DNA of 64,000 nucleotides, taken from assembly GCF_025790165.1 (NCBI RefSeq), contig NZ_CP094970.1, positions 868,001 to 932,000 of the forward strand, read 5' to 3'. Below are positions 1-64,000 of the stretch, piece by piece. The translations under genes and the position numbers were made by a program. Every line of letters starts with the position of its first letter. The first letter of the stretch is position 1. This DNA is from Solicola gregarius (GTDB lineage Bacteria > Actinomycetota > Actinomycetes > Propionibacteriales > Nocardioidaceae). Below the pieces are notes generated by a model. It made no database searches and was not told the DNA's origin. It saw nothing but the letters and a program-made list of their open reading frames with translations.

Positions 1-368
1 CGGGCGGCCGCCAGCCTCTCCGCGACGGCATCACCTGCAAACGCCGTGAAGAGCGGCACGTAGACCGCACCTGTTCGCCAGATCCCCAGCAGGACGGTGA
101 CAAGCTCGACACTCTTGCCCATCAGGCTCGCGACCCGATCCCCTTCACCCACCCCCATCGACGACAGAGCGCCCGCGACATGCTGCGAGGTCTCGGTGAG
201 CTCGCCGTACGACACCTCTGTCAGTACGAGGCTCTCGTCCATCACACGTAGGGCGGTCGCCTCGGCGGGATGCCTGTCGCACAACGTCCACGCGGCGCCT
301 CGGTCCGTCGACCAGAAGCTGTCGCGTATCTCCTCGACCCGAGCATCGACACCGGTCAAAGCCGTCAT
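1..368 (-). CDS. AMP-dependent acyl-CoA synthetase/ligase, N-terminal part
   Basis: The minus strand encodes about 122 residues from an ATG at 366-368 to the window edge, with AAGGGAG upstream as ribosome site. The protein opens in the style of acyl-CoA ligases: a WTLCDRHP stretch, then VSYGELTETSQHVAGAL, then GEGDRVASLMGKSVELVTVLLG, and RTGAVYVPLF. These are the usual N-terminal ligase blocks. The family activates a carboxylic acid as acyl-AMP and transfers it to CoA. The catalytic C-terminal blocks lie outside the window, so the substrate cannot be judged. The gene is divergent from a TetR gene, a common arrangement for regulated acid-activating enzymes. Confidence 0.8.
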   Translation of the reverse strand, partial: MTALTGVDARVEEIRDSFWSTDRGAAWTLCDRHPAEATALRVMDESLVLTEVSYGELTETSQHVAGALSSMGVGEGDRVASLMGKSVELVTVLLGIWRTGAVYVPLFTAFAGDAVAERLAAA

Positions 369-468
369 CAGAGCACTCCCTTGGTGGGTAATCTAGACAG
401 TATTTTCGTACCCCTAAACGTACCTCATACCGATTGAGAGCACCAGCGACCGTGCTAACGTTCCCTCC

Positions 469-1092
469 ATGCGAGGGGGACCACGCCAGGGCACCGAGAT
501 CCGAACGCCACGCAAGCGGCGCGTCGATACGGACCGCCGGGAGGAGCTACTCGCCCGGGTCGAGGAGATCGTCCTCGCCGAGGGCTTCACGAGTGTGACC
601 GTCGAGGAGCTGTCACAGCGGCTGCGCTGCTCGAAGGCGACGCTGTACAGCATCGCGAGCACCAAGGAGCAGCTCGTCGTTTCCACGGTCAGGCACTTCT
701 TCGCCACGGCCGCGGCCACGATCGAAGAGGCGGTCTCCGCCGAGCCGGACAGCCGCAAGCGAATCAAGACCTACCTCGACGGCGTCGGCAGTGCGATGCG
801 CCGCAACTCTCCAGCGTTCTACGACGACATGGTCTCGTACGGCCCGACGGCCGAGATTTATCGACGCAATACCGCGAGCGCGGCAACTCGCGTGCGCGAA
901 CTCATAGACGACGGCGTCGGCAAGGGACACTTCCGCGCAACCGACGGACTCCTCGCAGCACAAGTCGTCGCACTGGCGATCGATGGTGTCCAGTCCGGCG
1001 TCGTCCTCGAGGCGACCGGGCTCTCACCAGGCGACGCGTTCGCGGAGCTGGGCGACCTGCTGCTCTACGGCCTCACCCATGCGTCCGGGTAG
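469..1092 (+). CDS. TetR family transcriptional regulator
   Basis: This 207-residue protein has a TetR-type helix-turn-helix near residues 20-65 (RREELLARVEEIVLAEGFTS, then VEELSQRLRCSKATLYSIAS) and an all-helical C-terminal ligand/dimer region. It is divergent from the acyl-CoA ligase at 1-368 with about 100 bp between them, so it probably controls that gene and itself. Two CGTAC half-sites at about 411-424 are the only operator-like signal I see. The ligand is unknown. Confidence 0.85.
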   Translation: MRGGPRQGTEIRTPRKRRVDTDRREELLARVEEIVLAEGFTSVTVEELSQRLRCSKATLYSIASTKEQLVVSTVRHFFATAAATIEEAVSAEPDSRKRIKTYLDGVGSAMRRNSPAFYDDMVSYGPTAEIYRRNTASAATRVRELIDDGVGKGHFRATDGLLAAQVVALAIDGVQSGVVLEATGLSPGDAFAELGDLLLYGLTHASG

Positions 1093-1323
1093 CGGCGTCC
1101 AGGCCGAATCGCCCTACCTGCCCTTTATCCCGTCTCGCCGGGAACTCGATGCTTGCGAGGTTCACGACGGCGAGTCCCTGGTCTGTAAGCGCGTCAGCGG
1201 ACCGGTCTCGGCTAGGTATCGCCGACTGCATGGCGTGGTGATATCGGACAGCGCGGGGGGCGGGTGTACTGAGACGTCGGTCGCAGACACGAGGTCCGGA
1301 TGTCGGTGGACGCTACCGAATGG

Positions 1324-2634
1324 TCACTGGTCGGTTCGCTCCTGCGCCGGGCTTGACGTCCGAGGTACCACCCACCGGCGGACGATGGGCGCTACCACGA
1401 GAATCGCGATCATCGTCGTGACCGCCCACACTCCCGTCAGGCCCGCCACGGCGAGCGCGAGCCCGGCGAGAGGCGCGCTCAACGCAGCGGCGAGTCCCAT
1501 CACGGACTCGCCAATACCCTCCACGTGGGTACGCAGTGGTGGCGCGACGGAAGAGGCCAGCATCGTGCTGCCGCCGACTACGCCGCAATTCCAGCCAACC
1601 CCGAGCGCAATCAGCACCGCGCTGGTCGCCCATGCGTTCTCCACGGTGGTGATGGCGCCGGCGATCCCGGTGCAGATCAGGAGGACGATCCCGAACGCAG
1701 CGACGGCCGTCGGCCCCGCATGGTCGGCCAGCCAGCCGGTGACGGGCGACGGCGCGAACATGCCGGCGACATGGATGGAGATCACCACGCCAATGAGGGT
1801 CAGGGTGTGGCCATGCGCCGTCATCTCCACCGGGGCGACTGTCATCACCGCGACCATGATCAGATTGCTGGCCGCGAGCAGGACCAATGCGAGGCGGACA
1901 TCGCGAGTGCCCAGGGCGTCAGCGATCTCGCGAAGGGTGGCGCCGCCACGACGAACCGGCGAAGTCGGTCGTGCGATGGCCCGGTCGACGGCCGGGACCG
2001 CCAACGCGAGCAGCAGGCCCGCGACACCGAAGGCGACGAGAGCGACCGCGTAGAGGCCGGCCAGTCGCGGCAGACTGAGGGCGGTCATCAGTGCACCGCT
2101 GGGGCCGAGCAGGTTGGGGCTCGCGACCGCGCCCAGCGCGGCGGCCGCCAGCACGGTTCCCAATCCCCGTCCGCTCGTGTGCTGACCGCCGAGCTCGGCA
2201 GCGGCGTATCGGGTGAGGAAGATCGCGGCGTTGGCGGCGCCCAGAAAGGTGCTACCGAGCAGCAGCAGGATGACGCTGTGTGTCGTCGTCGCGGCAATCG
2301 AGACCAGGGCACCGAGCGCACCGACCGCATAGCCGAGCGCAAGACTGCGTGGCCGCCCGGCGCGGGCGCTGCGTCGTGAGATCAACAGCGCGGCAACGGC
2401 CGAGCCGGCGACCAGCATGCCCAGAGGGAGACCTGCACCGGCACCGGAGATCAACGCAGCGCCCAGAAGTGCCCCGGTGGTACCACCGGCTGCCAGACCC
2501 AGCGCCCCGATCGCGGTAGTCAGGGCGAGCGTGGCGAGCAACAGTTCGGTCTTAGCGGGCAACGTTACGTTCCTCGGTGGACTCGAGCGTGAGCGCGCCC
2601 GCACCGCAAACCGCCGGGCAAGTGACCGCACCAC
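1324..2634 (-). CDS. MFS transporter (12-TM exporter-like)
   Basis: The product is about 436 residues of alternating hydrophobic segments, typical of a 12-helix major facilitator. A charged loop in the middle (residues about 225-245, with RPTSPVRRGG) separates the two six-helix bundles. The long basic N-terminus (MVRSLARRFAVRARSR) may not be translated: a TTG at 2562 follows GAGGA and begins directly before the first membrane segment. The substrate cannot be read from sequence. The stretch 1093-1323 downstream holds no gene that I can see. Confidence 0.8.
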   Translation of the reverse strand: MVRSLARRFAVRARSRSSPPRNVTLPAKTELLLATLALTTAIGALGLAAGGTTGALLGAALISGAGAGLPLGMLVAGSAVAALLISRRSARAGRPRSLALGYAVGALGALVSIAATTTHSVILLLLGSTFLGAANAAIFLTRYAAAELGGQHTSGRGLGTVLAAAALGAVASPNLLGPSGALMTALSLPRLAGLYAVALVAFGVAGLLLALAVPAVDRAIARPTSPVRRGGATLREIADALGTRDVRLALVLLAASNLIMVAVMTVAPVEMTAHGHTLTLIGVVISIHVAGMFAPSPVTGWLADHAGPTAVAAFGIVLLICTGIAGAITTVENAWATSAVLIALGVGWNCGVVGGSTMLASSVAPPLRTHVEGIGESVMGLAAALSAPLAGLALAVAGLTGVWAVTTMIAILVVAPIVRRWVVPRTSSPAQERTDQ

Positions 2635-2695
2635 CCATGCGATACCGGCTGTCGGATAAGGAAGCTCGTGTAGCGAGGTTGACCGACTCCACCTG

Positions 2696-3514
2696 CTAGG
2701 GGCCCTCGTCGCGCCACAGCTTCACCGCTTGTGCGTGGCTCACGTGGATTCCGATTTCGGTCAGGACAGGATGGAACTGGTCGCGTTCGAGGTTGTCCTC
2801 GGTGCTCGTGCCGCCGGGACGTGTCTGCGTGAGACGTCGACCACGCAGCACGCTCAGACGTGCCTCGTCCTTGGCGATGGCGACCAGGTGGTCGCGAAAC
2901 GGTGAGCTCGGGTGCGATTGGGTGAAGTGGTTGGCCATCGTGATGTCGGAGGCGTGTTGTGGTTCGTCGGTGAAGCTGTAGAGGGTTCGCCATTGCTCGC
3001 CGTGTCGCTCAAGCAGCATGCGCTCGCCCGTCGTGCCCTGTTCCAACCGGTAGGTCCAGCCGCCCTGTCGGTGGATCGCTCCGACGTCGTCCCAGGGAAG
3101 GGGCCAGAGGAGCCCGCCACCGAAGCCGACGTCGGCGAGCCATTGCTGTTGATCGGAGCGAACGTGCAGCAGCATGTGCGTGCGTGGACGAGGCCGGGCG
3201 GCGTCGTGACCGATTCGGGCCAGCAGCCGGTCGACGTCGAAGCCAATACGGTCGAGCGCTGCGGCGAACAGGACGCCGTGTTCATAGCAGTAGCCGCCAC
3301 GACGGTGCCGAACGAGCTTGTCCTGGACGGCATCGAGGCCGGTCTCGACGCCGCCGCCTTGGCGTACGTCGATGTTCTCGAACGGGATGCGGGCCACGTG
3401 CGCTCGGTGTAGGTCCCCGAGTGTCGGACCGGTCACGTCGAGGTCCCCGGGGAACCCGATACGCGCAAGGTAGGCGTCCAGGTCGAGGCGTTCGACCTGC
3501 CACTCCCCGGTCAC
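2696..3514 (-). CDS. nat: Arylamine N-acetyltransferase
   Basis: The product transfers acetyl from acetyl-CoA to arylamines and hydrazines in the cytoplasm. At 272 residues it matches bacterial NATs. The catalytic triad is visible: Cys76 in RRGGYCYEHG, His113 in RTHMLLHV and Asp128 in WLADVGFGGG. The common RIPFENID motif occurs at residues 42-49. The residue after YEH is Gly rather than the usual Asn. The start ATG overlaps the stop of the upstream hydrolase gene by 4 bp, making it the last gene of a three-gene operon with a hydrolase and WrbA. The set suggests xenobiotic detoxification. Confidence 0.92.
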   Translation of the reverse strand: MTGEWQVERLDLDAYLARIGFPGDLDVTGPTLGDLHRAHVARIPFENIDVRQGGGVETGLDAVQDKLVRHRRGGYCYEHGVLFAAALDRIGFDVDRLLARIGHDAARPRPRTHMLLHVRSDQQQWLADVGFGGGLLWPLPWDDVGAIHRQGGWTYRLEQGTTGERMLLERHGEQWRTLYSFTDEPQHASDITMANHFTQSHPSSPFRDHLVAIAKDEARLSVLRGRRLTQTRPGGTSTEDNLERDQFHPVLTEIGIHVSHAQAVKLWRDEGP

Positions 3515-4086
3515 CCCGGGATCCGCTGTCCTGTGATGTTCACGCCGGCGGCAGTGAGTGCGGCGATGGCGGCCTCGTCGCCGTCCGCGTGGGCGTGGAC
3601 GAAAGCGGTTGCCTCCAGCGGCATGGTGACGTGGTATCCGAGGCGCCGGGCGTCTCGTGCGGTCGCGGATACGCAGACATCAGCGGCGAGTCCGACGACG
3701 GTGACGTGTTCGACGTTGGCACGGCGCAGGTGGGCGGCAAGCATGCTGAGCCCGCCGTCACCGGCCTCGCCCGCAACCTGCTCGGCCGTCGAGGTGAGGA
3801 CGAACCCGGAGAACCCGCCGTTCTTCCCGGGTCCCTTGTCTACAAGGGTGCCCCGCGCGTTGAGGCCCGGGTAGAGGTCGGTCTGACCATCAGGATCGCC
3901 CACCGGCAGGTCGATGGGAGCGACGTCCCTGGTGTAGAACACGGGCCGGCCATCGTCGGCCGCCTCCACGACTCGTTCATTGACCGCGGCGACGACTCGG
4001 TCCGCCCCCTCGACGGGAAGTCCGGCCGCGGGGTCGACGAAGGCGTTCTGCATGTCGACGACGATGAGTGCGGATCGCATCGTCAC
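3511..4086 (-). CDS. Isochorismatase-family cysteine hydrolase (nicotinamidase-like)
   Basis: This 191-residue protein shows the family triad: Asp11 in LIVVDMQNAF, a Lys in LVDKGPGKN (about residue 84) and the nucleophile Cys in GLAADVCVSATARDA (about residue 138). The GLAxDxCV context and overall length resemble nicotinamidases/pyrazinamidases, but the metal-site histidines are not clear, so the substrate stays open. It overlaps both neighbours by 4 bp and is therefore co-translated with nat and wrbA. Confidence 0.85.
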   Translation of the reverse strand: MTMRSALIVVDMQNAFVDPAAGLPVEGADRVVAAVNERVVEAADDGRPVFYTRDVAPIDLPVGDPDGQTDLYPGLNARGTLVDKGPGKNGGFSGFVLTSTAEQVAGEAGDGGLSMLAAHLRRANVEHVTVVGLAADVCVSATARDARRLGYHVTMPLEATAFVHAHADGDEAAIAALTAAGVNITGQRIPG

Positions 4087-4733
4087 GTCCCTGCCGTCGC
4101 GCCGGCTGCCGAGAGTTCAGCGGATGACCGTCGGTCGGGTCGCAGCAGCGCGGCGATCCGGGTGACGCGTGCGCCCTGACGGCGTGCCGCCGTGAGAACC
4201 GCCTCGCCCGGTGCTCCGCCGCCCGAGGGATGTGCCGTGCCATAGGGGTTGCCGCCGGCAGCGGTGAACGCTTCATGCGTGTAGCCGTTGGGAACGATGA
4301 TCGCGCCCCAGTGATGCATCGTGTTGTACAACGCCAACAGTGTCGACTCGTTGCCGCCATGGGCGTTTATGGCACTGGTGAATGCCGTCGCGGCCTTGTC
4401 CGCAAGGTCACCGGCCGCCCACAGGGCTGCTGTTGTATCGAGGAACTGTTTCAGCTGAGCACTGACATTCCCATACCGCGTCGGCGTGCCGAACGCGTAC
4501 CCGTCGGCCCAACGCAGATCGTCGTGACCGACCTCCGGGACCTCGGCAGTCGCGTTCAGATGTGCACGCCACTGAGGGTTCGAGTCGATCGCCTCATCGG
4601 GGGCGAGCTCTGCGGCTCGACGCAACCGAACCTCCGCCCCCGCACTCCGCGCTCCGTCGGCGACAGCCTGCGCGAGCGCGTACACGTTGCCGGTCGCAGA
4701 GTAGTAGACAACCGCAATTCTAGTCATGATCAC
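4083..4733 (-). CDS. wrbA: WrbA-type NAD(P)H:quinone oxidoreductase
   Basis: The product is a flavodoxin-fold quinone reductase that passes two electrons from NAD(P)H to quinones through FMN. The phosphate loop YYSATGNVYALA starts near residue 10. The family markers FGTPTRYGNVSAQLKQFLD and TSAINAHGGNESTLLALYNTMHHWG are both present. The C-terminal tail beyond residue 195 is Ala-rich and not typical. It is the first gene of the wrbA-hydrolase-nat operon. Its start lies about 20 bp from a perfect palindrome shared with the divergent TetR gene. Confidence 0.92.
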   Translation of the reverse strand: MIMTRIAVVYYSATGNVYALAQAVADGARSAGAEVRLRRAAELAPDEAIDSNPQWRAHLNATAEVPEVGHDDLRWADGYAFGTPTRYGNVSAQLKQFLDTTAALWAAGDLADKAATAFTSAINAHGGNESTLLALYNTMHHWGAIIVPNGYTHEAFTAAGGNPYGTAHPSGGGAPGEAVLTAARRQGARVTRIAALLRPDRRSSAELSAAGATAGT

Positions 4734-4751
4734 TCCTCACTCGTGGGTGCC

Positions 4752-4778
4752 AGTAACTATACATAGTGTATAGTTACT
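4752..4778. promoter_or_regulatory. Perfect 27-bp palindrome, probable TetR operator
   Basis: Twelve-base arms AGTAACTATACA and TGTATAGTTACT flank a 3-base centre (TAG) in the short gap between wrbA (start 4733) and the divergent TetR gene (start 4810). A palindrome of this size and position is the classic layout for a TetR repressor that controls both directions. The site is AT-rich and would overlap the promoters. Confidence 0.85.
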
Positions 4779-4809
4779 TTCAACGGCCGACCAAACAGGA
4801 GGACCGGCA

Positions 4810-5442
4810 ATGAGCAGGGACAGCATCGATGAGCCGAGGACCCAGCGCAGCCGGCGCACCCGTGAGGCACTGCTCACCACCGCCCGCACGATCCTCGAGG
4901 AGGGCGGGTTCGACGCATTGACCATGTCCTCGGTCGCGGACCGCGCCGGTGTCACGCGGCGCACCGCGTACCTGCACTTCGACAGCAGGGGCAAGCTCGT
5001 GACTGCACTGTTCGACCACAACACAGCGGCCGAAGGCCTGGAAAGATCGCTCGCTCGCGTATGGGACGCGCCCGACGCAGCGACCGCCATCGACGAATGG
5101 GCAGCACACTTGGCCCGCTACCACCCTCGGCTCGTCGCCGTGGACCGCGCCATCGAACACGCGCATCGCAGCGACCCTGATGTGGCCGCCCTGCGGGCAA
5201 AAGTGGTCGCCGCCAAGCTCGCACACTGCCGACGCCTCGTCCGGTGGCTCGCAGACGAACACAGCCTGGCACCGGACTGGACCACCCGATCCGCCGCCGA
5301 CATGCTCTACTCCCTGATCTCCACCGACCTCATCGAAGCCCTCACTACCGACCGCGGGTGGTCAAAACAACGCCTCGCTCGCCACCTCGGGGTGACGTTC
5401 CGCGCCGCCTTCGTCGCCGACCCCAATCGGACCGCGCAGTGA
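4810..5442 (+). CDS. TetR family transcriptional regulator
   Basis: The 210-residue protein carries a TetR helix-turn-helix at about residues 12-60 (RRTREALLTTARTILEEGGF, then MSSVADRAGVTRRTAYLHF). The C-terminal domain is helical and ligand-binding. It follows AGGAGG-like sequence at about 4796-4803. It is divergent from the wrbA operon with a 27-bp palindrome between, and its stop overlaps the GTG start of a LysE-type exporter. A single regulator probably controls detoxification and export. Confidence 0.88.
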   Translation: MSRDSIDEPRTQRSRRTREALLTTARTILEEGGFDALTMSSVADRAGVTRRTAYLHFDSRGKLVTALFDHNTAAEGLERSLARVWDAPDAATAIDEWAAHLARYHPRLVAVDRAIEHAHRSDPDVAALRAKVVAAKLAHCRRLVRWLADEHSLAPDWTTRSAADMLYSLISTDLIEALTTDRGWSKQRLARHLGVTFRAAFVADPNRTAQ

Positions 5443-6062
5443 TCACCATCACCGCCATGGCCACGTTCATCGGCGTCGTGCTCCTCGGAGCGGTCTCGCC
5501 CGGCCCTGACTTCTTCGTCCTGACCCACCGCACCGCCACATCCGGACGCACCGCCGGACTCGCATGCGCCACGGGGATGGGCACCGGAATCCTCACCTGG
5601 GCGATCGCCGTATCGGGCGGCCTCGCGGCACTCGTGTCTGCATCGGTGCCGATGTTCACCGCGGTCAAGCTTGCCGGCGCGGTCTACCTGGTTCTGCTCG
5701 GATTGCGCACTTGGCTCCGGCTCTTACACGGCGACGACATCGAGCTCACCGAGACAACCGGAGTCACCACCGGGAGGTGGCGATCGTTTCGCGAGGGCCT
5801 GATCTGCAACCTGCTGAATCCCAAGGTCGCCGTGTTCTACCTGGCCCTGATGCCACAATTTGTCCCGCACGGCTCCAGGGCGCCGACAACCATGTTGCTA
5901 GCCGTCCTTGCTGCGGCCACCGTGCTCGGCTGGTATCTCCTCGTCACCTATGCCGTGAGCGTCCTGCGCGGGATGCTCACGTCGCGCCGGGTCCGCCGCG
6001 GCCTCGACGCCACTACCGGCGCCATACTCATCGGCCTCGGCATCAAGATCGCCAGCACCTAA
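5439..6062 (+). CDS. LysE family translocator
   Basis: The protein has 207 residues with about six membrane segments. It starts at a GTG that overlaps the TetR stop (GTGA). The LysE/RhtB family signature is visible near the start (GVVLLGAVSPGPDFFVLTHR), and the GLICNLLNPKVAVFYLALMPQF block in the middle is diagnostic. Members export amino acids or small polar compounds. The reading frame is open well upstream (to 5244), but that part is antisense-like and inside the TetR gene, so the later start is preferred. Confidence 0.9.
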   Translation: MITITAMATFIGVVLLGAVSPGPDFFVLTHRTATSGRTAGLACATGMGTGILTWAIAVSGGLAALVSASVPMFTAVKLAGAVYLVLLGLRTWLRLLHGDDIELTETTGVTTGRWRSFREGLICNLLNPKVAVFYLALMPQFVPHGSRAPTTMLLAVLAAATVLGWYLLVTYAVSVLRGMLTSRRVRRGLDATTGAILIGLGIKIAST

Positions 6063-6423
6063 CCCCCGCCGCGTTCGGCCCAGCGGACGTTGTCGTCATT
6101 CACAACGCGTCCGGGCAGGCACCGCCAGCCGTTTTACCTCGGCACAGAACGGAGCCCTCAAGTCCACGGCTTACGACGACGGTGACCAGAGTTTCGCCGG
6201 CGGGTTGTCCGGCTATGCGCGAACTGGATCGCCGCACGCTTCCTGGACGAGCCCTGAGTACCGTCCCGGTTGGAGAGAAGCTACCTCCGGTAAAGCAGAA
6301 CCCAGTCGAGGGATCATCGTGGCATCTGCACGGCACCGGAGCACGACAGTCTCGGAGGGGCACCGTATCTGAACGGTGTCTTTAGACTATTCGGCTCCAC
6401 GCCACTTGATTGAGGTTGAAAGC
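6063..6423. other. Intergenic stretch with a small hairpin
   Basis: No convincing gene. A 6-bp hairpin CACCGT/ACGGTG lies at 6361-6378 followed by TCTTT, which could act as a weak terminator or leader structure before the secreted protein gene at 6424. Both strands are open in places, but the predicted peptides are low complexity. Confidence 0.4.
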
Positions 6424-6777
6424 ATGAGTTTCGAGAAGTCCGTCTGGGTGAAAGTCGCCGCCGCGATGATCGGTTCGCTCGTTGTCCTGGCGGCCAGCCC
6501 TGCCGTCGCGAGCGAGTCAACAGAGCCTGATTCGCCTCCTCCCACCCAGATGAGCCGAGGAGGCATGGCAATGTTTGGTGAACCTCAGCTCCACAGCGTC
6601 TGGGGGAGCATGCCAGACTGCCTGAGAAAGGGAGAGGAAGTACTGCGCTCATTGCCGGAAACATACAGCGGAGAATGCGCGGAAGACTACGTTGACCCGA
6701 ATTGGCCGTTCACGCTATACATCTATTCGGGTGGAACAGACACGCGAGCGCAACAAGCAGTCAGACGATCGAGCTAA
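6424..6777 (+). CDS. Small secreted protein of unknown function
   Basis: The 117-residue product starts MSFEKSVWVKVAAAMIGSL with a hydrophobic core and an ASPAVASES cleavage-like site, so it is probably exported through Sec. The mature part has two cysteines (in SMPDCLRKGEE and YSGECAEDY) and ends RRSS. The start at 6424 is chosen over 6376 because it puts the signal peptide at the N-terminus and follows a GAGG-like site. I do not recognise a family. The gap 6778-7083 that follows holds no clear gene. Confidence 0.55.
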   Translation: MSFEKSVWVKVAAAMIGSLVVLAASPAVASESTEPDSPPPTQMSRGGMAMFGEPQLHSVWGSMPDCLRKGEEVLRSLPETYSGECAEDYVDPNWPFTLYIYSGGTDTRAQQAVRRSS

Positions 6778-7083
6778 TGACTTGGGCTCGCAATCGAAAG
6801 ATGGCTCGGCCGCACACCACACGGACATTCGCCGAAGCCGACGCCCCCCCAGTGCCGCCAGGTGATCAGGATCCAACCACCGCGAGAGCGGCACCATCAC
6901 CCTGACACTGGCTTGACGCTAGATTCGGAACAGTTCAGCGGCGTCCGAATCATCCTGAGGCCCGGCAGCAATATGGCAGCGACATGGAATCGGAGCAAGG
7001 GATCGTGGGTCCCGCAGCTCGGGTGCGCCGTTTCTTTGCCCACCATCCTGCGTTCTTCGCAGGCGAACAACCGGAGATGAAAT

Positions 7084-7494
7084 ATGCGATTCAGACTCAT
7101 TGGCCCCCTTCTGGCCGTCTCCGCGACAGCGATGACCCTTTCGGTACCCGCCAGCTCTGCAGCCACACCGAGCCCGGGGCTGGAGAATCAGCCGCGTGTC
7201 AGTGTGTCCGCTGACGGCTGGGACAGATGTCCGCACGGCAACCTTTGCCTGTTTGACCTCCCAAATGGCGAAGGGGATTTTCTTGCATATTCGTCGGCGA
7301 CCGGGGTTCCTGCCCTCGGCGCTTGGGACAATCGGATCAGCTCCGTCTGGAACCGCAGTCCTTACTATGCGGACACCTTCCGCAACCCGGATTTCCAAGG
7401 TGAAATGACGTCGTGGGATCGCTATGGGATGCCAGTCAATTTGTCCATCCCGGGCTCGGACAATTCAATCTCGTCCTTTCAGCTTCGACTGTAA
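7084..7494 (+). CDS. Secreted peptidase inhibitor family I36-like protein
   Basis: The 136-residue product has a clear signal peptide (RLIGPLLAVSATAMTLSVPA, cleavage near SSAA). The mature domain contains DRCPHGNLCLFDLPNGEGDF and later ISSVWNRSPYYADTFRNPDFQG, a pattern seen in I36/SMPI-type inhibitors and crystallin-like small secreted proteins of actinomycetes. It would act outside the cell on metalloproteases if the family call is right. The start follows GGAGATGAA. Confidence 0.7.
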   Translation: MRFRLIGPLLAVSATAMTLSVPASSAATPSPGLENQPRVSVSADGWDRCPHGNLCLFDLPNGEGDFLAYSSATGVPALGAWDNRISSVWNRSPYYADTFRNPDFQGEMTSWDRYGMPVNLSIPGSDNSISSFQLRL

Positions 7495-7496
7495 CT

Positions 7497-7885
7497 GACG
7501 ACGACCGACGCGCTTATGTGTCAGCGCTGGCGACAACGGCACACGAGGGGGCCGACGACCCGATCGCCGATCCACGTCAAAGAGTCGAACTTCTTGCCGC
7601 ATTCGCCAGCCGGTTTCGATCGCTGCTCGCAACGGTCATCGTCGGCACCGAGCCAGACCTCGCCACGGTAATCCGAGAGGCCACGATCGGGCCACCGTAC
7701 GAAGCGAACCGTGCCCGACTACACGGCGTCCTCGGCGATACGCCAGGACTGGCCACCCGAGCCGACATCGGCCCCGCATTGATATTGCTCGACCTACTCG
7801 TTCACGGCCAGACCCATCGAGCCAGCGGATCCGCGACGAGATCCTCCCACTCGTGCTCGACGCGTCACCAGTAGACGGTCACTGA
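7497..7885 (+). pseudogene. TetR-type regulator, C-terminal remnant with frameshift
   Basis: The frame around 7500-7815 reads like a TetR C-terminal domain (DPRQRVELLAAFASRFRSLL, later ADIGPALILLDLLVHGQTHR). The helix-turn-helix part is missing because the preceding 400 bp encode the I36-like protein. Near 7815-7825 the sense continues in another frame (IRDEILPLVLDASPVDGH, stop at 7883-7885). Loss of the DNA-binding domain plus a frameshift means this is a dead gene. Confidence 0.6.
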
Positions 7886-8032
7886 CAGATACCGGATGAC
7901 CACTGAACTCAAGCCGGGGTCTGTCAGGATGACCGGTGGATGCGACTTTGCGGGTCTCGTCGGGGGTCGATCCCGCCGGGAGCGAAGGTGACGACGTCAT
8001 TGTCGCGTCCGGGGACGAGTAGTGTCTGTCGC

Positions 8033-9055
8033 ATGCAGCCGACGTCCGGTCGTTCCGTTCGTCTGGAGGACGTTGCGCGACGAGCAGGGGTCTCGACCGC
8101 GACGGTGTCGCATGCGTTGAGAGGCGTCGGCCGGATGTCGGAGGCGACCCGAACCCGGGTACGCGCCGTGGCGCTCGACATGGGATACCAGCCGAACTCG
8201 GCGGCCCGGCGTCTCGCGGGTGGACGTGTCGGCCTGATCGCGGTCGCGTTCTCGCTGCCCGGAGAACTGCCGGTGGCACTCACCGACGTGGACTACTTCA
8301 GCAAGGCGATCCGAGCTGCGACGACTCGGGCGCACGAGCGGGACTACGCACTCGTCGTCGCCCCACCGAGGCCGCATGACACGCTGTGGGCTCGCGTGCC
8401 GCTGGACGGCGTAGTCGTGTTCGACCCGGTGGCCGGCGATCCGTTGCTGGACGAGCTCCGATCGCGTGATGTGCCGCTCGTACTGAGCGGACGCGACCCG
8501 GCGGGAAGTGACGACTACAGCGTCGACAACGATCACCTCACCGCTACGCTCACGGTGCTCGATCACCTCGCCGAGCGAGGCGCACGCAGGATCGCCTTAT
8601 TGGCGGGTGATCTGGGCGATTCTTTCACCGCCGACTGCGTCGAGGCGTACCGATGTTGGTGCCAGAGGCACCAGGTCGAGCAGCTCGTGACGACGGCGCC
8701 GTTCGGCCGGTTCGCTGATGTCGATGCGGTCGACCCGGTACTTGCAACAGTCGCGCCACCGGATGCGGTCTACGCCATCGTCGACGTGTTGGGGGCCTCG
8801 GTGCTCGAGGCGGCCGCTCGGCGCGGCGTGCGAGTACCGGGCGACCTCCTCGTAGCGGTTGCGGGCGACCGGTTGTCAGATACGTCGGTTGCGTTGACGA
8901 TGTTGGAGCTCGATCCCGCGCGTACGGCGACCGAGGCCGTCGACGTCCTGATCGAGCTGATCGAGGGGCAGCAACCGTCCGATCGAGATCGGCTGATCCC
9001 TACTCGGTTGGTGGAGCGGGAGTCCACGTCGTACCTCGAGGTCGGGATAGGATAG
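8033..9055 (+). CDS. LacI family transcriptional regulator
   Basis: The protein has 340 residues from ATG 8033. The LacI helix-turn-helix is at residues 9-31 (VRLEDVARRAGVSTATVSH), followed by the hinge-type region GYQPNSAARRLAGGRVG and a periplasmic-binding-protein-like sensor domain (FDPVAGDPLLDELRSRDVPL, VLDHLAERGARRIALLAGD). An earlier in-frame start at 7940 adds a segment with no family match. The neighbour it might control, the amine oxidase at 9000-9324, is broken. Confidence 0.88.
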   Translation: MQPTSGRSVRLEDVARRAGVSTATVSHALRGVGRMSEATRTRVRAVALDMGYQPNSAARRLAGGRVGLIAVAFSLPGELPVALTDVDYFSKAIRAATTRAHERDYALVVAPPRPHDTLWARVPLDGVVVFDPVAGDPLLDELRSRDVPLVLSGRDPAGSDDYSVDNDHLTATLTVLDHLAERGARRIALLAGDLGDSFTADCVEAYRCWCQRHQVEQLVTTAPFGRFADVDAVDPVLATVAPPDAVYAIVDVLGASVLEAAARRGVRVPGDLLVAVAGDRLSDTSVALTMLELDPARTATEAVDVLIELIEGQQPSDRDRLIPTRLVERESTSYLEVGIG

Positions 9056-9324
9056 CTGTCAGGACCTCGCGTGCGGCGCGTTCGCCGCTCTCGACTCCGC
9101 CGTTGAGATAGCCCTGGCTATGGGTCGAGGTGTGTTCGCCGGCAAAGTGCACACCACACTCGGCCTTTCCTAGGTATCCCCAGTAACGGGTGTACTGCCC
9201 GGGCAGGAAGGCCGCGTACGAGCCGCGAACCCACGGGTCGTCGACCCACGAGTCGAGCCACGAACGGCCGTTGTACGCGTCCGCGATGCCAGGAACGCCC
9301 TGCTCGAATGCTGCGAGGTTTGCG
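9000..9324 (-). pseudogene. Flavin monoamine oxidase, C-terminal fragment cut by ISL3
   Basis: The minus strand carries the last about 107 codons of a flavin amine oxidase: WLDSWVDDPWVRGSYAAFLP, then RYWGYLGKAECGVHFAGEHT and HSQGYLNGGVESGERAAREV. The FAGEHT/GYLNGGVESGERAA block is the FAD-contacting C-terminus. The gene stops abruptly at the left end of the ISL3 element (9325). The rest is not found on the element's other side. The last codons overlap the end of the convergent LacI gene. Confidence 0.85.
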
Positions 9325-10763
9325 GGCTCATCCCAATCGGGGGTGTAGGAGTTGGGGTCTGAAGCCGCCGGTCTCGAGCAGGCTTCGGGCGATGTAGTTG
9401 GTCAGGTTGCGGAACCCGAGTGCGGAGCCGCGCAGGTGTTCGAGCCGTCCGTTGAGCGCCTCGGTCGGCCCGTTGCTGGTGCCGGGTCGTTCGAAGTAGG
9501 CGAGCACGTCAGCGGCTCGCTTCTTCAGGGTCCGGCCCAGGGTGGTGAGCTCGGTGAGCACCTTGGGGACGCCGGCGCTGAGGTCGGTGATCAGCTTCTC
9601 CATGAGCTCGCGGCCACGTTGCCGGTCCTCGTGGCGATAGGCGGCGATCATGCGCTGGTAGACACCCCAGGTCGCCTCGACCTCGACGTGAGCGTCATCA
9701 ACGAACAGCGCGCGTAGCCTGTCGCTCTGCTTGTCGGTGAGCAGGTCCGCGCCGGTGTGCAGCGTGCGCCGCGACTTGTAGAGCGGGTCGTCCCTGAACC
9801 CACGGTGCCCGTGGATCGCGAGTTGGACCCGGCGCCGGCACCTGTCGAGGGCGTCACCGGCCAGGCGCACGACGTGGAAGGGATCCATCACCGTGACCGC
9901 GTCCGGGATCTCCTCTGCAGCGGCGGTCTTGAACCCGGTGAAGCCGTCCATCGCGACCACCTCGACCGCGTCACGGAAGGCGTCGTCGCGGTCGGCGAGC
10001 CAGGTCTTGAACGCCGCCTTCGACCGGCCCTCGACCATGTCCAGCAGCCTTGCTGGGCCGGCGCCATCGCGAACCGGGGTGAGGTCGATGATCACGGTGA
10101 CGTACTTGTCGCCACGCCTGGTGTGGCGCCAGACGTGCTCATCGACGCCAATGACCTTCACGCCCTCGAACCGCGTGGGGTCGTTGATCAGCAGCCGCTT
10201 GCCTTCAGCCAGGACCGCGTTGTTGGCGGTGTCCCACGCGACCCCGAGTCCCTCGGCGACACGGGCGACGGTGAGGTGTGCGACCACGATCCCTTCCAGC
10301 GCCCACCGCAGCCCGGTGCGCGAGAGCTTCGCGCGTGGCTCCGCCGCGGCGCTGGTGTCTTGGCGCCACACGTGTCCGCAGTCGGCACAGCGGTAGCGGC
10401 GCACTACAACTTCCAGCACGGTCGGTCGCCAGCCCAGCGGCTCGTGGGCCAACCGCCGGATCACGGTGTCACGAGCAGCGCCTTCGCTGCCGCACCGTCG
10501 GCACCACTGATCTGGTTCCACCACGCGGCACGCGAGGACCGCACGATCCGGCTCAAGTTGTTGTCCGGTCACGCTCAGACCGAGGCCGTCGAGTCGAGCG
10601 AAGGCGGTCAGGTCAGGGCGGCCGAAGCCGGCAGGCGGGGTAGCGTCGGACACGTCGAGGTCTTTCGGATGGATGGCGTAGGAACCTCCGTCGTCGGGAG
10701 ACCTCGACGTCTATCTGCGGACCGACGCGCCCGGCCGACCTACACCGTCATCTGAGAAGACCC
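9325..10763 (-). mobile_element. ISL3-family insertion sequence
   Basis: The element has one transposase gene and imperfect terminal inverted repeats. The left end reads inward GGCTCATCCCAATCGG and then GGGTGTAGG. The right end, read inward on the minus strand, is GGGTCTTCTCAGATGACGG and then TGTAGG. The 8 bases on each side (9317-9324 and 10764-10771) do not match, so no target duplication is visible. Together with the missing amine oxidase 5' part, this points to recombination at the element after insertion. Confidence 0.8.
9328..10653 (-). CDS. ISL3-family transposase
   Basis: The transposase has 441 residues. A zinc-ribbon region lies near residues 50-95 (CRRCGSEGAARD, YRCADCGHVW), and a helix-turn-helix-like segment follows. 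The DDE positions are plausible at GVDEHVWRH, VVAMDGFTGF and GPTEALNGRLE. The length is normal and the frame is intact, so the element may still be active. The stop codon sits inside the terminal inverted repeat. Confidence 0.93.
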   Translation of the reverse strand: MSDATPPAGFGRPDLTAFARLDGLGLSVTGQQLEPDRAVLACRVVEPDQWCRRCGSEGAARDTVIRRLAHEPLGWRPTVLEVVVRRYRCADCGHVWRQDTSAAAEPRAKLSRTGLRWALEGIVVAHLTVARVAEGLGVAWDTANNAVLAEGKRLLINDPTRFEGVKVIGVDEHVWRHTRRGDKYVTVIIDLTPVRDGAGPARLLDMVEGRSKAAFKTWLADRDDAFRDAVEVVAMDGFTGFKTAAAEEIPDAVTVMDPFHVVRLAGDALDRCRRRVQLAIHGHRGFRDDPLYKSRRTLHTGADLLTDKQSDRLRALFVDDAHVEVEATWGVYQRMIAAYRHEDRQRGRELMEKLITDLSAGVPKVLTELTTLGRTLKKRAADVLAYFERPGTSNGPTEALNGRLEHLRGSALGFRNLTNYIARSLLETGGFRPQLLHPRLG

Positions 10764-10987
10764 CTGAAACGTCTTCGCCGACGACGGGGCCGGCGAGGAG
10801 GAGGGCGCGGTGAGCTAAAAGAATGGAGCTTGCTCGGCTTCGACGCCGCCGCAAGCTCCGGTGAAACGGTCGGTACTGGTCGGTCGTCGTCGGTCACCAC
10901 CGGATGGCGGCGTCCTCCACGCTCGGCGTTTGCGCAGGTCAGCGGCTCGTTCGCCCGGTGGGCGCATCAAGCGATAGACGCAAAGCC

Positions 10988-11027
10988 GACGTGATTAGGT
11001 CGTCGGTTCGATTCCGACAGGCGGCTC
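10988..11027 (+). tRNA. tRNA 3'-end remnant (T-arm plus acceptor strand)
   Basis: Positions 11002-11018 form a perfect T-arm (stem GTCGG/CCGAC, loop TTCGATT). A 7-base acceptor-like strand AGGCGGC and a T follow, ending at 11026. The matching 5' acceptor GCCGCCT and a D-arm/anticodon arm are not found upstream at the right distance. This is therefore a tRNA fragment, such as is left at an integration site, rather than a working gene. The acceptor sequence would fit a tRNA-Thr type, but that is a guess. Confidence 0.55.
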
Positions 11028-11036
11028 TGGCGAACA

Positions 11037-11068
11037 GCCCCTGGCCTGCGGAAACGCAGGGCAGGGGC
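11037..11068 (+). terminator. Strong GAAA-loop hairpin, probable terminator
   Basis: The arms GCCCCTG-G-CCTGCG and CGCAGG-G-CAGGGGC pair over 13 of 14 positions with one G/G mismatch, closed by a GAAA tetraloop. It lies 10 bases after the tRNA remnant, where a tRNA terminator would be expected. There is no T-run, which is common in actinobacteria. Confidence 0.7.
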
Positions 11069-11285
11069 GGTTCGGTTCTGGTGGTCGCGCGATGCGCTGG
11101 CCTCACGGCTCTGCCCGACACCGACGTCGCTCTCCTCTGCGACGGACCCCTCGCCGGCTGAGCGCTCGCGGCCGGCATCCTGTCCGTGTGCCGATAGGCC
11201 TCGCACCGCTCGGCAACGCAGCGTGGCGTTGCGTCGCGACCTGGCGACGGCTCGGCGGGGCGCGATCGTCTCGTGCGTTGGCGGA

Positions 11286-11597
11286 CTACGGGAGCTTGGA
11301 CGCGAGGACGTCGGCCGCCAGGATCTCGGGTGCTGCGCCGAGGAGGTGCTGGTTGGCCATCAGGGCTGCGACGATGGCGCCGTTGGCGTGGGCGTCGCGA
11401 GCGGCTTCGTCGGGGAATGCATCGAAGATCCAGAAGGTGTCGGCGTGGGTTCTAGCCGCGAACCAGACAATCGTTCCTACTTCTTCGTTGGCGAGTGCGA
11501 CAGCGCCGGCGAGCAGATCGGCGACCGCGTCGTGCTGTCCATCGGCCGCGACGATCTTGGCGACGAAGGCATACGGAAGTGATGCGGGTGTGGACAT
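11286..11597 (-). CDS. ABM-fold monooxygenase (putative quinol monooxygenase)
   Basis: The 103-residue protein has the antibiotic biosynthesis monooxygenase pattern: a beta strand FVAKIVAADGQHDAVADLL, then GTIVWFAARTHADTFWIFDAF and the helix FPDEAARDAHANGAIVAAL. Such proteins are small cofactor-free dimers acting on quinols or related aromatics. AAGGAGA lies just upstream of the ATG. It is divergent from the GlxA-type regulator at 11705, which may control it. Confidence 0.82.
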   Translation of the reverse strand: MSTPASLPYAFVAKIVAADGQHDAVADLLAGAVALANEEVGTIVWFAARTHADTFWIFDAFPDEAARDAHANGAIVAALMANQHLLGAAPEILAADVLASKLP

Positions 11598-11704
11598 GAG
11601 GGACTCTCCTTGACGTCGGGGTTCTTCGTGGGACGAGTTCAGCGTATGACGAGCGAGGGCCGATGGGGAGTGGCGTATACGGCAGTATTGCTATTGTTTA
11701 CGTC

Positions 11705-12646
11705 ATGCGTATCGGACTGATCGCGATCGACGGCTGCTTCGGTTCGGCTATCGCGTCGATCATCGACATCGTGCGGGTGGCCGACGGAGCCCGCGGCGAT
11801 GTCGACCCGCGGATCAACCCGATCGAACTCGCCATCCTCGGACCGAAACGGCGAGTGACCACGACGGCATCGATGACCCTGTCGGTTGACCACCCGCTGT
11901 CGGAGTCCGCAGAGTTCGACGTGGTCGTCGTCCCTGCGCTTGGAACCCTTACGGCCGCCGCTACCAACGACGTCCTCCAGAGCCGAGATGCTCGTTCGGT
12001 CATCGCCTCGCTCGGGCGCCTCGACGAGGCGACCACCCGGATCGCCGCGGCGTGCACCGGCGTGTTCGCTGTCGCCGAGACCGGACGGATGCATCATCGG
12101 AGGGCGACGACCAGCTGGTTCCTGGGGCCGGAGTTCCTGAAGCGCTATCCGACCGTCGCCCTCGATCTCGACACCATGGTCGTGGTCGACGGGAACCTCG
12201 TCACCGCCGGCGCCGCGTTCGCCCACATCGACCTCGCGCTCTCACTCGTGCGATCGATCAGCCCCGACCTGGCCCAACATGTCGCCAAGCTCCTCATCAT
12301 CGACGAGCGTCCGTCGCAGGCGGCCTTCGTCGCCTACGAACATCTCCGGCACGAGGACCCGATCGTCGTCGAGTTCGAACGCTTCGTGCGCGCCCGCCTG
12401 GACGAACCGTTCAACGTCGCCTTCGTCGCGCAGTCGCTCGGCACCAGCCGGCGCACCCTCGAACGACGAGTCCGTGCGGCGCTCAACCTCACTCCGCTCG
12501 GCTTCGTCCAACGGCTTCGCATCGAACGAGCTCGGCACCTCTCAGCAACCACGGACTTCACCTCCGCCGAGATCGCGCTACGGGTCGGCTACGCGAACGC
12601 CGAGACTCTGCGCTCCCTCCTGCGCAGGGAGCGACGCCGTTCCTGA
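11705..12646 (+). CDS. GlxA-type AraC regulator with DJ-1/PfpI domain
   Basis: The protein has 313 residues from ATG 11705. The N-terminal half is a DJ-1/PfpI-like sensor (IGLIAIDGCFGSAIASIIDI, FDVVVVPALGTLT, ACTGVFAVAETG). The last about 100 residues are the AraC double helix-turn-helix (FVAQSLGTSRRTLERRVRAA, then SAEIALRVGYANAETLRSLL). An in-frame ATG at 11663 adds 14 unlikely residues. It is divergent from the ABM monooxygenase, its likely target. Confidence 0.87.
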   Translation: MRIGLIAIDGCFGSAIASIIDIVRVADGARGDVDPRINPIELAILGPKRRVTTTASMTLSVDHPLSESAEFDVVVVPALGTLTAAATNDVLQSRDARSVIASLGRLDEATTRIAAACTGVFAVAETGRMHHRRATTSWFLGPEFLKRYPTVALDLDTMVVVDGNLVTAGAAFAHIDLALSLVRSISPDLAQHVAKLLIIDERPSQAAFVAYEHLRHEDPIVVEFERFVRARLDEPFNVAFVAQSLGTSRRTLERRVRAALNLTPLGFVQRLRIERARHLSATTDFTSAEIALRVGYANAETLRSLLRRERRRS

Positions 12647-12857
12647 CCTATCGCCATGCCTGTAGCCGGTGTCCTAGCGCTCGACTGGAACCACCTCTCA
12701 GCACGTCGCGTCGACGCTCCTGCGTCGCCCCTGGACTACCCACTCGACACGCCCGCAGCACAGCCCATGTGACGTGCCCCGGCTTCCCGGACGGTCGGGG
12801 TTGGTGGCTGTGATGTCGCTGCGTTCTCGTCGAGAGGGTCAGCAGACCCGATCAGAG

Positions 12858-13037
12858 CCGATTGGGATGAGCCGCGAAGGCGGTTAGGTCAGGGCGGCCG
12901 AAGCCGGCCGGCGGGGTAGCGTCGGTCACGTCGAGGTCTTTCGGATGGATGGCGTAGGAACCTCCGTCGTCGGGAGACCTCGACGTCTATCTGCGGACCG
13001 ACGCTCCCGGCCGACCTACACCCTCATCTGGGAAGAG
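12858..13037. repeat. Deleted ISL3 remnant (ends of a related element)
   Basis: From about 12878 to 13037 the sequence closely matches 10608-10763 of the intact ISL3 element: the transposase 5' codons, the spacer and the right terminal repeat, here GGCTCTTCCCAGATGAGGG read inward. At 12858-12873 is an exact 16-base copy of the left-end repeat in inverted orientation (CCGATTGGGATGAGCC), joined directly to transposase codon about 19. All the internal transposase is gone. The stretch 12647-12857 holds no gene I can see. Confidence 0.8.
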
Positions 13038-13072
13038 CCCCCAAACCGTGCAGCACCTGCAGGGCCCGGCGC

Positions 13073-14755
13073 GTGGCCTGGACCACGCCGCGTGTCGACT
13101 TCTGCTATCACTGCCTGCCCGGTGGACCGTTCGAGCCACCGCCCTGTCGTCGCTGCGGCGGAACCCCTGGATACGAGTACTACTCCCAAGGACTTTGCGA
13201 GCGCTGCCACAACGCTGCCTCGCAACGCCTCGAATCGTGTCGGGACTGTCTGGCATGGGGTGTGATCCGCAAGCACAAATGGCTGTGCTGGCGCTGTCAC
13301 AGCTGGCGTCAACGACTTCCTCGCGACGCCTGCCGGATCTGCCGGCGCACCGACCAGCCGGTCACCGAAGCCCATGTGTGCAACCTGTGCGACCGGCAGA
13401 TGGTGATCCATCTCGGCAGCACCGTCGAACAGGCCAACCTCCACGGGCAGCAGCTCTATCTGGCCAACATCGCCTGGCCTGCTACCCGGCCCCTCACCGG
13501 CAACGTCCGCGGGGCCAGCAAGCCACGTACTCCGCGCCGCGACCCGGGACACGGTTCGGTCGAATTCTCCCCGATCGAACAGCTCCAGCTGGTCTTGTTC
13601 GAGATGCCACGTGACCTGGCCGCCGCCCGCGCCAAGGGACCTTGGGCTGACCCGCCCGACGCCAAGATGGCCGCGTTCCTCGACGCCGCGGTCCTCGACC
13701 ACGCCCGCCGGCACGGCTGGGCAAAGTCCACGGTCAAACGCACCCGGCTCGCGATGCGTGTCCTGCAACTCATGCAGGACACTCCCGGTTCCATGCTGCT
13801 GGCCAGCGACGCGATGCAGCTGCAGACGATCGGGTTGACCGCGATCCCGGTCATCGACGTCGCCACGGCCGCCGGTGTGATGCTCGACGACCGTCAACCC
13901 GCAATCCATGCATGGTTCGCTACGACTGTCGCCGGGCTGCCCGAGCAGATGCGCACCGATCTGACCGAGTGGTTCGACGTCATGGTCAACGGCTCGACCA
14001 CCCCGCCGCGGCGGCACCCTCGCGACCACACAACTGTCCGGGTCCACCTGCGCTGGGCAATGCCTGCACTCAGCATCTGGGCCGAGCAGGGTCACCAGTC
14101 GCTGCGCGAGATCACCTCGGCCGATATCCGCGCCATCCTCCCGACCTCGGGCAACCCGCGCTCGACCATGGGTGCCGGACTCCGCTCGATCCTCACCCTG
14201 CTCAAGGCCCGCAAGATCCTCTTCGTCAACCCGATCGCCCGCATCCAGACTGGAAGCTACGAACGGCGCGATCCGCTGCCGGCACACGCCGACAAGATCC
14301 GAGAGGCCTTGCTCTCGCCCGACCCAGCCTGCGCCTCGCTGGCCGCCCTGGCCACCTTCCACGGCCTGCGCGCCGGCGAACTGCGAAACCTGCACCTGAC
14401 CGATCTCAACGCCAACCGCGTCCACGTGGGCGGGCGGAACATCCTGCTCGCCGAACCCGTCCGCGTCCGGCTCGCTGCGTGGCTCGACCACCGCAACCGA
14501 CGATGGCCCCACACCGCCAACCCGCACGTGTTCCTCAACCACCGCAACTCCAGCCGCGCCACCCCGGTCGGGCCACGCTGGCTCACCCTCACAACAGGGA
14601 TCCCCATCCAAGACATGCGAGAAGACCGCATCCTGCACGAAGCCCGCGCAACCAGCGGCGACGTCCGCCGCATCTGCGACCTGTTCGGACTCACCGTCGA
14701 AGCAGCCCTGCGCTACCTGCCCCCGGCCGAACTCGACGACCAGGAGTCCTCCTGA
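13073..14755 (+). CDS. Zinc-ribbon tyrosine recombinase/integrase, 5'-truncated
   Basis: The product is 560 residues from a GTG at 13073. The N-terminal 110 residues carry several zinc-ribbon pairs (FCYHC, PCRRCGG, GLCERCH, SCRDC, WLCWRCH, ACRICRR, HVCNLC). The C-terminal half has tyrosine recombinase landmarks: Arg433 in FHGLRAGELRNL, His522 and Arg525 in LHEARATSGD and Tyr548 in ALRYLPP. The usual GH before the tyrosine is FGLT here. In-frame codons from 13040 encode KPCSTCRARR, the first zinc pair, but no start codon remains before the ISL3 remnant ends at 13037. The true N-terminus was therefore lost. It may still be made in shortened form. Confidence 0.78.
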   Translation: MAWTTPRVDFCYHCLPGGPFEPPPCRRCGGTPGYEYYSQGLCERCHNAASQRLESCRDCLAWGVIRKHKWLCWRCHSWRQRLPRDACRICRRTDQPVTEAHVCNLCDRQMVIHLGSTVEQANLHGQQLYLANIAWPATRPLTGNVRGASKPRTPRRDPGHGSVEFSPIEQLQLVLFEMPRDLAAARAKGPWADPPDAKMAAFLDAAVLDHARRHGWAKSTVKRTRLAMRVLQLMQDTPGSMLLASDAMQLQTIGLTAIPVIDVATAAGVMLDDRQPAIHAWFATTVAGLPEQMRTDLTEWFDVMVNGSTTPPRRHPRDHTTVRVHLRWAMPALSIWAEQGHQSLREITSADIRAILPTSGNPRSTMGAGLRSILTLLKARKILFVNPIARIQTGSYERRDPLPAHADKIREALLSPDPACASLAALATFHGLRAGELRNLHLTDLNANRVHVGGRNILLAEPVRVRLAAWLDHRNRRWPHTANPHVFLNHRNSSRATPVGPRWLTLTTGIPIQDMREDRILHEARATSGDVRRICDLFGLTVEAALRYLPPAELDDQESS

Positions 14756-14822
14756 CACACCCCGACCGCCCCGAGTTCGCGAACCCGTAACCATATAAGC
14801 GATCTGTGCGAGGCTAGACACG

Positions 14823-15245
14823 TCAGTTCCCACCCTCAAACACCTCAGAATTCGCGAACTCACCCGAGGTCTCGACGAAATGCTCGACCGGCCCGGTCGA
14901 GGTCTGGGTGACCGACAGGTCGATGCCCGGGATCAACGACACCGCGGTGCCGGTGACCGTGACACTTGCTTTTTCGGCGTCGAGGTCGACCGTCACGTGC
15001 ACATCAGTCAGGCTGCCCTCCGACAGCCAATCCGCGTACTCGTAGGCCGTTCGTGAGGCCTGCTCACTGGAACCGCCGATCCGGCGAGCGTCGGCGGCAC
15101 CTTCCTCCGCGGCCGCCTGCGCGACGCGTTGTGCGTCGATGCGCAGGTAGGCCTGGATGACCATCATCAGCATCAACAGCAGCACCGGGACGACGATCAT
15201 GAACTCGATCGTCGTGAATCCGCGCTCCCTGTGGTGTTTGCCCAT
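14823..15245 (-). CDS. tadE: TadE-like pilus assembly protein
   Basis: The protein has 140 residues with a short basic start, RERGFTTIEFMIVVPVLLLM, which is a prepilin-like TadE N-terminus with Glu after the cleavage-type Gly-Phe. One membrane helix precedes an extracytoplasmic domain with repeated Val/Thr strands (VHVTVDLDAEKASVTVTGTA). TadE proteins are minor pilins of Flp/Tad machines. GGAGCGG precedes the ATG. It is the last gene of the minus-strand Tad locus, converging on the recombinase. Confidence 0.82.
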   Translation of the reverse strand: MGKHHRERGFTTIEFMIVVPVLLLMLMMVIQAYLRIDAQRVAQAAAEEGAADARRIGGSSEQASRTAYEYADWLSEGSLTDVHVTVDLDAEKASVTVTGTAVSLIPGIDLSVTQTSTGPVEHFVETSGEFANSEVFEGGN

Positions 15246-15266
15246 GATGGTCCGCTCCGCCCGTGG

Positions 15267-15491
15267 CTAGGACCGGCCTGTGAGCTCAGCGATCGTCTTG
15301 GGAAGGTCTTCCTTCTTGTCGTTGAACATCGACCTCACGATCAGCCCGGCCGCGACGGCCAGGGTCAGGATCACGCCGGCGAGGATCAGCCACTCCAGCA
15401 CCGTGAACCCGGACTCGTCGTCGCGCTGGCGTGCTCGGGTGAGCTCGTACCTCGACGTGACGTAGGCCCGCCACACATTCAGCTCGTCCAT
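15267..15491 (-). CDS. Flp pilin-like small membrane protein
   Basis: This 74-residue protein carries DDESGFTVLEWLILAGVIL, a prepilin-type segment with Gly-Phe-Thr-x-x-Glu followed by one membrane helix, then a short polar tail. That matches the Flp major pilin layout, although the leader before the Gly is longer than usual (about 28 residues). GAAGGGGAAG lies upstream. Its place between tadC and tadE supports a pilin role. Confidence 0.7.
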   Translation of the reverse strand: MDELNVWRAYVTSRYELTRARQRDDESGFTVLEWLILAGVILTLAVAAGLIVRSMFNDKKEDLPKTIAELTGRS

Positions 15492-15510
15492 TGGGAACCA
15501 CTTCCCCTTC

Positions 15511-16389
15511 TTAGGTGTGAATCAGAATGACCGCGGTCGGATAGAACAGGTAAGCGATGAAGACCACGACGACCAGGACCTGAGCGAAGCTCATCGACTT
15601 CGACCGCTGCTCTGCAACCTCGCGTTCGTCCTCGATGCGCTGATTGCGCAGAGTCTCGGCGCGAGCGTTCAAAGAGTTGCGGACCTTCGCGCCTTCGTCG
15701 CCGACCAACATCAGCGCGCCGCCGAGCGTCTCGAGTTGCTCGATGCCGTACTCGCGGCCAAGGTCCGCGAGCGCCTCCCACGGCGTGACGCCCGCCTGGC
15801 GGGCGCGCAGCAGCGCGTCGTCGAGGCGTTGAAATGCCCAGCCGTGGCAGATCTTCGCCGCCGCCGGCAGCGCCTCCGGATGCCCGCGGCCGGCGGCCAA
15901 CTGCAGCGCAACCAGATCCAGATAGACCGACAGAGAACGGCGAAAGTCGCGCCGTGCCTGTTTGGCCTCCTCCCGCAGCTGGGCTACCGCAGCCACCCCG
16001 GCGGCCGCGGCACCGAACAGGCATACCAGGGCCGGGATCTCGACCGGCAGGCCGAGCCCGCCGAGTGTGGCCACGACGCCGAGCATCGCCGGCACCAGGA
16101 ATCCCGCCAGCACCAGGAGCGCGGCGCGGGGCGCGAAATCCTCGGGTGTGCGGCCGGTGATCGCCAGATCGCGTTGCAGGCCGGGGAACTCGATCCCGTG
16201 CCGGCTCAGGGTGTTAGCGGCGAGGGTGAACAGCCGCGGCGCTTTGGCGCCGGTGTTGTGTGCGCGGGCACGGCCGCGTTCCCACCGGTCGATGTCGGCC
16301 GGGATGTTCGGTCGGGCCGGGACCAGCGCGGCGGCCAGCCACACCAGCCCGAGGCCGACTCCGGCGCTGAGTGCGAACGCGGCGATCAT
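15511..16389 (-). CDS. tadC: TadC-like pilus inner-membrane protein
   Basis: The 292-residue protein has membrane helices near both ends (FALSAGVGLGLVWLAAALV at the start, FAQVLVVVVFIAYLFYPTAV at the end). The central T2SF-type cytoplasmic domain contains FRRSLSVYLDLVALQLAAGR and LETLGGALMLVGDEGAKVRN. The start ATG at 16389 overlaps the tadB stop (ATGA). The frame is open further upstream, but that part is antisense-like inside tadB. It pairs with TadB to form the platform of the Tad machine. Confidence 0.87.
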   Translation of the reverse strand: MIAAFALSAGVGLGLVWLAAALVPARPNIPADIDRWERGRARAHNTGAKAPRLFTLAANTLSRHGIEFPGLQRDLAITGRTPEDFAPRAALLVLAGFLVPAMLGVVATLGGLGLPVEIPALVCLFGAAAAGVAAVAQLREEAKQARRDFRRSLSVYLDLVALQLAAGRGHPEALPAAAKICHGWAFQRLDDALLRARQAGVTPWEALADLGREYGIEQLETLGGALMLVGDEGAKVRNSLNARAETLRNQRIEDEREVAEQRSKSMSFAQVLVVVVFIAYLFYPTAVILIHT

Positions 16390-17249
16390 CGCAGCGCTCC
16401 AGCGTCGGCGGAGCGGTCCAGGATCCGCCGCGGCGGCGGAGGTTCGGACAGCACCCGGATTCGGATGAACGCGCCGATCCACATGACAACGAAGACCGCG
16501 AGCAGGATCTGCCCGGTCACGGTGCCGTACGGCTCGACGTAGCCGCGGGCGAACACGGCTTGGGCGATGATGAGCAGTCCGATCACCACCACGATCGAGC
16601 GTGCCTGCCGCCGCAGCCCCTTGCGTTGGGTCTCGATCTTGGTGCGCATATCGAGCTCCTGACGAAGCGATGTCGACAGCGTCGTCAGCAGCTGCACTAG
16701 TTCGGGGCCCTGCAGCTGGGAGTTGAGGATCAGCGCCGCTACGACGACGTCGACGCTCTCGTCGTCGATGTCGTCGGCGAACTCCTGCAATGCCGTGCGC
16801 AGGTCCACCCGTACGGCGATGTTTCCGGCAAGTCGCGACAGGTGCGGTCGGATGATCGCCGGTGCGGTCTGCGCGCTTGCCGGGATCGTCTCCTCCAGGC
16901 CGATGCCGCCCTTGACGAGGTCGCGGACCGACTCGGTCCACGTGGCGACCGCTTCCATCCGCGCGATGCTGCGGTCTGAGACCGCGGCGCCGCCGAAGAT
17001 CATCGGCCACAACATCACCACGGCCACCGCGGCCGCGCCGGCGATCACCCACCGGGTCAGCAGCACCATCACCACCGCGGCGAGAACCGCGACCGCGACC
17101 GTTCGGGGATTCATCCCGGCCGGCAACCGTCGGCGACGAGTCGGCCGGGCAACACCCGTGCGGCCGCCGCGCACGATGACGGCCAGCCAGACCAGCCCGG
17201 CGCCGATCCCGGCGCCGAAGATGACAGCGGAAAGCGTGATCGGGCTCAT
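16386..17249 (-). CDS. tadB: TadB-like pilus inner-membrane protein
   Basis: The protein has 287 residues from ATG 17249, which overlaps the tadA stop by 4 bp. An ATG four codons earlier would overlap by 16. Two N-terminal helices precede a T2SF domain (WTESVRDLVKGGIGLEETI, LRTALQEFADDIDDESVDVV, LQGPELVQLLTTLSTSLRQE), followed by two C-terminal helices. It is the partner of TadC, and the overlaps on both sides indicate translational coupling. Confidence 0.87.
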   Translation of the reverse strand: MSPITLSAVIFGAGIGAGLVWLAVIVRGGRTGVARPTRRRRLPAGMNPRTVAVAVLAAVVMVLLTRWVIAGAAAVAVVMLWPMIFGGAAVSDRSIARMEAVATWTESVRDLVKGGIGLEETIPASAQTAPAIIRPHLSRLAGNIAVRVDLRTALQEFADDIDDESVDVVVAALILNSQLQGPELVQLLTTLSTSLRQELDMRTKIETQRKGLRRQARSIVVVIGLLIIAQAVFARGYVEPYGTVTGQILLAVFVVMWIGAFIRIRVLSEPPPPRRILDRSADAGALR

Positions 17250-18550
17250 CGCGGCCACCATCGCTGGACCCGCTTCAGCCGATCGTCGCGCTGGATCGCC
17301 GCGTCGGTGCGTACCGCTGGGGCAACGCCGTCGGGGCTCTCCCAGATCATCGACGTCAATGGGACGCCTTCTCCGGAGGAGTTGATCTCCTGGATCGACT
17401 CCACGATCCGTTGCTGGCGCGGTGTCCCGTCGTCACCGACGTCGAGTCGGCGCAGGAAGATGACGTACTCGATCGAGCTCGCGATCAGCAGGTTCGTCGC
17501 TTCCACGGCAAGCCGCTCCGGTGCCTGGATCGCGTACGTGCTCAGCCGCTTCAACGCATCGCGCGGCGAGTTCGCGTGGATCGTCGACAGCGAGCCGTCG
17601 TTGCCCTGGCTCATCGCGTTCAGCATCGTCACGACCTCATCGCCCAGGACCTCGCCGACGATCACCCGTGACGGGTTCATCCGCAGAGTGCGGCGCAGCA
17701 GGTCGGCCATCGACACCGCGCCCAGGCCTTCGGAGTTGGGGAGCCGTTCCTCCATCTGGACGGCGTCGGGATGCCGGTCGGTCTGATCGGCCAATCCGAG
17801 CTCGAGCGCCCGTTCGATCGTGATGATCCGCTCCGACGGGTCGATCTCGGCGGCCATCGCACGCAACAGCACCGTCTTCCCGGAGTTCGTTTCTCCGCAG
17901 ATCATCACGTTGCTCCTGGCCTGCACCAGCGCCGTCAGGAAGCTCGCCAGTTCCGGCGTCAGCGTCGCGTTCGCGGTGAGGTCCTTCAACGTCACGTCTG
18001 GTAGCCGATTGATACGGATCGACACCGACGGCCGCGGGGACACTCCGAGGACTGCCGACAGCCGTGCCCCGTCCGGCAGCCGCAGGTCCAGCTGCGGGTT
18101 GGCCGTATCGAACGGCCGCGACGACAACCCGACCGTCGCGGCGAGCTGGCGGATGGTGTTCACCAGTTCCTCATCGGAGCCTTCCACCGGATCGGCGCGA
18201 CGTTTGGTGCCGTCGGCGTACTGCACGAAGACGTTGTCGAAGCCGTTGATGTTGATGTTCTCGGCCTCGGGCTCGTGCAACAGGTCGTCGAGCGTCCCGG
18301 CACCGAACAGCCGCGCCTCCAGCGCAGCCGAGTACGCCGCTTGATCGTCCTCCGACAGACTCGTGCGTACGTCGGCCAGCTGGTCGGCGTGCTCGGCGAC
18401 GACCTGCCTGATTAGGTACAACCCGTGCTGGCGAGCATCCGCGTCGCCCAACTCCGGTTCACCTGCGAGGCGGCGCCGGTTCCGCTCCTCGCTCTGCAGA
18501 GTCGCGAACCGCAGCTGCAGCGCCTTCAGCACTGTCCGATCGACCGCCAT
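17246..18550 (-). CDS. tadA: TadA/CpaF secretion ATPase
   Basis: The 434-residue product is the motor of the Tad pilus. The Walker A motif is GETNSGKT at residues 219-226. The Asp-box-like IERALELGL follows, then the Walker B region SRVIVGEVLGDEVVTMLNAM and the His box STIHANSPRDALKRL. The N-terminal domain includes ENININGFDNVFVQYADG, typical of CpaF. Length and motifs are all normal, so the enzyme should work. It overlaps tadB by 4 bp and lies 1 bp after the CpaE-like gene. Confidence 0.93.
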   Translation of the reverse strand: MAVDRTVLKALQLRFATLQSEERNRRRLAGEPELGDADARQHGLYLIRQVVAEHADQLADVRTSLSEDDQAAYSAALEARLFGAGTLDDLLHEPEAENININGFDNVFVQYADGTKRRADPVEGSDEELVNTIRQLAATVGLSSRPFDTANPQLDLRLPDGARLSAVLGVSPRPSVSIRINRLPDVTLKDLTANATLTPELASFLTALVQARSNVMICGETNSGKTVLLRAMAAEIDPSERIITIERALELGLADQTDRHPDAVQMEERLPNSEGLGAVSMADLLRRTLRMNPSRVIVGEVLGDEVVTMLNAMSQGNDGSLSTIHANSPRDALKRLSTYAIQAPERLAVEATNLLIASSIEYVIFLRRLDVGDDGTPRQQRIVESIQEINSSGEGVPLTSMIWESPDGVAPAVRTDAAIQRDDRLKRVQRWWPR

Positions 18551-18551
18551 G

Positions 18552-19364
18552 TCAGGACACCCCCGTCGACGACTCCGCGTAGGAGCCCGACCCGTCGCTC
18601 ATCGTCGCCACCGTCTCGGCGACGCGGGCACTCGTCCGACCCAACGTCGTGCGCCGCATCCGACGACCTCGACGATCGCCGCGCCGCTCGAGCCGTTCGA
18701 CCCCGGCAGGGTCCCAGCCGATGAACCCGACCCCGTCGACCTTCACGCCCCGATCGGCCAGATACGCCTCAATGTCCGAGACGTGGCCGCGACCGTAGCG
18801 GCGCGGGCACACCAACACCACGTAGGTCGGGATCGGGCCTCCTCGTTGGCCGGCGACCGTCGACAGCAGCAGCGACAGCCGCTCCTGCAACCGTCGAACC
18901 GCTCCGCGCGACGCGCGCGCCACGACAACCAGCACATCCGCGCCCGCCGCGATTGCAATCTCCGGGCTCGCGGAGTCGATACGGCCCAGGTCCGCGATCA
19001 CATCCCCGTCCCCGGTACCCAAGGAATGCGCCACCGAAGACAAAACATTCGGCAGAGCCCCCATCACCTCGCGCGTCATCGGCGCCTGGACCACACCAAG
19101 TCCGCCGCCCAGGCCGATCGCGTAAGGCGCCAACGGCGCCGGACCTCCTCCGCGGGTTGCCGCCGCGTACGCGACCACCGTCGGCTTCGAGGGCAACCCC
19201 GCACCGTTCTCGTCTCGCAGCCGCAGCCCCAGGTCACCGCCGGCAAGGTCCAGCTCGACGACCGAGACCTCTTCACCGGGCCACATCGCACCCAGGGCAA
19301 GCGCTGTCGTCGTCACCCCGGGCGAGCCCTTGTCGGAGCAGACCGCCACCAGCATGCCGCTCAC
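18552..19364 (-). CDS. CpaE/TadZ-like MinD-family protein with degenerate P-loop
   Basis: This 270-residue protein has the MinD-like layout: N-terminal AVCSDKGSPGVTTTALALG, then VVELDLAGGDLGLRL, then DVIADLGRIDSASPEIAIAA and an ADVLVVVARAS strand. The deviant Walker A of MinD proteins (KGGxGKT) is SPGVTTT here. The second lysine is therefore missing and ATP hydrolysis is doubtful. CpaE/TadZ proteins place the pilus machine at its membrane site. It overlaps its upstream neighbour by 4 bp. Confidence 0.82.
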   Translation of the reverse strand: MSGMLVAVCSDKGSPGVTTTALALGAMWPGEEVSVVELDLAGGDLGLRLRDENGAGLPSKPTVVAYAAATRGGGPAPLAPYAIGLGGGLGVVQAPMTREVMGALPNVLSSVAHSLGTGDGDVIADLGRIDSASPEIAIAAGADVLVVVARASRGAVRRLQERLSLLLSTVAGQRGGPIPTYVVLVCPRRYGRGHVSDIEAYLADRGVKVDGVGFIGWDPAGVERLERRGDRRGRRMRRTTLGRTSARVAETVATMSDGSGSYAESSTGVS

Positions 19365-20083
19365 CGGGCCGCTTCGACGATCGCGACCTGGTCCGTGGCC
19401 GCGTACGCAGCCATCCGAGCTGCCGCGGCCTCTGGCACGACGACCGTGACCCGCTGCGCCGTGCCGCCATCGGTCGTCGCGGCGTCCACCCGGTAGACCC
19501 GCGCTGACGGCGCCAACTTCACCGGATCGTCCAACGCCTTACCCGACGCCGTCCCCGTATCCGAGCGCGGCACCGCTAACACGATCACGTTGTCACCCGG
19601 CGCGACCTCGTCGGGCATCTGCGCATCCGACAACACCAACCCGACTGTGCGCTCGCCGTCGCCGGGCACCGGCTCGCTCGTCAATGCCGCATCCGTCACG
19701 ATCTGGCCCGGCAAAAGATCTGCGGCCGCCGTCATCCCCTCAACCTCGGCCAGGTCGCCGACAGGGATCGCGCCGTCCACGCCGGACACATCGGTCTGCA
19801 CAAGATCCCCCCGTTCGATGACCTCGCCCTTCGCGACACCGCCGTCCGCGATCGCGATCACCGCGACCTCATCGCTCGACCGCTGGAACAACACCGCGCC
19901 GCCGCCGGCGCACAGCGCGATCAGCAACACCGCCGCCGCGGCCTTGCCCCACCGCCGCGAATCCCACGACCCGCCGGACGGCCCCTCCGGAAGCCGGACA
20001 CGACTTTCCGCGGAACCTGTAGTCCCGTTCGAGCTCGTGCGCGACCACGGCGCCTGCCGCTCCGTCGACGTCGATGCCATCAC
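19361..20083 (-). CDS. CpaB-like SAF-domain pilus protein
   Basis: The 240-residue protein has one N-terminal membrane helix (AAAAVLLIALCAGGGAVLF, about residues 48-66). An SAF domain follows (GGVAKGEVIERGDLVQTDVS, then AADLLPGQIVTDAAL), then a RcpC/CpaB-like region (VAPGDNVIVLAVPRSDTG). CpaB proteins act in the periplasmic/wall side of Flp pilus export. The gene sits directly upstream of the CpaE-like gene. Confidence 0.82.
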   Translation of the reverse strand: MMASTSTERQAPWSRTSSNGTTGSAESRVRLPEGPSGGSWDSRRWGKAAAAVLLIALCAGGGAVLFQRSSDEVAVIAIADGGVAKGEVIERGDLVQTDVSGVDGAIPVGDLAEVEGMTAAADLLPGQIVTDAALTSEPVPGDGERTVGLVLSDAQMPDEVAPGDNVIVLAVPRSDTGTASGKALDDPVKLAPSARVYRVDAATTDGGTAQRVTVVVPEAAAARMAAYAATDQVAIVEAAR

Positions 20084-20091
20084 GTCACCCT

Positions 20092-20880
20092 TCAGTCAAT
20101 AACCATCGATTGACGCTGCCGCACCTCGAGCTGCGCCGACCCCGCGTCTGCCTCGAGCACGCCAAGGTCACCGCCGTCAGCGATACAGATTCCCGAGCAC
20201 GTCCACGTCGCATGCCAGCCGATCGACGCGGACACATTCATCGACCCTGTGCTCTCGTAGCGATGTCCACATGACGACTCTTCGGGCGAACCTTCGACCC
20301 ACTGCTCGCCCGGCCCGGCACACGTCGTCGTTCCCTCACCCGAATCCCACGTCGCCGTCTCCGGTTTCACCGTGACCGTCACCGTCGTGCCGCGCAAGGT
20401 GACCGACTTCGACTTCGGCACCCACTGCGACTCGGGGATCCAGAACCACGTCCACAGATTCACGTACGTCGGATTCGGCGGCCCAGGCGAGATCGAAACC
20501 TTCGGCGATGGCAGGTACATTGTGTCGAGAACGCTCTCGCCAAGATCAGCCGGATTCACCGGCGGCAACTCCGGCCCGCCGTCAGGCTCCTGGTTTGGAT
20601 CGATCCCGCCGCAGCCCACGCCTGGCATGTTCTCGACGACACAGTCCGGGATGGTTGGTCCGGTCGTGCCCGTATCCGCGTCACCTGTCGTATCGGTGGA
20701 CCCATCATCGGAGCCGTCTACCGGGTTTGACTCGATCTCGACGTCGATCGATGGCCCGTCCGTACCGACGTGTTCTTCACCCACCGCTGCACCACCCAGA
20801 GAGACGGCGCACACGGTGGTGACCGCTGTGGCGATCAGCCTGCGCACGATGCACCGTTTGCGCTCTTCGTTGGACGCCAC
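20092..20880 (-). CDS. Secreted protein of the Tad-like locus, unknown function
   Basis: This 262-residue protein has an N-terminal signal (RRLIATAVTTVCAVSLGGAA). An acidic, Gly/Asp/Thr-rich linker follows to about residue 75. The folded C-terminal part is rich in Trp and Cys (YVNLWTWFWIPESQWVPKSK, CAGPGEQWVEGS, WHATWTCSGICIADGG). The GTG start at 20880 overlaps the upstream lipoprotein gene by 46 bp; a later GTG at 20847 would shorten this to 14. I do not recognise the family. Its place in the operon suggests a surface part of the pilus system. Confidence 0.7.
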   Translation of the reverse strand: MASNEERKRCIVRRLIATAVTTVCAVSLGGAAVGEEHVGTDGPSIDVEIESNPVDGSDDGSTDTTGDADTGTTGPTIPDCVVENMPGVGCGGIDPNQEPDGGPELPPVNPADLGESVLDTMYLPSPKVSISPGPPNPTYVNLWTWFWIPESQWVPKSKSVTLRGTTVTVTVKPETATWDSGEGTTTCAGPGEQWVEGSPEESSCGHRYESTGSMNVSASIGWHATWTCSGICIADGGDLGVLEADAGSAQLEVRQRQSMVID

Positions 20881-21488
20881 AGGCCGGCCTCGTCCGCCGT
20901 CAACGTCGTGCGACTCCGGAACGGATCAGCGACCTCCGGATCGATCGGTGTGCCATCCCTCAGCACTCGGAGCGAGCTCGTGTCGATGCACTCCAGAATC
21001 GTTACGGTGGGATGGTTCTTGTCCAGCTCGACAGAAACTGGCACCCGCCACGGTCGCGTCGCCCTGCCTTCCTCGGTCAGCCCTTTCTGCTTCAGCAGGG
21101 CAACCTTCTTGTAGAACGTCGCCGTGTATGGGCTGTACGTGTGGTTGATGATCTTGCGCTGTACTGCCTTCGTCGTGCGGGGATTCCGGTTGAGTCGTTC
21201 CGCGATCGCGTGCCAACGGTCGTAGTCGCGCAGTGCCTTCTTGTACGCGGCCTGCTCGCCGGCAGACAGCTTCGCTCCTTTGGGCTTCGGCGCGTACCTT
21301 GGATCGTTGGCCGGCTCGGTTCCACCTGTGCCGTTGTCGTCGTCCTTGCCGGGCGCGTTGCTCGCGGTCGAACTCGACTGGTCGTCGGCCGGCGGCAGAG
21401 TGCCGTCGGACTCGTCGTCGCCTCCGCAACCCGCGACGAGGAGGGCGGGAAGTACGGCAACAGCAAGTACGGTACGAAGAGTCCGCAC
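20835..21488 (-). CDS. Putative lipoprotein of the Tad-like locus
   Basis: From GTG 21488, after AAGGGGGA, the product is 217 residues with a lipoprotein signal ending LLVAGC (Cys21). An acidic Ser/Thr/Gly linker leads to a helical, basic domain (GEQAAYKKALRDYDRWHAIA, RTTKAVQRKIINHTYSPYTA) and a C-terminal strand region containing VTILECIDTSSLRVLRDG, as in small ligand-like folds. The frame is open up to 21617, but those residues have no signal logic. It is a partner of the secreted protein downstream. Confidence 0.78.
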   Translation of the reverse strand: MRTLRTVLAVAVLPALLVAGCGGDDESDGTLPPADDQSSSTASNAPGKDDDNGTGGTEPANDPRYAPKPKGAKLSAGEQAAYKKALRDYDRWHAIAERLNRNPRTTKAVQRKIINHTYSPYTATFYKKVALLKQKGLTEEGRATRPWRVPVSVELDKNHPTVTILECIDTSSLRVLRDGTPIDPEVADPFRSRTTLTADEAGLWRPTKSANGASCAG

Positions 21489-21787
21489 GGGGATCCCCCT
21501 TATTGTTTGTAGCCGTCCGTCACCGTGAGTGACGGTGATTCTCACCTTAAGACGAACGTGCCGCTCGGACAGATTGCCCGTACGGACGGCTCGCTCGTCT
21601 TTCGTCCCGCACTTCACCCGCCGGCTCCGTTCGTCTGGCTATCCGGGCACCGTCTACCACCCAAGGCAGTGAGAGTCTTCCCAGCGTTCACCAAACGAAA
21701 GATTGTTCTCTGACGAAGCGGCATGCCAGTCGAACTCAGGAGCCCCAGCTTTAGCCGCAGGGCGCCTGTCGTCTGGAGTTCCTCGTC

Positions 21788-22471
21788 TCAGACGTAGCGC
21801 GGGTCGTGGAGCGCTCCTCGCGCCTGTTCCTTGGCATCGCGGCTGCGTTCCAGGGCGACCGCGTCGTCGGTCTTCCGGGCTAGTGCATCCGCTAGGCCAT
21901 ACGCCGGGATGCTCGCCGGCTCAACTGACAGCGCCGCCTTGATACCGATGCGCGCCTCGGTCCAGTTCTCCCGGTGCAGATGCTCACGCCCGTACGAGAT
22001 CCCGGTCTGATGGATGACTGCGATCATTTGGGCCTGCCACATGTCTGCCCAGCCCGACACGTGACGTGACAGGCCTGTCAACGGTTGACCCCGCACGAGT
22101 CGCAATGCGAGGTCATCCTCGCCGCGCTGGTGATACAGGCCGAACCTCGCCCAATCGGTCGTCACCCCAGCGAGCCGGACAACGCCATCCCGAGTCGTTC
22201 GCGGGAGCCGGTCTCGCCCGAGCCAGTGGCGCGCCATCGCCGCAACGTTCCAACGGACCTGCGAGGGCTGGCGCGCATTCCTGAAGAACTCCTCGTCGAT
22301 CGTCTCGGTCGTCTGACCGCCGTTCAGGGCGAGATAGACGACGAAGTCGATGACGATCCGTCGCCGCCGCGCGACCTCAGAGTCATCGGTCGGGAAGGGC
22401 GGAAGCTTGTCGATGGAGATGGGCCCGAGGACCGATACCTCGAGCACACGGCAATCGGTAGTGTTCGGCAT
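21788..22471 (-). CDS. BTAD-like (SARP-related) domain protein heading the Tad-like locus
   Basis: The product is 227 residues with AGGAGG before the ATG. The N-terminus VLEVSVLGPISIDKL and the following RRRRIVIDFVVYLALNGGQT match the opening of SARP/BTAD proteins, whose winged helix and helical domain are implied by FRNARQPSQVRWNVAAMARH and the later TPR-like helices. It is far shorter than full regulators and has no ATPase part. BTAD proteins often accompany actinobacterial Tad genes, so a regulatory or scaffold role is likely. The 299-bp gap 21489-21787 shows no gene. Confidence 0.65.
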   Translation of the reverse strand: MPNTTDCRVLEVSVLGPISIDKLPPFPTDDSEVARRRRIVIDFVVYLALNGGQTTETIDEEFFRNARQPSQVRWNVAAMARHWLGRDRLPRTTRDGVVRLAGVTTDWARFGLYHQRGEDDLALRLVRGQPLTGLSRHVSGWADMWQAQMIAVIHQTGISYGREHLHRENWTEARIGIKAALSVEPASIPAYGLADALARKTDDAVALERSRDAKEQARGALHDPRYV

Positions 22472-22506
22472 GGCCGGCCTCCTGGTTTGCTCAGGTGGTT
22501 TGGCAA

Positions 22507-22540
22507 GGCCCGGGCAGGTGCTCCAACACCTGTTCGGGCC
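22507..22540 (-). terminator. 14-bp hairpin between two minus-strand genes
   Basis: The arms GGCCCGGGCAGGTG and CACCTGTTCGGGCC (plus-strand view) flank a 6-base loop, with two G/T positions. It lies between the stop of the nucleotidyltransferase gene (22611) and the start of the Tad-like operon (22471). A terminator for the first or an attenuator for the second are both possible. Confidence 0.5.
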
Positions 22541-22610
22541 GCTTACGTACTACGGCTCGTCCTGTGCCTCCTTCCTTATCGGTTACTCACTCGACGTTGT
22601 CGTCATACAG

Positions 22611-23408
22611 TCACTCTCGGCTTGCTGACCCGATCGCCTTGGCGATCGCCGGCGGCGTAGCCGCATTCGCCGACTTGAAGACTTCGTTGATCGTCCGTCG
22701 TAGTTCCGGTGCGACGGGAGGAGCGAGCTCTCGGAGTGTCGCCTCGTCGACGTCGGTCGCGCTGCTCGACACCAAGGCGCGCAGGCGTCTTGCCAGCGTG
22801 GCACTCGGCGTCGCTTTCGCAAGCTGCAGGCCGGCGATCAGGCGCATCGAGGATCGCAGCACGGAGTCCGGGTCCGTGGCCATCTCCACCAAGTCCACGG
22901 GGTCGACATCGAGAATCTCGCACGGGTTGCCGGTCCACCGCTCGACGTCGACGCGGAGGGCGGCGACCTGGTCCTTCCAGGTGTCGTGTTCGGTGACGGT
23001 CAAGTGCTCCCGATAGACCAATAGTTCGATGTCTGACTCCACGGACGTGGTATCGGTCGCTGCCGACCCGACGAGTTCAACCGACAGAGCAGGAAACGTC
23101 CAATCTGCGACCCGGCCTCGAATCCGGTCGTCGAGGCGCGTTGCCGCCGTAGCGGCAACCTCGATCGCCGGCCACATGAGGTGTTCTCGGTTGGCCGTGT
23201 AGGTGTATTGGGATCCGATCCGTCGCTCGAGGACGATCCCCTGCTCGGCCAGTCGGCGCAACACTTTGCGCACGCCGGCCTCGCTCGCATCCCCAACAAG
23301 GCGGGTGATCTGTCGGCGAGTCATCTCGTCCTCGGCTCCAGCGAGCACGCGTAGCACCGGCCCATCCAAGGTTGGCGTCACAGCGCGGAGCGGCTCACTC
23401 ATGTCCAC
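22611..23408 (-). CDS. Winged-helix protein fused to a nucleotidyltransferase (MNT-like) domain
   Basis: The protein has 265 residues. Residues 15-75 form a winged helix (MTRRQITRLVGDASEAGVRK, VLRRLAEQGIVLERRIG). Residues 105-135 carry a minimal nucleotidyltransferase signature, VELVGSAATDTTSVESDIEL, with Gly114-Ser115 and Asp126, but with Glu128 at the second carboxylate instead of the usual Asp. A helical C-terminal half follows. MNT domains are often the antitoxin partner of HEPN toxins and modify them by nucleotidylation. No HEPN gene is adjacent here. Two overlapping palindromes just upstream suggest autoregulation by the winged helix. Confidence 0.75.
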   Translation of the reverse strand: MDMSEPLRAVTPTLDGPVLRVLAGAEDEMTRRQITRLVGDASEAGVRKVLRRLAEQGIVLERRIGSQYTYTANREHLMWPAIEVAATAATRLDDRIRGRVADWTFPALSVELVGSAATDTTSVESDIELLVYREHLTVTEHDTWKDQVAALRVDVERWTGNPCEILDVDPVDLVEMATDPDSVLRSSMRLIAGLQLAKATPSATLARRLRALVSSSATDVDEATLRELAPPVAPELRRTINEVFKSANAATPPAIAKAIGSASRE

Positions 23409-23416
23409 ACACCGAG

Positions 23417-23441
23417 CATACTAAAGTATGATCTTACATAC
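23417..23441. promoter_or_regulatory. Overlapping palindromes before the HTH-nucleotidyltransferase gene
   Basis: CATACT-AA-AGTATG (23417-23430) is perfect. Its right part forms a second inverted repeat, GTATG-atctta-CATAC (23426-23441). The site is 9 bases upstream of the ATG at 23408, so it would overlap the promoter. It is the natural operator for the winged-helix domain of that protein. Confidence 0.65.
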
Positions 23442-23474
23442 AATAGTACGCGCGCCAGCAGGTTCGTATTGAGT

Positions 23475-24096
23475 TCAGCCCCTGGGCACCCGGTCCCAGG
23501 CAACTTCAGAACCCCTTGCGGACGCCACCCGCCAGAATGCGGCGAACGCGACTAGCTTCGCTGCCCGCGACTTGGGGTCTACATTCCGGGCCGAGCCCAC
23601 AATCCAGGTATTCATGCCAGCCAGTACGCCGCTACCAGTGGTCGAATAGAGAATCTTGCGACCTTTTGGCGAGATGTGACTCTTGAAGGTGCCGCCGACA
23701 CCATTGGTCGGCATGTCCATAGCCATGAACAAGACGACCGTCGGTTTGCGGTACGTGCATCTCCCCCGGCACGTCGCGACGATGGACGCGACAATCTGCA
23801 GCGCCGCCGGCTTAGCGAGCTGCGTCCCCGCGGGTGACCAGCCACCGGACGTGCGGGTCGGCTCCGGCTTGGCTGACGTCGAGGGAGTAGCCCGCAGCGA
23901 CGTCGCCGCCTGTGCCCACATGAGCGATCGGTTCGGCGCCGGCATGCAACCGCATCCCGCCGAACTCACAAAGGGCCTGAATCTGCGACTGAGCGCCTTC
24001 GTGCCACCTCGCCCAACGCGCCCGCCAGAAGATCGCCAGGGACGCTTGAAGCCTGAGCGCGGGCGTCTGCGACCGGTGGTAGCTGGCAATTGAGAG
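23475..24096 (-). other. Unresolved region, possibly a frameshifted minus-strand gene
   Basis: Two minus-strand frames look protein-like in turn. From about 24060 down to 23815 one reads FWRARWARWHEGAQSQIQAL and GDVAAGYSLDVSQAGADPHV. From about 23850 to 23475 another frame reads KPTVVLFMAMDMPTNGVGGT and VLAGMNTWIVGSARNVDPKS, ending at 23475. They could be one gene broken by a frameshift near 23830. An opposing frame (23683-24093, plus) is also open. I recognise no family and cannot decide. Confidence 0.3.
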
Positions 24097-24109
24097 GTGG
24101 GAGGTGGTG

Positions 24110-24436
24110 ATGATGAGCGAGGCGCCAACCGACGGTACACAGGACGAGTTCCCTGCCGCGCAGGATCCCCGCCATGTGTTCTTGGATGCCCGCGAAGTGA
24201 TGCGTCGGTACGGCTGGGGCAAGACGAAGGGCTATCAGAACCTCAAAGACCGCGACCTCGTGCCACCGCCTGTGATGACGCACCCGGACCGTTGGCGTCT
24301 CGATCAGCTCCTGGCGTGGGAGGACCGTCGTATCGCAGCGGCCGAGACCGAAGTCTCAGCCGTGCCCCAACATCACCGCGCGAACCTCCAAAGCCTCCTG
24401 CCGCCGGCCAAGCGCGCGGCACGCAAGTCTGCATGA
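24110..24436 (+). CDS. AlpA-like helix-turn-helix protein (excisionase-type)
   Basis: The product is 108 residues with GGGAGG upstream. The core FLDAREVMRRYGWGKTKGYQ, then NLKDRDLVPPPVMTHPDRWR and LDQLLAWEDRRI, is the short MerR-like winged helix of AlpA/excisionase proteins that bind att sites or mobile element promoters. The rest is a basic tail. Its place between the recombinase/Tad block and the AbiE pair fits a mobile element regulator. Confidence 0.78.
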   Translation: MMSEAPTDGTQDEFPAAQDPRHVFLDAREVMRRYGWGKTKGYQNLKDRDLVPPPVMTHPDRWRLDQLLAWEDRRIAAAETEVSAVPQHHRANLQSLLPPAKRAARKSA

Positions 24437-24485
24437 GCACCGGTCGCTACAGCGCCGGCCGAGACGAGCACATTGCGGAATGATT

Positions 24486-24513
24486 CGTCTACAGATACGG
24501 TTATCTGTAGACG
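24486..24513. promoter_or_regulatory. Perfect 12+4+12 inverted repeat, probable AbiEi operator
   Basis: CGTCTACAGATA and TATCTGTAGACG flank CGGT. The site ends 24 bases before the GTG of abiEi, so it lies over the promoter. AbiEi proteins are known to repress their own operon by binding inverted repeats, which is the obvious role for this site. Confidence 0.8.
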
Positions 24514-24537
24514 GATCGGGTCAGACGGAGGTGTGTT

Positions 24538-25095
24538 GTGGAGACCTTGCAGCCCAAGGATGCGTCCCGGCTCGGCATGTCGAAGAGTTCCCTCTACCGG
24601 GCGGCACATGCCGGGGAGTACGACCGGATCGCGCGCGGCATCTACCGGCCCGCTGATGCTCCGGCCGCCGACTGGGACTGGATCGAGGCGGCAACCCGCC
24701 GCCCCGACGCGACGATCTGTCTAACATCCGCGCTGGCCTACCACGACCTGACCGACACCATCCCCGACGCTCTCGACATTGCAATACCCAGAGGAGCGCG
24801 CATCCCCGCGACGGGCGCCGCGATCGCCTGGCACTCGTTCGCCAAGGACACATTCGACCTCGGCCGCGACACCATCCCGATCCCCGGTTCGGAACTTCGC
24901 ATCGGAATCTACTCCCCGGAGCGCACCATCGCAGACGCCTTCCGTCTCCGCGGCGACCTCGGCTACGAACTCGGCCGAGACGCACTCCGTGAATGGCTAC
25001 GCCACGGCGGCAAACCCGCCCAGCTCATCGCCATCGCCACCCGCCTCCCCCGCACCAAGCAGCCGATCCTCCAAGCCCTGGACCTGCTGACATGA
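24538..25095 (+). CDS. abiEi: AbiEi-like antitoxin/repressor
   Basis: The protein has 185 residues from a GTG, with ACGGAGG upstream. The N-terminal winged helix KDASRLGMSKSSLYRAAHAG with RIARGIYRPADA is the AbiEi antitoxin domain. The C-terminal domain has ICLTSALAYHDLTDTIPDAL and YSPERTIADAFRLRGDLGYE, as in the family. It represses the operon and neutralises AbiEii without stable contact (type IV toxin-antitoxin logic). The stop overlaps the abiEii start (ATGA). Confidence 0.87.
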   Translation: METLQPKDASRLGMSKSSLYRAAHAGEYDRIARGIYRPADAPAADWDWIEAATRRPDATICLTSALAYHDLTDTIPDALDIAIPRGARIPATGAAIAWHSFAKDTFDLGRDTIPIPGSELRIGIYSPERTIADAFRLRGDLGYELGRDALREWLRHGGKPAQLIAIATRLPRTKQPILQALDLLT

Positions 25096-25970
25096 CCGAC
25101 GGTGACCGAGTCTTCCGCCAGATACAGAACCGGGCACGCTCAGACGGTGCAAGGGAGGGCAGGCCCACCCCGACCGCCGAATACCTCACCCGGCATGCGC
25201 TCGAATCGTTCCTCGACCGACTAACCCGTACCGAACACGCCACCAAGTTCGTCTTGAAGGGCGGCATCCTGCTCGCCGTCTACGGTATCCGCCGCCCGAC
25301 CAGAGACGTTGACGCCGAAGCGATCAACATGGCCGCCACTCCGGCGCTCATCTCCGACATCGTGCGTGACGTCGCGGCCGTCGAGGTCGCAGATGGAGTC
25401 TGGTTCGACCTGGCCACGACAAGCGTGCAGGAGATTCGCGACGAGTCCACATACCCGGGCCTGCGGATGCGAGTTGTATCGCACATCGGGCCACAGAAGG
25501 TCGTGACTGCCTGGGACGTCTCCACGGGCGACCCGATCATCCCGCCGCCGGGAAGGGTGCGGGTTCCGCGCATCCTCGGCGAGGACATCGAGATCCTCGG
25601 CTACACACCCGAGACAGCCGTCGCCGAGAAGGGCGTCACCATCCTGGAACGCGGTATCACCAGCACCCGATGGCGCGACTACATCGACATCGTCCAACTG
25701 GCCGAACATCACCACATCGACGAGGACCAGCTCTTCGAGTCCGCTCAGGCCGTCGCCCGCTATCGCGGCATCGAACTCGGCCCCATCACACCCGTGACCG
25801 CAGGCTACGGCGCCGTCGGCCAAACCAAGTGGGCCGCATGGAGACGCAAACACGGTCTGGAAGACATCAGCGAAGCAGCCCTTGACACGCAGATGACCAA
25901 GGTCGCCCAAGTACTCGACCCCGCGTTCTCACAGGCCGACACCGATGGCGATGCGCAGGCACCCCCGTAG
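25092..25970 (+). CDS. abiEii: AbiEii nucleotidyltransferase toxin
   Basis: The 292-residue protein has the AbiEii motifs KFVLKGGILLAVYGI (Lys56-Gly57-Gly58) and RPTRDVDAEA (Asp72, Asp74), then a long alpha/beta body containing ARYRGIELGPITP and a basic C-terminus. AbiEii uses GTP-type nucleotidyltransfer to arrest cells and block phage growth. Its ATG overlaps the abiEi stop. Key residues are intact. Confidence 0.87.
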   Translation: MTDGDRVFRQIQNRARSDGAREGRPTPTAEYLTRHALESFLDRLTRTEHATKFVLKGGILLAVYGIRRPTRDVDAEAINMAATPALISDIVRDVAAVEVADGVWFDLATTSVQEIRDESTYPGLRMRVVSHIGPQKVVTAWDVSTGDPIIPPPGRVRVPRILGEDIEILGYTPETAVAEKGVTILERGITSTRWRDYIDIVQLAEHHHIDEDQLFESAQAVARYRGIELGPITPVTAGYGAVGQTKWAAWRRKHGLEDISEAALDTQMTKVAQVLDPAFSQADTDGDAQAPP

Positions 25971-26122
25971 AACGGAACCAACACCACCCGTGTCTCGCTC
26001 ACGCTGCTGTTCGCAGCAGCCACGCGAAATACAGGACAGGCCATCTGATAGGGGTGGTGCCCCACACCGCCCAGATAGACGCAGTGTCCGAGCACGCGCG
26101 TGGCGCCACGCGCTCACGCTTC

Positions 26123-26164
26123 GCTGCGACGGACGCGTAGGACGCTGCGACGGACGCGTAGGAC
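26123..26164. repeat. Two tandem 21-bp repeats
   Basis: GCTGCGACGGACGCGTAGGA plus C occurs exactly twice end to end (26123-26143 and 26144-26164), 30 bp before the RT N-terminal fragment. The unit contains ACGCGT. It may be a small iteron-like or promoter-proximal repeat; nothing else in 25971-26194 is gene-like. Confidence 0.7.
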
Positions 26165-26194
26165 ATGGCCGTCCTCGTGTGGGAGTCTTTGTGC

Positions 26195-26368
26195 CGTGCG
26201 AGAAGTACCTCCATCGATACTCAAGAAGTTGGACCTCAAGGCAGCGGCGCAGGCTGAGGCGGCCTTCTGGCGCAACCTCCTACCACCCGAGCCTTGGGCC
26301 GACGAGGTAGCGGCGAAGTGGCGTCCGGCAGAGTGGTGTATCGGTTCCCCGGTGAGCGTGTCGCCTGA
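26195..26368 (+). pseudogene. Likely N-terminal piece of the reverse transcriptase gene, cut by IS256
   Basis: From a GTG at 26195 the frame reads REVPPSILKKLDLKAAAQAE and FWRNLLPPEPWADEVAAKW. It then enters the left end of the IS256-type element at 26333 and stops at 26368. The helical, Leu/Lys/Pro-rich segment resembles N-termini of defence-type reverse transcriptases. The RT frame resumes after the element with AKWVRTRLETGH, repeating the AAKW/VAKW words. I therefore infer that both parts come from one gene. That is inference, not proof. Confidence 0.5.
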
Positions 26369-27724
26369 GTAGATGACGGTCATCGGGTGATCCTTCGAGT
26401 GATCTCTCACAACCGACTCGAAGAAAGAGCACCGCGATGACCGTCAAGCCCAGTATCGACCCTGCACGCCTGTTGGCCGAACAGCTGGATCAGGCGAGCC
26501 CTGATCTGCTCCGCTCGATGTTGCAGACCTTCGTCAACACACTGCTGTCTGCCGAGGCCGATAGCGTGTGCGGCGCCGAGTACGGCGCTGTCTCCGAGGA
26601 ACGTGTGAATCGTCGTAACGGCTACCGCCATCGTGACTTCGACACCCGTGCCGGCACCCTCGATGTCGCGATCCCGAAACTGCGGCAGGGCTCCTACTTT
26701 CCGGAGTGGCTGCTCGAGCGTCGCAAACGTGCCGAGAAGGCACTCACCAGCGTGGTTGCGACCTGCTATCTGCTCGGCGTCTCCACGCGGCGGATGGACA
26801 AACTCGTCGAGACCCTCGGGATCACCGGGTTGAGCAAGTCGCAGGTCTCGGACATGGCCGCCGAACTCGACGCACACGTGGAGGAGTTCCGCACCCGCAG
26901 GCTCGACGACGCCGGACCGTTCACGTTCGTCGCCGCCGACGCGCTGGTTCTCAAGGTCCGCGAAGGCGGCCGCGTCGTCCCCGTGCACGCCCTCGTCGCG
27001 ACCGGCGTCAACGCCGACGGCCACCGAGAGATCCTCGGCGTGCACGTCACCTCTGCCGAGGATGGAGCCGGCTGGCTGGGGTTCTTCCGCGACCTTGTTG
27101 CCCGCGGCCTGTCCGGCGTGCGACTGGTGACCTCCGATGCGCATGCCGGGTTGACCGCCGCGATCGCCGCGACGCTGCCCGGTGCGGCCTGGCAGCGGTG
27201 CCGCACCCACTACGCGGCGAACCTGATGGCCGTCACTCCGAAGTCCAGTTGGGGGTGGGTCAAGGCGTTGCTGCACAGCGTCTACGACCAGCCCGACGCC
27301 GAGGCCGTGCACGCCCAGTTCGACCGCGTTCTCGACGCTCTGGCCGACAAGCTCCCGGCCGTGGCCGAGCATCTCGAGAATGCCCGCGCCGACATCTGCG
27401 CGTTCACCGCGTTCCCGAAGGAGATCTGGCGCCAGATCTGGTCGAACAACCCCAACGAACGCCTGAACCGTGAGATCCGCCGCCGCACCGACGTCGTCGG
27501 GATCTTCCCCAACCGCGACGCGATCATCCGACTCGTCGGCGCCGTCCTCGCCGAACAACATGACGAATGGGCAGAAGGCCGCCGCTACCTCGGCCTCGAC
27601 GTGCTCGCCCGCTCACAGGCCATCGACACCGACGAATCCACCGACGAGGAGGTGACCGAACCCGAACTCCCCGCCCTCACAGCCTGACCAACCAACGAAG
27701 GATCACACGAACGCGATACACCAC
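26333..27724 (+). mobile_element. IS256-family insertion sequence
   Basis: The outer inverted repeats are GTGGTGTATCG (26333-26343) and CGATACACCAC (27714-27724), and the arms share GTGATCCTTCG further in. One transposase gene fills the centre. The 8-base flanks (CCGGCAGA and GCCGCAGG) are not identical, so no clean target duplication is present. The element separates the N-terminal piece at 26195 from the RT gene at 27760, on the same strand. Confidence 0.82.
26437..27687 (+). CDS. IS256-family transposase
   Basis: The product is a 416-residue mutator-type transposase. The DDE positions are visible in FVAADALVLKVREGG, LVTSDAHAGLTAAI and the family block IWSNNPNERLNREIRRRTDV followed by VGIFPN. 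The N-terminal half contains EERVNRRNGYRHRDFDTRAG and LDVAIPKLRQGSYFPEWLLE. The frame is intact and full length, so the element could move. Confidence 0.95.
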   Translation: MTVKPSIDPARLLAEQLDQASPDLLRSMLQTFVNTLLSAEADSVCGAEYGAVSEERVNRRNGYRHRDFDTRAGTLDVAIPKLRQGSYFPEWLLERRKRAEKALTSVVATCYLLGVSTRRMDKLVETLGITGLSKSQVSDMAAELDAHVEEFRTRRLDDAGPFTFVAADALVLKVREGGRVVPVHALVATGVNADGHREILGVHVTSAEDGAGWLGFFRDLVARGLSGVRLVTSDAHAGLTAAIAATLPGAAWQRCRTHYAANLMAVTPKSSWGWVKALLHSVYDQPDAEAVHAQFDRVLDALADKLPAVAEHLENARADICAFTAFPKEIWRQIWSNNPNERLNREIRRRTDVVGIFPNRDAIIRLVGAVLAEQHDEWAEGRRYLGLDVLARSQAIDTDESTDEEVTEPELPALTA

Positions 27725-27759
27725 GCCGCAGGACTTGACCAGCGGCGAACGCAGGAACT

Positions 27760-29124
27760 GTGGCCAAGTGGGTCCGCACACGGCTGGAGACGGGTCATCG
27801 CAACGCACCGGGCTTAGTCGTGGATGCCCGAAAGGCTCACCAAGCGTTCCGACCAGTTCCGGTGGTCGGTATTGCCGAAAGGATCGCATTCCGCGCCCTG
27901 ACCGAGTGGGTAGTGGCTGACCTTGAACTCACGGAACGTTCGCCCGAGGAGTACCGAAGCTTCGTCGCGGGCCCGATCCAGCATGCGTTTCCCCAAGAGA
28001 ACCTTGGGATGAAACTCTCCGACGCACAGGTGGAGTACGTCGTCCACGCCGACATTGCTTCCTACTACCAGTACGTGGACCACGGGGTTCTCCTCGCCGA
28101 ACTGGAAAACCGGACTGGCAAGGTCGATGCGGCACGACTGCTCATCGAACTGCTGGGCGAGGTTCAAGGGACTACATACGGACTCCCGCAACTTCTGGAT
28201 CCGTCCGACAAGTTGTCCGAGATCTACATTCAGGCACTGGAGAGGGACGTCGTGCGGCGACTCGGCGCTGCCTGGCGCTACAACGACGACTTCAGACTCG
28301 CCGTCAACGGCTACGGGAACGCCCAGCAGGCGCTTGAAGAACTAAGCGCTGCGGCACGACCTCTCGGCCTTGTCCTGAACGACCGCAAGTCGATGATCTT
28401 GAAGTTCAGCACGTACTTCTGGCGGTACGCGATCGGCGAAGCCGAAGAGGCCGATGTAGAGATTAACCCTACCGAGATTGAGGTCTGGGTTGAGGACTAC
28501 CCAGACCTCGACAGTGAAGGCTTGCTTCAGACAGCGGGCGCGACCTTCGACCAGCTGTCCTCTGGCGACGAGTTCCAAATCGATCTCACAAATGCAAGCC
28601 CAGATCAGGTCAAGGACCTACGTCGAGCATTCAACATCGCGTCGCGTGAGCAGTCGCCGATCGGCCTACCTCACGTCGAGCAGGTGTTCCGGTTCCTTCC
28701 CCAGCTGACGCCTCGACTCGCCGACTATCTCGTAACGATGCACGACGCAGAGCGCGATGCCGACTCGGTATGGGATGCCCTCGTTGCTCGATCCGGCGCA
28801 TTCAACACATGGCAGCGTGCATGGTTGACCTACGTGGCGCGCCGCTGCGCGTTCCTCGATACCGACCGAGTCACGTGGATCCGAGGACAGTTTGAGGATG
28901 CGCCGCCGGGGCTGCTTCATGCAGAGGCCGCCATTGCGCTGGCCCTTGCGGGCGAGATGGACTTCGCGACACTCGACACCGCCCTTCGAACTCAGGCCGA
29001 AGCTCTCGCTCCGTGGTACGCCATCGCCATCAATCATGTGACGGCAACCGCGGAGCAGCGAAGCGCAGTTCGTGGGAGCTCACGACTCTACGAGCTTCTC
29101 ATCAGCCCTCCCGCAGGCAAATGA
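27760..29124 (+). CDS. Reverse transcriptase of the Abi/DRT (defence) type, N-terminus displaced
   Basis: The frame encodes 454 residues from GTG 27760 with AGGA close before it. Motif A is HADIASYYQYVDH (Asp98). Motif B is YGLPQLLDPSDKLSEIYI, with Leu where group II enzymes have Gly after GLPQ. Motif C is YNDD at 174-177 (Asp176, Asp177). Upstream lies ARKAHQAFRPVPVVGIAERI, a common RT0/RT1-like region. The C-terminal 230 residues are helical and not an endonuclease or maturase domain. No msr/msd-like retron RNA is obvious. The IS256 insertion probably removed the first about 50 codons. The stop overlaps the HEPN gene start (ATGA). Confidence 0.82.
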   Translation: MAKWVRTRLETGHRNAPGLVVDARKAHQAFRPVPVVGIAERIAFRALTEWVVADLELTERSPEEYRSFVAGPIQHAFPQENLGMKLSDAQVEYVVHADIASYYQYVDHGVLLAELENRTGKVDAARLLIELLGEVQGTTYGLPQLLDPSDKLSEIYIQALERDVVRRLGAAWRYNDDFRLAVNGYGNAQQALEELSAAARPLGLVLNDRKSMILKFSTYFWRYAIGEAEEADVEINPTEIEVWVEDYPDLDSEGLLQTAGATFDQLSSGDEFQIDLTNASPDQVKDLRRAFNIASREQSPIGLPHVEQVFRFLPQLTPRLADYLVTMHDAERDADSVWDALVARSGAFNTWQRAWLTYVARRCAFLDTDRVTWIRGQFEDAPPGLLHAEAAIALALAGEMDFATLDTALRTQAEALAPWYAIAINHVTATAEQRSAVRGSSRLYELLISPPAGK

Positions 29125-29723
29125 GCGCGGCGTCCGGGCTAAACCTCGCGCTGAGCGAAGCGGCCGTAGTGCTCATCCGCCACGCGGAGGTCGACATACC
29201 ACGCGCCGCTCGTCCTTCGGGCCCTCCACGACGCATTCTCACAAACGCGATGGGTGTATCCACCGACCCAGCGGTGTGGCTCCAAGAAACAGCTATAGTT
29301 CGCCTTGTCTCGATCATCGAAGCGTACGTCGACGCGGTTTCAATGCACCGGATGGATAACCTCGTTGATTCCCGCAAGTCCCTGGTGTCGTTACTCGTGC
29401 AGGACTTTGAACTCGCCTCGAGCGGTTCATGGCAGGACCGTCACGATGCCTATCACGACTACCACGGGCTGAGTCTTCGGAGCCTCGGCGGTTGGGGCGA
29501 CATCAAAGCTGGCGTCGAGGTTCGCAACTGCCTACTTCACGGCCTAGGGAATCTGACCGCCAAACAGCGTGGGCAGACCAAGCTTGCGGCCTCGGTGAAA
29601 TCGATAGGCGTCACGATCGGCAGCAATCGGATGCACCTCAGCGCTGCAACGGTGCCGAAGGTCGCCGCAGGTTGTGATCTCTTTGTGAAAAACCTCGACG
29701 CAAAGATCAATCTCACCACGTAG
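29121..29723 (+). CDS. HEPN-motif protein paired with the reverse transcriptase
   Basis: The product is 200 residues, starting inside the RT stop codon. It is mostly helical (VWLQETAIVRLVSIIEAYVD, RKSLVSLLVQDFELAS). The segment DIKAGVEVRNCLLHGLGNL contains Arg135-x4-His140, the Rx4-6H active-site motif of HEPN ribonucleases. HEPN domains occur as the C-terminal part of the phage-resistance RT AbiA; here the two are separate coupled genes. An RNase effector triggered or restrained by the RT is a reasonable model. Confidence 0.7.
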   Translation: MSAASGLNLALSEAAVVLIRHAEVDIPRAARPSGPPRRILTNAMGVSTDPAVWLQETAIVRLVSIIEAYVDAVSMHRMDNLVDSRKSLVSLLVQDFELASSGSWQDRHDAYHDYHGLSLRSLGGWGDIKAGVEVRNCLLHGLGNLTAKQRGQTKLAASVKSIGVTIGSNRMHLSAATVPKVAAGCDLFVKNLDAKINLTT

Positions 29724-30178
29724 GGCTCGGACACGACGAGTGCGGCCGGGCGCCGGGATGGGTGGGCCCGTGACACTGAGGTAGCGGCGGCCGACGACGG
29801 CGACCTAGTGGAGGTCTTCGCCGATCTCGAAGCGGTGCGTTCAGGTCGACTGCGGCTTCGCGACGGGTCGAACTAGACGGTACATAGAGCCCTGAGCGGT
29901 CACTCCATACCGTCTAGGTCTAGCCGCTGATACCTGCGTGGCACGAACTGACATTCGGTATCCGGCGAAGCTGCTCACCACGCCAGAGAGCACGCCCTAC
30001 GGCACCGAGTTGAAGGGTCCATGGCCCAAGACATGCAGTCGATACCGACACTGGCGGAGCGGCGACGGCGAGGCGGTCCGTGACATACCGCCGCGGACAC
30101 GGTGTTCGCGAACGTACGCTGACGCACTCACAACCGCGGTCGGGCAACGGTGCATTCTGGCTCCGTCCTTAGTCTGCT
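29724..30178. other. Gene-free stretch with a 10-bp inverted repeat
   Basis: No gene is convincing. A perfect inverted repeat CTAGACGGTA (29873-29882) / TACCGTCTAG (29908-29917) encloses 25 bases. A short open frame before it (29757-29875) is a possible antitoxin-like remnant but is not recognisable. The sequence from 29930 to 30178 shows nothing specific. Confidence 0.4.
29873..29917. repeat. Perfect 10-bp inverted repeat with 25-base loop
   Basis: CTAGACGGTA and TACCGTCTAG pair exactly. The site lies 150 bp after the HEPN gene and 260 bp from the 3' end of the convergent TrlF-like gene. A terminator, a protein site or a structured RNA are possible; the long loop argues against a simple terminator. 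Confidence 0.6.
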
Positions 30179-32800
30179 TCAGAATCCGTAGAGATGTCGT
30201 CTCGTGTCGAAGGCCTTGCGCCCGCCCTCGAGGATGTCTTCGGCTGCTCGCATTACTGCCTGTTCGTCTAGCGATCCGGTACAGCTTTCGCTCACCCTCG
30301 CATGCTGGCCATCGGCCCGCAAGGTCACTATGAGCTCAGCGTCGCCGAGAACTGGGACGTTGGCGTTGTGGGTGCTGACGATGATCTGCCGCACGCCCTT
30401 GAGTTCGCGGAGGTGCCGGACGATCCCCGCATAGATGAAGCGATTGTCCAGGTCATCCTCCGGTTGATCGATGATCAACGGACTCTTGGACACGCGAAGC
30501 AGCAAGAGGAGCAACGCTGTAGCACGTTGGCCCTTCGACAACGACTCGAGTGTTCTATAAGTCGCGGGGTCTTCCTCGGCCGCGACGTTCAGCGACACCT
30601 CTACGGCATGTTCAGAGACAACCTCTTCGACCTGGCGGAGGAATCGTTCGCCAGCAACCTCAATCGCCGAGATCTGTGCATCGGAGAACGCGTAGGCATC
30701 ACGCAGGTTTCGGGACCGAGCATCGTTGACGAACTGCCGAGTAGAGAAGTCTGCTCGTTGGACAAGATCCAGCAGCGCTTTCCGGCTGTTGGACACATTC
30801 CGTTCGACGATCGATTGCAGTAGCGCACGATCCGGCGACGCGACCGGTTTGACTCGGACTGCGCCGACAGTCGCAGTGTTGGCCGCAGTAACCGCGCGCC
30901 CGAGGCGTCGCCGGGCCGTCGTCTCAGCCTCGTGCAGTCCATCGAGCAGGCTTCTCCGCTCCGTAAGCAATACATCACGTCGTTTGCGCAGCACGTCACG
31001 CTGTGGCGCACTCGCCATGAGTTGTGCCAGACGTTCCTGCGTTGCGATCAATCGATCCGGGTCGTGCCCCTCTGCCTTCAGCTCCCGCACCACCTCGGCG
31101 TGCGCGGCTCGCTTCGGTTCAGACGCAGCCACCAGGTTCGCCTGGATGTCTGCCAACTGTCGGTCGGCCGTCGCGATCTTCTCGATCAATCCGTCGAGTG
31201 CTGAGTTGACCGTGCCTGCAAGTTGCCTGGTGACTGCCTCTGCCTTCTCGAGGAGCTCCTGTTCCGGCGAATCGTTTAGCCCGGCGTAATCTTCGCGAAG
31301 GACACCTACGGGGTCGTCCTCGATCACGTTGCCGATTGACGCCGCTGCGCTGTCGACGCGACGGCGCGCCTCCGCGATGATGGCTTCATCCTGCGTCAGC
31401 CGTCGTTGGGCAGTGAGGCGAGCCGCCCAGTCGGCCCGCTCGAACTGCGCAACTGTTGCCTGCAACCTCGCCACATCGGCGAGCTCTTCCTCGAGCTTTG
31501 CCTGTTCGTGCTCGACCGCCTCGAGCCGATCCCGGTTGTCGCTCAGCTTCGCCTGAAGTGCATCGATTTGTTCAGGCGTCGACTCGTCGGAGAACCGAGT
31601 GATCAGCTGAGCGACGCTCGCTGGTCGTTCGGCTACCTCCACAAGCTCGTGTTGTCCGAAGATCTCGAGGCCGCCCGTAACATCTCGGGGATGCAGGTTC
31701 GTCACCGAGCCGGATGCGTCGAGCACCACTGGCGGGTCGGGGACTGTTCTGCGAATTGTGTAACGGCTGGATGCTGGACTGACGGCGTCGAGCACGAGTT
31801 CAACGATGGTTCCGCGCTCAAGCACCTGCTCAACCATGCTGGCATGATCGCGTCGTGCGGCGGACCCAATCGGTTCGATGTCCAGGGCGTACCGAACACT
31901 CTCGATGGCCGTCGACTTTCCAGTGCCACGCCCTCCGATGAGCGCTGTAAGGTCGTCGGAGAATCTGATGACGTGGCGGTCCAGGTAGCCACCGGTCCAC
32001 GAGACAGACCGAAGTAGCGTACGAGGTCGTGACTCGGGGTTCTCCCGGCGAATGCGTGTCTCAGGGGTCCTGATCGCTAGCCTCAGTCCGGCTAGCCCTA
32101 GGTTGCGCATTTTGAACCACGTCGATCCACCTACTTCACTCAAGCGGTCCGGGTGGGAGATGTCGTCGCAATAGACCTTTGCGAGGGCGTGTTCGCGCAC
32201 GAACGGAGGGCGGCCGGCGAAGACCGCTTCTTGATCCGGAGTGGGATCATGCCCAGGGGATACCGCCACTGCATGAAGGTCCTCGTGCTTGACCAGCGCG
32301 GCGAGCGGTTGGCCACTGAAGGTCGACAACATTCCTCGTGGCGCCGTGTTCGCGTGTGCGGGAATCACGAGAGCACCTCGCCGAGTCATACCAGTGACGA
32401 TGTTTGCGAAAGAGTCGCCCGTCGTCCCGCTCTGACACCCCGGCGTGATGTCGGCACCACAATGTCCGATCGCCGCATTGATGTCGACGAGGGGAGTCCC
32501 AGCCTCGAATATCACGAGTAGATGGATTCCCTCGCTCGTGTTCGCCTCGAACCCCGGAAGTCCTGTGATGCCGCGTTGAGCAGCTGCCGCTGCCAAGGTC
32601 TCGGCCGTGTCGACCGCCCAGTGGTCCGTGATGGCGATGAGTTCGATGCCCTCGGCCGCGCAGCTGTCGAAGAGCGCTGAGTGGTATGAGTCGACGTCCC
32701 CGAAGTAGCGCTTTGGGCCGGACGCACCTGAGTACTCAAACGGATTCACTTGTAAGGCGGCCCGAACCCAGCGCGCCCCATGCTCACCGTCATGCTCCAT
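30179..32800 (-). CDS. TrlF-type ATPase: PHP-like N-terminus fused to SMC/ABC ATPase
   Basis: The protein has 873 residues. The N-terminal about 240 residues resemble a PHP hydrolase (AEGIELIAITDHWAVDTAET with Asp59/His60, ALVIPAHAN, AVAVSPGHDP). The ATPase starts with Walker A ALIGGRGTGKSTAIESVRYA (Lys295). A long coiled coil spans about 410-690. The C-terminal half has the signature TLESLSKGQRATALLLLLLR, Walker B PLIIDQPEDDLDNRF and the His loop QIIVSTHNANVPVLG. TrlF-like proteins are found in defence islands. It converges on the RT-HEPN pair. Confidence 0.85.
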   Translation of the reverse strand: MEHDGEHGARWVRAALQVNPFEYSGASGPKRYFGDVDSYHSALFDSCAAEGIELIAITDHWAVDTAETLAAAAAQRGITGLPGFEANTSEGIHLLVIFEAGTPLVDINAAIGHCGADITPGCQSGTTGDSFANIVTGMTRRGALVIPAHANTAPRGMLSTFSGQPLAALVKHEDLHAVAVSPGHDPTPDQEAVFAGRPPFVREHALAKVYCDDISHPDRLSEVGGSTWFKMRNLGLAGLRLAIRTPETRIRRENPESRPRTLLRSVSWTGGYLDRHVIRFSDDLTALIGGRGTGKSTAIESVRYALDIEPIGSAARRDHASMVEQVLERGTIVELVLDAVSPASSRYTIRRTVPDPPVVLDASGSVTNLHPRDVTGGLEIFGQHELVEVAERPASVAQLITRFSDESTPEQIDALQAKLSDNRDRLEAVEHEQAKLEEELADVARLQATVAQFERADWAARLTAQRRLTQDEAIIAEARRRVDSAAASIGNVIEDDPVGVLREDYAGLNDSPEQELLEKAEAVTRQLAGTVNSALDGLIEKIATADRQLADIQANLVAASEPKRAAHAEVVRELKAEGHDPDRLIATQERLAQLMASAPQRDVLRKRRDVLLTERRSLLDGLHEAETTARRRLGRAVTAANTATVGAVRVKPVASPDRALLQSIVERNVSNSRKALLDLVQRADFSTRQFVNDARSRNLRDAYAFSDAQISAIEVAGERFLRQVEEVVSEHAVEVSLNVAAEEDPATYRTLESLSKGQRATALLLLLLRVSKSPLIIDQPEDDLDNRFIYAGIVRHLRELKGVRQIIVSTHNANVPVLGDAELIVTLRADGQHARVSESCTGSLDEQAVMRAAEDILEGGRKAFDTRRHLYGF

Positions 32801-33034
32801 GTTCCCGTCCTCCTGCCACTGCCATACTGGTACCGCTCTCAGTACGCCAAGTTAGTGCGGCCTACGTACGGACGTTGGCAGTTTGACCGCATCCGGCGCG
32901 GTCGTCGTCACAGTTTGGCAGTGAGTCGGACGGCGTCGAGGCGAAATGGCACCTTGAAGCCACGCGTACGTCATTCCGCCGCCTGGTAGGTGGCGCTTCA
33001 TCGGCTCGGGCTGGCCGCTGACCATCCGCCCAGA

Positions 33035-33682
33035 CTATTCGTCGTTGGTGATGCGGAGCGGCGCCCGGTTCTTGGGGTCTCGTTTGATCCATTCGTCTTG
33101 GGCATCTTCGGCTTCGGCGATCTCTTGCGCGAAGTCGCTGCGCCGTTCGTCAAAATCGTCTTCGAGGGCTAGTTCGTACTGTTTCGCGAGGGATGACAGG
33201 CTTGGACTTGGACGGCCACGGAGGAACGCGGAAAGCTCCTTCTCGAGTTCGATCTTGCAGTTCTGGAGGATCGTCGATTGGCCCTGCCAGTGATGGCCTG
33301 CGCCCCACCGGCCGGGAGCGAGTTCGTCTGCGTGGTATGCGACGTCGGCGAGTAAGCGCACGTGATCGGCGAGGTCGTTGGGCAGATAGAGCGTCTTCTG
33401 TTTGATCTGGTTGTACAGGTCGTACCGTCGCTCCACGGGCGATGGGGAGATGTCCTCGGCCATCCGTCGTACTGCCTCGATGGCTTCGGCGAACTGGGAG
33501 AACAGGGTGAGGATCTGTTCGGCGACTCCGTGTTGGCGGTCGCGTTCCGACTTGGTGTACGCGCGCTCTTCGGCGCGCGCTTCTTCACGGGATTTGAAGA
33601 GGTCATTGACAACGGCGCCGACGATGCCGGCGACCACGGAGATTGCGCCGCCGGCGAGGACCAGCCACACTTCGTTGCTCAC
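33035..33682 (-). CDS. Membrane-anchored coiled-coil protein, unknown function
   Basis: From GTG 33682 with GAGGAGGAA upstream, the product is 215 residues: one N-terminal helix (VWLVLAGGAISVVAGIVGAV), then a charged helical region (KSREEARAEERAYTKSERDR, AVRRMAEDISPSPVERRYD) and an acidic C-terminus. It resembles small unclassified island proteins with one membrane helix. I do not recognise a family. Confidence 0.65.
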   Translation of the reverse strand: MSNEVWLVLAGGAISVVAGIVGAVVNDLFKSREEARAEERAYTKSERDRQHGVAEQILTLFSQFAEAIEAVRRMAEDISPSPVERRYDLYNQIKQKTLYLPNDLADHVRLLADVAYHADELAPGRWGAGHHWQGQSTILQNCKIELEKELSAFLRGRPSPSLSSLAKQYELALEDDFDERRSDFAQEIAEAEDAQDEWIKRDPKNRAPLRITNDE

Positions 33683-33921
33683 TCGCTTCCTCCTCACGCG
33701 ACGCAGGCTGTTCACGCCAACCTAACTGCTGGGGTTCGCATGACGGGGAAGTCGGGCCTGTAGTGAGCCGGCCTTGCGCCCACAGCCTGGTCTCCGCGCG
33801 TCGGTCGTGACGTAGCCCATGCCGCCGCGATCCGTGTTGCGGTGCGCGACGAACGTACGCATCGACGATGAGCGGACGAACCCGGACGCCTCGAGCTTGT
33901 GAAGGCGCTCGTGACCTGAGT

Positions 33922-34288
33922 TCACTCGCCCGGTGGCACCTGGAAGGCGCGGACCTCGATGCGGCCTCCGAGGGCCTTCGACGCGCGGGCGGCCCAGTCG
34001 CCGGCGGTCGCCTCGTCGGCGACGTCGATCACCCAGAAGCCTCCGAGGTACTCGGGAGCCTCGACGAAGGGGCCGTTGACGGTGCTCAGGGATTCGCCCG
34101 TGTTGTCGACGGTGATCGCGCTCGAGGGCGGCATCAGCCCGCCCGCGAAGACGAGGCGCCGGTCGATGTCAGCTCCTCGATGATCGCGCCCGTGGCAGCC
34201 ATGGCCGCCTCGAGCTCGCCCGGTCCATGGTCTCCATGGTCGGCTCCTCGTCGGAGTTGTGCGGAACGGACAGTAGGTATTGGCTCAT
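33922..34288 (-). pseudogene. YciI/DGPF-domain protein with two frameshifts
   Basis: Three frames in turn give one YCII-domain protein. The first, from ATG 34288, reads SQYLLSVPHNSDEEPTMETM; the second GELEAAMAATGAIIEELTST; the third GLMPPSSAITVDNTGESLST, NGPFVEAPEYLGGFWVIDVA and GGRIEVRAF. Two single-base losses (near 34218 and 34155) would explain the shifts. The usual DGPF is NGPF. Either a recent pseudogene or sequencing errors in GC runs. Confidence 0.75.
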
Positions 34289-34568
34289 GCCATCTAGACC
34301 GGCCTCGACGCGGAAACTCATCGGTCGACCGTCCGATCCCGTTTCCCGCGTCTCCATCCGGTGTCGCGACATTGCGCCGCGTGGCAGGCACGTCCGGGCT
34401 GCCGAGCGGCCGCCGCGCGGTTTCGAGATGGCACAGCTAGGTGCCGGCTCGCGGGCACATGGGGCAGGCACGGGTATGCACCGCACGGTTGCCTGGCACC
34501 GACGCGGTTGAACTCCCGAGGCCTGTTACCGCCGCCGAGTGCGCAAGAGGCACCTAGACTCGGTTAGC

Positions 34569-35423
34569 GTGAGCAGCACAGACAATAGGCCGACCGAAAC
34601 GGCCCCCGGGGGTCCCAACGACGAGTTTGCGGCGAACGTACTCGACCAGATGAGGACTGTCTTCTGGGAGCCCGAGGTCGCGCGGCGCGGCGGCGAGTCT
34701 GTCACTGGACCGGTCCTACGTGCGCTGGCGGTACTCCATCCGGGCCAGCCGGTCGAGGTGCGGTTCAATAACGAGTTCGAGTTGATGGCACGCTCGCGGG
34801 TCGGCTCTCCGGTTCAACCTGGAGACGCGGTCGAGGTCGCCAACGTCGAGGACGTCGAAGCGCTCGAGCCCGTCGGCGTTGACCCTAATGCTGGATGGGT
34901 CGTCTGGGTCGTTCTCCCCGACGGCCGCGAGTATGCGCAGTTCGACTTCACCCGCAACCGCGGCCGCAGCCTGAAGATGCTCCGCCTCGCCGACGATTAC
35001 CTGACCACCGCTCAGCGTGCGCTGGAGGCCGGCTACATCGGTCCTTCCGTTGAGAACGCGTTAGCTGCTGCAGAACTGGCCATCACAGCACAGACCTACT
35101 CGTTAGCTACGGAAGAGCCGCCAATGGGTGGGCGCCGCAATTCACACTCAGCGCGCCAGCATTGGACGAAAGTCCAGGTCGGCCTCGGCAACACCACGCC
35201 TGATGCACACGAGACGCTGATCGTTCTGAATGGACTGCGAGGAGCGAGTAGGTACGGAGAGGGTGACATCCCGTCCGCCGAACGCGCTGCGAGCTTGGTT
35301 GCCACGGTCAGGAGCATGGTGGAGGACGCGGAGACCCGCGTCGGTCAGCTGATGCGAACGCAGGACCCGGAGTTCCTGGACATGATCGCCGGCCGCGGCT
35401 ACACGGCAGGAGAAGCGCCGTGA
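34569..35423 (+). CDS. Hypothetical cytoplasmic protein, helical C-terminal domain
   Basis: This 284-residue protein starts at GTG 34569 (ORF open from 34539). The N-terminal half looks like mixed beta strands (PVEVRFNNEFELMARSRVGS, WVVWVVLPDGREYAQFDFTR). The C-terminal half is helical with NALAAAELAITAQTYSLA and ASRYGEGDIPSAERAASLVA, vaguely HEPN-like but without a clear RxxxxH. Its stop overlaps the GTG of the GNAT gene, so the two are coupled. No family is recognised. Confidence 0.65.
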   Translation: MSSTDNRPTETAPGGPNDEFAANVLDQMRTVFWEPEVARRGGESVTGPVLRALAVLHPGQPVEVRFNNEFELMARSRVGSPVQPGDAVEVANVEDVEALEPVGVDPNAGWVVWVVLPDGREYAQFDFTRNRGRSLKMLRLADDYLTTAQRALEAGYIGPSVENALAAAELAITAQTYSLATEEPPMGGRRNSHSARQHWTKVQVGLGNTTPDAHETLIVLNGLRGASRYGEGDIPSAERAASLVATVRSMVEDAETRVGQLMRTQDPEFLDMIAGRGYTAGEAP

Positions 35424-35971
35424 CTAAAGACTCTGCTGCCGAAGGACCGGATGGGGAAGCTTGTGACTGCGCGGGGTCGACGGGCGGCCTCGAGTATCGA
35501 CTTGCGACCGACCGCTCTCTGCTCCAACCGCTCCGCGACCTGCTCCTGCAGATCGAGGCTGAGGGCGACATCGGCATCTCCGCGGAGAAGGAGGTTGCCT
35601 ACTTCGGTCGCGGCACTGGCGCCTACTTCGCCGTCGCCGATAGCACAGATCAGGTTGTCGGCTACCTCAGCGGCACACGAAGGAATGGCAACGCAGGTGA
35701 CCACGCGGTCGATGATGGCGCGGTCGTCGCCTTCATTCACATGCTCGCCGTCGGTCAAGCTCGCCGGGGCCGCGGAGTCGGCTTCCGAGCCGTTCAGCTG
35801 TTCGCAGAGCATGCAAGAGAGGTCGAGAGTGCAAGCCTCCTCGCGCTCCAGTTGGATGATGGAGGCGACTTTGACCTGCGGCGGGCACGGTTCGAGAGGA
35901 TGGGCTTTTGCTTTGAGGAGCTAGTTGGGCTCGTAAACATCGACGAGCTCCTCGGTCTCGGCTTCAGTTAG
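35420..35971 (+). CDS. GNAT family N-acetyltransferase
   Basis: The protein has 183 residues. The acetyl-CoA pyrophosphate loop is RRGRGVGFRAVQLFAEHA, preceded by the strand VVAFIHMLAVGQA and followed by SLLALQLDDGGDFDLRRARF and ERMGFCFEELVG, the usual GNAT C-terminal strand-helix. The substrate is unknown. The start overlaps the upstream hypothetical gene by 4 bp (GTGA), so they form an operon. Confidence 0.8.
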   Translation: MTKDSAAEGPDGEACDCAGSTGGLEYRLATDRSLLQPLRDLLLQIEAEGDIGISAEKEVAYFGRGTGAYFAVADSTDQVVGYLSGTRRNGNAGDHAVDDGAVVAFIHMLAVGQARRGRGVGFRAVQLFAEHAREVESASLLALQLDDGGDFDLRRARFERMGFCFEELVGLVNIDELLGLGFS

Positions 35972-36653
35972 ATGGCATCTCCCATGGCGTCTTGACCTGA
36001 CCATAGATCCGGATCTGCCGAGACGAAAGTGCGTCTTTCCGCCGCGTGTGCAGTGACAACGAACGCGTCGCCATCACCGCTCGAGCGAGACGATCCACGC
36101 ACCTTGGTTCCATTCACTTCGAGCCGCGCACCTCGGACCAGCTGCTCGCCTGACTGCGTACGCGGATCAAGATCAGCGAGCGACTCAACAGCTCCGATGC
36201 CAAGGCAGACCGGCCCAAGGCAAGGACGCACTCGGCGCGTGCCGCACTCTGCGAGCGGTCAACACCCCGCATCTCGTACGGCTTCGCGAAGTACCGCGAC
36301 GACGAGCGAACATCCGTCGGGCCGCCGAGGCGATCGAGGTCCAAAGGGTCCACGCCGCGAGGCCACATCGCTCCGCCTCGCTGCCGGAGCGGCAGAGGCA
36401 ATGCGGCGGCCCGCCCCTACGTTCGCGGCACTCGCCATCGCAGCTATGAGACCGGCGCCTCTCGTACGGGTGCGCCTCGACGTGCGGCTAGACCACGGCT
36501 TGCGCGCGGTCGACCGGTCCACTCTCTGACCTCGGAGTGATGCAAAAAGTGATGCAAACAATCGTGGAGACGCTGATCTAGCCCGTTTCTTGGTGAACCG
36601 ATTTGGCCACGAGCGGCCCTAAATTGCAGAGATCTTGACCTATCGAGCCCAAC
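35972..36653. other. Degenerate stretch with AGTGATGCAAA repeats
   Basis: No intact gene. On the minus strand around 35970-36090 a frame ending DAFVVTAHAAERRTFVSADP and DLWSGQ is reminiscent of a PIN-domain C-terminus, too short to call. Two AGTGATGCAAA copies lie at 36536-36546 and 36548-36558. The remainder looks like decayed island DNA. Confidence 0.35.
36536..36558. repeat. AGTGATGCAAA direct repeats
   Basis: Two copies of AGTGATGCAAA with 12-base spacing (36536 and 36548). A third AGTGATGCAA is at 36880-36889, forming GCATCA/TGATGC (36864-36869/36882-36887) just upstream of the integrase remnant. They bracket the DUF255 fragment and may be recombinase arm sites or traces of an att site. 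Confidence 0.5.
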
Positions 36654-36842
36654 CTACCGGAGCGGCCATGCCACGTGGCACCAGTGGCACGCGGCGTACC
36701 CGACACTGAGCAGGATCGGGACGTCGCGGCTACGCGCGGCCTCGAACGCTTCGTCGCCCCACTCGTACCAGTCGACGGGGTTGTCGGCATGTTGCAGCAG
36801 GTACGGGCTGGTCGCGCTCGCGAGCCGATTCACCATCGACAA
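36654..36842 (-). pseudogene. DUF255/YyaL-type thioredoxin-fold protein, N-terminal fragment
   Basis: The fragment reads [20 protein letters not shown] and [20 protein letters not shown], then [14 protein letters not shown], the highly conserved start of the DUF255 family, where CxxC belongs to the thioredoxin fold. After CHWCHV the homology stops (AWPLR, stop). The normal protein is over 600 residues, so only the first tenth remains. The break may mark an insertion or deletion junction. Confidence 0.85.
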
Positions 36843-36972
36843 GACTCCGATCCGGTGATGGTCGCATCAATCCGCCTGGAGTGATGCAATAAATTGATCC
36901 AACCTATGATCCTGTGCTGCATCTGAAGGCGCTGTTCTGCTTCCAGCGACTCAAGCCTAGAGGTCAGAAAAC

Positions 36973-37193
36973 ATGGCCACCCGGCGGAAGTCCACGCTGC
37001 TCGCGCAGGGCAGGGAGCGTCGGTTCGATGACGCCCGCTGGCCGTGGCGCGTCCGCCTCTACGCTCCCCCGCCGGCGGCACCACCTATCAGGTGTACTTC
37101 AAGGTTCCCGCGGGCGACGGCGAGCCCTGGAAGACCGCGGTCGCCGGTGACACGCGCGGCTTCGGTGCAGCGGACCTTCGCGAGCCTCAGTGA
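36973..37193 (+). pseudogene. Phage-type integrase, N-terminal remnant with frameshift
   Basis: From ATG 36973: RRKSTLLAQGRERRFDDARW and PWRVRLYAP in one frame, then in another frame GGTTYQVYFKVPAGDGEPWK and TAVAGDTRGFG. This is the start of a familiar actinobacterial integrase type whose N-terminal arm-binding domain begins this way. The catalytic domain is absent. Confidence 0.75.
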
Positions 37194-37674
37194 CACGCCG
37201 ACCGGCGTTCTCACCATGTACTGTCCCGACCAACCGGCGGGCTCGCCACTATCGTGAGGCTGTCCGTCCTCAGCCCGAGCGCCCTCGCCAATCAAACGCG
37301 CCGATCACCGACACTGTCTGCGAAGAAGGGTTTGAGCTCTGCATCGCGACCGCCTTGCCGACCGCGAAGGGCACCAAGGTTGGCGCGGGAGGTGACAATG
37401 CCATAGCACGCTCTTCGCGCTCCTCTTACGTGTTTGGACTCCTCAAAGCCACACCATCGGCCAAAAGACACAGGATCAGCCTGCTCCCGGTGCTGAGGCG
37501 GGCAACCCTAACCATCCAGGGCTGCCAGTAAGCGCGACCTCGAAGTCGCGCTGGCCGCTGCGGCCGATGGCCATGCTCGCGGCGTGCGGCCAGCGCCACC
37601 TGTTTGACCCTGGGGACACGGCGTTGTTCGCCGAGGACCTGGCCCTCGTCGAACAACGCCGTGGCTACCGGGTA
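37194..37674. other. Gene-free stretch with a hairpin
   Basis: No gene I can support. A hairpin of 8 bp with a 6-base loop (AGCGCGAC-CTCGAA-GTCGCGCT) lies at 37531-37552, about 120 bp past the stop of the convergent secreted protein gene (37675), where it could terminate transcription. Confidence 0.4.
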
Positions 37675-38064
37675 TCAGCCGTCGAGTGGGTACACCCACG
37701 GGGCACAGCCGACGTTGGCCTCACAAGTGCGGAACTTGTAGACGTCGCTCGGGAGGAAGCCCGTGCCACCTCCACCACGGTTGCACCCGTCCCAATCCGT
37801 TACCGACCGCGGCGTGCTGGTGGAGTTCATAAGACGGTAATCCACGGAGACGTAATTCCCGTCGCACTCCATGTCGAAGACGTTGGCGTTGTCATGTTCG
37901 TAGCTCACCGACGTGAAGTCGCTGCCGTGATAGCTGTACGTCCAGTGGGCGGCCGCCTCGCCGGCGGTACCGATTGTCAGGGCGCCGACCATCGATGCCA
38001 CGCCTAGCGCTGCAACCGTTCCTCGCCTGTGTGATCTGCCTGCCCCTGCCTGTGGATCCATCAA
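37675..38064 (-). CDS. Small secreted protein, unknown function
   Basis: The 129-residue product has a signal peptide: HRRGTVAALGVASMVGALTI with cleavage at EAAAH. The mature domain is rich in Tyr/Asp/Ser with four Cys (VFDMECDGNYVSVDYRLMNS, WDGCNRGGGGTG, FRTCEANVGCAPWVYPLDG). The pattern suggests a disulfide-stabilised exported protein of the kind many actinomycetes secrete. An AAGGAGA site lies before the ATG. The 308 bases to 38372 hold no gene I can see. Confidence 0.7.
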   Translation of the reverse strand: MMDPQAGAGRSHRRGTVAALGVASMVGALTIGTAGEAAAHWTYSYHGSDFTSVSYEHDNANVFDMECDGNYVSVDYRLMNSTSTPRSVTDWDGCNRGGGGTGFLPSDVYKFRTCEANVGCAPWVYPLDG

Positions 38065-38454
38065 GTTCGTGCCTCTCCTTCTGTTAGTTGGACCGGAGGA
38101 GAGTTACGCATCGAGATTCCGATTGTCAACAATCTACAAAGTTTCCGGACGCGTTTGACCGGATCTGCGACTAGGACGCACGGGGTCGCACCGCAGAACG
38201 CCTCCCACGGGTCACGACGTACTCGGCGAGCAACGGCGGCGGTAGCGTTGGGATCACCTGCACGAGACGGTCCTGGTCGACCGTCCTCACACGTGCCGCG
38301 CTTGCTGAGTACAGGAGCCCTCCGCCAAGTGGCCCGGACTAGATCGCGACCTGATACTCGACAGGACCTCGTGTGCGTAACGTTCTGCCTGGACTCGCCG
38401 CCCTGCCCGTGATCGTGGTCGTGGTCGTCACACAATTCTTCCGCGCCCGTAGCG

Positions 38455-38805
38455 GTGCTGAAGGCACCGGATCCGGCGACTTCTACGACCTTCACCGCGG
38501 CCTCCGTTCGATCCCATTTCCGCTGGCCAGCAGGCATGGCAATCGTCGCCGCCGCATTGCATGCGCCGCGCCGAAGGACGACAATGGCGGTCGTCGCGGC
38601 CGTGCTTGCCGGCTTGCATATCGAGGCCGTCGCGACCTCCGATGGGATCAGCGATGCGAGTGGGAATGCCCTGGTGTTCGGACGGCATCCTGTGAACGGC
38701 CTCATACTGATGGCCCTCGACGGCATGCTGGTGCGAACCGCGTGCACCTTTGCCCAGCAGCCCGCGCCCGACGTGACGCCGGCCGCAAGACCGGACAGGT
38801 CCTAA
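38455..38805 (+). CDS. Doubtful small membrane protein
   Basis: The open frame contains GMAIVAAALHAPRRRTTMAV and VAAVLAGLHIEAVATSDG, then VNGLILMALDGMLVRTA, which could be two or three membrane segments. A frame upstream (38373, PGLAALPVIVVVVVTQFFRA) could be its true start in a frameshifted gene. The antisense frame is also open. Real coding is uncertain. Confidence 0.25.
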   Translation: MLKAPDPATSTTFTAASVRSHFRWPAGMAIVAAALHAPRRRTTMAVVAAVLAGLHIEAVATSDGISDASGNALVFGRHPVNGLILMALDGMLVRTACTFAQQPAPDVTPAARPDRS

Positions 38806-38939
38806 TGAACGACGACACCTACGCCGACGTCTTCGATCCAGATAAGACCGACACTGTCCCGGTACGCGGCGTTCTCACGACGCTAGCGCCGATTCAACTC
38901 CTTGGCTCCAACGCCGCCGAATACATCCCTCACCACTGA
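38805..38939 (+). pseudogene. Integrase C-terminal remnant
   Basis: The 44-codon frame NDDTYADVFDPDKTDTVPVR resembles the end of XerC-type integrases, where the catalytic tyrosine stands in a xxxTYADLFDPD context. Everything before this tyrosine segment is missing. With the remnant at 36973 and the gene at 13073 this is the third trace of an integrase in the island. Confidence 0.45.
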
Positions 38940-38954
38940 AACGTCATGATCGAC

Positions 38955-41789
38955 TCATGCAGACGCGCCGAATGGCGACTGGCCCTCGCCCGCCAGCAGA
39001 TCTACTATCTCGGTGCGACTGAGGTCTATGCCGACCGCGTCTCCGATGTCGTCGAACAACTCCAGTGCGCGGCGAGCTGCGGATCGGGCAAATTCGGTCT
39101 GTTCGGTTGCCTGGTAAGACCGAGCCAGGTGAGTCCGTGCAACACACTCGAACCAGCGATCTCGGGAGGATCGAAAGAGTTCGGTCGCGCGGCTGAAGTG
39201 CTCGATCGCCTCGTGATGCGCCCCCTGTGCGGCGAGTGCGCTCGCATGTAGGTACGCCGCGTCGGCCTCGAACAGCGCGTCGATGTCTCTGTCCCGACAC
39301 AGGTCGATCGCCTCGCCACTGAGGGTGACCGCCTCATCGAGCCGCCCGAGGCGTACGCACACCTCGGCCTGACTCGACAATGAGCGGACAAGCGACGTCA
39401 CCGTGTGCAGCGTCTGTTCGCGGCGCCGGTTGATGGTGACCGCGCACGCGAGAGCACCGACCGCCCGCTCAGCATCGCCGACCTCGTCGAGGGTGAGTCC
39501 AAGGTTCACAAGGGTGCGTTGCTGACCGTCGAGATGACCGGCCTCCTCGAACAGTGCGAGCGCTCGCTCGAGGTGGTCGGCCGATGTATCGAACTGGTGC
39601 ATCTCCGCAGTGACGATGCCGAGAAGTCCGGTCATTTGCGCCTCGGCGACGGTATCGCCTGTCCGTTGCGCCGCGCCGCGAGCGAGTCGGCCCACGCTGA
39701 GCAGGTCGTCGAATGCTCGGCGCCGGCGAAGGTAGACCTGGATCAGGTCGGCGAGGCGGTATGCGCTCAACTCGCGGCCGTGCGCGGCCGTGAAGCGTAC
39801 ACAGGCAGTCAGTGCGTGACGCTCGGCGTCGAACCATGCCATTGCGTCGTCGACGGTGTCAAACGTTGCGAGTTCGATCCCCGGATCGGGACGCCCGGGC
39901 TCGACGATCGGTGGCATCGCTCGCAACGGTGTCCACCCGTTGTGTGCGGAGTGGACGTACCAACCGAGGTACCTGTCGAGCGCGTCGGCGCGTGCGGATG
40001 CCGGGTCGTGTTCGTCGCAGAGTTCGGCGGCGTAGGCGTGGAGTAGATCGTGGAGTTCGTAGCGGTCGGGTTGTCGTTGCAGGAGCAGGTTGGAATCGAC
40101 GAGGCGGTCGAGGTGGCGGCGTGCGCCGACCGGTGAGACTCCGGCGAGCGCGGCGGCGGCGCCGATTCCGACGTCGAGGCTGGGTTGGAGTCCCAGGAGC
40201 CGAAACATCCGGGCGGTGTCGTCGTCGTGCGCGCGGTACGACCAAGCGAAGACCATCCGGAGGTTCGCGGCGTCGTCGCCGGCGTCGAGGACGTCGAGAC
40301 GGGTACCTTGCGCGTCGAGTTCTTCGATCAGAGCGGCCAGGCCGGCGTGTGGCTGTCGGGAGGCGTGTTCGGCTGCGATGGCCAGGGCGAGTGGTAGGTG
40401 GCCGCATCGGTCGGCGAGCCGACGGAGGTCGCTCGGGTCGTACGCCACGCCCGCGCGGTCGAGCGAGCCCGTGAGCAGGGCCGTCGACTCGTCGAGGTCG
40501 AGCTGGTCGAGCGTTTGGCGGGCCGCCCCTTCTCGGGCGACCAGGCTACGCAGCTGGTTGCGGCTGGTGATGATGACGGCCGACGATCCGGCGCCGGGAA
40601 GCAGCGGGCGTACCTGGTCGGCGTCGCGGGCGTTGTCGAGGATCACCAGCACGCGGCGATCGGACAGGGTGCTGCGCAGGAGACTGGCGCGGGCGGAGGT
40701 GTCAGGTGGGATCTGCGTGGCTGCGACGCCGAGGCCGCGCAACAGACTGTCGAGCGCCGAGGCCGGGCTGATCGGGGCTTCGGGCCCGAATCCGCGGAGG
40801 TTGAGGTAGAGCTGTCCGTCGGGGAACTGATCCGAGTGGCGGTGGGCCCAATGCACGACAAGCGACGTCTTCCCGATGCCTCCGGCGCCGTGCACGGCGA
40901 CGAGGGCGACACGCCCAGGGGCAGTGTCGGCGAGGTTCGTGTCGAGTGCTGCCATCGATTGGGCGCGGCCGGTGAAACCCGCGATGTCGACGGGGACCTC
41001 GCGCGGCACGAGCCGCTCGGGTGCCGCTTCCGGCCGGGCCGCCGGTTCGGGCGGACGGGCGGCCAACAGCTCGGCGTGGACCGTGCGCAGCTCGGGCCCG
41101 GGGTCGACGCCAAGTTCGTCGCCGATCCGCTCGCGGATCTGCGCATATCGCTCGAGCGCCTCGGCCTGCCGACCGGCCGCGTTGAGCGCCCGTAGCAGTC
41201 GCGCCCACAGCGGCTCGTGGAGCCGATGGTCGACCAGCAATGCGTCGAGCTCGGCGACCACCCCCGCGAATCGGCCATCGGCCAGGTCAAGGTCGATGCG
41301 GCGCTGCAGCACGGCCAGTCGGCGGTCGCGCAGATGCACCGCCTCGGCCTCGGCCAGGTACCGCGACTCGAGCCCGTCGAACGGGTCCCCGCGCCACAAT
41401 TGCAGCGCCTCGAAGATCGGCGCGCGATCGCCGGACTCGGCCGCGCCGTCGATGAGCCGGACGAAACGCAATGCGTCCACGCGTTCCGGATCGGTGTCGA
41501 GGAAGTAGCCGCCGTTCGCGGTCCCGATCGCGGCACTGCCGAGCGCACTCCGCAACCGATGCACATACGTCTGCAGCGTGCGCCGCGCAGCGTTCGGCAG
41601 CTCGTCGCCCCAGGCAGCCTCAGCCAACCGCTCGACCGAAACCGGACGCCCCGCCGACATCGCCAGCACGGCCAGGATCACACGCAGACGGTCGGAGCTG
41701 AGCTCGACCGTGCGCCCGTCGACGCGTACGCGGAATGTGCCCAGCACGCCGACCTCAATGACCGGCCCCTCGGCCGGTTCGCCTTCCAT
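38955..41789 (-). CDS. AfsR/SARP-type regulator: winged helix, BTAD, NB-ARC, TPR
   Basis: The product is about 944 residues from ATG 41789 (the frame is open to 41852). The winged-helix domain begins VIEVGVLGTFRVRVDGRTVE with RRTLQTYVHRLRSALG. BTAD spans about 100-250 (WRGDPFDGLESRYLAEAEAV, LRALNAAGRQAEALERYAQI). The NB-ARC P-loop is VHGAGGIGKTSLVVHWAHRH, with Walker B VLVILDNARDADQVRPLLPG. TPR repeats fill the C-terminus (TLVNLGLTLDEVGDAERAVG). Such regulators activate secondary metabolism or stress genes. It is a full-length gene with no clear adjacent target. Confidence 0.9.
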   Translation of the reverse strand: MEGEPAEGPVIEVGVLGTFRVRVDGRTVELSSDRLRVILAVLAMSAGRPVSVERLAEAAWGDELPNAARRTLQTYVHRLRSALGSAAIGTANGGYFLDTDPERVDALRFVRLIDGAAESGDRAPIFEALQLWRGDPFDGLESRYLAEAEAVHLRDRRLAVLQRRIDLDLADGRFAGVVAELDALLVDHRLHEPLWARLLRALNAAGRQAEALERYAQIRERIGDELGVDPGPELRTVHAELLAARPPEPAARPEAAPERLVPREVPVDIAGFTGRAQSMAALDTNLADTAPGRVALVAVHGAGGIGKTSLVVHWAHRHSDQFPDGQLYLNLRGFGPEAPISPASALDSLLRGLGVAATQIPPDTSARASLLRSTLSDRRVLVILDNARDADQVRPLLPGAGSSAVIITSRNQLRSLVAREGAARQTLDQLDLDESTALLTGSLDRAGVAYDPSDLRRLADRCGHLPLALAIAAEHASRQPHAGLAALIEELDAQGTRLDVLDAGDDAANLRMVFAWSYRAHDDDTARMFRLLGLQPSLDVGIGAAAALAGVSPVGARRHLDRLVDSNLLLQRQPDRYELHDLLHAYAAELCDEHDPASARADALDRYLGWYVHSAHNGWTPLRAMPPIVEPGRPDPGIELATFDTVDDAMAWFDAERHALTACVRFTAAHGRELSAYRLADLIQVYLRRRRAFDDLLSVGRLARGAAQRTGDTVAEAQMTGLLGIVTAEMHQFDTSADHLERALALFEEAGHLDGQQRTLVNLGLTLDEVGDAERAVGALACAVTINRRREQTLHTVTSLVRSLSSQAEVCVRLGRLDEAVTLSGEAIDLCRDRDIDALFEADAAYLHASALAAQGAHHEAIEHFSRATELFRSSRDRWFECVARTHLARSYQATEQTEFARSAARRALELFDDIGDAVGIDLSRTEIVDLLAGEGQSPFGASA

Positions 41790-42034
41790 GCCGCAAGTCT
41801 GACACGAAGCAGGACTACGAATACGCGCCGTCGTAGACCGAGACGGACTCATCCGTCCCGAGTGAGCCCTACCGTAGGCGGTTGGGTTTGCGTAACGACC
41901 GTGCTATGTCTCGATGGGCGAGTAGGGACCAGTCTCCGCACGCTGACATCCCGTCTCCCAGAGACTCTGCACCCGACAATGACAGCAGCGCACGCGGACC
42001 ATGGCGCTACCGATGCGCGTCAGCGCTGTCCCTG

Positions 42035-42092
42035 CCCCTCACCCGATTTCGCGGTGCTCGACGCCCCTCACCCGATTTCGCGGTGCTCGACG
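42035..42092. repeat. Two exact tandem 29-bp repeats
   Basis: CCCCTCACCCGATTTCGCGG plus TGCTCGACG occurs at 42035-42063 and again at 42064-42092 without a mismatch. It lies in the non-coding stretch 41853-42107 upstream of the SARP regulator. No function is evident. Confidence 0.75.
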
Positions 42093-42107
42093 CCTTCAGC
42101 TGTTCGA

Positions 42108-42500
42108 TCACCTGTATTGAGACTTGGTCTCGGTGGCAAGGCCTCGTGTGAGGAGGCGTCGGGGGCCGGGTCCGACATCTCCGAGCCGGTCGTTGGTGTT
42201 GCGCCGAGCGCAGGCATCGATCGACAGGCAGCCGAATCCGATGCAGTCAGTCAGTCGATCTCGCGGGCGCACGAGCTGATCGATCCCCGCATCGAGTTCT
42301 GCACGCCAGCCCGCCGAGAGATGTTCCCAGTCGTCACATGTTGGAGTGCGCTCGTCGGGCAGGCCCGGCAACGCATCTGCGACGCTACGCGGCGGGATGC
42401 CGACAGGCTGTGCGGCCTGGATGACAGCGATGCGTCTTACGACATCCCGCGCATAACGACGCTGGTCATCGGCGGTACCGAGCAGCGGCCACGCCGACAC
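42108..42500 (-). pseudogene. SoxR/MerR-type regulator, 5'-truncated
   Basis: The frame reads QRRYARDVVRRIAVIQAAQP, then ADALPGLPDERTPTCDDWEH and LSAGWRAELDAGIDQLVRPR, then DCIGFGCLSIDACARRN and GDVGPGPRRLL. This is the C-terminal two thirds of SoxR. The first helix-turn-helix (before QRRYARD) is not recognisable. The iron-sulfur site CxGCxC has lost one cysteine (CIGFGC). It cannot act as a SoxR. Confidence 0.75.
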
Positions 42501-42689
42501 CGCGACGGGCGCGTCTTGCTCAGCGCCGGTAGTCGGGCCACGATTCTGGGGGATCGGGATCGAACACCGGTCACCGGCCGCCCTAGCGTCAGCGCCGTGC
42601 CCGGTTGGCGCGATCATCGGCGGACCCGGAGATGGCCGCGGCGATCCATCATCCTCAGAATACTTGACGTAAGCAGATATACAGGGCGT

Positions 42690-42788
42690 ATGACCGACGG
42701 CGAGACCAACCTCGCTGACCTCGCGTCCACTGTCGGATTCAGCGACCAACCTCACCTCACTTGGATCATGCGGGACGAAGCGGGGTAG
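42690..42788 (+). pseudogene. AraC-family C-terminal fragment
   Basis: The 32-codon frame NLADLASTVGFSDQPHLTWI plus MRDEAG matches the second helix-turn-helix of AraC proteins (LAxxxGFSDQxHLxRxxR). The rest of the gene is absent and the frame stops before the usual final helix. The stretch 42789-43033 holds no gene I can see. Confidence 0.65.
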
Positions 42789-43033
42789 AGCCCATGGCGA
42801 GGTTCGCGCCTTGCTCGCCCCGTCGGATCCTCACCCACGCCGTTGTGACGTGACAGCCTTTGATCGCCGCGCATCGGAGGCCACCTGGTCTTGACAACTG
42901 TTGACTCGAGCGCCGCCGGTCAAGCAAATCGCCCCACCAGTCGTTCTCGTCGGCTCAAGTCAGGGAGCCTGCGAGAACGAGAACCGGTGCCCCTGGTCGT
43001 CAACTGCGACGATTATGGAGAATCGCCTATTGG

Positions 43034-44122
43034 CTACCCGCCGACCTTGGTGCCCGATTCTGCCTCGCGGTACTGCACGGGCCAGATACCCGTTTCTGCC
43101 TCGCCCAGCTCCCAGGCCGCTCGCAGGGGCCAGTGCGGGTCTCGCAGCAGTTCACGGCCCAGAAGGACGACGTCGGCCGCCGCCTCAGCGAGGATGTCCT
43201 CGGCCTGCTTGGGTTCGGTAATCATGCCGACCGCGCCAACTGGGATACTCACTTCTTCCCTTATACGGCGCGCAAACGGCACCTGGTATCCCGGTCCGAC
43301 TGGAATGTTTGCTGGCGCGTTGCCGCCCGATGAGCAGTCGATCAAGTCAACGCCTTCCCCTAGGAGCAGGGACGCCAGTCTCGCGGTGTCTCCCTCACTC
43401 CATCCGCCCTCGATCCAGTCAGTCGAGGAGAGTCTGACGACTACCGGCACACCGGCGTCGACGCGGCGACGGATCTCGCGTACGACCTCGCACACCAGTC
43501 GGACCCGGTTGTCAAAGGAGCCCCCGTATTCGTCGTCGCGGTGATTCGTGAGGGGTGAGAGGAACTCGTGAATCAGGTAGCCGTGGGCCGCGTGCACCTC
43601 GAGGATGTCGAACCCGATGGCCACTGCGCGCTCGGCGGCGTCGCCGAAGGCTGACACGATTCGCGCGATCCCGTCGCCGTTGAGTGGCGCCGGATCCTCA
43701 CGCAGTCCAGGGAACGGAAGCCCCGACGGGGCAACCGGACGCCAGCCGCCTCCTTGGTCGGTGATACCGCCGCGCAGTCCTGTGAAACCGGAGTACGCCG
43801 ATGCCTTGCGGCCGGCATGTGCGAGCTGAATGCCGGCGGTGGCGCCCTGGTCGTGGACGAACTTCACGATCCGTGCCCAGGCCGCCTGTTGGTCGTCATT
43901 CCACAGGCCAGTGTCCTCAGGAGAGATTCGGCCACTCGGAGTCACGGCGGTGGCCTCGGTGAGCACCAAGCCCGCGCCGCCTCGCGCGAAGGCACCGAGA
44001 TGGACCAGGTGCCAGTCATTCGGCTCTCCGTCCACCGCGGAGTATTGGCACATGGGTGATACCCACACGCGGTTGCGTACGGTCACCTGACGAAGCGTGA
44101 TCGGCGTGAAAAGTCGACTCAT
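43034..44122 (-). CDS. Old yellow enzyme family NADH:flavin oxidoreductase (YqjM-like)
   Basis: The protein has 362 residues from ATG 44122, with GAGAGGGTG upstream. It is an FMN TIM barrel: LFTPITLRQVTVRNRVWVSP and MCQYSA at the start, IQLAHAGRKAS (family His/Arg), FDILEVHAAHGYLIHEFLSP and NHRDDEYGGSFDNRVRL, VPVVVRLSSTDW, and VGMITEPKQAEDILAEAAAD with LGRELLRDPHWPLRAA. Such enzymes reduce activated C=C bonds. The frame is open 96 codons upstream, but that segment is not protein-like. Confidence 0.93.
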   Translation of the reverse strand: MSRLFTPITLRQVTVRNRVWVSPMCQYSAVDGEPNDWHLVHLGAFARGGAGLVLTEATAVTPSGRISPEDTGLWNDDQQAAWARIVKFVHDQGATAGIQLAHAGRKASAYSGFTGLRGGITDQGGGWRPVAPSGLPFPGLREDPAPLNGDGIARIVSAFGDAAERAVAIGFDILEVHAAHGYLIHEFLSPLTNHRDDEYGGSFDNRVRLVCEVVREIRRRVDAGVPVVVRLSSTDWIEGGWSEGDTARLASLLLGEGVDLIDCSSGGNAPANIPVGPGYQVPFARRIREEVSIPVGAVGMITEPKQAEDILAEAAADVVLLGRELLRDPHWPLRAAWELGEAETGIWPVQYREAESGTKVGG

Positions 44123-44231
44123 TGGGCACCCTCTCATCTTGTTCGATTCATCGGAGACTGCTGCAGTTGAACGGGACTCGGTGTGGACCCCTGAGGAGTT
44201 GCCGTCAGCGGCTCCGCATTCGTGACGGCAG

Positions 44232-44711
44232 TTACTGGCGCAAGTACCTGATGTATCGATGGCACACGACCGCAATTGGGCCGGTCGGTCCGGGGGCCGT
44301 ATGTTCGAACAATCCGCCGTCCTGCCAGCCTTGACGTTCGTAAAACCGTCGCGCCCGAGCGTTACTCGGGACGACAGCGAGCCACGCTGCCGCGTAACCT
44401 TGCTCGGCAATCCGGCGCTCCCCGGCAGTCAGTACCGCGGCAGCGATACCCGTGCCGCGGTCGTTATCGGCGACGTACACCTGATCGACTTCGTCATCGT
44501 TGACCATGACGAACCCCGCGACAGCGCCGTCGACCACGGCGACAACCGTGTCCGACACTCGATCCGCGCTTCGTCGAGCGAACGATTCTCGGGTACGAGC
44601 ATCAACGAGGGCATCAGGAACGTTGCCGTCATGCACCTCGTGCCAGCCCATGTGCCAGATTCGGGAGACGCGCTCAACGTCGGCGTGATTGGCGGAACGG
44701 ATTTCAATCAT
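44232..44711 (-). CDS. GNAT family N-acetyltransferase
   Basis: The protein has 159 residues. The start IEIRSANHADVERVSRIWHM and the core VDQVYVADNDRGTGIAAAVL (acetyl-CoA loop) with AWLAVVPSNARARRFYERQG are standard GNAT features. The substrate is unknown. It lies 109 bp upstream of the OYE gene on the same strand. Confidence 0.85.
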   Translation of the reverse strand: MIEIRSANHADVERVSRIWHMGWHEVHDGNVPDALVDARTRESFARRSADRVSDTVVAVVDGAVAGFVMVNDDEVDQVYVADNDRGTGIAAAVLTAGERRIAEQGYAAAWLAVVPSNARARRFYERQGWQDGGLFEHTAPGPTGPIAVVCHRYIRYLRQ

Positions 44712-44817
44712 GACAATTCATCCTGATCTAAAGGGCTGCACCGCCAGCAACGACGGCGCGAACAACACCGGCCGGGTCGTCGAAGCGGGGTTGCGGTGTC
44801 CGAATGAAGTACAGCAT

Positions 44818-44847
44818 ACGATCGTACGTTTGTCTACGGTCGTACGT
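44818..44847 (+). promoter_or_regulatory. Two ACGRTCGTACGT direct repeats before a TetR gene
   Basis: ACGATCGTACGT (44818-44829) and ACGGTCGTACGT (44836-44847) lie 18 bases apart, each partly palindromic around CGTACG. TAGACT at 44855-44860 is a good -10 element, placing transcription near the ATG at 44869. The repeats would sit in the -35 to spacer region, ideal for autorepression. Confidence 0.6.
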
Positions 44848-44868
44848 ATGTGCTCTAGACTGTGGGAC

Positions 44869-45453
44869 ATGACGAAGCTGGGAGACGAACGACGGACAGG
44901 GGTGCTCCGAACTGCGGTGCACGCCGCATCGATCGAGGGGCTCGAGGGGCTCACGCTCGGGCGCCTAGCTGTGGTCAGCGGAGTCCCCAAGAGCGCACTT
45001 CAGGCCCTGTTCGGCACGAAGGAGAGTCTCCAATTGGCCATCGTCGCCTACGCAGTCGACATCTTCCAGCACGAGGTCCTGACCCCTTCCGCGGATGTAC
45101 CCGACGGGCTCGCCCGCCTGCGCGTCGTCATGGAGTCCTGGATCGACTACCTGATCATCTTCGACGGCGGATGCCTCTTCGTCGCCAGCGCCAGCGAGCT
45201 CGACGGCCGCCCGGGCCCGACACGCGACGCCATCACCGACGCCGTCGTCAGCGGCGAGAGTCTCCTGGTGCGCCAAACGGACCTCGCCCAACGACTCGGC
45301 GAACTACCCACCGAGCCCGACCCCGAACAGGTCGCCTTCGAGCTTCACGCCGTACTACTAAAAGCCAACCACGATCGACAACTCCTAGCCCGCGATGACG
45401 CCCTCAACCGCGCCCGCACCGCCCTCGACCGCATCCTGCCACCCGCCCCCTAA
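44869..45453 (+). CDS. TetR family transcriptional regulator
   Basis: The protein has 194 residues from ATG 44869 (an upstream in-frame ATG at 44848 lies in the operator). The helix-turn-helix is GVLRTAVHAASIEGLEGLTL and GRLAVVSGVPKSALQALFGT. The C-terminal domain contains SWIDYLIIFDGGCLFVASAS. The -10 box lies 9 bases before the start, suggesting a leaderless mRNA. A 120-bp near-copy of codons from this gene occurs at 47312. Confidence 0.85.
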   Translation: MTKLGDERRTGVLRTAVHAASIEGLEGLTLGRLAVVSGVPKSALQALFGTKESLQLAIVAYAVDIFQHEVLTPSADVPDGLARLRVVMESWIDYLIIFDGGCLFVASASELDGRPGPTRDAITDAVVSGESLLVRQTDLAQRLGELPTEPDPEQVAFELHAVLLKANHDRQLLARDDALNRARTALDRILPPAP

Positions 45454-45459
45454 CAGCCG

Positions 45460-45835
45460 ATGAATGCACCCACGCCCGACGGCATCCTCGTCCTAACTGG
45501 ACCAACCTGCGCCGGCAAATCATCGATCGGCCACCTACTCGCCAACGACTCGAACCTGAGCGACAGGATCTACGCCGAGATCTCCATCTCCCCGACGACG
45601 CCGTACGCCGATTCCGCGAGCGGCCCCAGCCCACGGACCTTTGACGACGATCTCGTGCGCGAGTGCACCGGAGCCTTCCCGTATGGACGCCAGGCGTTGC
45701 GTTTGGATTCCTCACCGGCGGTCGACCCAGCGCCAAGTGGCGGCGAGGACAAGAGCACTGGTCCGAAAACTTCCGATGCGCGTCTGTCAGACATACGCCG
45801 GTGCGTCGGCTGAGGCCATACGGTTGGGAATGTGA
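45460..45835 (+). pseudogene. P-loop kinase-like gene, broken
   Basis: The first part reads PDGILVLTGPTCAGKSSIGH with a Walker A (GPTCAGKS), a start like small nucleotide or shikimate-type kinases. From about 45560 the frame loses sense. Another frame (45663-45848) gives GVAFGFLTGGRPSAKWRRGQ. The product in any single frame is only 117 residues. I call it a decayed kinase gene. Confidence 0.5.
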
Positions 45836-46830
45836 CCGAAACTCGTAGGGTCTTACTCGTCGGATACCCCGCCGCTGAACTGCTCAACATCGCCTGCGTG
45901 GTCAGCACTCTGCAACTGGCCAACTTCCTCCGTGGACGCTCTCTCTACCGCACGCAATTGGCCTCTCCTCGTGGCGCCCCGATCCGTACCGCCACCGGCC
46001 TGGTCGTCAATGCCCAGATCCCACTGGAGCGCGCGCACGGCCCTTTGGACTCCCTCATTGTGGTCGGCGGCACAGGCTATGTCGACGCCATGAATGACGA
46101 ACGACTGGTCGCGCACGTGCGACGGCTCAGCCGGGAGTCACGCCGGGTGGCATCGGTGTGTACCGGTGCCGGCATCCTCGCGGCGACCGGCTTGCTGGAC
46201 GGACGACACGCTGCTACCCACTGGGACCACGCGGCGTACCTCCGAGCACGCTTTCCCGCAGTCAAGTTCGACAGCGATCCCATCTACATCGCGGAGAACG
46301 ACGTGTGCACCTCAGCGGGCGTCACGGCCGCGCTCGACCTCACTTTGTCGTTCATCGAGACAGACGCTGGCGCAGACCTGGCGCGCGACGTGTCACGCCA
46401 ACTGGTGACCTACCTCCATCGGCCGGGGAACCAGGCCCAGATGAGTATGTACACGGCGCCACCTGCCACCGGACACTCCGTGGTGCAGGACACCGTCTCC
46501 TACATCGCGTCGCACCTCGACCACGACCTCTCGGCCACCGCTCTGGCCAAGCGAGTCACCGTCAGCGAACGGCACCTCGCGCGCCTCTTCCTCAAGGAGC
46601 TCGGCGTGACACCGGGCCGATACGTGCGACGAGCGCGAACGGAGGCCTCAGCCCGCCTACTAACCGGCACAGATCTCACTGTGCGGACCATCTCCTCCCG
46701 CTGCGGATTCGGAACAGCCGAGGCCCTTCGCCAAGCATTCGCAAGCACGTACGGAGTCTCTCCCTCCCATTACCGGACCACCCAGTCCAGGTCAGCTGCT
46801 TCCCCGCGCGGTCGGTCTGCATCTCAGTAA
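45832..46830 (+). CDS. GlxA-type AraC regulator with DJ-1/PfpI domain
   Basis: The product has 332 residues from a GTG. The DJ-1/PfpI sensor spans about 5-190 (LLVGYPAAELLNIACVVSTL, DSLIVVGGTGYVDAM, VASVCTGAGILAATGLLDGR). The AraC domain spans about 220-320 (LSATALAKRVTVSERHLARL, TVRTISSRCGFGTAEALRQA and FASTYGVSPSHYR). Its target is not evident from the decayed neighbours. Confidence 0.9.
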   Translation: MTETRRVLLVGYPAAELLNIACVVSTLQLANFLRGRSLYRTQLASPRGAPIRTATGLVVNAQIPLERAHGPLDSLIVVGGTGYVDAMNDERLVAHVRRLSRESRRVASVCTGAGILAATGLLDGRHAATHWDHAAYLRARFPAVKFDSDPIYIAENDVCTSAGVTAALDLTLSFIETDAGADLARDVSRQLVTYLHRPGNQAQMSMYTAPPATGHSVVQDTVSYIASHLDHDLSATALAKRVTVSERHLARLFLKELGVTPGRYVRRARTEASARLLTGTDLTVRTISSRCGFGTAEALRQAFASTYGVSPSHYRTTQSRSAASPRGRSASQ

Positions 46831-46972
46831 CACCCCGAGCTCAATGCCGTGGCCAACTCTCATAGGCAGAGCAGTGTCACAGACAACGGCGTCGGACGTC
46901 GGATGCTCGGACAGGCGGCACGACACCGTTAGCTCGCACTACGCCAACGTGGACACCTTCCAGGCGCGACCC

Positions 46973-47300
46973 TCACTCGCGTGGCCACGAGGAAACTAGT
47001 GGCCGTCCGACCATGCTGCTTGCGACCGCGCAGAACTCGTTGTCCTCCGGATCGGCAAGCACCGTCCGCCCACCTTCGGAGTCAGCCTCCCGCAGCAAGG
47101 TGGCGCCTTTCGCAATCAGCGAGGGGACGTCACCGCAAACAACGTCGAGATGAATGCGGTTCTTATACGTGAACCCTGGTGCGTCGTGGCCGACGCGGGC
47201 GCCCAATGCATCGCCCACGAAGTGGCGATTGAAGTCGGATCGGCACAGTCAATGATGAGTTCGTAGAGGCAGTGCGGCGGCACTTGGTCACGCTCGAAAC
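46973..47300 (-). pseudogene. VOC/glyoxalase-like protein with frameshift
   Basis: One frame (about 47300-47225) gives RDQVPPHCLYELIIDCADPT and SIAT; after a one-base shift another gives VGDALGARVGHDAPGFTYKN, RIHLDVVCGDVPSLIAKGAT and LLREADSEGGRTVLADPEDN plus EFCAV. The two together make one vicinal oxygen chelate domain. The shift near 47220 breaks it. Confidence 0.75.
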
Positions 47301-47311
47301 GCAGAGCTCGC

Positions 47312-47431
47312 CGCCAGCGAGCTCGACGGCCGCCCGGGCCCGACACACGACGCCATCACCGAGGCCGACGTCAGCGGCGAGAGTCTCCCGGTGCGCCAAA
47401 CGGTCCTCGCCCAGCGACTCGGCGAACTACC
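47312..47431 (+). repeat. Diverged partial copy of the TetR gene
   Basis: This 120-bp stretch matches 45189-45308 inside the TetR gene with roughly nine in ten bases equal, in the same orientation (for example GCGAGCTCGACGGCCGCCCG in both). It starts right next to the 5' end of the VOC remnant and shows no protein context of its own. Confidence 0.8.
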
Positions 47432-47461
47432 TGGCTTTGATCCCGGTTGGTGGACACAGGG

Positions 47462-47590
47462 TTATGCGTCGTTCTGATCTGCCGCGGTCTGAGTGCCTTG
47501 TTGTATCTCGACTGCCACGGGGCTGGCCTGGCCGATCGAGGAGCGCCTCCGGCGGCAGTTGTAGCGGTCCTCGATCCAGGCACCGACGTC
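47462..47590 (-). pseudogene. IS3-type transposase C-terminal remnant
   Basis: The frame DVGAWIEDRYNCRRRRSSIG then QASPVAVEIQQG resembles the end of IS3-family OrfB integrases (YNxxRRHSSLGxxSPxxFE). Catalytic residues before it are missing. It lies just downstream of the ArsR gene, and was probably left by a decayed element. Confidence 0.6.
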
Positions 47591-47731
47591 CTGACGAGAC
47601 GCTTGAAGCTGGACTGTGAGTGCAGCGGATGGGTGCGCCGCGCTCGGTCTCTCTTCGTGTTTGTCGGAGTCAACACGGCCGGCGCACACGGCGAGGCGCC
47701 CGGATTGGGTCGCCACTTGCGTCTTGAGGTT

Positions 47732-48031
47732 TCAGACCTGACCGAGTATGACCTGGGCTTCCGCGATGCCGGCCTCGTTGCGCCGGTGGAATGTGCGTTG
47801 TCCGATCCTTTCGGTGGTGATGAGCCCGGCCGCCCGCAGGATGTCGAGGTGGCGAGTGGCGGTGGGTTGCGAGATGCCCACTGTTGCCGCGATAAGTGAG
47901 ACGCAGGCTCCAGCCTCGCCGAGGTCGCCCTCTCGCTGCGAGGCCAACCGCTTCGATGGTTCGCGCAGCAGTTCAAGGATCGTCAGTCTAGTTTCGGATG
48001 CTAGGGCTCGGGCTACCTCGTGGACGCGCAT
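47732..48031 (-). CDS. ArsR family winged-helix regulator
   Basis: The protein has 99 residues. The ArsR core ALASETRLTILELLREPSKR, then CVSLIAATVGISQPTATRHL and DILRAAGLITTERIGQRTFH, is complete. No metal-binding cysteine pair is evident (one Cys before the recognition helix), so a small-molecule or redox signal is as likely as a metal. It is divergent from the amidase gene at 48093 and probably controls that cluster. Confidence 0.87.
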   Translation of the reverse strand: MRVHEVARALASETRLTILELLREPSKRLASQREGDLGEAGACVSLIAATVGISQPTATRHLDILRAAGLITTERIGQRTFHRRNEAGIAEAQVILGQV

Positions 48032-48039
48032 ACAAGAAA

Positions 48040-48073
48040 CATAGCCGCATAGACATATAGCGAAATAGCTATG
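48040..48073. promoter_or_regulatory. ATAG-rich imperfect palindrome between ArsR and amidase genes
   Basis: The region begins CATAGC and ends GCTATG, with several more ATAG words between. It lies 9-20 bases from both gene starts (48031 and 48093). AT-rich dyads of this size are typical of ArsR operators. Confidence 0.5.
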
Positions 48074-48092
48074 CCCGTGTTAGCGTCCCGGC

Positions 48093-49428
48093 ATGCATGT
48101 CGCCCGCGTCGCACCACTGCTCTCCACGTTGCGCGCAAACGACGGCCCCGATGCCTTCGTGACTGTGACAACTGAGCGTGCAATCAGTGAGGCCCGAGCA
48201 CTGGACGCGCGCGAGCAGCGGGCGTCGCAACATTTGCTGCTATCTGGCCGAACGGTCGCCTTCAAGGACGTCGTTCCACTGCATGGCAGCCCGACGCGTG
48301 CCGGAACCAAGTTCATCCGAGGCTCCACCGAAGAGGCTGATCACACGATCGTGCGGATCCTTCGTCGGCACGGCGCGATCTGCGTGGGTAAGACTGCGAT
48401 GAGCGAGCTCGGAGTATCGGTGCTAGGTGAGAACGAGATCTTGCCGGCGCCAACAAATCCCTTCGACGAACACCGCGTTTGCGGTGGATCGTCATCTGGA
48501 GCTGCGGCTGGAGTTGCGGCGGGCCTGATCGATCTCGGTGTCGGTACCGACAGCGGCGGCTCGGTTCGTCTGCCGGCCGCGTGGTGTGGAGTCGTTGGTT
48601 ACAAACCCACACGCGACCTCATCGCGCAAAGAGGCCTGATTACGTTCTCGCCCACTCTGGACTCGGTCGGTTTGGTCGCACGGACTGTGCGGGATGTCCG
48701 GCTCGGGGCGTCAGCACTTCTGAGGCAGACTGCGACTGCAGCATCCGATGGCGCCGTCACCATCCTATTCTCCCGAGCCTACTTCGAGCCCGTCGATCCA
48801 TCCGCGCTGGCGGTCTATGACCGCGCGGTGAGCGTCCTGAAGGTTCACCTGCCGACTGACCCGACCACCTGTCCCGATCCGTTCAGTGGTCTGGAGCGCT
48901 TTCGGCGTCGTCACGGCTCGACCGCTGCCGACGAGGGGTGGGACCTGTGGCGAGATCCGGTCATGGCGGCCGGGGACCTGGCATCACCTCGCCTCCGCCG
49001 GTGGTTCACCAACCACAACCCGAGTGGCCGTGTCGCTCGCCGACGTCGCTCGGCCGTGCGCCAGCGACTGATGGCACGGTTCGCGTCGATTGTCCCCACC
49101 GGCCGTGTGCCAGCGACTGATGGCACGGTTCGCGTCGATTGTCCCCACCGGCCGTGTGCTGGTGACGCCGACGAGCCTTACCGAGCCGCCGAGGTTCGAC
49201 GACCTGCACGGCGCCAGGTACGACGAGCTGTACCGAGAAGCCCACCGCATGCTGTGGGCCCTCAACGAACTCGACGGCCCAGCGATCACGGTGCCATGCG
49301 GCTTCACCGATTCAGGACTCCCCGTGGGCCTGCAGCTCTGCGCCCCATCCGGGCGCGATGCGGACGTCCTCAGCGCAGCCGAGCGCGTCGAGAACGTGCT
49401 CACGGAGCAGCACGTTCCAACTCACTGA
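48093..49428 (+). pseudogene. Amidase gene interrupted by a 49-bp tandem duplication
   Basis: Amidase-signature enzymes hydrolyse C-N amide bonds with a Lys-cisSer-Ser triad. Here the triad is visible: Lys in TVAFKDVVPLHG, Ser in VCGGSSSGAAAGVAAGL and Ser in GVGTDSGGSVRLPAAWCG. In-frame sense runs to about 49108. An exact second copy of 49 bases (49109-49157) shifts the frame by one. The C-terminus (ALNELDGPAITVPCGFTDSG and LPVGLQLCAPSGRDADVLSA) then continues in the other frame to a stop at 49426-49428. Deleting one copy restores a complete amidase. As it stands the first frame reads through into the next gene. Confidence 0.88.
49060..49157. repeat. Exact 49-bp tandem duplication
   Basis: The unit begins GCCAGCGACTGATGGCACGG and ends CCACCGGCCGTGT; copies lie at 49060-49108 and 49109-49157 with no mismatch. 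CGGCCGTG also precedes the first copy. Because 49 is not a multiple of three, the copy number sets the amidase reading frame. Confidence 0.97.
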
Positions 49429-49439
49429 CAAGGATGCCC

Positions 49440-50459
49440 ATGGCCGATCAGATCGAGCTGGCGCTCCATAGCTACAGCCGCCGCCTGCGCTTCGTTCACG
49501 ATCCCGACTACGATGTCTTCACCTTCATCGACGAGGCCGCACGCCGCGGTTTCGCAGGCGTCAATATCAGTCTTTCCGGGCCAGACAATGCCCACCTGCC
49601 ACCACACCGCCACCTTGGCGGGAACACACCGGCCCACCTCTCCGCCGTCGCCGACGCACTCCGCAGCCGGGGCATGTCCGTTGAAGTCGACACCGACACC
49701 GTCCAACCAGACCGCCTCCAGACCGCCATCACCATCGCCGGGGCGCTGGGAGCCCGCGTACTACGGACGTTCACCCACCACTGCGAACCGGATGTGTTGG
49801 CCAAGACCACGCACGAGCTGGCGCTCTCCCGTCTCGCCGCTGAAGCAGCCGACGTCGTCGTCGCAGTCGAGAACCATGAGGAGTTCACCTCGGCCGAACT
49901 CGTCCGACTTGTCGAAAATGTCGACAGCCCCCACGTCCGGCTGCTATTCGACTACGGCAACAGCCTCCCCGTGCTCGAGCCGCCTGCCGTAGCGCTCGCA
50001 TCGATGCTGCCCTACGTCGTCGCCTGCCACCTCAAGGACGTCGCGATGATCTCCGCCGACGACAGTCCGGACAGCGTGCCAGCGACGATGGGTGTTCCCC
50101 TCGGGCACGGACACATCCCCGTGGAATCCCTGACCAGGACGCTCGTCACCGGCCGCATCCGGCGCCTAGCACTCCAGAACGTGTGGGGATATCACGTGCC
50201 CCTGGGCAAACTCCGCCCCATCGACCCGAACGACCCGCGACTTGGCGAAGGCGACTTCGCCTACATTCGCCCCCCGTTCTCACCGCCGATCGTCTGCTTC
50301 CACCCCGAGAGCGTATACACGCCGGAACAGTTGATGGCTCTCGAGGACCACGCACTCGACGTCGCGACCCGCAATGCCATCACCCTGTGCCAACGCATCA
50401 CCGGAGGCCGACCAAGCCCCGATGAGCCGGTATCAGGCAACCGAGGAGCACGATCGTGA
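49440..50459 (+). CDS. Sugar phosphate isomerase/epimerase (TIM-barrel, xylose isomerase-like)
   Basis: The product is 339 residues from ATG 49440, with ACAAGG 6 bases before. The barrel pattern includes FTFIDEAARRGFAGVNISL, RSRGMSVEVDTDTVQPDRLQ, AAEAADVVVAVENHEEFTSA, LLFDYGNSLPVLEPPAVAL and PYVVACHLKDVAMISADDSP, with Glu/Asp/His positions as in the metal site of this superfamily. Because of the duplication upstream, the same frame is open from the amidase start, but a fusion is not likely to be functional. The stop overlaps the next gene's GTG. Confidence 0.87.
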   Translation: MADQIELALHSYSRRLRFVHDPDYDVFTFIDEAARRGFAGVNISLSGPDNAHLPPHRHLGGNTPAHLSAVADALRSRGMSVEVDTDTVQPDRLQTAITIAGALGARVLRTFTHHCEPDVLAKTTHELALSRLAAEAADVVVAVENHEEFTSAELVRLVENVDSPHVRLLFDYGNSLPVLEPPAVALASMLPYVVACHLKDVAMISADDSPDSVPATMGVPLGHGHIPVESLTRTLVTGRIRRLALQNVWGYHVPLGKLRPIDPNDPRLGEGDFAYIRPPFSPPIVCFHPESVYTPEQLMALEDHALDVATRNAITLCQRITGGRPSPDEPVSGNRGARS

Positions 50460-51790
50460 CTACACACAAGACCTGCGACGCCTGGACCGGACCGGACAAT
50501 CACGGCACCTATCAACGTCGTTCCCTGCGCAAGGGTCACCACCGCCGCTGCCTGGGGGCACGGGCTCGACGGCTATGACCTTGGCGTGCTGAGCGTCGCG
50601 TTGCCGGCCATCGCCCTCGAAGCTAAAGTCCTCCGCGTTCGAGCTCGGGCTGCTGGGTGCATCGTCGCTGATCGCTACCTTTATCGGAGGACTCGCCTTC
50701 GGCTGGCTGACTGCCAAGATCGGCCGCCGCGTCACGTTCTCCACTCGTGTTCATCGCTGTCATCGCCACATGGGTCGCCCAACTATCGACGGTCACCTTC
50801 GCGCTGCTATTCCTCGCCCGCCTGGGCAGCGGCTTCGCTATCGGGGCGGAGCACACCGTCGGAGAACCGATGCTCGCCGAGTTCTCTCCCTCCCGCGGCG
50901 AGGCCGTCGCATCTCGTTTGCTCAGGTCTGCTGAACCTCGACAACCTTCTCGCGGTGATCAGCGGGTACGCCCTCCTGGAATGGGGCCGATGTGCACTGG
51001 CGCGGTACTCGCCAGCGCCGCCATCCCAGCCCTCGTCGGTCTGCGGCTTCGACGCAACATCGCAGAATCGCCCCTGGCTCGCGCGGCAAGGTCACCAAAC
51101 GGAGGCTCGCCGCATTTCCGATACCTACCTCGGCGCGACCTCCTTCGACCAAGGGGCACTGGGCGCCGAGAACCGGGCGATCGACAGCAACTGGTCCTCA
51201 CTGTTTCGCGGACAACAGCGGCAACGCGCCGTCTTCGAGGCCGTGATGTACCTGTTCCTGGTCATCTCCTACTTCGCGATCTTCACCTTCGCGCCGACCG
51301 TCCTGAGCACCATGGGCGTCTCCAATGTCGTTGCCGGCACCATCGCCCTCAACGCCATCGCACAATCGGCACCGTCGCAGGCAGACTATGCGTGGACTCG
51401 CTCGGACGTCGACGCCTCCTCATCGGCCCGTTCACGGCGAGCATCGCCGCATTCATCGCCCTCGCGGCCTTCGGCGGCGATTCCGCTCCGATCGTGACCG
51501 TCTGCTTCATCGTCTTCGCCTTCCTCAGCTCCGCCGCCTGCGTCCTCATCCCGTCTACCCGGGTGAACCTGTTTCCACCTCCTTGCGCTCGACCGGAGCC
51601 GGCCTCTTCACCGCTATCAGCCGAGTCGGAGCGGCTCTCGGAACGTTCCTAATCCCGGCAACTATCACTGGACTCGGCATCGCAAGCGTCATGGTCGTTG
51701 GCGCCGTCGTCTGCGTCATCGGCCTTGCCGATACCTACACGTGGGCGCGGCCGGGCGATCGTCCGGGATCAGCGCCGGCTCGACGCGGGC
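50456..51790 (+). pseudogene. MFS (sugar/acid symporter-like) transporter with many frameshifts
   Basis: Pieces of one transporter appear in shifting frames: AWGHGLDGYDLGVLSVALPA, then LIATFIGGLAFGWLTAKIGR, FALLFLARLGSGFAIGAEHT, AVMYLFLVISYFAIFTFAPT, FTASIAAFIALAAFGGDSAP and GAGLFTAISRVGAALGTFLI. The RIG-x-R loop and the later FTAISR/GAALGTF block are MFS metabolite:H+ symporter landmarks. At least five frame changes are needed. The GTG start overlaps the isomerase stop, so it was the third gene of the amidase operon. Confidence 0.8.
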
Positions 51791-51898
51791 GGCAGCGCGG
51801 CTGGACGATCCCGCGCGCGATGCCGGCGCGGGCGTCGGCGACGCCGTGGGCATGGTGTACGTGTTGAGAGTGCCGCGGCCGGCCAAATCGAGGATCGG

Positions 51899-52013
51899 CG
51901 ACCGTACTGGAGCGCAAAGGGTTCATCAAGATCGGCAAGGAGACCTCGTGGGCCGCCTGCGCCGGCAAGGACGTGCTCGAGCACATCTACCGCCTCGACT
52001 TGTCACCTCATCG
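51899..52013 (+). pseudogene. GNAT-like C-terminal remnant
   Basis: The frame TVLERKGFIKIGKETSWAAC then KDVLEHIYRLDL matches the last strand-helix of GNAT acetyltransferases (VLEKxGFxxxGxE). No start or acetyl-CoA loop is present. It lies between the decayed MFS gene and the convergent MFS exporter. Confidence 0.4.
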
Positions 52014-52116
52014 AGCCCGACACCGGAGGAACCCTTGCGGTATTCCTCCGGTGCGGGGCGGTGATGGCTCGGGACATTACCGCTCGAGTCCCGGTTACTG
52101 GCTACCGGGCCTGCGC

Positions 52117-53349
52117 TCAACGATGGCCCTCTTGTACGGGCGAATGACGTCGCGTGGCGGCCGGTGACCGGAATCGGTGTCCGACAACCAGTGCTGGCAG
52201 CAGGGTGATCGCGGCCAGCACGGCGGCCACGGCGAAGCCTGTGGTGATCGACCTGGCGTTGGCGATGGGCCCGAGGAGCAGTGGTGCGGCCGCTTGCCCG
52301 ACGAACGTCGAAGAGGCTGACAGCGCTGTCGCCCTTCCCCTGAGTGATACAGGGGCACCTTCGGCGATCAGGACCGTGAGCGCAGGCACGGCGAGCCCCA
52401 TGCCGGTGCCGAACAGCGCAGCGGCGGCTCCGAGGAGAATGGGGTGCGGGATGATGCTCAGGCCAGCGAGCGCGAGGATCCAGATGGCGAAGGACAGCTT
52501 CAGTAGAGCGCGGTCGCCGAGCCATGCGCGCAGTGGGGCGTAGCCCAGACCGACGGCGGTCATACTCGCCGACAGTGCCACGGCGTGAAGGGCTACGTAA
52601 CGGGGATCGGTGACGCCGAGCTCGGCGAGGCGCATGGGCAGGAGTATCAGCACCGCGTAGAGCAGGACGGCACTGATGAGCTGCATCGCGTAAAAGCCAA
52701 GCAGATCGGGGCGTCGGCGTGCGAGGTCTCGGACCCGACTGCTGGGCGGTGCGGTCTCGGCAACCTCAGCTGTCGCGGAGATTCTGGTACGCCGGGTGGG
52801 CACCACGGTGATGCACGCGACGGCGAGCGGTACGCCGAGCAGATAGAGGGCGAACGGCGCGTGCCAGGAGATGGTGCCGAGCAGGCCACCGAGCAGCGGC
52901 CATCCGAGTCCGCCGAGGCTGATGGCTGAAGACCGCCAGCCCATGACCCGGTCCCTCCCGCGTCCGTCGTGCAACTCGAAGAGCGCAACGGTAGTGGCCA
53001 CGAACACCGCCGCCGCACCGACGCCAAAGACTAGACGGCTTGTCAACAGCCACCCGTAGCTCTCGGTCATCATCCCGGCGCCCCCGGAGATCCCGTACAG
53101 CAGGAGCCCCCACGCCAGTGCCAGCCGGACCCCCCAGCGGTCGATTGCCCGACCCACGAAAGGTGCGACGACCGCCAGCGAGAACCCGTGCAGGGTCAGC
53201 ACGAGCCCCGCTCGGGTCTCGGTGAGTGCGAGGTCCCGGCGGATCAGTTCGAGCACCGGTGAGAGGATCGCCCCAGCCATCACGGTCAGGGTCGAGGCCG
53301 CCAGCAGCGCGGCCAGCGTCACCCGGGTGCGCCCGCCGGCGCTGCTCAT
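52117..53349 (-). CDS. MFS exporter (drug/metabolite type)
   Basis: The protein has 410 residues from ATG 53349, overlapping the upstream reductase stop (ATGA); the frame is open 11 codons earlier. Twelve hydrophobic segments are visible. The family motif PFVGRAIDRWGVRLALAWGL (motif A-like, G-x-x-x-D-R-W-G-x-R) follows helix 2, and LLTSRLVFGVGAAAVFVATT is helix 4-5. A charged linker (TRRTRISATAEVAE) marks the centre. It is co-expressed with the FMN reductase, and MarR is divergent. Confidence 0.87.
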   Translation of the reverse strand: MSSAGGRTRVTLAALLAASTLTVMAGAILSPVLELIRRDLALTETRAGLVLTLHGFSLAVVAPFVGRAIDRWGVRLALAWGLLLYGISGGAGMMTESYGWLLTSRLVFGVGAAAVFVATTVALFELHDGRGRDRVMGWRSSAISLGGLGWPLLGGLLGTISWHAPFALYLLGVPLAVACITVVPTRRTRISATAEVAETAPPSSRVRDLARRRPDLLGFYAMQLISAVLLYAVLILLPMRLAELGVTDPRYVALHAVALSASMTAVGLGYAPLRAWLGDRALLKLSFAIWILALAGLSIIPHPILLGAAAALFGTGMGLAVPALTVLIAEGAPVSLRGRATALSASSTFVGQAAAPLLLGPIANARSITTGFAVAAVLAAITLLPALVVGHRFRSPAATRRHSPVQEGHR

Positions 53350-53987
53350 CGAGCACGCAACGAGTGCAGCGCTCGCGACCACGTGAGGACTTCATCGGCC
53401 ACGCGGCGAACCCTCTCGGCCTGGAACGCCCGCGGGGAGAGGCCGTCGCCGGTGAAGTCCTCGGGCAGGACCAGGGTCACCGCTGTGCGGACGTCGGCGA
53501 CCTGCAGTTCCGCGAGAACCTGCCGAAGGTGCTCGACCGCCCGCACCCCTCCGTCGACTCCGTAACCGACGATCCCCGCCGCCTTGTTGTGCCACTCGGC
53601 GTAGACGAAGTCGAGCGCGTTCTTGAGCGCGGCGGGCAAGGAGTGGTTGTACTCGGGAGTCACGAAGACGAATCCGTCGCAAGCTCCGACTGCTTGCGCC
53701 CACCTCCGCGTATGGGGGCGTTCGTACTCGCCTAAGGCGGCCGGCACATTCTCATCGAGCAACGGCAGAGCGAACCTGGCAAGATCCAGCACCTGGACCT
53801 CGACGGCCTCGCCGAGGTGTTGTATCGCGACCTGCGCTGTCCAGTGCGCGACCGCCGGGGCACGCCGCCCGGGTCGCGTACTCCCGACAATCACCCCGAT
53901 CCTCAACGGCCCATCCGAAGGAGCCTCTGGGTGACTAGGGCGGTTGCCGACGGCTCGCACCTCCCGGTCATCAGTTGCAGGTCTCAT
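53346..53987 (-). CDS. NADPH-dependent FMN reductase (SsuE/ArsH-like fold)
   Basis: The protein has 213 residues from ATG 53987. The flavodoxin-like phosphate loop is LRIGVIVGSTRPGRRAPAVA, and the second flavin contact is FVFVTPEYNHSLPAALKNAL and DFVYAEW. Members reduce FMN, quinones or azo dyes with NADPH. The gene heads a two-gene operon with the MFS exporter and is divergent from marR, so quinone or phenolic stress is a plausible signal. Confidence 0.88.
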   Translation of the reverse strand: MRPATDDREVRAVGNRPSHPEAPSDGPLRIGVIVGSTRPGRRAPAVAHWTAQVAIQHLGEAVEVQVLDLARFALPLLDENVPAALGEYERPHTRRWAQAVGACDGFVFVTPEYNHSLPAALKNALDFVYAEWHNKAAGIVGYGVDGGVRAVEHLRQVLAELQVADVRTAVTLVLPEDFTGDGLSPRAFQAERVRRVADEVLTWSRALHSLRAR

Positions 53988-54063
53988 GAGGCCGAATGTA
54001 TCTTGGTATAAAGCGACTAACAAGTCACATACCTTTTACTTGACTCCAGGCTAGTCTGGACAG
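53988..54063. promoter_or_regulatory. Divergent promoter region with CAAGT...ACTTG dyad (MarR operator candidate)
   Basis: The 76-base gap between the reductase and marR contains CAAGT and ACTTG 11 bases apart, together with AGTCA/TGACT, at about 54021-54044. MarR proteins bind dyads of 16-20 bp overlapping the promoter of divergent targets, as here. Confidence 0.45.
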
Positions 54064-54558
54064 ATGGCAACCGATTCCGTGGACCGCATCCTCGAGACCT
54101 GGGCCGCGCGCGACCCGGGCTTGCACACCGGCCCGCTCGAGGTCGTCGGACGTCTGCGACTGTGCAATGCGTATCTCGAGCGAGCGATCATCGCAGCCCT
54201 GCGACCGTTCGGGTTGAGCCTCGGGGAGTTCGATGTGCTCAGCACCCTTCATCGACATGGTGTAGACACGGGCATCAAGCCGACCGATCTGGCCCAGTCC
54301 GCGCTGATCACCACCGGGGCGATGACCACCAGACTGGACCGACTCGAACGAACCGGACTTCTCAGGCGAATACCCGACCCGAAGGACCGGCGAGGGGTGC
54401 ACGTTCAGCTCACCGAACACGGCGAGCAGCTCGTCGAGCGGTCCCTGCACGCGGTACTTGCCGCCGACGACGCCTTCCTCGAGCCACTGAGCCGGCCACA
54501 ACGAGAGTCGACCGCCACCGCGCTCAAGCAACTGCTCGTGCGCTCCGAACCTGGCTGA
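54064..54558 (+). CDS. MarR family transcriptional regulator
   Basis: The protein has 164 residues. The winged helix reads GEFDVLSTLHRHGVDTGIKP, then TDLAQSALITTGAMTTRLDR and LERTGLLRRIPDPKDRRGVH with VQLTEHG. The N-terminal dimer helix is RLRLCNAYLERAIIAALRPF. It likely represses the divergent FMN reductase/MFS operon. Confidence 0.9.
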   Translation: MATDSVDRILETWAARDPGLHTGPLEVVGRLRLCNAYLERAIIAALRPFGLSLGEFDVLSTLHRHGVDTGIKPTDLAQSALITTGAMTTRLDRLERTGLLRRIPDPKDRRGVHVQLTEHGEQLVERSLHAVLAADDAFLEPLSRPQRESTATALKQLLVRSEPG

Positions 54559-55191
54559 GCAGGCCTGACCTCAACACTACGTGCTACGGCGAAGCACCGT
54601 ACGTTCCTTCATTGGGGCACAGGCAACTGCCGTCGAGACGTATCGTGGTCGTCGGTGGCGCACTTGGCAGCTGGTGAGTGCTCAGGCCGCCGCGGCTGTT
54701 GGTGCGTCGCTGACCCGGTCGACGCCTGCATTCGACTGTCGGGTTTGGCTTCCTTGAAACGGTGCGCGCGATTCGACTCCCCTGACCACGACTCGTGCTC
54801 GAGGGCATGCACGCTTGCCTGGAGGACGGCGGCCGGCGCCGGGTTCTGGCGAGATGTCCACGATCCGTCGGGAAGCGCGGACAGTCGGCGTCGGATGTAG
54901 GTGCTCACTCGGCACTCGCAGATATCCCTCCTGAACCACTCGACCTTGAGCGGGCACACAGCGGCGAGCAGCGCCGCGCGGTCAGGAATGCGGTGGTAGA
55001 CATGTCACGGCACGTTCGTGGTGCGGGCCCCGGCACTCATCGGAGCGCTCGCGGCACCGGTTGCGAACAGGTCGACATCAGCGGTCACGAGCGCCGCCGT
55101 GGGATAGGTCGCGGCCTTCCCATGGTTGTCGGACCAAGCTCTACTTCGTCAAGCTCTACTTCGTCTAGGGGCCAGTCTTTGGACAGGAGAC
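54559..55191. other. Gene-free stretch with a 15-bp tandem repeat
   Basis: I see no supportable gene. AAGCTCTACTTCGTC is repeated exactly at 55136-55150 and 55151-55165. The rest looks like decayed DNA leading into the IS3 remnant. Confidence 0.4.
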
Positions 55192-55308
55192 GTCAGTGCC
55201 AGCTGGAGCGAGGGCTGGTACAACCCGACCCGTCGACACACCTCGATGGGCGATACCAGCCCTGCCGACTACGAAGCACTTCACACCACCGTCATCGACA
55301 CGGCGTGA
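55192..55308 (+). pseudogene. IS3-type transposase C-terminal remnant
   Basis: The frame ASWSEGWYNPTRRHTSMGDT then SPADYEALHTTVIDTA is the characteristic end of an IS3-family OrfB integrase (WYNxxRRHSSxGxxSPxxYE). The DDE core is missing. It is a different lineage from the remnant at 47462. The 411 bases from 55309 to 55719 hold no gene I can see. Confidence 0.7.
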
Positions 55309-55719
55309 TCAACGAAAGCCACTCGCCCGGAAAACCGGGTCAGGCTCTGTCGGCGCGATGGTCGATGCGCCCTTCACGCTCATCCTTGCTGGCAACCGCG
55401 AGCGCGCGCTGGGCCATCGCCCGCATGGCCTCAAGACATCGATCCGATCAGCCGCGTGTCGTGGCGAGCTGACGCGTCGTCTTGGCACTCGTTTCCTGGG
55501 TCCTTACTAGGACGCCCGCATGCACGCAGAGGTGTCACCAGTGGTGGGCCTCTGCACGCCCATGCGGCCCGACCGAGCTGTCACACGCATAGCCCGACTC
55601 CGACGGTTCAATCAGTCATCGCGACCGGTGGTTACCAAGTCTCGTCCTGCACGGCGGAAACCGAGCCAGCACGATGACCCTCGGCGTTCGGAGCGGAACG
55701 ACTTGCACCGCTCGATGCC

Positions 55720-56913
55720 TCATCGCAAGTCTGCGGCGAACGCCCGCATGTCAGCGACGAGCAGATCCGGCTCCTCGGTCGCCATGAAGTGCCCGCCTCG
55801 AGGTAAGACGCGCCAGCGGGGTTGGCGATACTGCCGAAGCGCAAGCGACCGTGGTGGAACGCCACCGATCTCGGAAGCACTGGCGTACAAGGATATGGGT
55901 GCCGCGTTCGGCTCAATGGTCGGCCGAGCTCCGGGCGGCAGATCGTGGGCGTAGTAGTGCAGGACGGATGAGCTGAACGATCCGGTGGTCCAGTAGAGCG
56001 TCAACAGTGAGAGCAGCATAGTGCGGGCGGGCTGGACCGTGAGGTCGAGACGGCTCCACGCCTGCCACTTCTCGACAACCCACGCAGCGAGCGTTACCGG
56101 GGAGTCCGCGCTCGCGACGGCGACTGTGAGCGGCTTGGTGCCTTGCAAGTGGTGATAGGCACCGTCGGTCTCCGCCCAGGTCGCCATCCGGTCAAGCCAG
56201 GCGTCGTCCTCAGCGCTGAGAACACCGTCGTGAACACCCGGTGTGCGGACCGGGCTCAACGCATTCGTACTCATGTGGGCGCCCAGCACTACGTCAGCGT
56301 GCCGAGCTGACAACCATGCTGTCACCCGCGCGCCGATGTCCGCGCCGGAGGCGAAGAACGAGTCGTACCCGATGCGCGACATCAGGACCCGCCACCGGTC
56401 GGCGATCGACGAGGCCGTCAGCTGCTCGATGTTCGTCGGAGTCTCGGAGTACGCGAATCCCGGCATCGACGGAACAACGACATGGAACGCATCTTCAGCT
56501 CGACCGCCATGTTCTGCTGGCCTAGTCAGACGTCCGAGTAGTGGGACGATCTCGAGGAAGGAACTGGGCCAACCATGGGTGATCACGATCGGTCTGGCGT
56601 GGGCGTGGGGACTCCTGACGTGCAGGAAATGCGTCCATGCACCGTCGATCTTCAGACGGAAATGAGGAAGCGCCCGGAGACTGGCGCGGTAGTCCTCGAA
56701 GTCGAACTCGGTGGACCACGTGTGTATCAAGTCGCGTACGACGGGGATTGGGGTACCAGCAGTCCAGTCGTCCAGTGGCAGCTGCGGGGGGAACCGCGCG
56801 TTGACGAGGCGCGCGACGAGGTCACTCACCATGGAGTCGTCGAGGGGCGGGTCGAAAACCTCAGGCTCTTCTTGCGTTCCGGTCATGCCGCCGGCGTCAC
56901 CGCGCACAGTCAC
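55720..56913 (-). CDS. Epoxide hydrolase (alpha/beta hydrolase with EHN N-terminus)
   Basis: The protein has 397 residues. The N-terminal EHN region is VSDLVARLVNARFPPQLPLD. The oxyanion loop is ARPIVITHGWPSSFLEIVPL. The nucleophile is Asp in FFASGADIGARVTAWLSARH. A late His is in RVLPRGGHFMATEEPDLLVA. Two lid tyrosines are plausible in LTLYWTTGSF and VLHYYAHD. It opens epoxides to diols. The GTG start at 56913 overlaps the NIPSNAP gene stop. Confidence 0.9.
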   Translation of the reverse strand: MTVRGDAGGMTGTQEEPEVFDPPLDDSMVSDLVARLVNARFPPQLPLDDWTAGTPIPVVRDLIHTWSTEFDFEDYRASLRALPHFRLKIDGAWTHFLHVRSPHAHARPIVITHGWPSSFLEIVPLLGRLTRPAEHGGRAEDAFHVVVPSMPGFAYSETPTNIEQLTASSIADRWRVLMSRIGYDSFFASGADIGARVTAWLSARHADVVLGAHMSTNALSPVRTPGVHDGVLSAEDDAWLDRMATWAETDGAYHHLQGTKPLTVAVASADSPVTLAAWVVEKWQAWSRLDLTVQPARTMLLSLLTLYWTTGSFSSSVLHYYAHDLPPGARPTIEPNAAPISLYASASEIGGVPPRSLALRQYRQPRWRVLPRGGHFMATEEPDLLVADMRAFAADLR

Positions 56914-57230
56914 GACCTCTCACCGCTCGAAAGTACAGGACGCATAAACGTGCGTTCGTAGCGCACGACGCACCGACTGTCTTCGGGGATGCGCTCGGCC
57001 GCGATGAACTCGGGGTCGACCCCGAAAAGGTTTCGGTACTGCTCGTACGCGGCGAGGCTGGGGAATGTGAACAGGGCGAGCGCCTTGTCACTAGCGCCCT
57101 CTGACGGCAGGAAGTAGCCGTGGTGTTCTCCACCGTGGTGGTCCACCAGCCCGACCCAGCGACGGGCGAATGCCTCGAATGCCTCGATCTGCTCGGGGTC
57201 GATTGTGTAGTGGACGACACACGTGATCAT
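56910..57230 (-). CDS. NIPSNAP family small protein
   Basis: The product is 106 residues from ATG 57230, with GAGGGG upstream (frame open to 57284). The ferredoxin-like fold reads MITCVVHYTIDPEQIEAFEA and FARRWVGLVDHHGGEHHGYF, then ALALFTFPSLAAYEQYRNLF. NIPSNAP proteins are small and mostly uncharacterised. Here it is co-translated with the epoxide hydrolase, 31 bp after the RraA-like gene. Confidence 0.82.
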   Translation of the reverse strand: MITCVVHYTIDPEQIEAFEAFARRWVGLVDHHGGEHHGYFLPSEGASDKALALFTFPSLAAYEQYRNLFGVDPEFIAAERIPEDSRCVVRYERTFMRPVLSSGERS

Positions 57231-57261
57231 ATGCGCCCCTCGATCGATGACGCCCCGGGCA

Positions 57262-57909
57262 TCATCGATCGTAACCAAGCGCACGGACCCGCTCGTGCAG
57301 GTCGAGAATGTCGATCAGCGTCCGCCCCTTCAGGATCTCCTGGCGAGTCGACTCCTCCGATTGCTCGCGACCAACGGCCAGGCGGAGGACCTCGTCGACC
57401 CGGTCCGCTAAGACCGCCACGACACCGTCCGCATCACCCACGATCAGATCTCCCGTAGCAATGTTGACTCCACCGCACACGATGCCACTTCCGACACCGC
57501 CTGGCTGATTCTTGTCGGTGCCCTTGATACTGATGGCCCGCGAGAACACTGGGAATCCCATCTCGATAATGGCCTGGATGTCTCGCACCGATCCGTCGAT
57601 CACGAGTCCCGAGATGCCATGCTGTTGAGCTGACAGAGTGAGGAGATCGCCCCACGCGCCACCCTCCGTGTACGCCTTTGCGTCAACGACGAGTACGTCG
57701 CCGGGTTTGGCGACCGTGACGGCATACTGGATCGCGAGGTTGTCTCCGGGCCGGGAGTCGACCGTTAGCGCCCTCCCAACGAGAACCTTGCGCGGATCGA
57801 CGGGCTTGATCGCACTGTCGAGGGCTCCAGTGCGGCCCTGGGCCTCATGCACCGTGGCGGCTCCCAGCCGCGTGTAGGACTCGAGGACGGATCGTGCGAT
57901 CGTGCTCAT
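57262..57909 (-). CDS. RraA-like aldolase (4-hydroxy-4-methyl-2-oxoglutarate aldolase type)
   Basis: The product is 215 residues from ATG 57909. RraA/HMG-aldolase features are TRLGAATVHEAQGRTGALDS, AKPGDVLVVDAKAYTEGGAW with GDLLTLSAQQHGISGLVIDG (the GxL...G...D substrate loop), SVRDIQAIIEMGFPVF and GDADGVVAVLADR. These enzymes cleave hydroxy-oxo acids to pyruvate or oxaloacetate. Together with glycerate kinase downstream of the ABC transporter, this implies sugar-acid or aromatic-acid breakdown. Confidence 0.87.
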   Translation of the reverse strand: MSTIARSVLESYTRLGAATVHEAQGRTGALDSAIKPVDPRKVLVGRALTVDSRPGDNLAIQYAVTVAKPGDVLVVDAKAYTEGGAWGDLLTLSAQQHGISGLVIDGSVRDIQAIIEMGFPVFSRAISIKGTDKNQPGGVGSGIVCGGVNIATGDLIVGDADGVVAVLADRVDEVLRLAVGREQSEESTRQEILKGRTLIDILDLHERVRALGYDR

Positions 57910-57991
57910 GAGTGCCGCCTTTCTGTCGTTGCGGGTTGATTGGTAGGTGAGCGGAGATGGCGTCGGGCGATCGTTCTGGCCAGGCTTCGCA

Positions 57992-59068
57992 CTAACGGCC
58001 TGGCCCGTTCGATGCTGCGTTGAGGGTCGGGTTCGAGGCATCCAGCGAGTAGACGCCTGCCAATCCCGCCTCGCGGCTCTGCATCTCGTCGAGCCGGTTG
58101 ACCCCGCAGATCGCGATGACCTCAACGCCGGCGGCCGTGGCAGCGTTCGCTACCCCGATCGGAGCCTTGCCTCGAAGCGACTGCTGGTCGAGCGATCCTT
58201 CGCCGACGATGACGAGGTCTGCAGAGCCGATCTGCTGGGTGAAATCGCCCAGTCGGAGCAGGAAGTCGATCCCGGATCGCATTGTGGCTCCGAGGATGGC
58301 CATCGCGGCGAAGCCCGTCCCGCCGGCCGCGCCGGCGCCGGGCCGATCCGCGACATCCATGCCGGTGGCTGTCGTTACCACCGCCGCCCACTTCGCCATA
58401 GCCGCCTCTAGGAGGTAGATCTCCTGCGGCGTGGCGCCCTTCTGAGCGGCGAAGGTTCGAGCGCTTCCACGTTCGCCCAGCAAGGGATGGTCGACGTCAG
58501 CCGCGAGCGTAATACTGGTGTGCCGGAGACGGCGATCGAGTTCGGACAGCTCGACGCTCGCCACACCCGCGAGGCCCCCGCCGCCGCGTGCGGGTGGGCG
58601 CCGACCGCGCCAGCCAAGCCGCGCACCGAGCGCCTCGACCATGCCGGCACCGCCGTCGGTCGAAGCGCTGCCACCTAGCCCGACGACGAGCTCAGTCGAG
58701 CCAGCATCGATCGCCGCGAGCATCGCCTGCCCGAGTCCGTAGGTCGATGCCGTCAGAGGAGCCGGTCGGTCGTCGGACAGCCGTCGGAGCCCGACGACTT
58801 CTGCGAGCTCGATGATCGAGGTACTTCCCCGAGTCGCGATGCGTGCCATCCGCGGTTGACCGGTCGGTCCCTGGGCCGTGAGCGTGCGGATGGCGAATCC
58901 GTGTGGCACCACTGCGTCGAGCAGTCCGTCGCCGCCGTCCGATACCTCGAACGATTCGACCCGCACCCCCGGCCGCACGTCCGCGATACCCGCACGGAGC
59001 GAGTCACTCACCTCCGCGGCGGTCAGCGACCCCTTGAACTTGTCGGGGCACAGCAACACCTCGGTCAC
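57992..59068 (-). CDS. Glycerate 2-kinase (GlxK/GarK family)
   Basis: The product has 358 residues from a GTG. Family blocks are VLLCPDKFKGSLTAAEVSDS at the N-terminus, FEVSDGGDGLLDAV, VVGLGGSASTDGGAGMVEAL and GAGAAGGTGFAAMAILGATM, then DLVIVGEGSLDQQSLRGKAP. It phosphorylates glycerate, so RraA-type and hydrolase products may feed into glycolysis. It starts 7 bp after the ABC ATPase gene. Confidence 0.93.
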   Translation of the reverse strand: MTEVLLCPDKFKGSLTAAEVSDSLRAGIADVRPGVRVESFEVSDGGDGLLDAVVPHGFAIRTLTAQGPTGQPRMARIATRGSTSIIELAEVVGLRRLSDDRPAPLTASTYGLGQAMLAAIDAGSTELVVGLGGSASTDGGAGMVEALGARLGWRGRRPPARGGGGLAGVASVELSELDRRLRHTSITLAADVDHPLLGERGSARTFAAQKGATPQEIYLLEAAMAKWAAVVTTATGMDVADRPGAGAAGGTGFAAMAILGATMRSGIDFLLRLGDFTQQIGSADLVIVGEGSLDQQSLRGKAPIGVANAATAAGVEVIAICGVNRLDEMQSREAGLAGVYSLDASNPTLNAASNGPGR

Positions 59069-59075
59069 GATCCCG

Positions 59076-59882
59076 TCACAGGACCTTTCCGAGGAAGTCG
59101 CGGGTTCGGGCGTGGCGAGGGTTGGTCAGCACGTCGGCGGCGGAACCTTCTTCAACGACAAGTCCGTCATCCATGAAGATCACGCGGTCTGCAACCTCAC
59201 GTGCGAAGCCGATCTCGTGGGTCACCACGAGCATCGTCTGACCCGCCGTCGCCAGGCTGCGCATCACGGCGAGCACCTCACCGACCAGCTCGGGGTCGAG
59301 AGCCGACGTGGGTTCGTCGAACAGCATGACCTTGGGATCCATTGCCAGAGCCCGGGCGATCGCGACGCGCTGCTGCTGTCCGCCGGACAGCTGGGATGGA
59401 TATGAATCTTCGCGTCCGTCCAGCCCAACCTGCGTGAGGAGCTCACGACCGCGCGCCTCCGCCGAGGTGCGCGACTCGTGACGTACGCCGATCGGGGCTT
59501 CGACGATGTTCTCGAGGACTGTCAGATGCGAGAACAGGTTGAAGCGCTGAAAGACCATGCCGATGTCCGCTCGCTGGTCAGCGACGTCGTTGGGCTTGAG
59601 CTCGTGGAGCAGGTCGCCTGCTCGGCGATATCCGACGTATGAATCGTCAAGCAGTATTGCCCCGGTGTCGATGCGCTCCAGATGGTTGACGCTGCGCAAC
59701 AGTGTGCTCTTGCCGGAGCCCGACGGGCCGAGGATGCACAGTACTTCTCCACGCTTCACTCGCAGCGAGACCCCTTTGAGCACGGGAATCCCGTTGAAGC
59801 TCTTGTGGACATTGATGACGTTGAGCATCGGGGTCTCGCCGCGATCGGACGTCACGGCCGCAGGGTTGGTCAAGGCGGTCAT
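59076..59882 (-). CDS. Amino-acid-type ABC transporter ATP-binding protein
   Basis: The protein has 268 residues of the GlnQ/HisP class. Walker A is [20 protein letters not shown], the Q-loop [19 protein letters not shown], signature [19 protein letters not shown], Walker [19 protein letters not shown] and H-switch [18 protein letters not shown]. All are intact. The permease gene overlaps its start by 4 bp. The last residues [13 protein letters not shown] are family-typical. Confidence 0.95.
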
Positions 59883-60826
59883 GCGAGCTCCTTCGATCGG
59901 CGCCAGGGTGCGAGATTGGCGAGGCGACTGGAGGCGGATGTCTTGGGCCTGGTGTGCGTCGTACTTCTACCGAACCGACGCTCGAGGAAGTGCTGGCCGA
60001 CGGTGGCAAGCGTCGTCAGCGCGAGATACCAGAGGCTAGCGACTACCAGGAGCGGTATGACGAGGAAGTTCATCGAGTAGATCTGTTGGGTGCGAGTGAG
60101 GAGGTCGCCGCCGGCTATGAAGGCGACCATCGCCGTGGCCTTCATCAAGTCGATGAACTGATTGCCGGACGGTGGGATGACGACCCGCATCGCCTGAGGA
60201 AGCACGATCTTGCGTAGGACGCGACTACGATGCATCCCCAGAGCCGTGGCGGCCTCGACCTGTCCCGGATCGACCGCGAGGATGCCGCCACGGAATATCT
60301 CGGCCATGTACGCGCCGACGTTGAGTCCCAGGCCGAGCACTGATGCCATGAGTGCGCTGATGACCGAGTTGGTCGCGGCGCTGCCGCCGACGTCGGTGAA
60401 GGGGACGAACAGGCCAATGCGGGGGAACAGCAGGGACAGGTTGTACCAGAAGATCAGCTGCACGAGGACCGGCGTGCCGCGGAAGAACCACACGTACCCC
60501 GCCGCGGCCGACCTGAGGAAGACGCTGCTCGACATTCGCATGATCGCGACCAGGAGCCCGAGGACCGTTCCCAGCATCATGCACAAGATCGTCAGCTGGA
60601 TCGTGATCAGGACACCGAGCATGATCGTCTTGGAGAACAGGTAGTCGAAGACATCCGGCCAGTGCATGTTGGGGCTGCCGGCGATCTTCACGAGGAGCCA
60701 GGCCAGGGCCAGGACGGTCACGACCGCGACTGCGTGCCTGCCGACATGCTTCAGAGGAACGACCCTGAGCTCTTTGAGTGAGCCCTCCACACTCACGTTC
60801 TGTTGGTGTTCGAATTGCGCAGTCAT
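59879..60826 (-). CDS. Amino-acid-type ABC transporter permease
   Basis: The product is 315 residues from ATG 60826, overlapping the binding-protein stop. HisM/GlnP-type membrane segments are visible ([40 protein letters not shown]). The EAA loop is [20 protein letters not shown] with [11 protein letters not shown]. The N-terminal 60 residues and the basic tail are longer than usual. It pairs with the ATPase and the lipoprotein at 60823-61731. Confidence 0.92.
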
Positions 60827-61731
60827 GATCCTTGCCCTTCCGCATTGATGATCGGTGCGTCGATTCGGAGTATCGGCTGGTTCCACTTCTTCAAGATCTC
60901 GTCGTAGGTGCCGTCGACGAACAGCTGCTGGAACGCACGCAGGAGCGCATCCCGAAGCCCGCTATTGGCCTTGGTCGTAGCGATGCCGTGGTAGTTGGGT
61001 CCCGTGAGACCGCCGGCCGGCTCGACGAGACCGTCCGTCGAGCGCTGCTGAAAGCGAACCTGAGCCTGGTCGGTCACGAGTGCGTCCGCGCGTCCGCTCT
61101 GGACTTGAATCATGGTGTCGCCGAGCGAAGGCACGAGCAGGACGGCGATGGCGGGACGACCGTGGGAGACACAATCCCCGGAGAGCTCTGCCGTGCCGGC
61201 GGCCGAGGTCGTTCCCTGCGTCGCGGAGACCTTCAGACCGCACAGGTCATCAGTGGTGCGCACATGGTACGGATTTCCACGGCCGACGAGGATACGGTCG
61301 GCGGATCGGGTGTAGTCGACAAAGTCGACCTGCGCCTCACGCTCGATGGTGTCACTGAAGTTGGACATGCCGGCGTCGATACGGCCCGACAACAGGCTGG
61401 GCACCAGCCCGGAGAACGAGGTCGCCACGACCTGGATCCTGACCCCCATCTCCTTGCTGAGCGCTTGCATGAAGTCGAACTCGAGTCCGTCGAGCTCCCC
61501 GTTCTCGTTGACGAACAGGTAGGGCGGTGTCGAAGCGTCCGCTCCGATCCGGATCACCGTCTCGTTGCGCACCGACGCCGGCAGCGACGAGGCATAGTCG
61601 GGATTGACGTTGTTCGACGGCGGGTCGATCCGCGCGCCCACCTCGGCCGTGCAGCCTGCACTGACCAGGGTCAGAAGCGCGACGGCGATCATCTGGAGCA
61701 GGCGTGAGCCTGACTTTGATTGACGACACAT
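60823..61731 (-). CDS. Substrate-binding lipoprotein (SBP_bac_3 type)
   Basis: The product has 302 residues. The signal peptide ends LTLVSAGC (Cys27, lipobox). The type 3 binding domain reads RIGADASTPPYLFVNENGEL, DGLEFDFMQALSKEMGVRIQ, SLLSGRIDAGMSNFSDTIER and LCGLKVSATQGTTSAAG. These proteins feed polar amino acids, opines or small acids to GlnP-type permeases. The amidases next to it suggest amide or amino-acid-like substrates. Confidence 0.93.
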   Translation of the reverse strand: MCRQSKSGSRLLQMIAVALLTLVSAGCTAEVGARIDPPSNNVNPDYASSLPASVRNETVIRIGADASTPPYLFVNENGELDGLEFDFMQALSKEMGVRIQVVATSFSGLVPSLLSGRIDAGMSNFSDTIEREAQVDFVDYTRSADRILVGRGNPYHVRTTDDLCGLKVSATQGTTSAAGTAELSGDCVSHGRPAIAVLLVPSLGDTMIQVQSGRADALVTDQAQVRFQQRSTDGLVEPAGGLTGPNYHGIATTKANSGLRDALLRAFQQLFVDGTYDEILKKWNQPILRIDAPIINAEGQGS

Positions 61732-61744
61732 GGGAGCTCTCTTC

Positions 61745-63211
61745 TCAGCGGGGTCTGGGTTTGGGGACCGTGGGCGACGACCGAGCGACGATCGGCCAAC
61801 GACGCGACGGTCGCAGGATCCGCTCGACCGATCTGGCGAACGACAGAACGGTCGGCTCGTCGTACGGTCGGCCGACGATCTGGATGCCTAGCGGCAGTCC
61901 CGACGACGCGATGCGACCCGAAGGGACAGAGATGGCGGGAAGCCGGTTGAGGATGTTGAACGGTCGGGTCAGGTTGATGTCACTCAACGACTCGAGGCGC
62001 ATGCCGTCCACGGTCGGGAGCTCCGACAGGTAGGCCTCACCTGCCGTCAGCCCGGTGATTCCCACTGTCGGGCAGATGATGATGTCGACGCGCTCGAGCA
62101 GCTCGGCGACCTGCCGGTACATGTCGCCGGTCTCACGGTGACGGTCCTGAGGTGTGAGGTGCCGGGCCGCCTCGGTGGTCCGTTGAGCGAAGGAGCGCGC
62201 GTAGTCGGTGAGATCGTCCGAGGTCGTGGCCAGGCGAGCGATGTCGGCGGCACTGTGGTCGCCGAAGTGGGCGTCCGCCAGGCGATTGACACTCACCCGA
62301 TCCCAGCCGAGTTCGGCCGGACGCACTTCCGTCCCGGCCTCGGCGAGAGCAACACTCACCCGGGTGACGTCCGCGACGATTTCGTGGTCGACGCGCCAGT
62401 TGCCAAGGTTGGTCAGGACCGCTACGCGTACCGGCGTCGTCGGCGCCGGACGTCCGCCGATGCGTGGCAGCGAACTCATGTCGGAGCGATCCTGGCCTGC
62501 GATGATCTCGTGGAGCAGCGCGCAGTCATCGACCGTACGTGCGAGCGCTCCGTCCTGCCAGAACGGATCGAGGTTGGCGGGCGAGATCGTCGCGACTGTC
62601 CCGTAGGCCGGTTTGAAGCCGACCGTGCCGGTGAACGAGGCGGGGCTGCGTAGCGAGCCGCCGCTGTCCGAGCCGGTCGCCAGTACGGTCATCCCAGAGG
62701 CGAGCGCGGCGACCGAGCCGCCCGACGAGCCACCCGGACTCAGGTCGGGGTTCCACGGGTTTCGCGTCGTACCCCAGAGGATCGAGTGCGTGAACGGCAT
62801 GCAGCAGAACTCGGGGGTGGCCGTCCGAGCATGGATGATCCCACCGGCCGCACGGATCCGTGCGACGATCGGATGGTCGACGTCCGCAACACGGTCAGCC
62901 AGGGCGACGGACCCGTCGGCCCAGGGCCGCCCTTTCATCGGCTGCTGTGCCTTGAGCGCAACCGGAATACCTTCGAGCGGTCGAGCCGTGCCGTGCAGGT
63001 ACCGTCGCTCGGCCTGCACAGCCTGATCGAGCGCATCCTCGAAAAGGGTGTCCACGAGTGCGTTGAGCGATGGATTGATGCGCTCGCACCGCTCGATCGT
63101 CCAGCGCATGACCTCGACCGGCGAAAGCTCGCGACGGAAGAACCTCCGGACGAGGTCGACTGCCGACAGGAGCGTCAGATCGGCGCCATCATCTCGGTGC
63201 AGCGAAGGCAC
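61745..63211 (-). CDS. Amidase (amidase signature family)
   Basis: The protein has 488 residues. The triad is visible: Lys in LEGIPVALKAQQPMKG, Ser in DLSPGGSSGGSVAALASG and Ser in LATGSDSGGSLRSPASF with GTVGFKPAYGTV after it. The C-terminal VDIIICPTVGITGL and LPLGIQIVGRPYDEPTVLSF complete the fold. It leads the minus-strand transport and catabolic operon and may hydrolyse the amide taken up by the transporter. Confidence 0.93.
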   Translation of the reverse strand: MPSLHRDDGADLTLLSAVDLVRRFFRRELSPVEVMRWTIERCERINPSLNALVDTLFEDALDQAVQAERRYLHGTARPLEGIPVALKAQQPMKGRPWADGSVALADRVADVDHPIVARIRAAGGIIHARTATPEFCCMPFTHSILWGTTRNPWNPDLSPGGSSGGSVAALASGMTVLATGSDSGGSLRSPASFTGTVGFKPAYGTVATISPANLDPFWQDGALARTVDDCALLHEIIAGQDRSDMSSLPRIGGRPAPTTPVRVAVLTNLGNWRVDHEIVADVTRVSVALAEAGTEVRPAELGWDRVSVNRLADAHFGDHSAADIARLATTSDDLTDYARSFAQRTTEAARHLTPQDRHRETGDMYRQVAELLERVDIIICPTVGITGLTAGEAYLSELPTVDGMRLESLSDINLTRPFNILNRLPAISVPSGRIASSGLPLGIQIVGRPYDEPTVLSFARSVERILRPSRRWPIVARSSPTVPKPRPR

Positions 63212-63429
63212 TGGGCATCTCTCCTCACACTCGCCACTAAAGCCATAATTGAGAGTAACTTCTCACTTAAATCGCCTTGCGTCAAGCGCTACGAATCCTG
63301 GGCTGGTAGAACGCACAAACGCCTTGCTGCTAGATCATGTGGGCATGCACAGGGCAACGCAGTTCTTGCGATCTGAGTCGAAACCCCATATACCTGAGAT
63401 AGTCGACGCATTTGTGTGAGGAGTGGCTC
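63212..63429. promoter_or_regulatory. Divergent promoter region between two amidase genes
   Basis: This 218-base AT-richer gap contains TGAGA and TCTCA (63250-63254 and 63261-63265) inside an AT-rich stretch (ATAATTGAGAG, TCACTTAAAT), a fair operator and promoter candidate. No gene is seen in it. Confidence 0.4.
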
Positions 63430-64000
63430 GTGACGACGACTTCCAGCCGGTCGCCCGGACGGGCGGCGGCCTGCACTGCCAGCGAGGCGGCGCGGGCGAT
63501 GGAGCGAGGCGAATTCATGGCCGTCCGTTACGTAGAGGACGTCATCGCTGCCATCGTCGAGGCCGAGAATGGCTCGTTTGTCGAGACGTACCCCGATGAG
63601 GCCATGGAGAGTGCCCGGAGGAGTGACGAGCGTCGTGGCTGCCGGCCCGCCGGCCCACTCGAGGGTGTCGTATTCGCCGTGAAGGACTCGGTCGACGTGC
63701 GCGGACACGCATCGGCAGCTGGCAGTCGTTCGACCGACGGCGACCTGCTGCCGACGGCTGACGCGAAGGTCGTCTCGCGGCTGACAGATGCGGGTGCGAT
63801 CCTGATCGGCAAGCTCGTGCTGGAGGAGCTCGGCATCGGACTTACGGCGGAGGACTCCGCGGTGCCTGCTCCGAGGAACCCGTGGAACCACGAGCGTTCG
63901 ACTGGGGGCTCGTCGAGTGGCTGCGGCGTGGCGGTGGCGGCAGGGCTCGTGCCGATCGCAATTGGGAGTGACACCGCGGGCTCGATTCGGCTACCGGCCG
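63430..64000 (+). CDS. Amidase (amidase signature family), runs off the window
   Basis: From GTG 63430, with GAGGAG upstream, 190 codons remain open to the window edge: YVEDVIAAIVEAENGSFVET, LEGVVFAVKDSVDVRGHASA (catalytic Lys), ILIGKLVLEELGIGLTAEDS, NPWNHERSTGGSSSGCGVAV (Ser) and AIGSDTAGSIRLPA (nucleophile Ser). The conserved triad region is present. It is divergent from the amidase/ABC operon and of a different amidase subfamily. Confidence 0.9.
   Translation, partial: MTTTSSRSPGRAAACTASEAARAMERGEFMAVRYVEDVIAAIVEAENGSFVETYPDEAMESARRSDERRGCRPAGPLEGVVFAVKDSVDVRGHASAAGSRSTDGDLLPTADAKVVSRLTDAGAILIGKLVLEELGIGLTAEDSAVPAPRNPWNHERSTGGSSSGCGVAVAAGLVPIAIGSDTAGSIRLPA

Follow-up and report, generated by a model that had tools for sequence, protein, structure and literature searches.

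The window analyzed here, a stretch of 64,000 nucleotides from Solicola gregarius, contains an amidase gene that is interrupted by a 49-bp tandem duplication, and we asked whether this duplication serves as a switch for the gene or is simply a mutation that broke it. The earlier note had suggested a crude on/off switch and had named a fresh inactivating mutation as the alternative. The best explanation for the locus as a whole, to which we assign a probability of about 0.85, is a spontaneous slippage duplication that left the amidase very probably inactive, in a lineage-specific accessory cluster that was already decaying.

We started with the repeat itself, which consists of the following two features.

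49060-49108, plus strand: first copy of the 49-bp unit, identical to 49109-49157
49109-49157, plus strand: second copy of the 49-bp unit, identical to 49060-49108

Sequence comparison and Tandem Repeats Finder agreed that 49060-49157 is occupied by two perfect copies, as had been claimed. The identical 49-mers were arranged head to tail inside the amidase gene, the period-49 match reached its maximal extent at 49060-49159, and Tandem Repeats Finder reported 49051-49159 as an array with a period of 49, 2.2 copies, and 98% matches. The array was not a product of chance because five first-order Markov simulations of the window yielded no perfect tandem repeat with a period of at least 10. The lack of mismatches had also been read as a sign that the duplication is recent or maintained. 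The zero mismatch count was correct, but it is only weakly informative about age because 49 matching site pairs still allow several per cent divergence; in addition, tandem copies can be homogenized, which weakens identity as an age indicator. The duplication is probably recent.

About ten perfect tandem duplications with a period of at least 20 were present in 464 kb of the genome (20 sampled 20-kb stretches plus the window, with these duplications checked for overlap with open reading frames only), and on this count a genome-wide excess of gene-breaking duplications was rejected. Several of the ten belonged to one dispersed intergenic 22-bp repeat, GGCCGGGATCCTCTCCTCAGCG and its variants, which was found on contig C1 at 4266677-4266782, 1318668-1318751, and 258518-258562, for example (loci L075, L087, L106, and L107). 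The 18-bp core of this repeat matched exactly at 33 sites, counting both strands, and these formed short arrays and inverted pairs that were mostly located between large open reading frames where checked. The core had no match in the congener G001, and the reversed control pattern had none; the repeats may constitute a species-specific REP-like family. The window also contained a perfect 29-bp tandem duplication at 42034-42094, immediately past the stop of a minus-strand MerR-family gene (42108-42755) with a BTAD-type regulator gene on its other side, and a perfect 21-bp tandem duplication at 26122-26164, shortly past the end of the open reading frame at 24993-25970.

To describe the reading frame, three features are needed.

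48093-49108, plus strand: part of the amidase gene that is still in its own frame, an N-terminal portion of about 339 residues with the catalytic motifs (PF01425 profile positions 14-210, E 6e-60)
49117-49428, plus strand: stretch with the C-terminal amidase segment in its correct frame, which is not reached from 48093 (PF01425 profile positions 369-445, E 7e-11)
49440-50459, plus strand: intact xylose-isomerase-like TIM-barrel gene with an ATG at 49440, in frame with the shifted amidase frame (PF01261, E 1e-14)

Because 49 is not divisible by 3, the final fifth of the amidase (to 49428) lies in another frame. The two-copy frame departed from the amidase near residue 339 and bypassed the normal TGA (49426-49428) out of frame, and the PF01425 signature was divided, with one profile segment before the repeat and the other after it, so that no single frame contained the full-length domain. 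The one-copy reading yielded a continuous amidase of 428 residues, in line with the proposal that a single copy gives a full-length enzyme, and there was no stop and no other frameshift in the rest of the amidase or in the TIM barrel. The proposal that two copies shift the frame stood as well, with the correction that the shifted frame continues past the repeat without a stop. It ran into the next gene and thus formed one open reading frame of 788 aa at 48093-50459.

The amidase frame contained Lys58 in AFKD, GGSSSG starting at residue 131, and Ser157 in GGSVR, which by analogy with the family provide the Ser-cisSer-Lys catalytic residues. The gene therefore has its sequence family and catalytic motifs in common with the amidase signature family PF01425, but its domain is split across two frames. 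As judged from the sequence, the enzyme is very probably inactive. In the case of the TIM-barrel gene, an AAGGA at 49430-49434 is located ahead of the ATG; the TIM barrel should still be able to start alone, and hence a strong polar effect need not follow.

The borders of the unit pointed to the origin of the duplication.

49051-49061, plus strand: left border repeat, CGGCCGTGCGC, 10/11 identical to 49100-49110 and 49149-49159
49149-49159, plus strand: right border repeat, CGGCCGTGTGC, with the same sequence at the junction (49100-49110)

An 11-bp direct repeat, CGGCCGTG[C/T]GC, bordered the 49-bp unit and started at 49051 (C), 49100 (T), and 49149 (T). Replication slippage typically leaves such a border repeat as its scar, and the locus combined it with identical head-to-tail copies, as expected for a slippage-type duplication. 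This finding and the stop-free read-through into the TIM-barrel gene both go beyond the earlier note. We infer that the ancestor had one copy of the unit, with the two 10/11 identical borders placed 49 bp apart, and that the nascent strand slipped from one border onto the other, which would yield a 49-bp tandem duplication spontaneously. The border copy at the junction had the right-hand T but continued as the sequence does after the left-hand border, an arrangement that agrees with the slippage prediction.

Assemblies are known to go wrong at tandem repeats, and an assembly or sequencing artefact would mean that the true genome has one copy. We consider this very unlikely because the array is about 110 bp in all, which is below the length of one ordinary read, because the genome is one closed-looking contig that is 98.4% complete, and because the junction base is border specific, as real slippage would leave it. 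Moreover, the nearby genes were full length against Pfam, and for that reason a general indel error in the sequence was also rejected.

Comparable duplications have been described. In the penA gene of Burkholderia thailandensis, de novo duplications gave two copies of units of 9 to 60 bp, and three of these duplications had direct-repeat borders and were ascribed to slippage (PMC4169377). The amidase duplication resembles penA TR1 to TR11 in that it is a two-copy duplication in a coding gene, of 49 bp in this case, that is reversible in principle, and it resembles TR1 to TR3 in that short direct repeats are located at its borders, although the repeats here are imperfect. In contrast, the penA duplications were selected with antibiotics, altered the substrate range, and left the enzyme active (PMC4169377), whereas the amidase duplication broke the frame and has no known benefit. 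The promoter tandem repeats of Mycobacterium tuberculosis, a case of phase variation by copy number, are similar in unit size, at about 50 bp (57 bp for the dop promoter), and slippage can likewise alter how many units they have (PMC12817950). Those repeats vary across strains and within a population, whereas the repeat described here is intragenic and was seen in one genome with two copies. The duplication is a real but ordinary mutation.

To place the locus among its relatives, we searched at several levels and found no close relative of it in the sampled genus, family, or order. Specifically, DNA comparison with 294 further genomes of the family detected no orthologous locus and matched a transposase-like remnant (see below) only, and no ortholog-grade match over the amidase and TIM-barrel genes was detected in the one congener compared. 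A search of the genome contigs with the amidase returned no related locus, and across the order the variable later portion of the amidase gave marginal matches only. The closest TIM-barrel homologues were 31-42% identical and came from other classes of the phylum or from Proteobacteria, and an alignment search of the genome contigs with the TIM barrel returned two proteobacterial loci. Because no related amidase or MFS gene was found at E <= 1e-3 beside the best TIM-barrel homologues, gene order is not conserved, and these neighborhoods yielded no one-copy ortholog. Based on these comparisons, the amidase and TIM-barrel genes look lineage specific.

The intact amidases of Sinorhizobium, Pantoea, and Aminobacter aligned over the site without an insertion. 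These are distant homologues; the searches found no close ortholog. None of 35 related amidase loci, which are also distant homologues, had the repeat conserved at the same place or any perfect tandem repeat within the gene, and one had a 15-bp repeat well outside the gene. Viral contigs had no exact match to 40 bases of the 49-bp unit, and Rfam had no match in 47000-52500. The S. gregarius genome itself had about ten other amidase-family matches, including an intact, full-length paralogue at 61745-63211, and therefore the loss of this amidase may be tolerated.

The surroundings of the amidase and TIM-barrel genes contained additional damaged sequences.

50540-51747, plus strand: MFS transporter pseudogene with collinear pieces in all three frames
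47312-47431, plus strand: 120-bp segment, 95% identical to a piece of the TetR-family gene (45189-45308) and placed 2.1 kb downstream of it as a direct repeat
47432-47593, minus strand: remnant similar to the C terminus of an IS3-type (rve_3) transposase, abutting the TetR fragment

Pieces of the MFS transporter were identified via tblastn in frames 2, 3, 1, 3, and 2 within 50635-51747, a search of the S. gregarius genome recovered the same pieces, and inspection by eye added a likely piece in frame 1 ahead of the others. The transposase-like remnant showed 76-83% DNA identity to loci in relatives, and the matching open reading frame at one of them (L094) was an rve_3 protein (E 5e-14); the rve_3 match in the remnant of the window was weak (E 0.045). 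Adjoining the broken MFS end, 127 bp at 51751-51877 had 82% identity with a segment that bears no annotation in a plasmid record of Streptomyces chartreusis (NZ_CP108841.1). Elsewhere in the window, about 2.6 kb at 35423-38061, downstream of a HEPN-domain gene (34539-35423), had no open reading frame of at least 200 aa on either strand and possibly holds small or further decayed genes.

The broken MFS gene, the TetR fragment with the transposase-like remnant, and the apparently lineage-specific amidase and TIM-barrel genes favor decay over a switch. The cluster of amidase, TIM-barrel, and transporter genes would be lineage specific and perhaps laterally acquired, and the amidase loss probably cost little because the cluster was already decaying. 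Against this reading, two of the three genes in the cluster seem to have been functional until recently, and the amidase may be recoverable.

A contingency switch would require that slippage gain and lose the unit fast, with the amidase off in the two-copy state and on in the one-copy state, and that selection retain this ability. The remainder of the amidase stays open, and a perfect 49-bp two-copy repeat should contract; in penA, the reversion rates were 3.6x10^-5 for the 60-bp duplication TR11 and 9.3x10^-7 for the shorter TR10 (PMC4169377). By analogy with penA, contraction can probably occur at a measurable rate here, but revertibility is common to any such duplication and is therefore not evidence of a switch. 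Amidases are not known as typical contingency loci. Moreover, there are two copies only, and the unit should be lost far more often than it is re-formed, which would depend on slippage at the imperfect 11-bp repeat. The neighboring transporter gene is a pseudogene with multiple frameshifts, no such repeat is present in related amidases, and the repeat border is that of an ordinary slippage event. We therefore give the switch little credence. Even less credible is a particular version of it, in which living populations toggle the unit, with one copy giving an amidase and a TIM barrel as separate proteins and two copies giving the fused 788-aa frame and no working amidase; if true, this would be a duplication-based switch between a two-gene state and a one-gene state. 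The inactivating mutation that the earlier note had listed second fits better, given the broken frame, the slippage border, the decayed neighboring transporter gene, and the related amidases without the duplication.

It is most improbable that the duplication created a useful two-domain protein of 788 aa, a candidate that we rejected even though the stop-free frame reaches the TIM barrel, because the roughly 110-residue linker is amidase DNA read in an incorrect frame, the amidase lacks some of the conserved domain, G+C-rich DNA commonly has open alternative frames (the window has many overlapping open reading frames), and no fused relative was seen among the homologue neighborhoods.

The duplication leaves knowledge of phase variation unchanged. 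It appears to offer a clean natural case of gene inactivation via slippage on an imperfect 11-bp repeat. It also illustrates that a frameshift in G+C-rich DNA can join neighboring genes in one open frame rather than truncate the first of them, and automatic gene calling may present the 788-aa frame as a protein of two domains.
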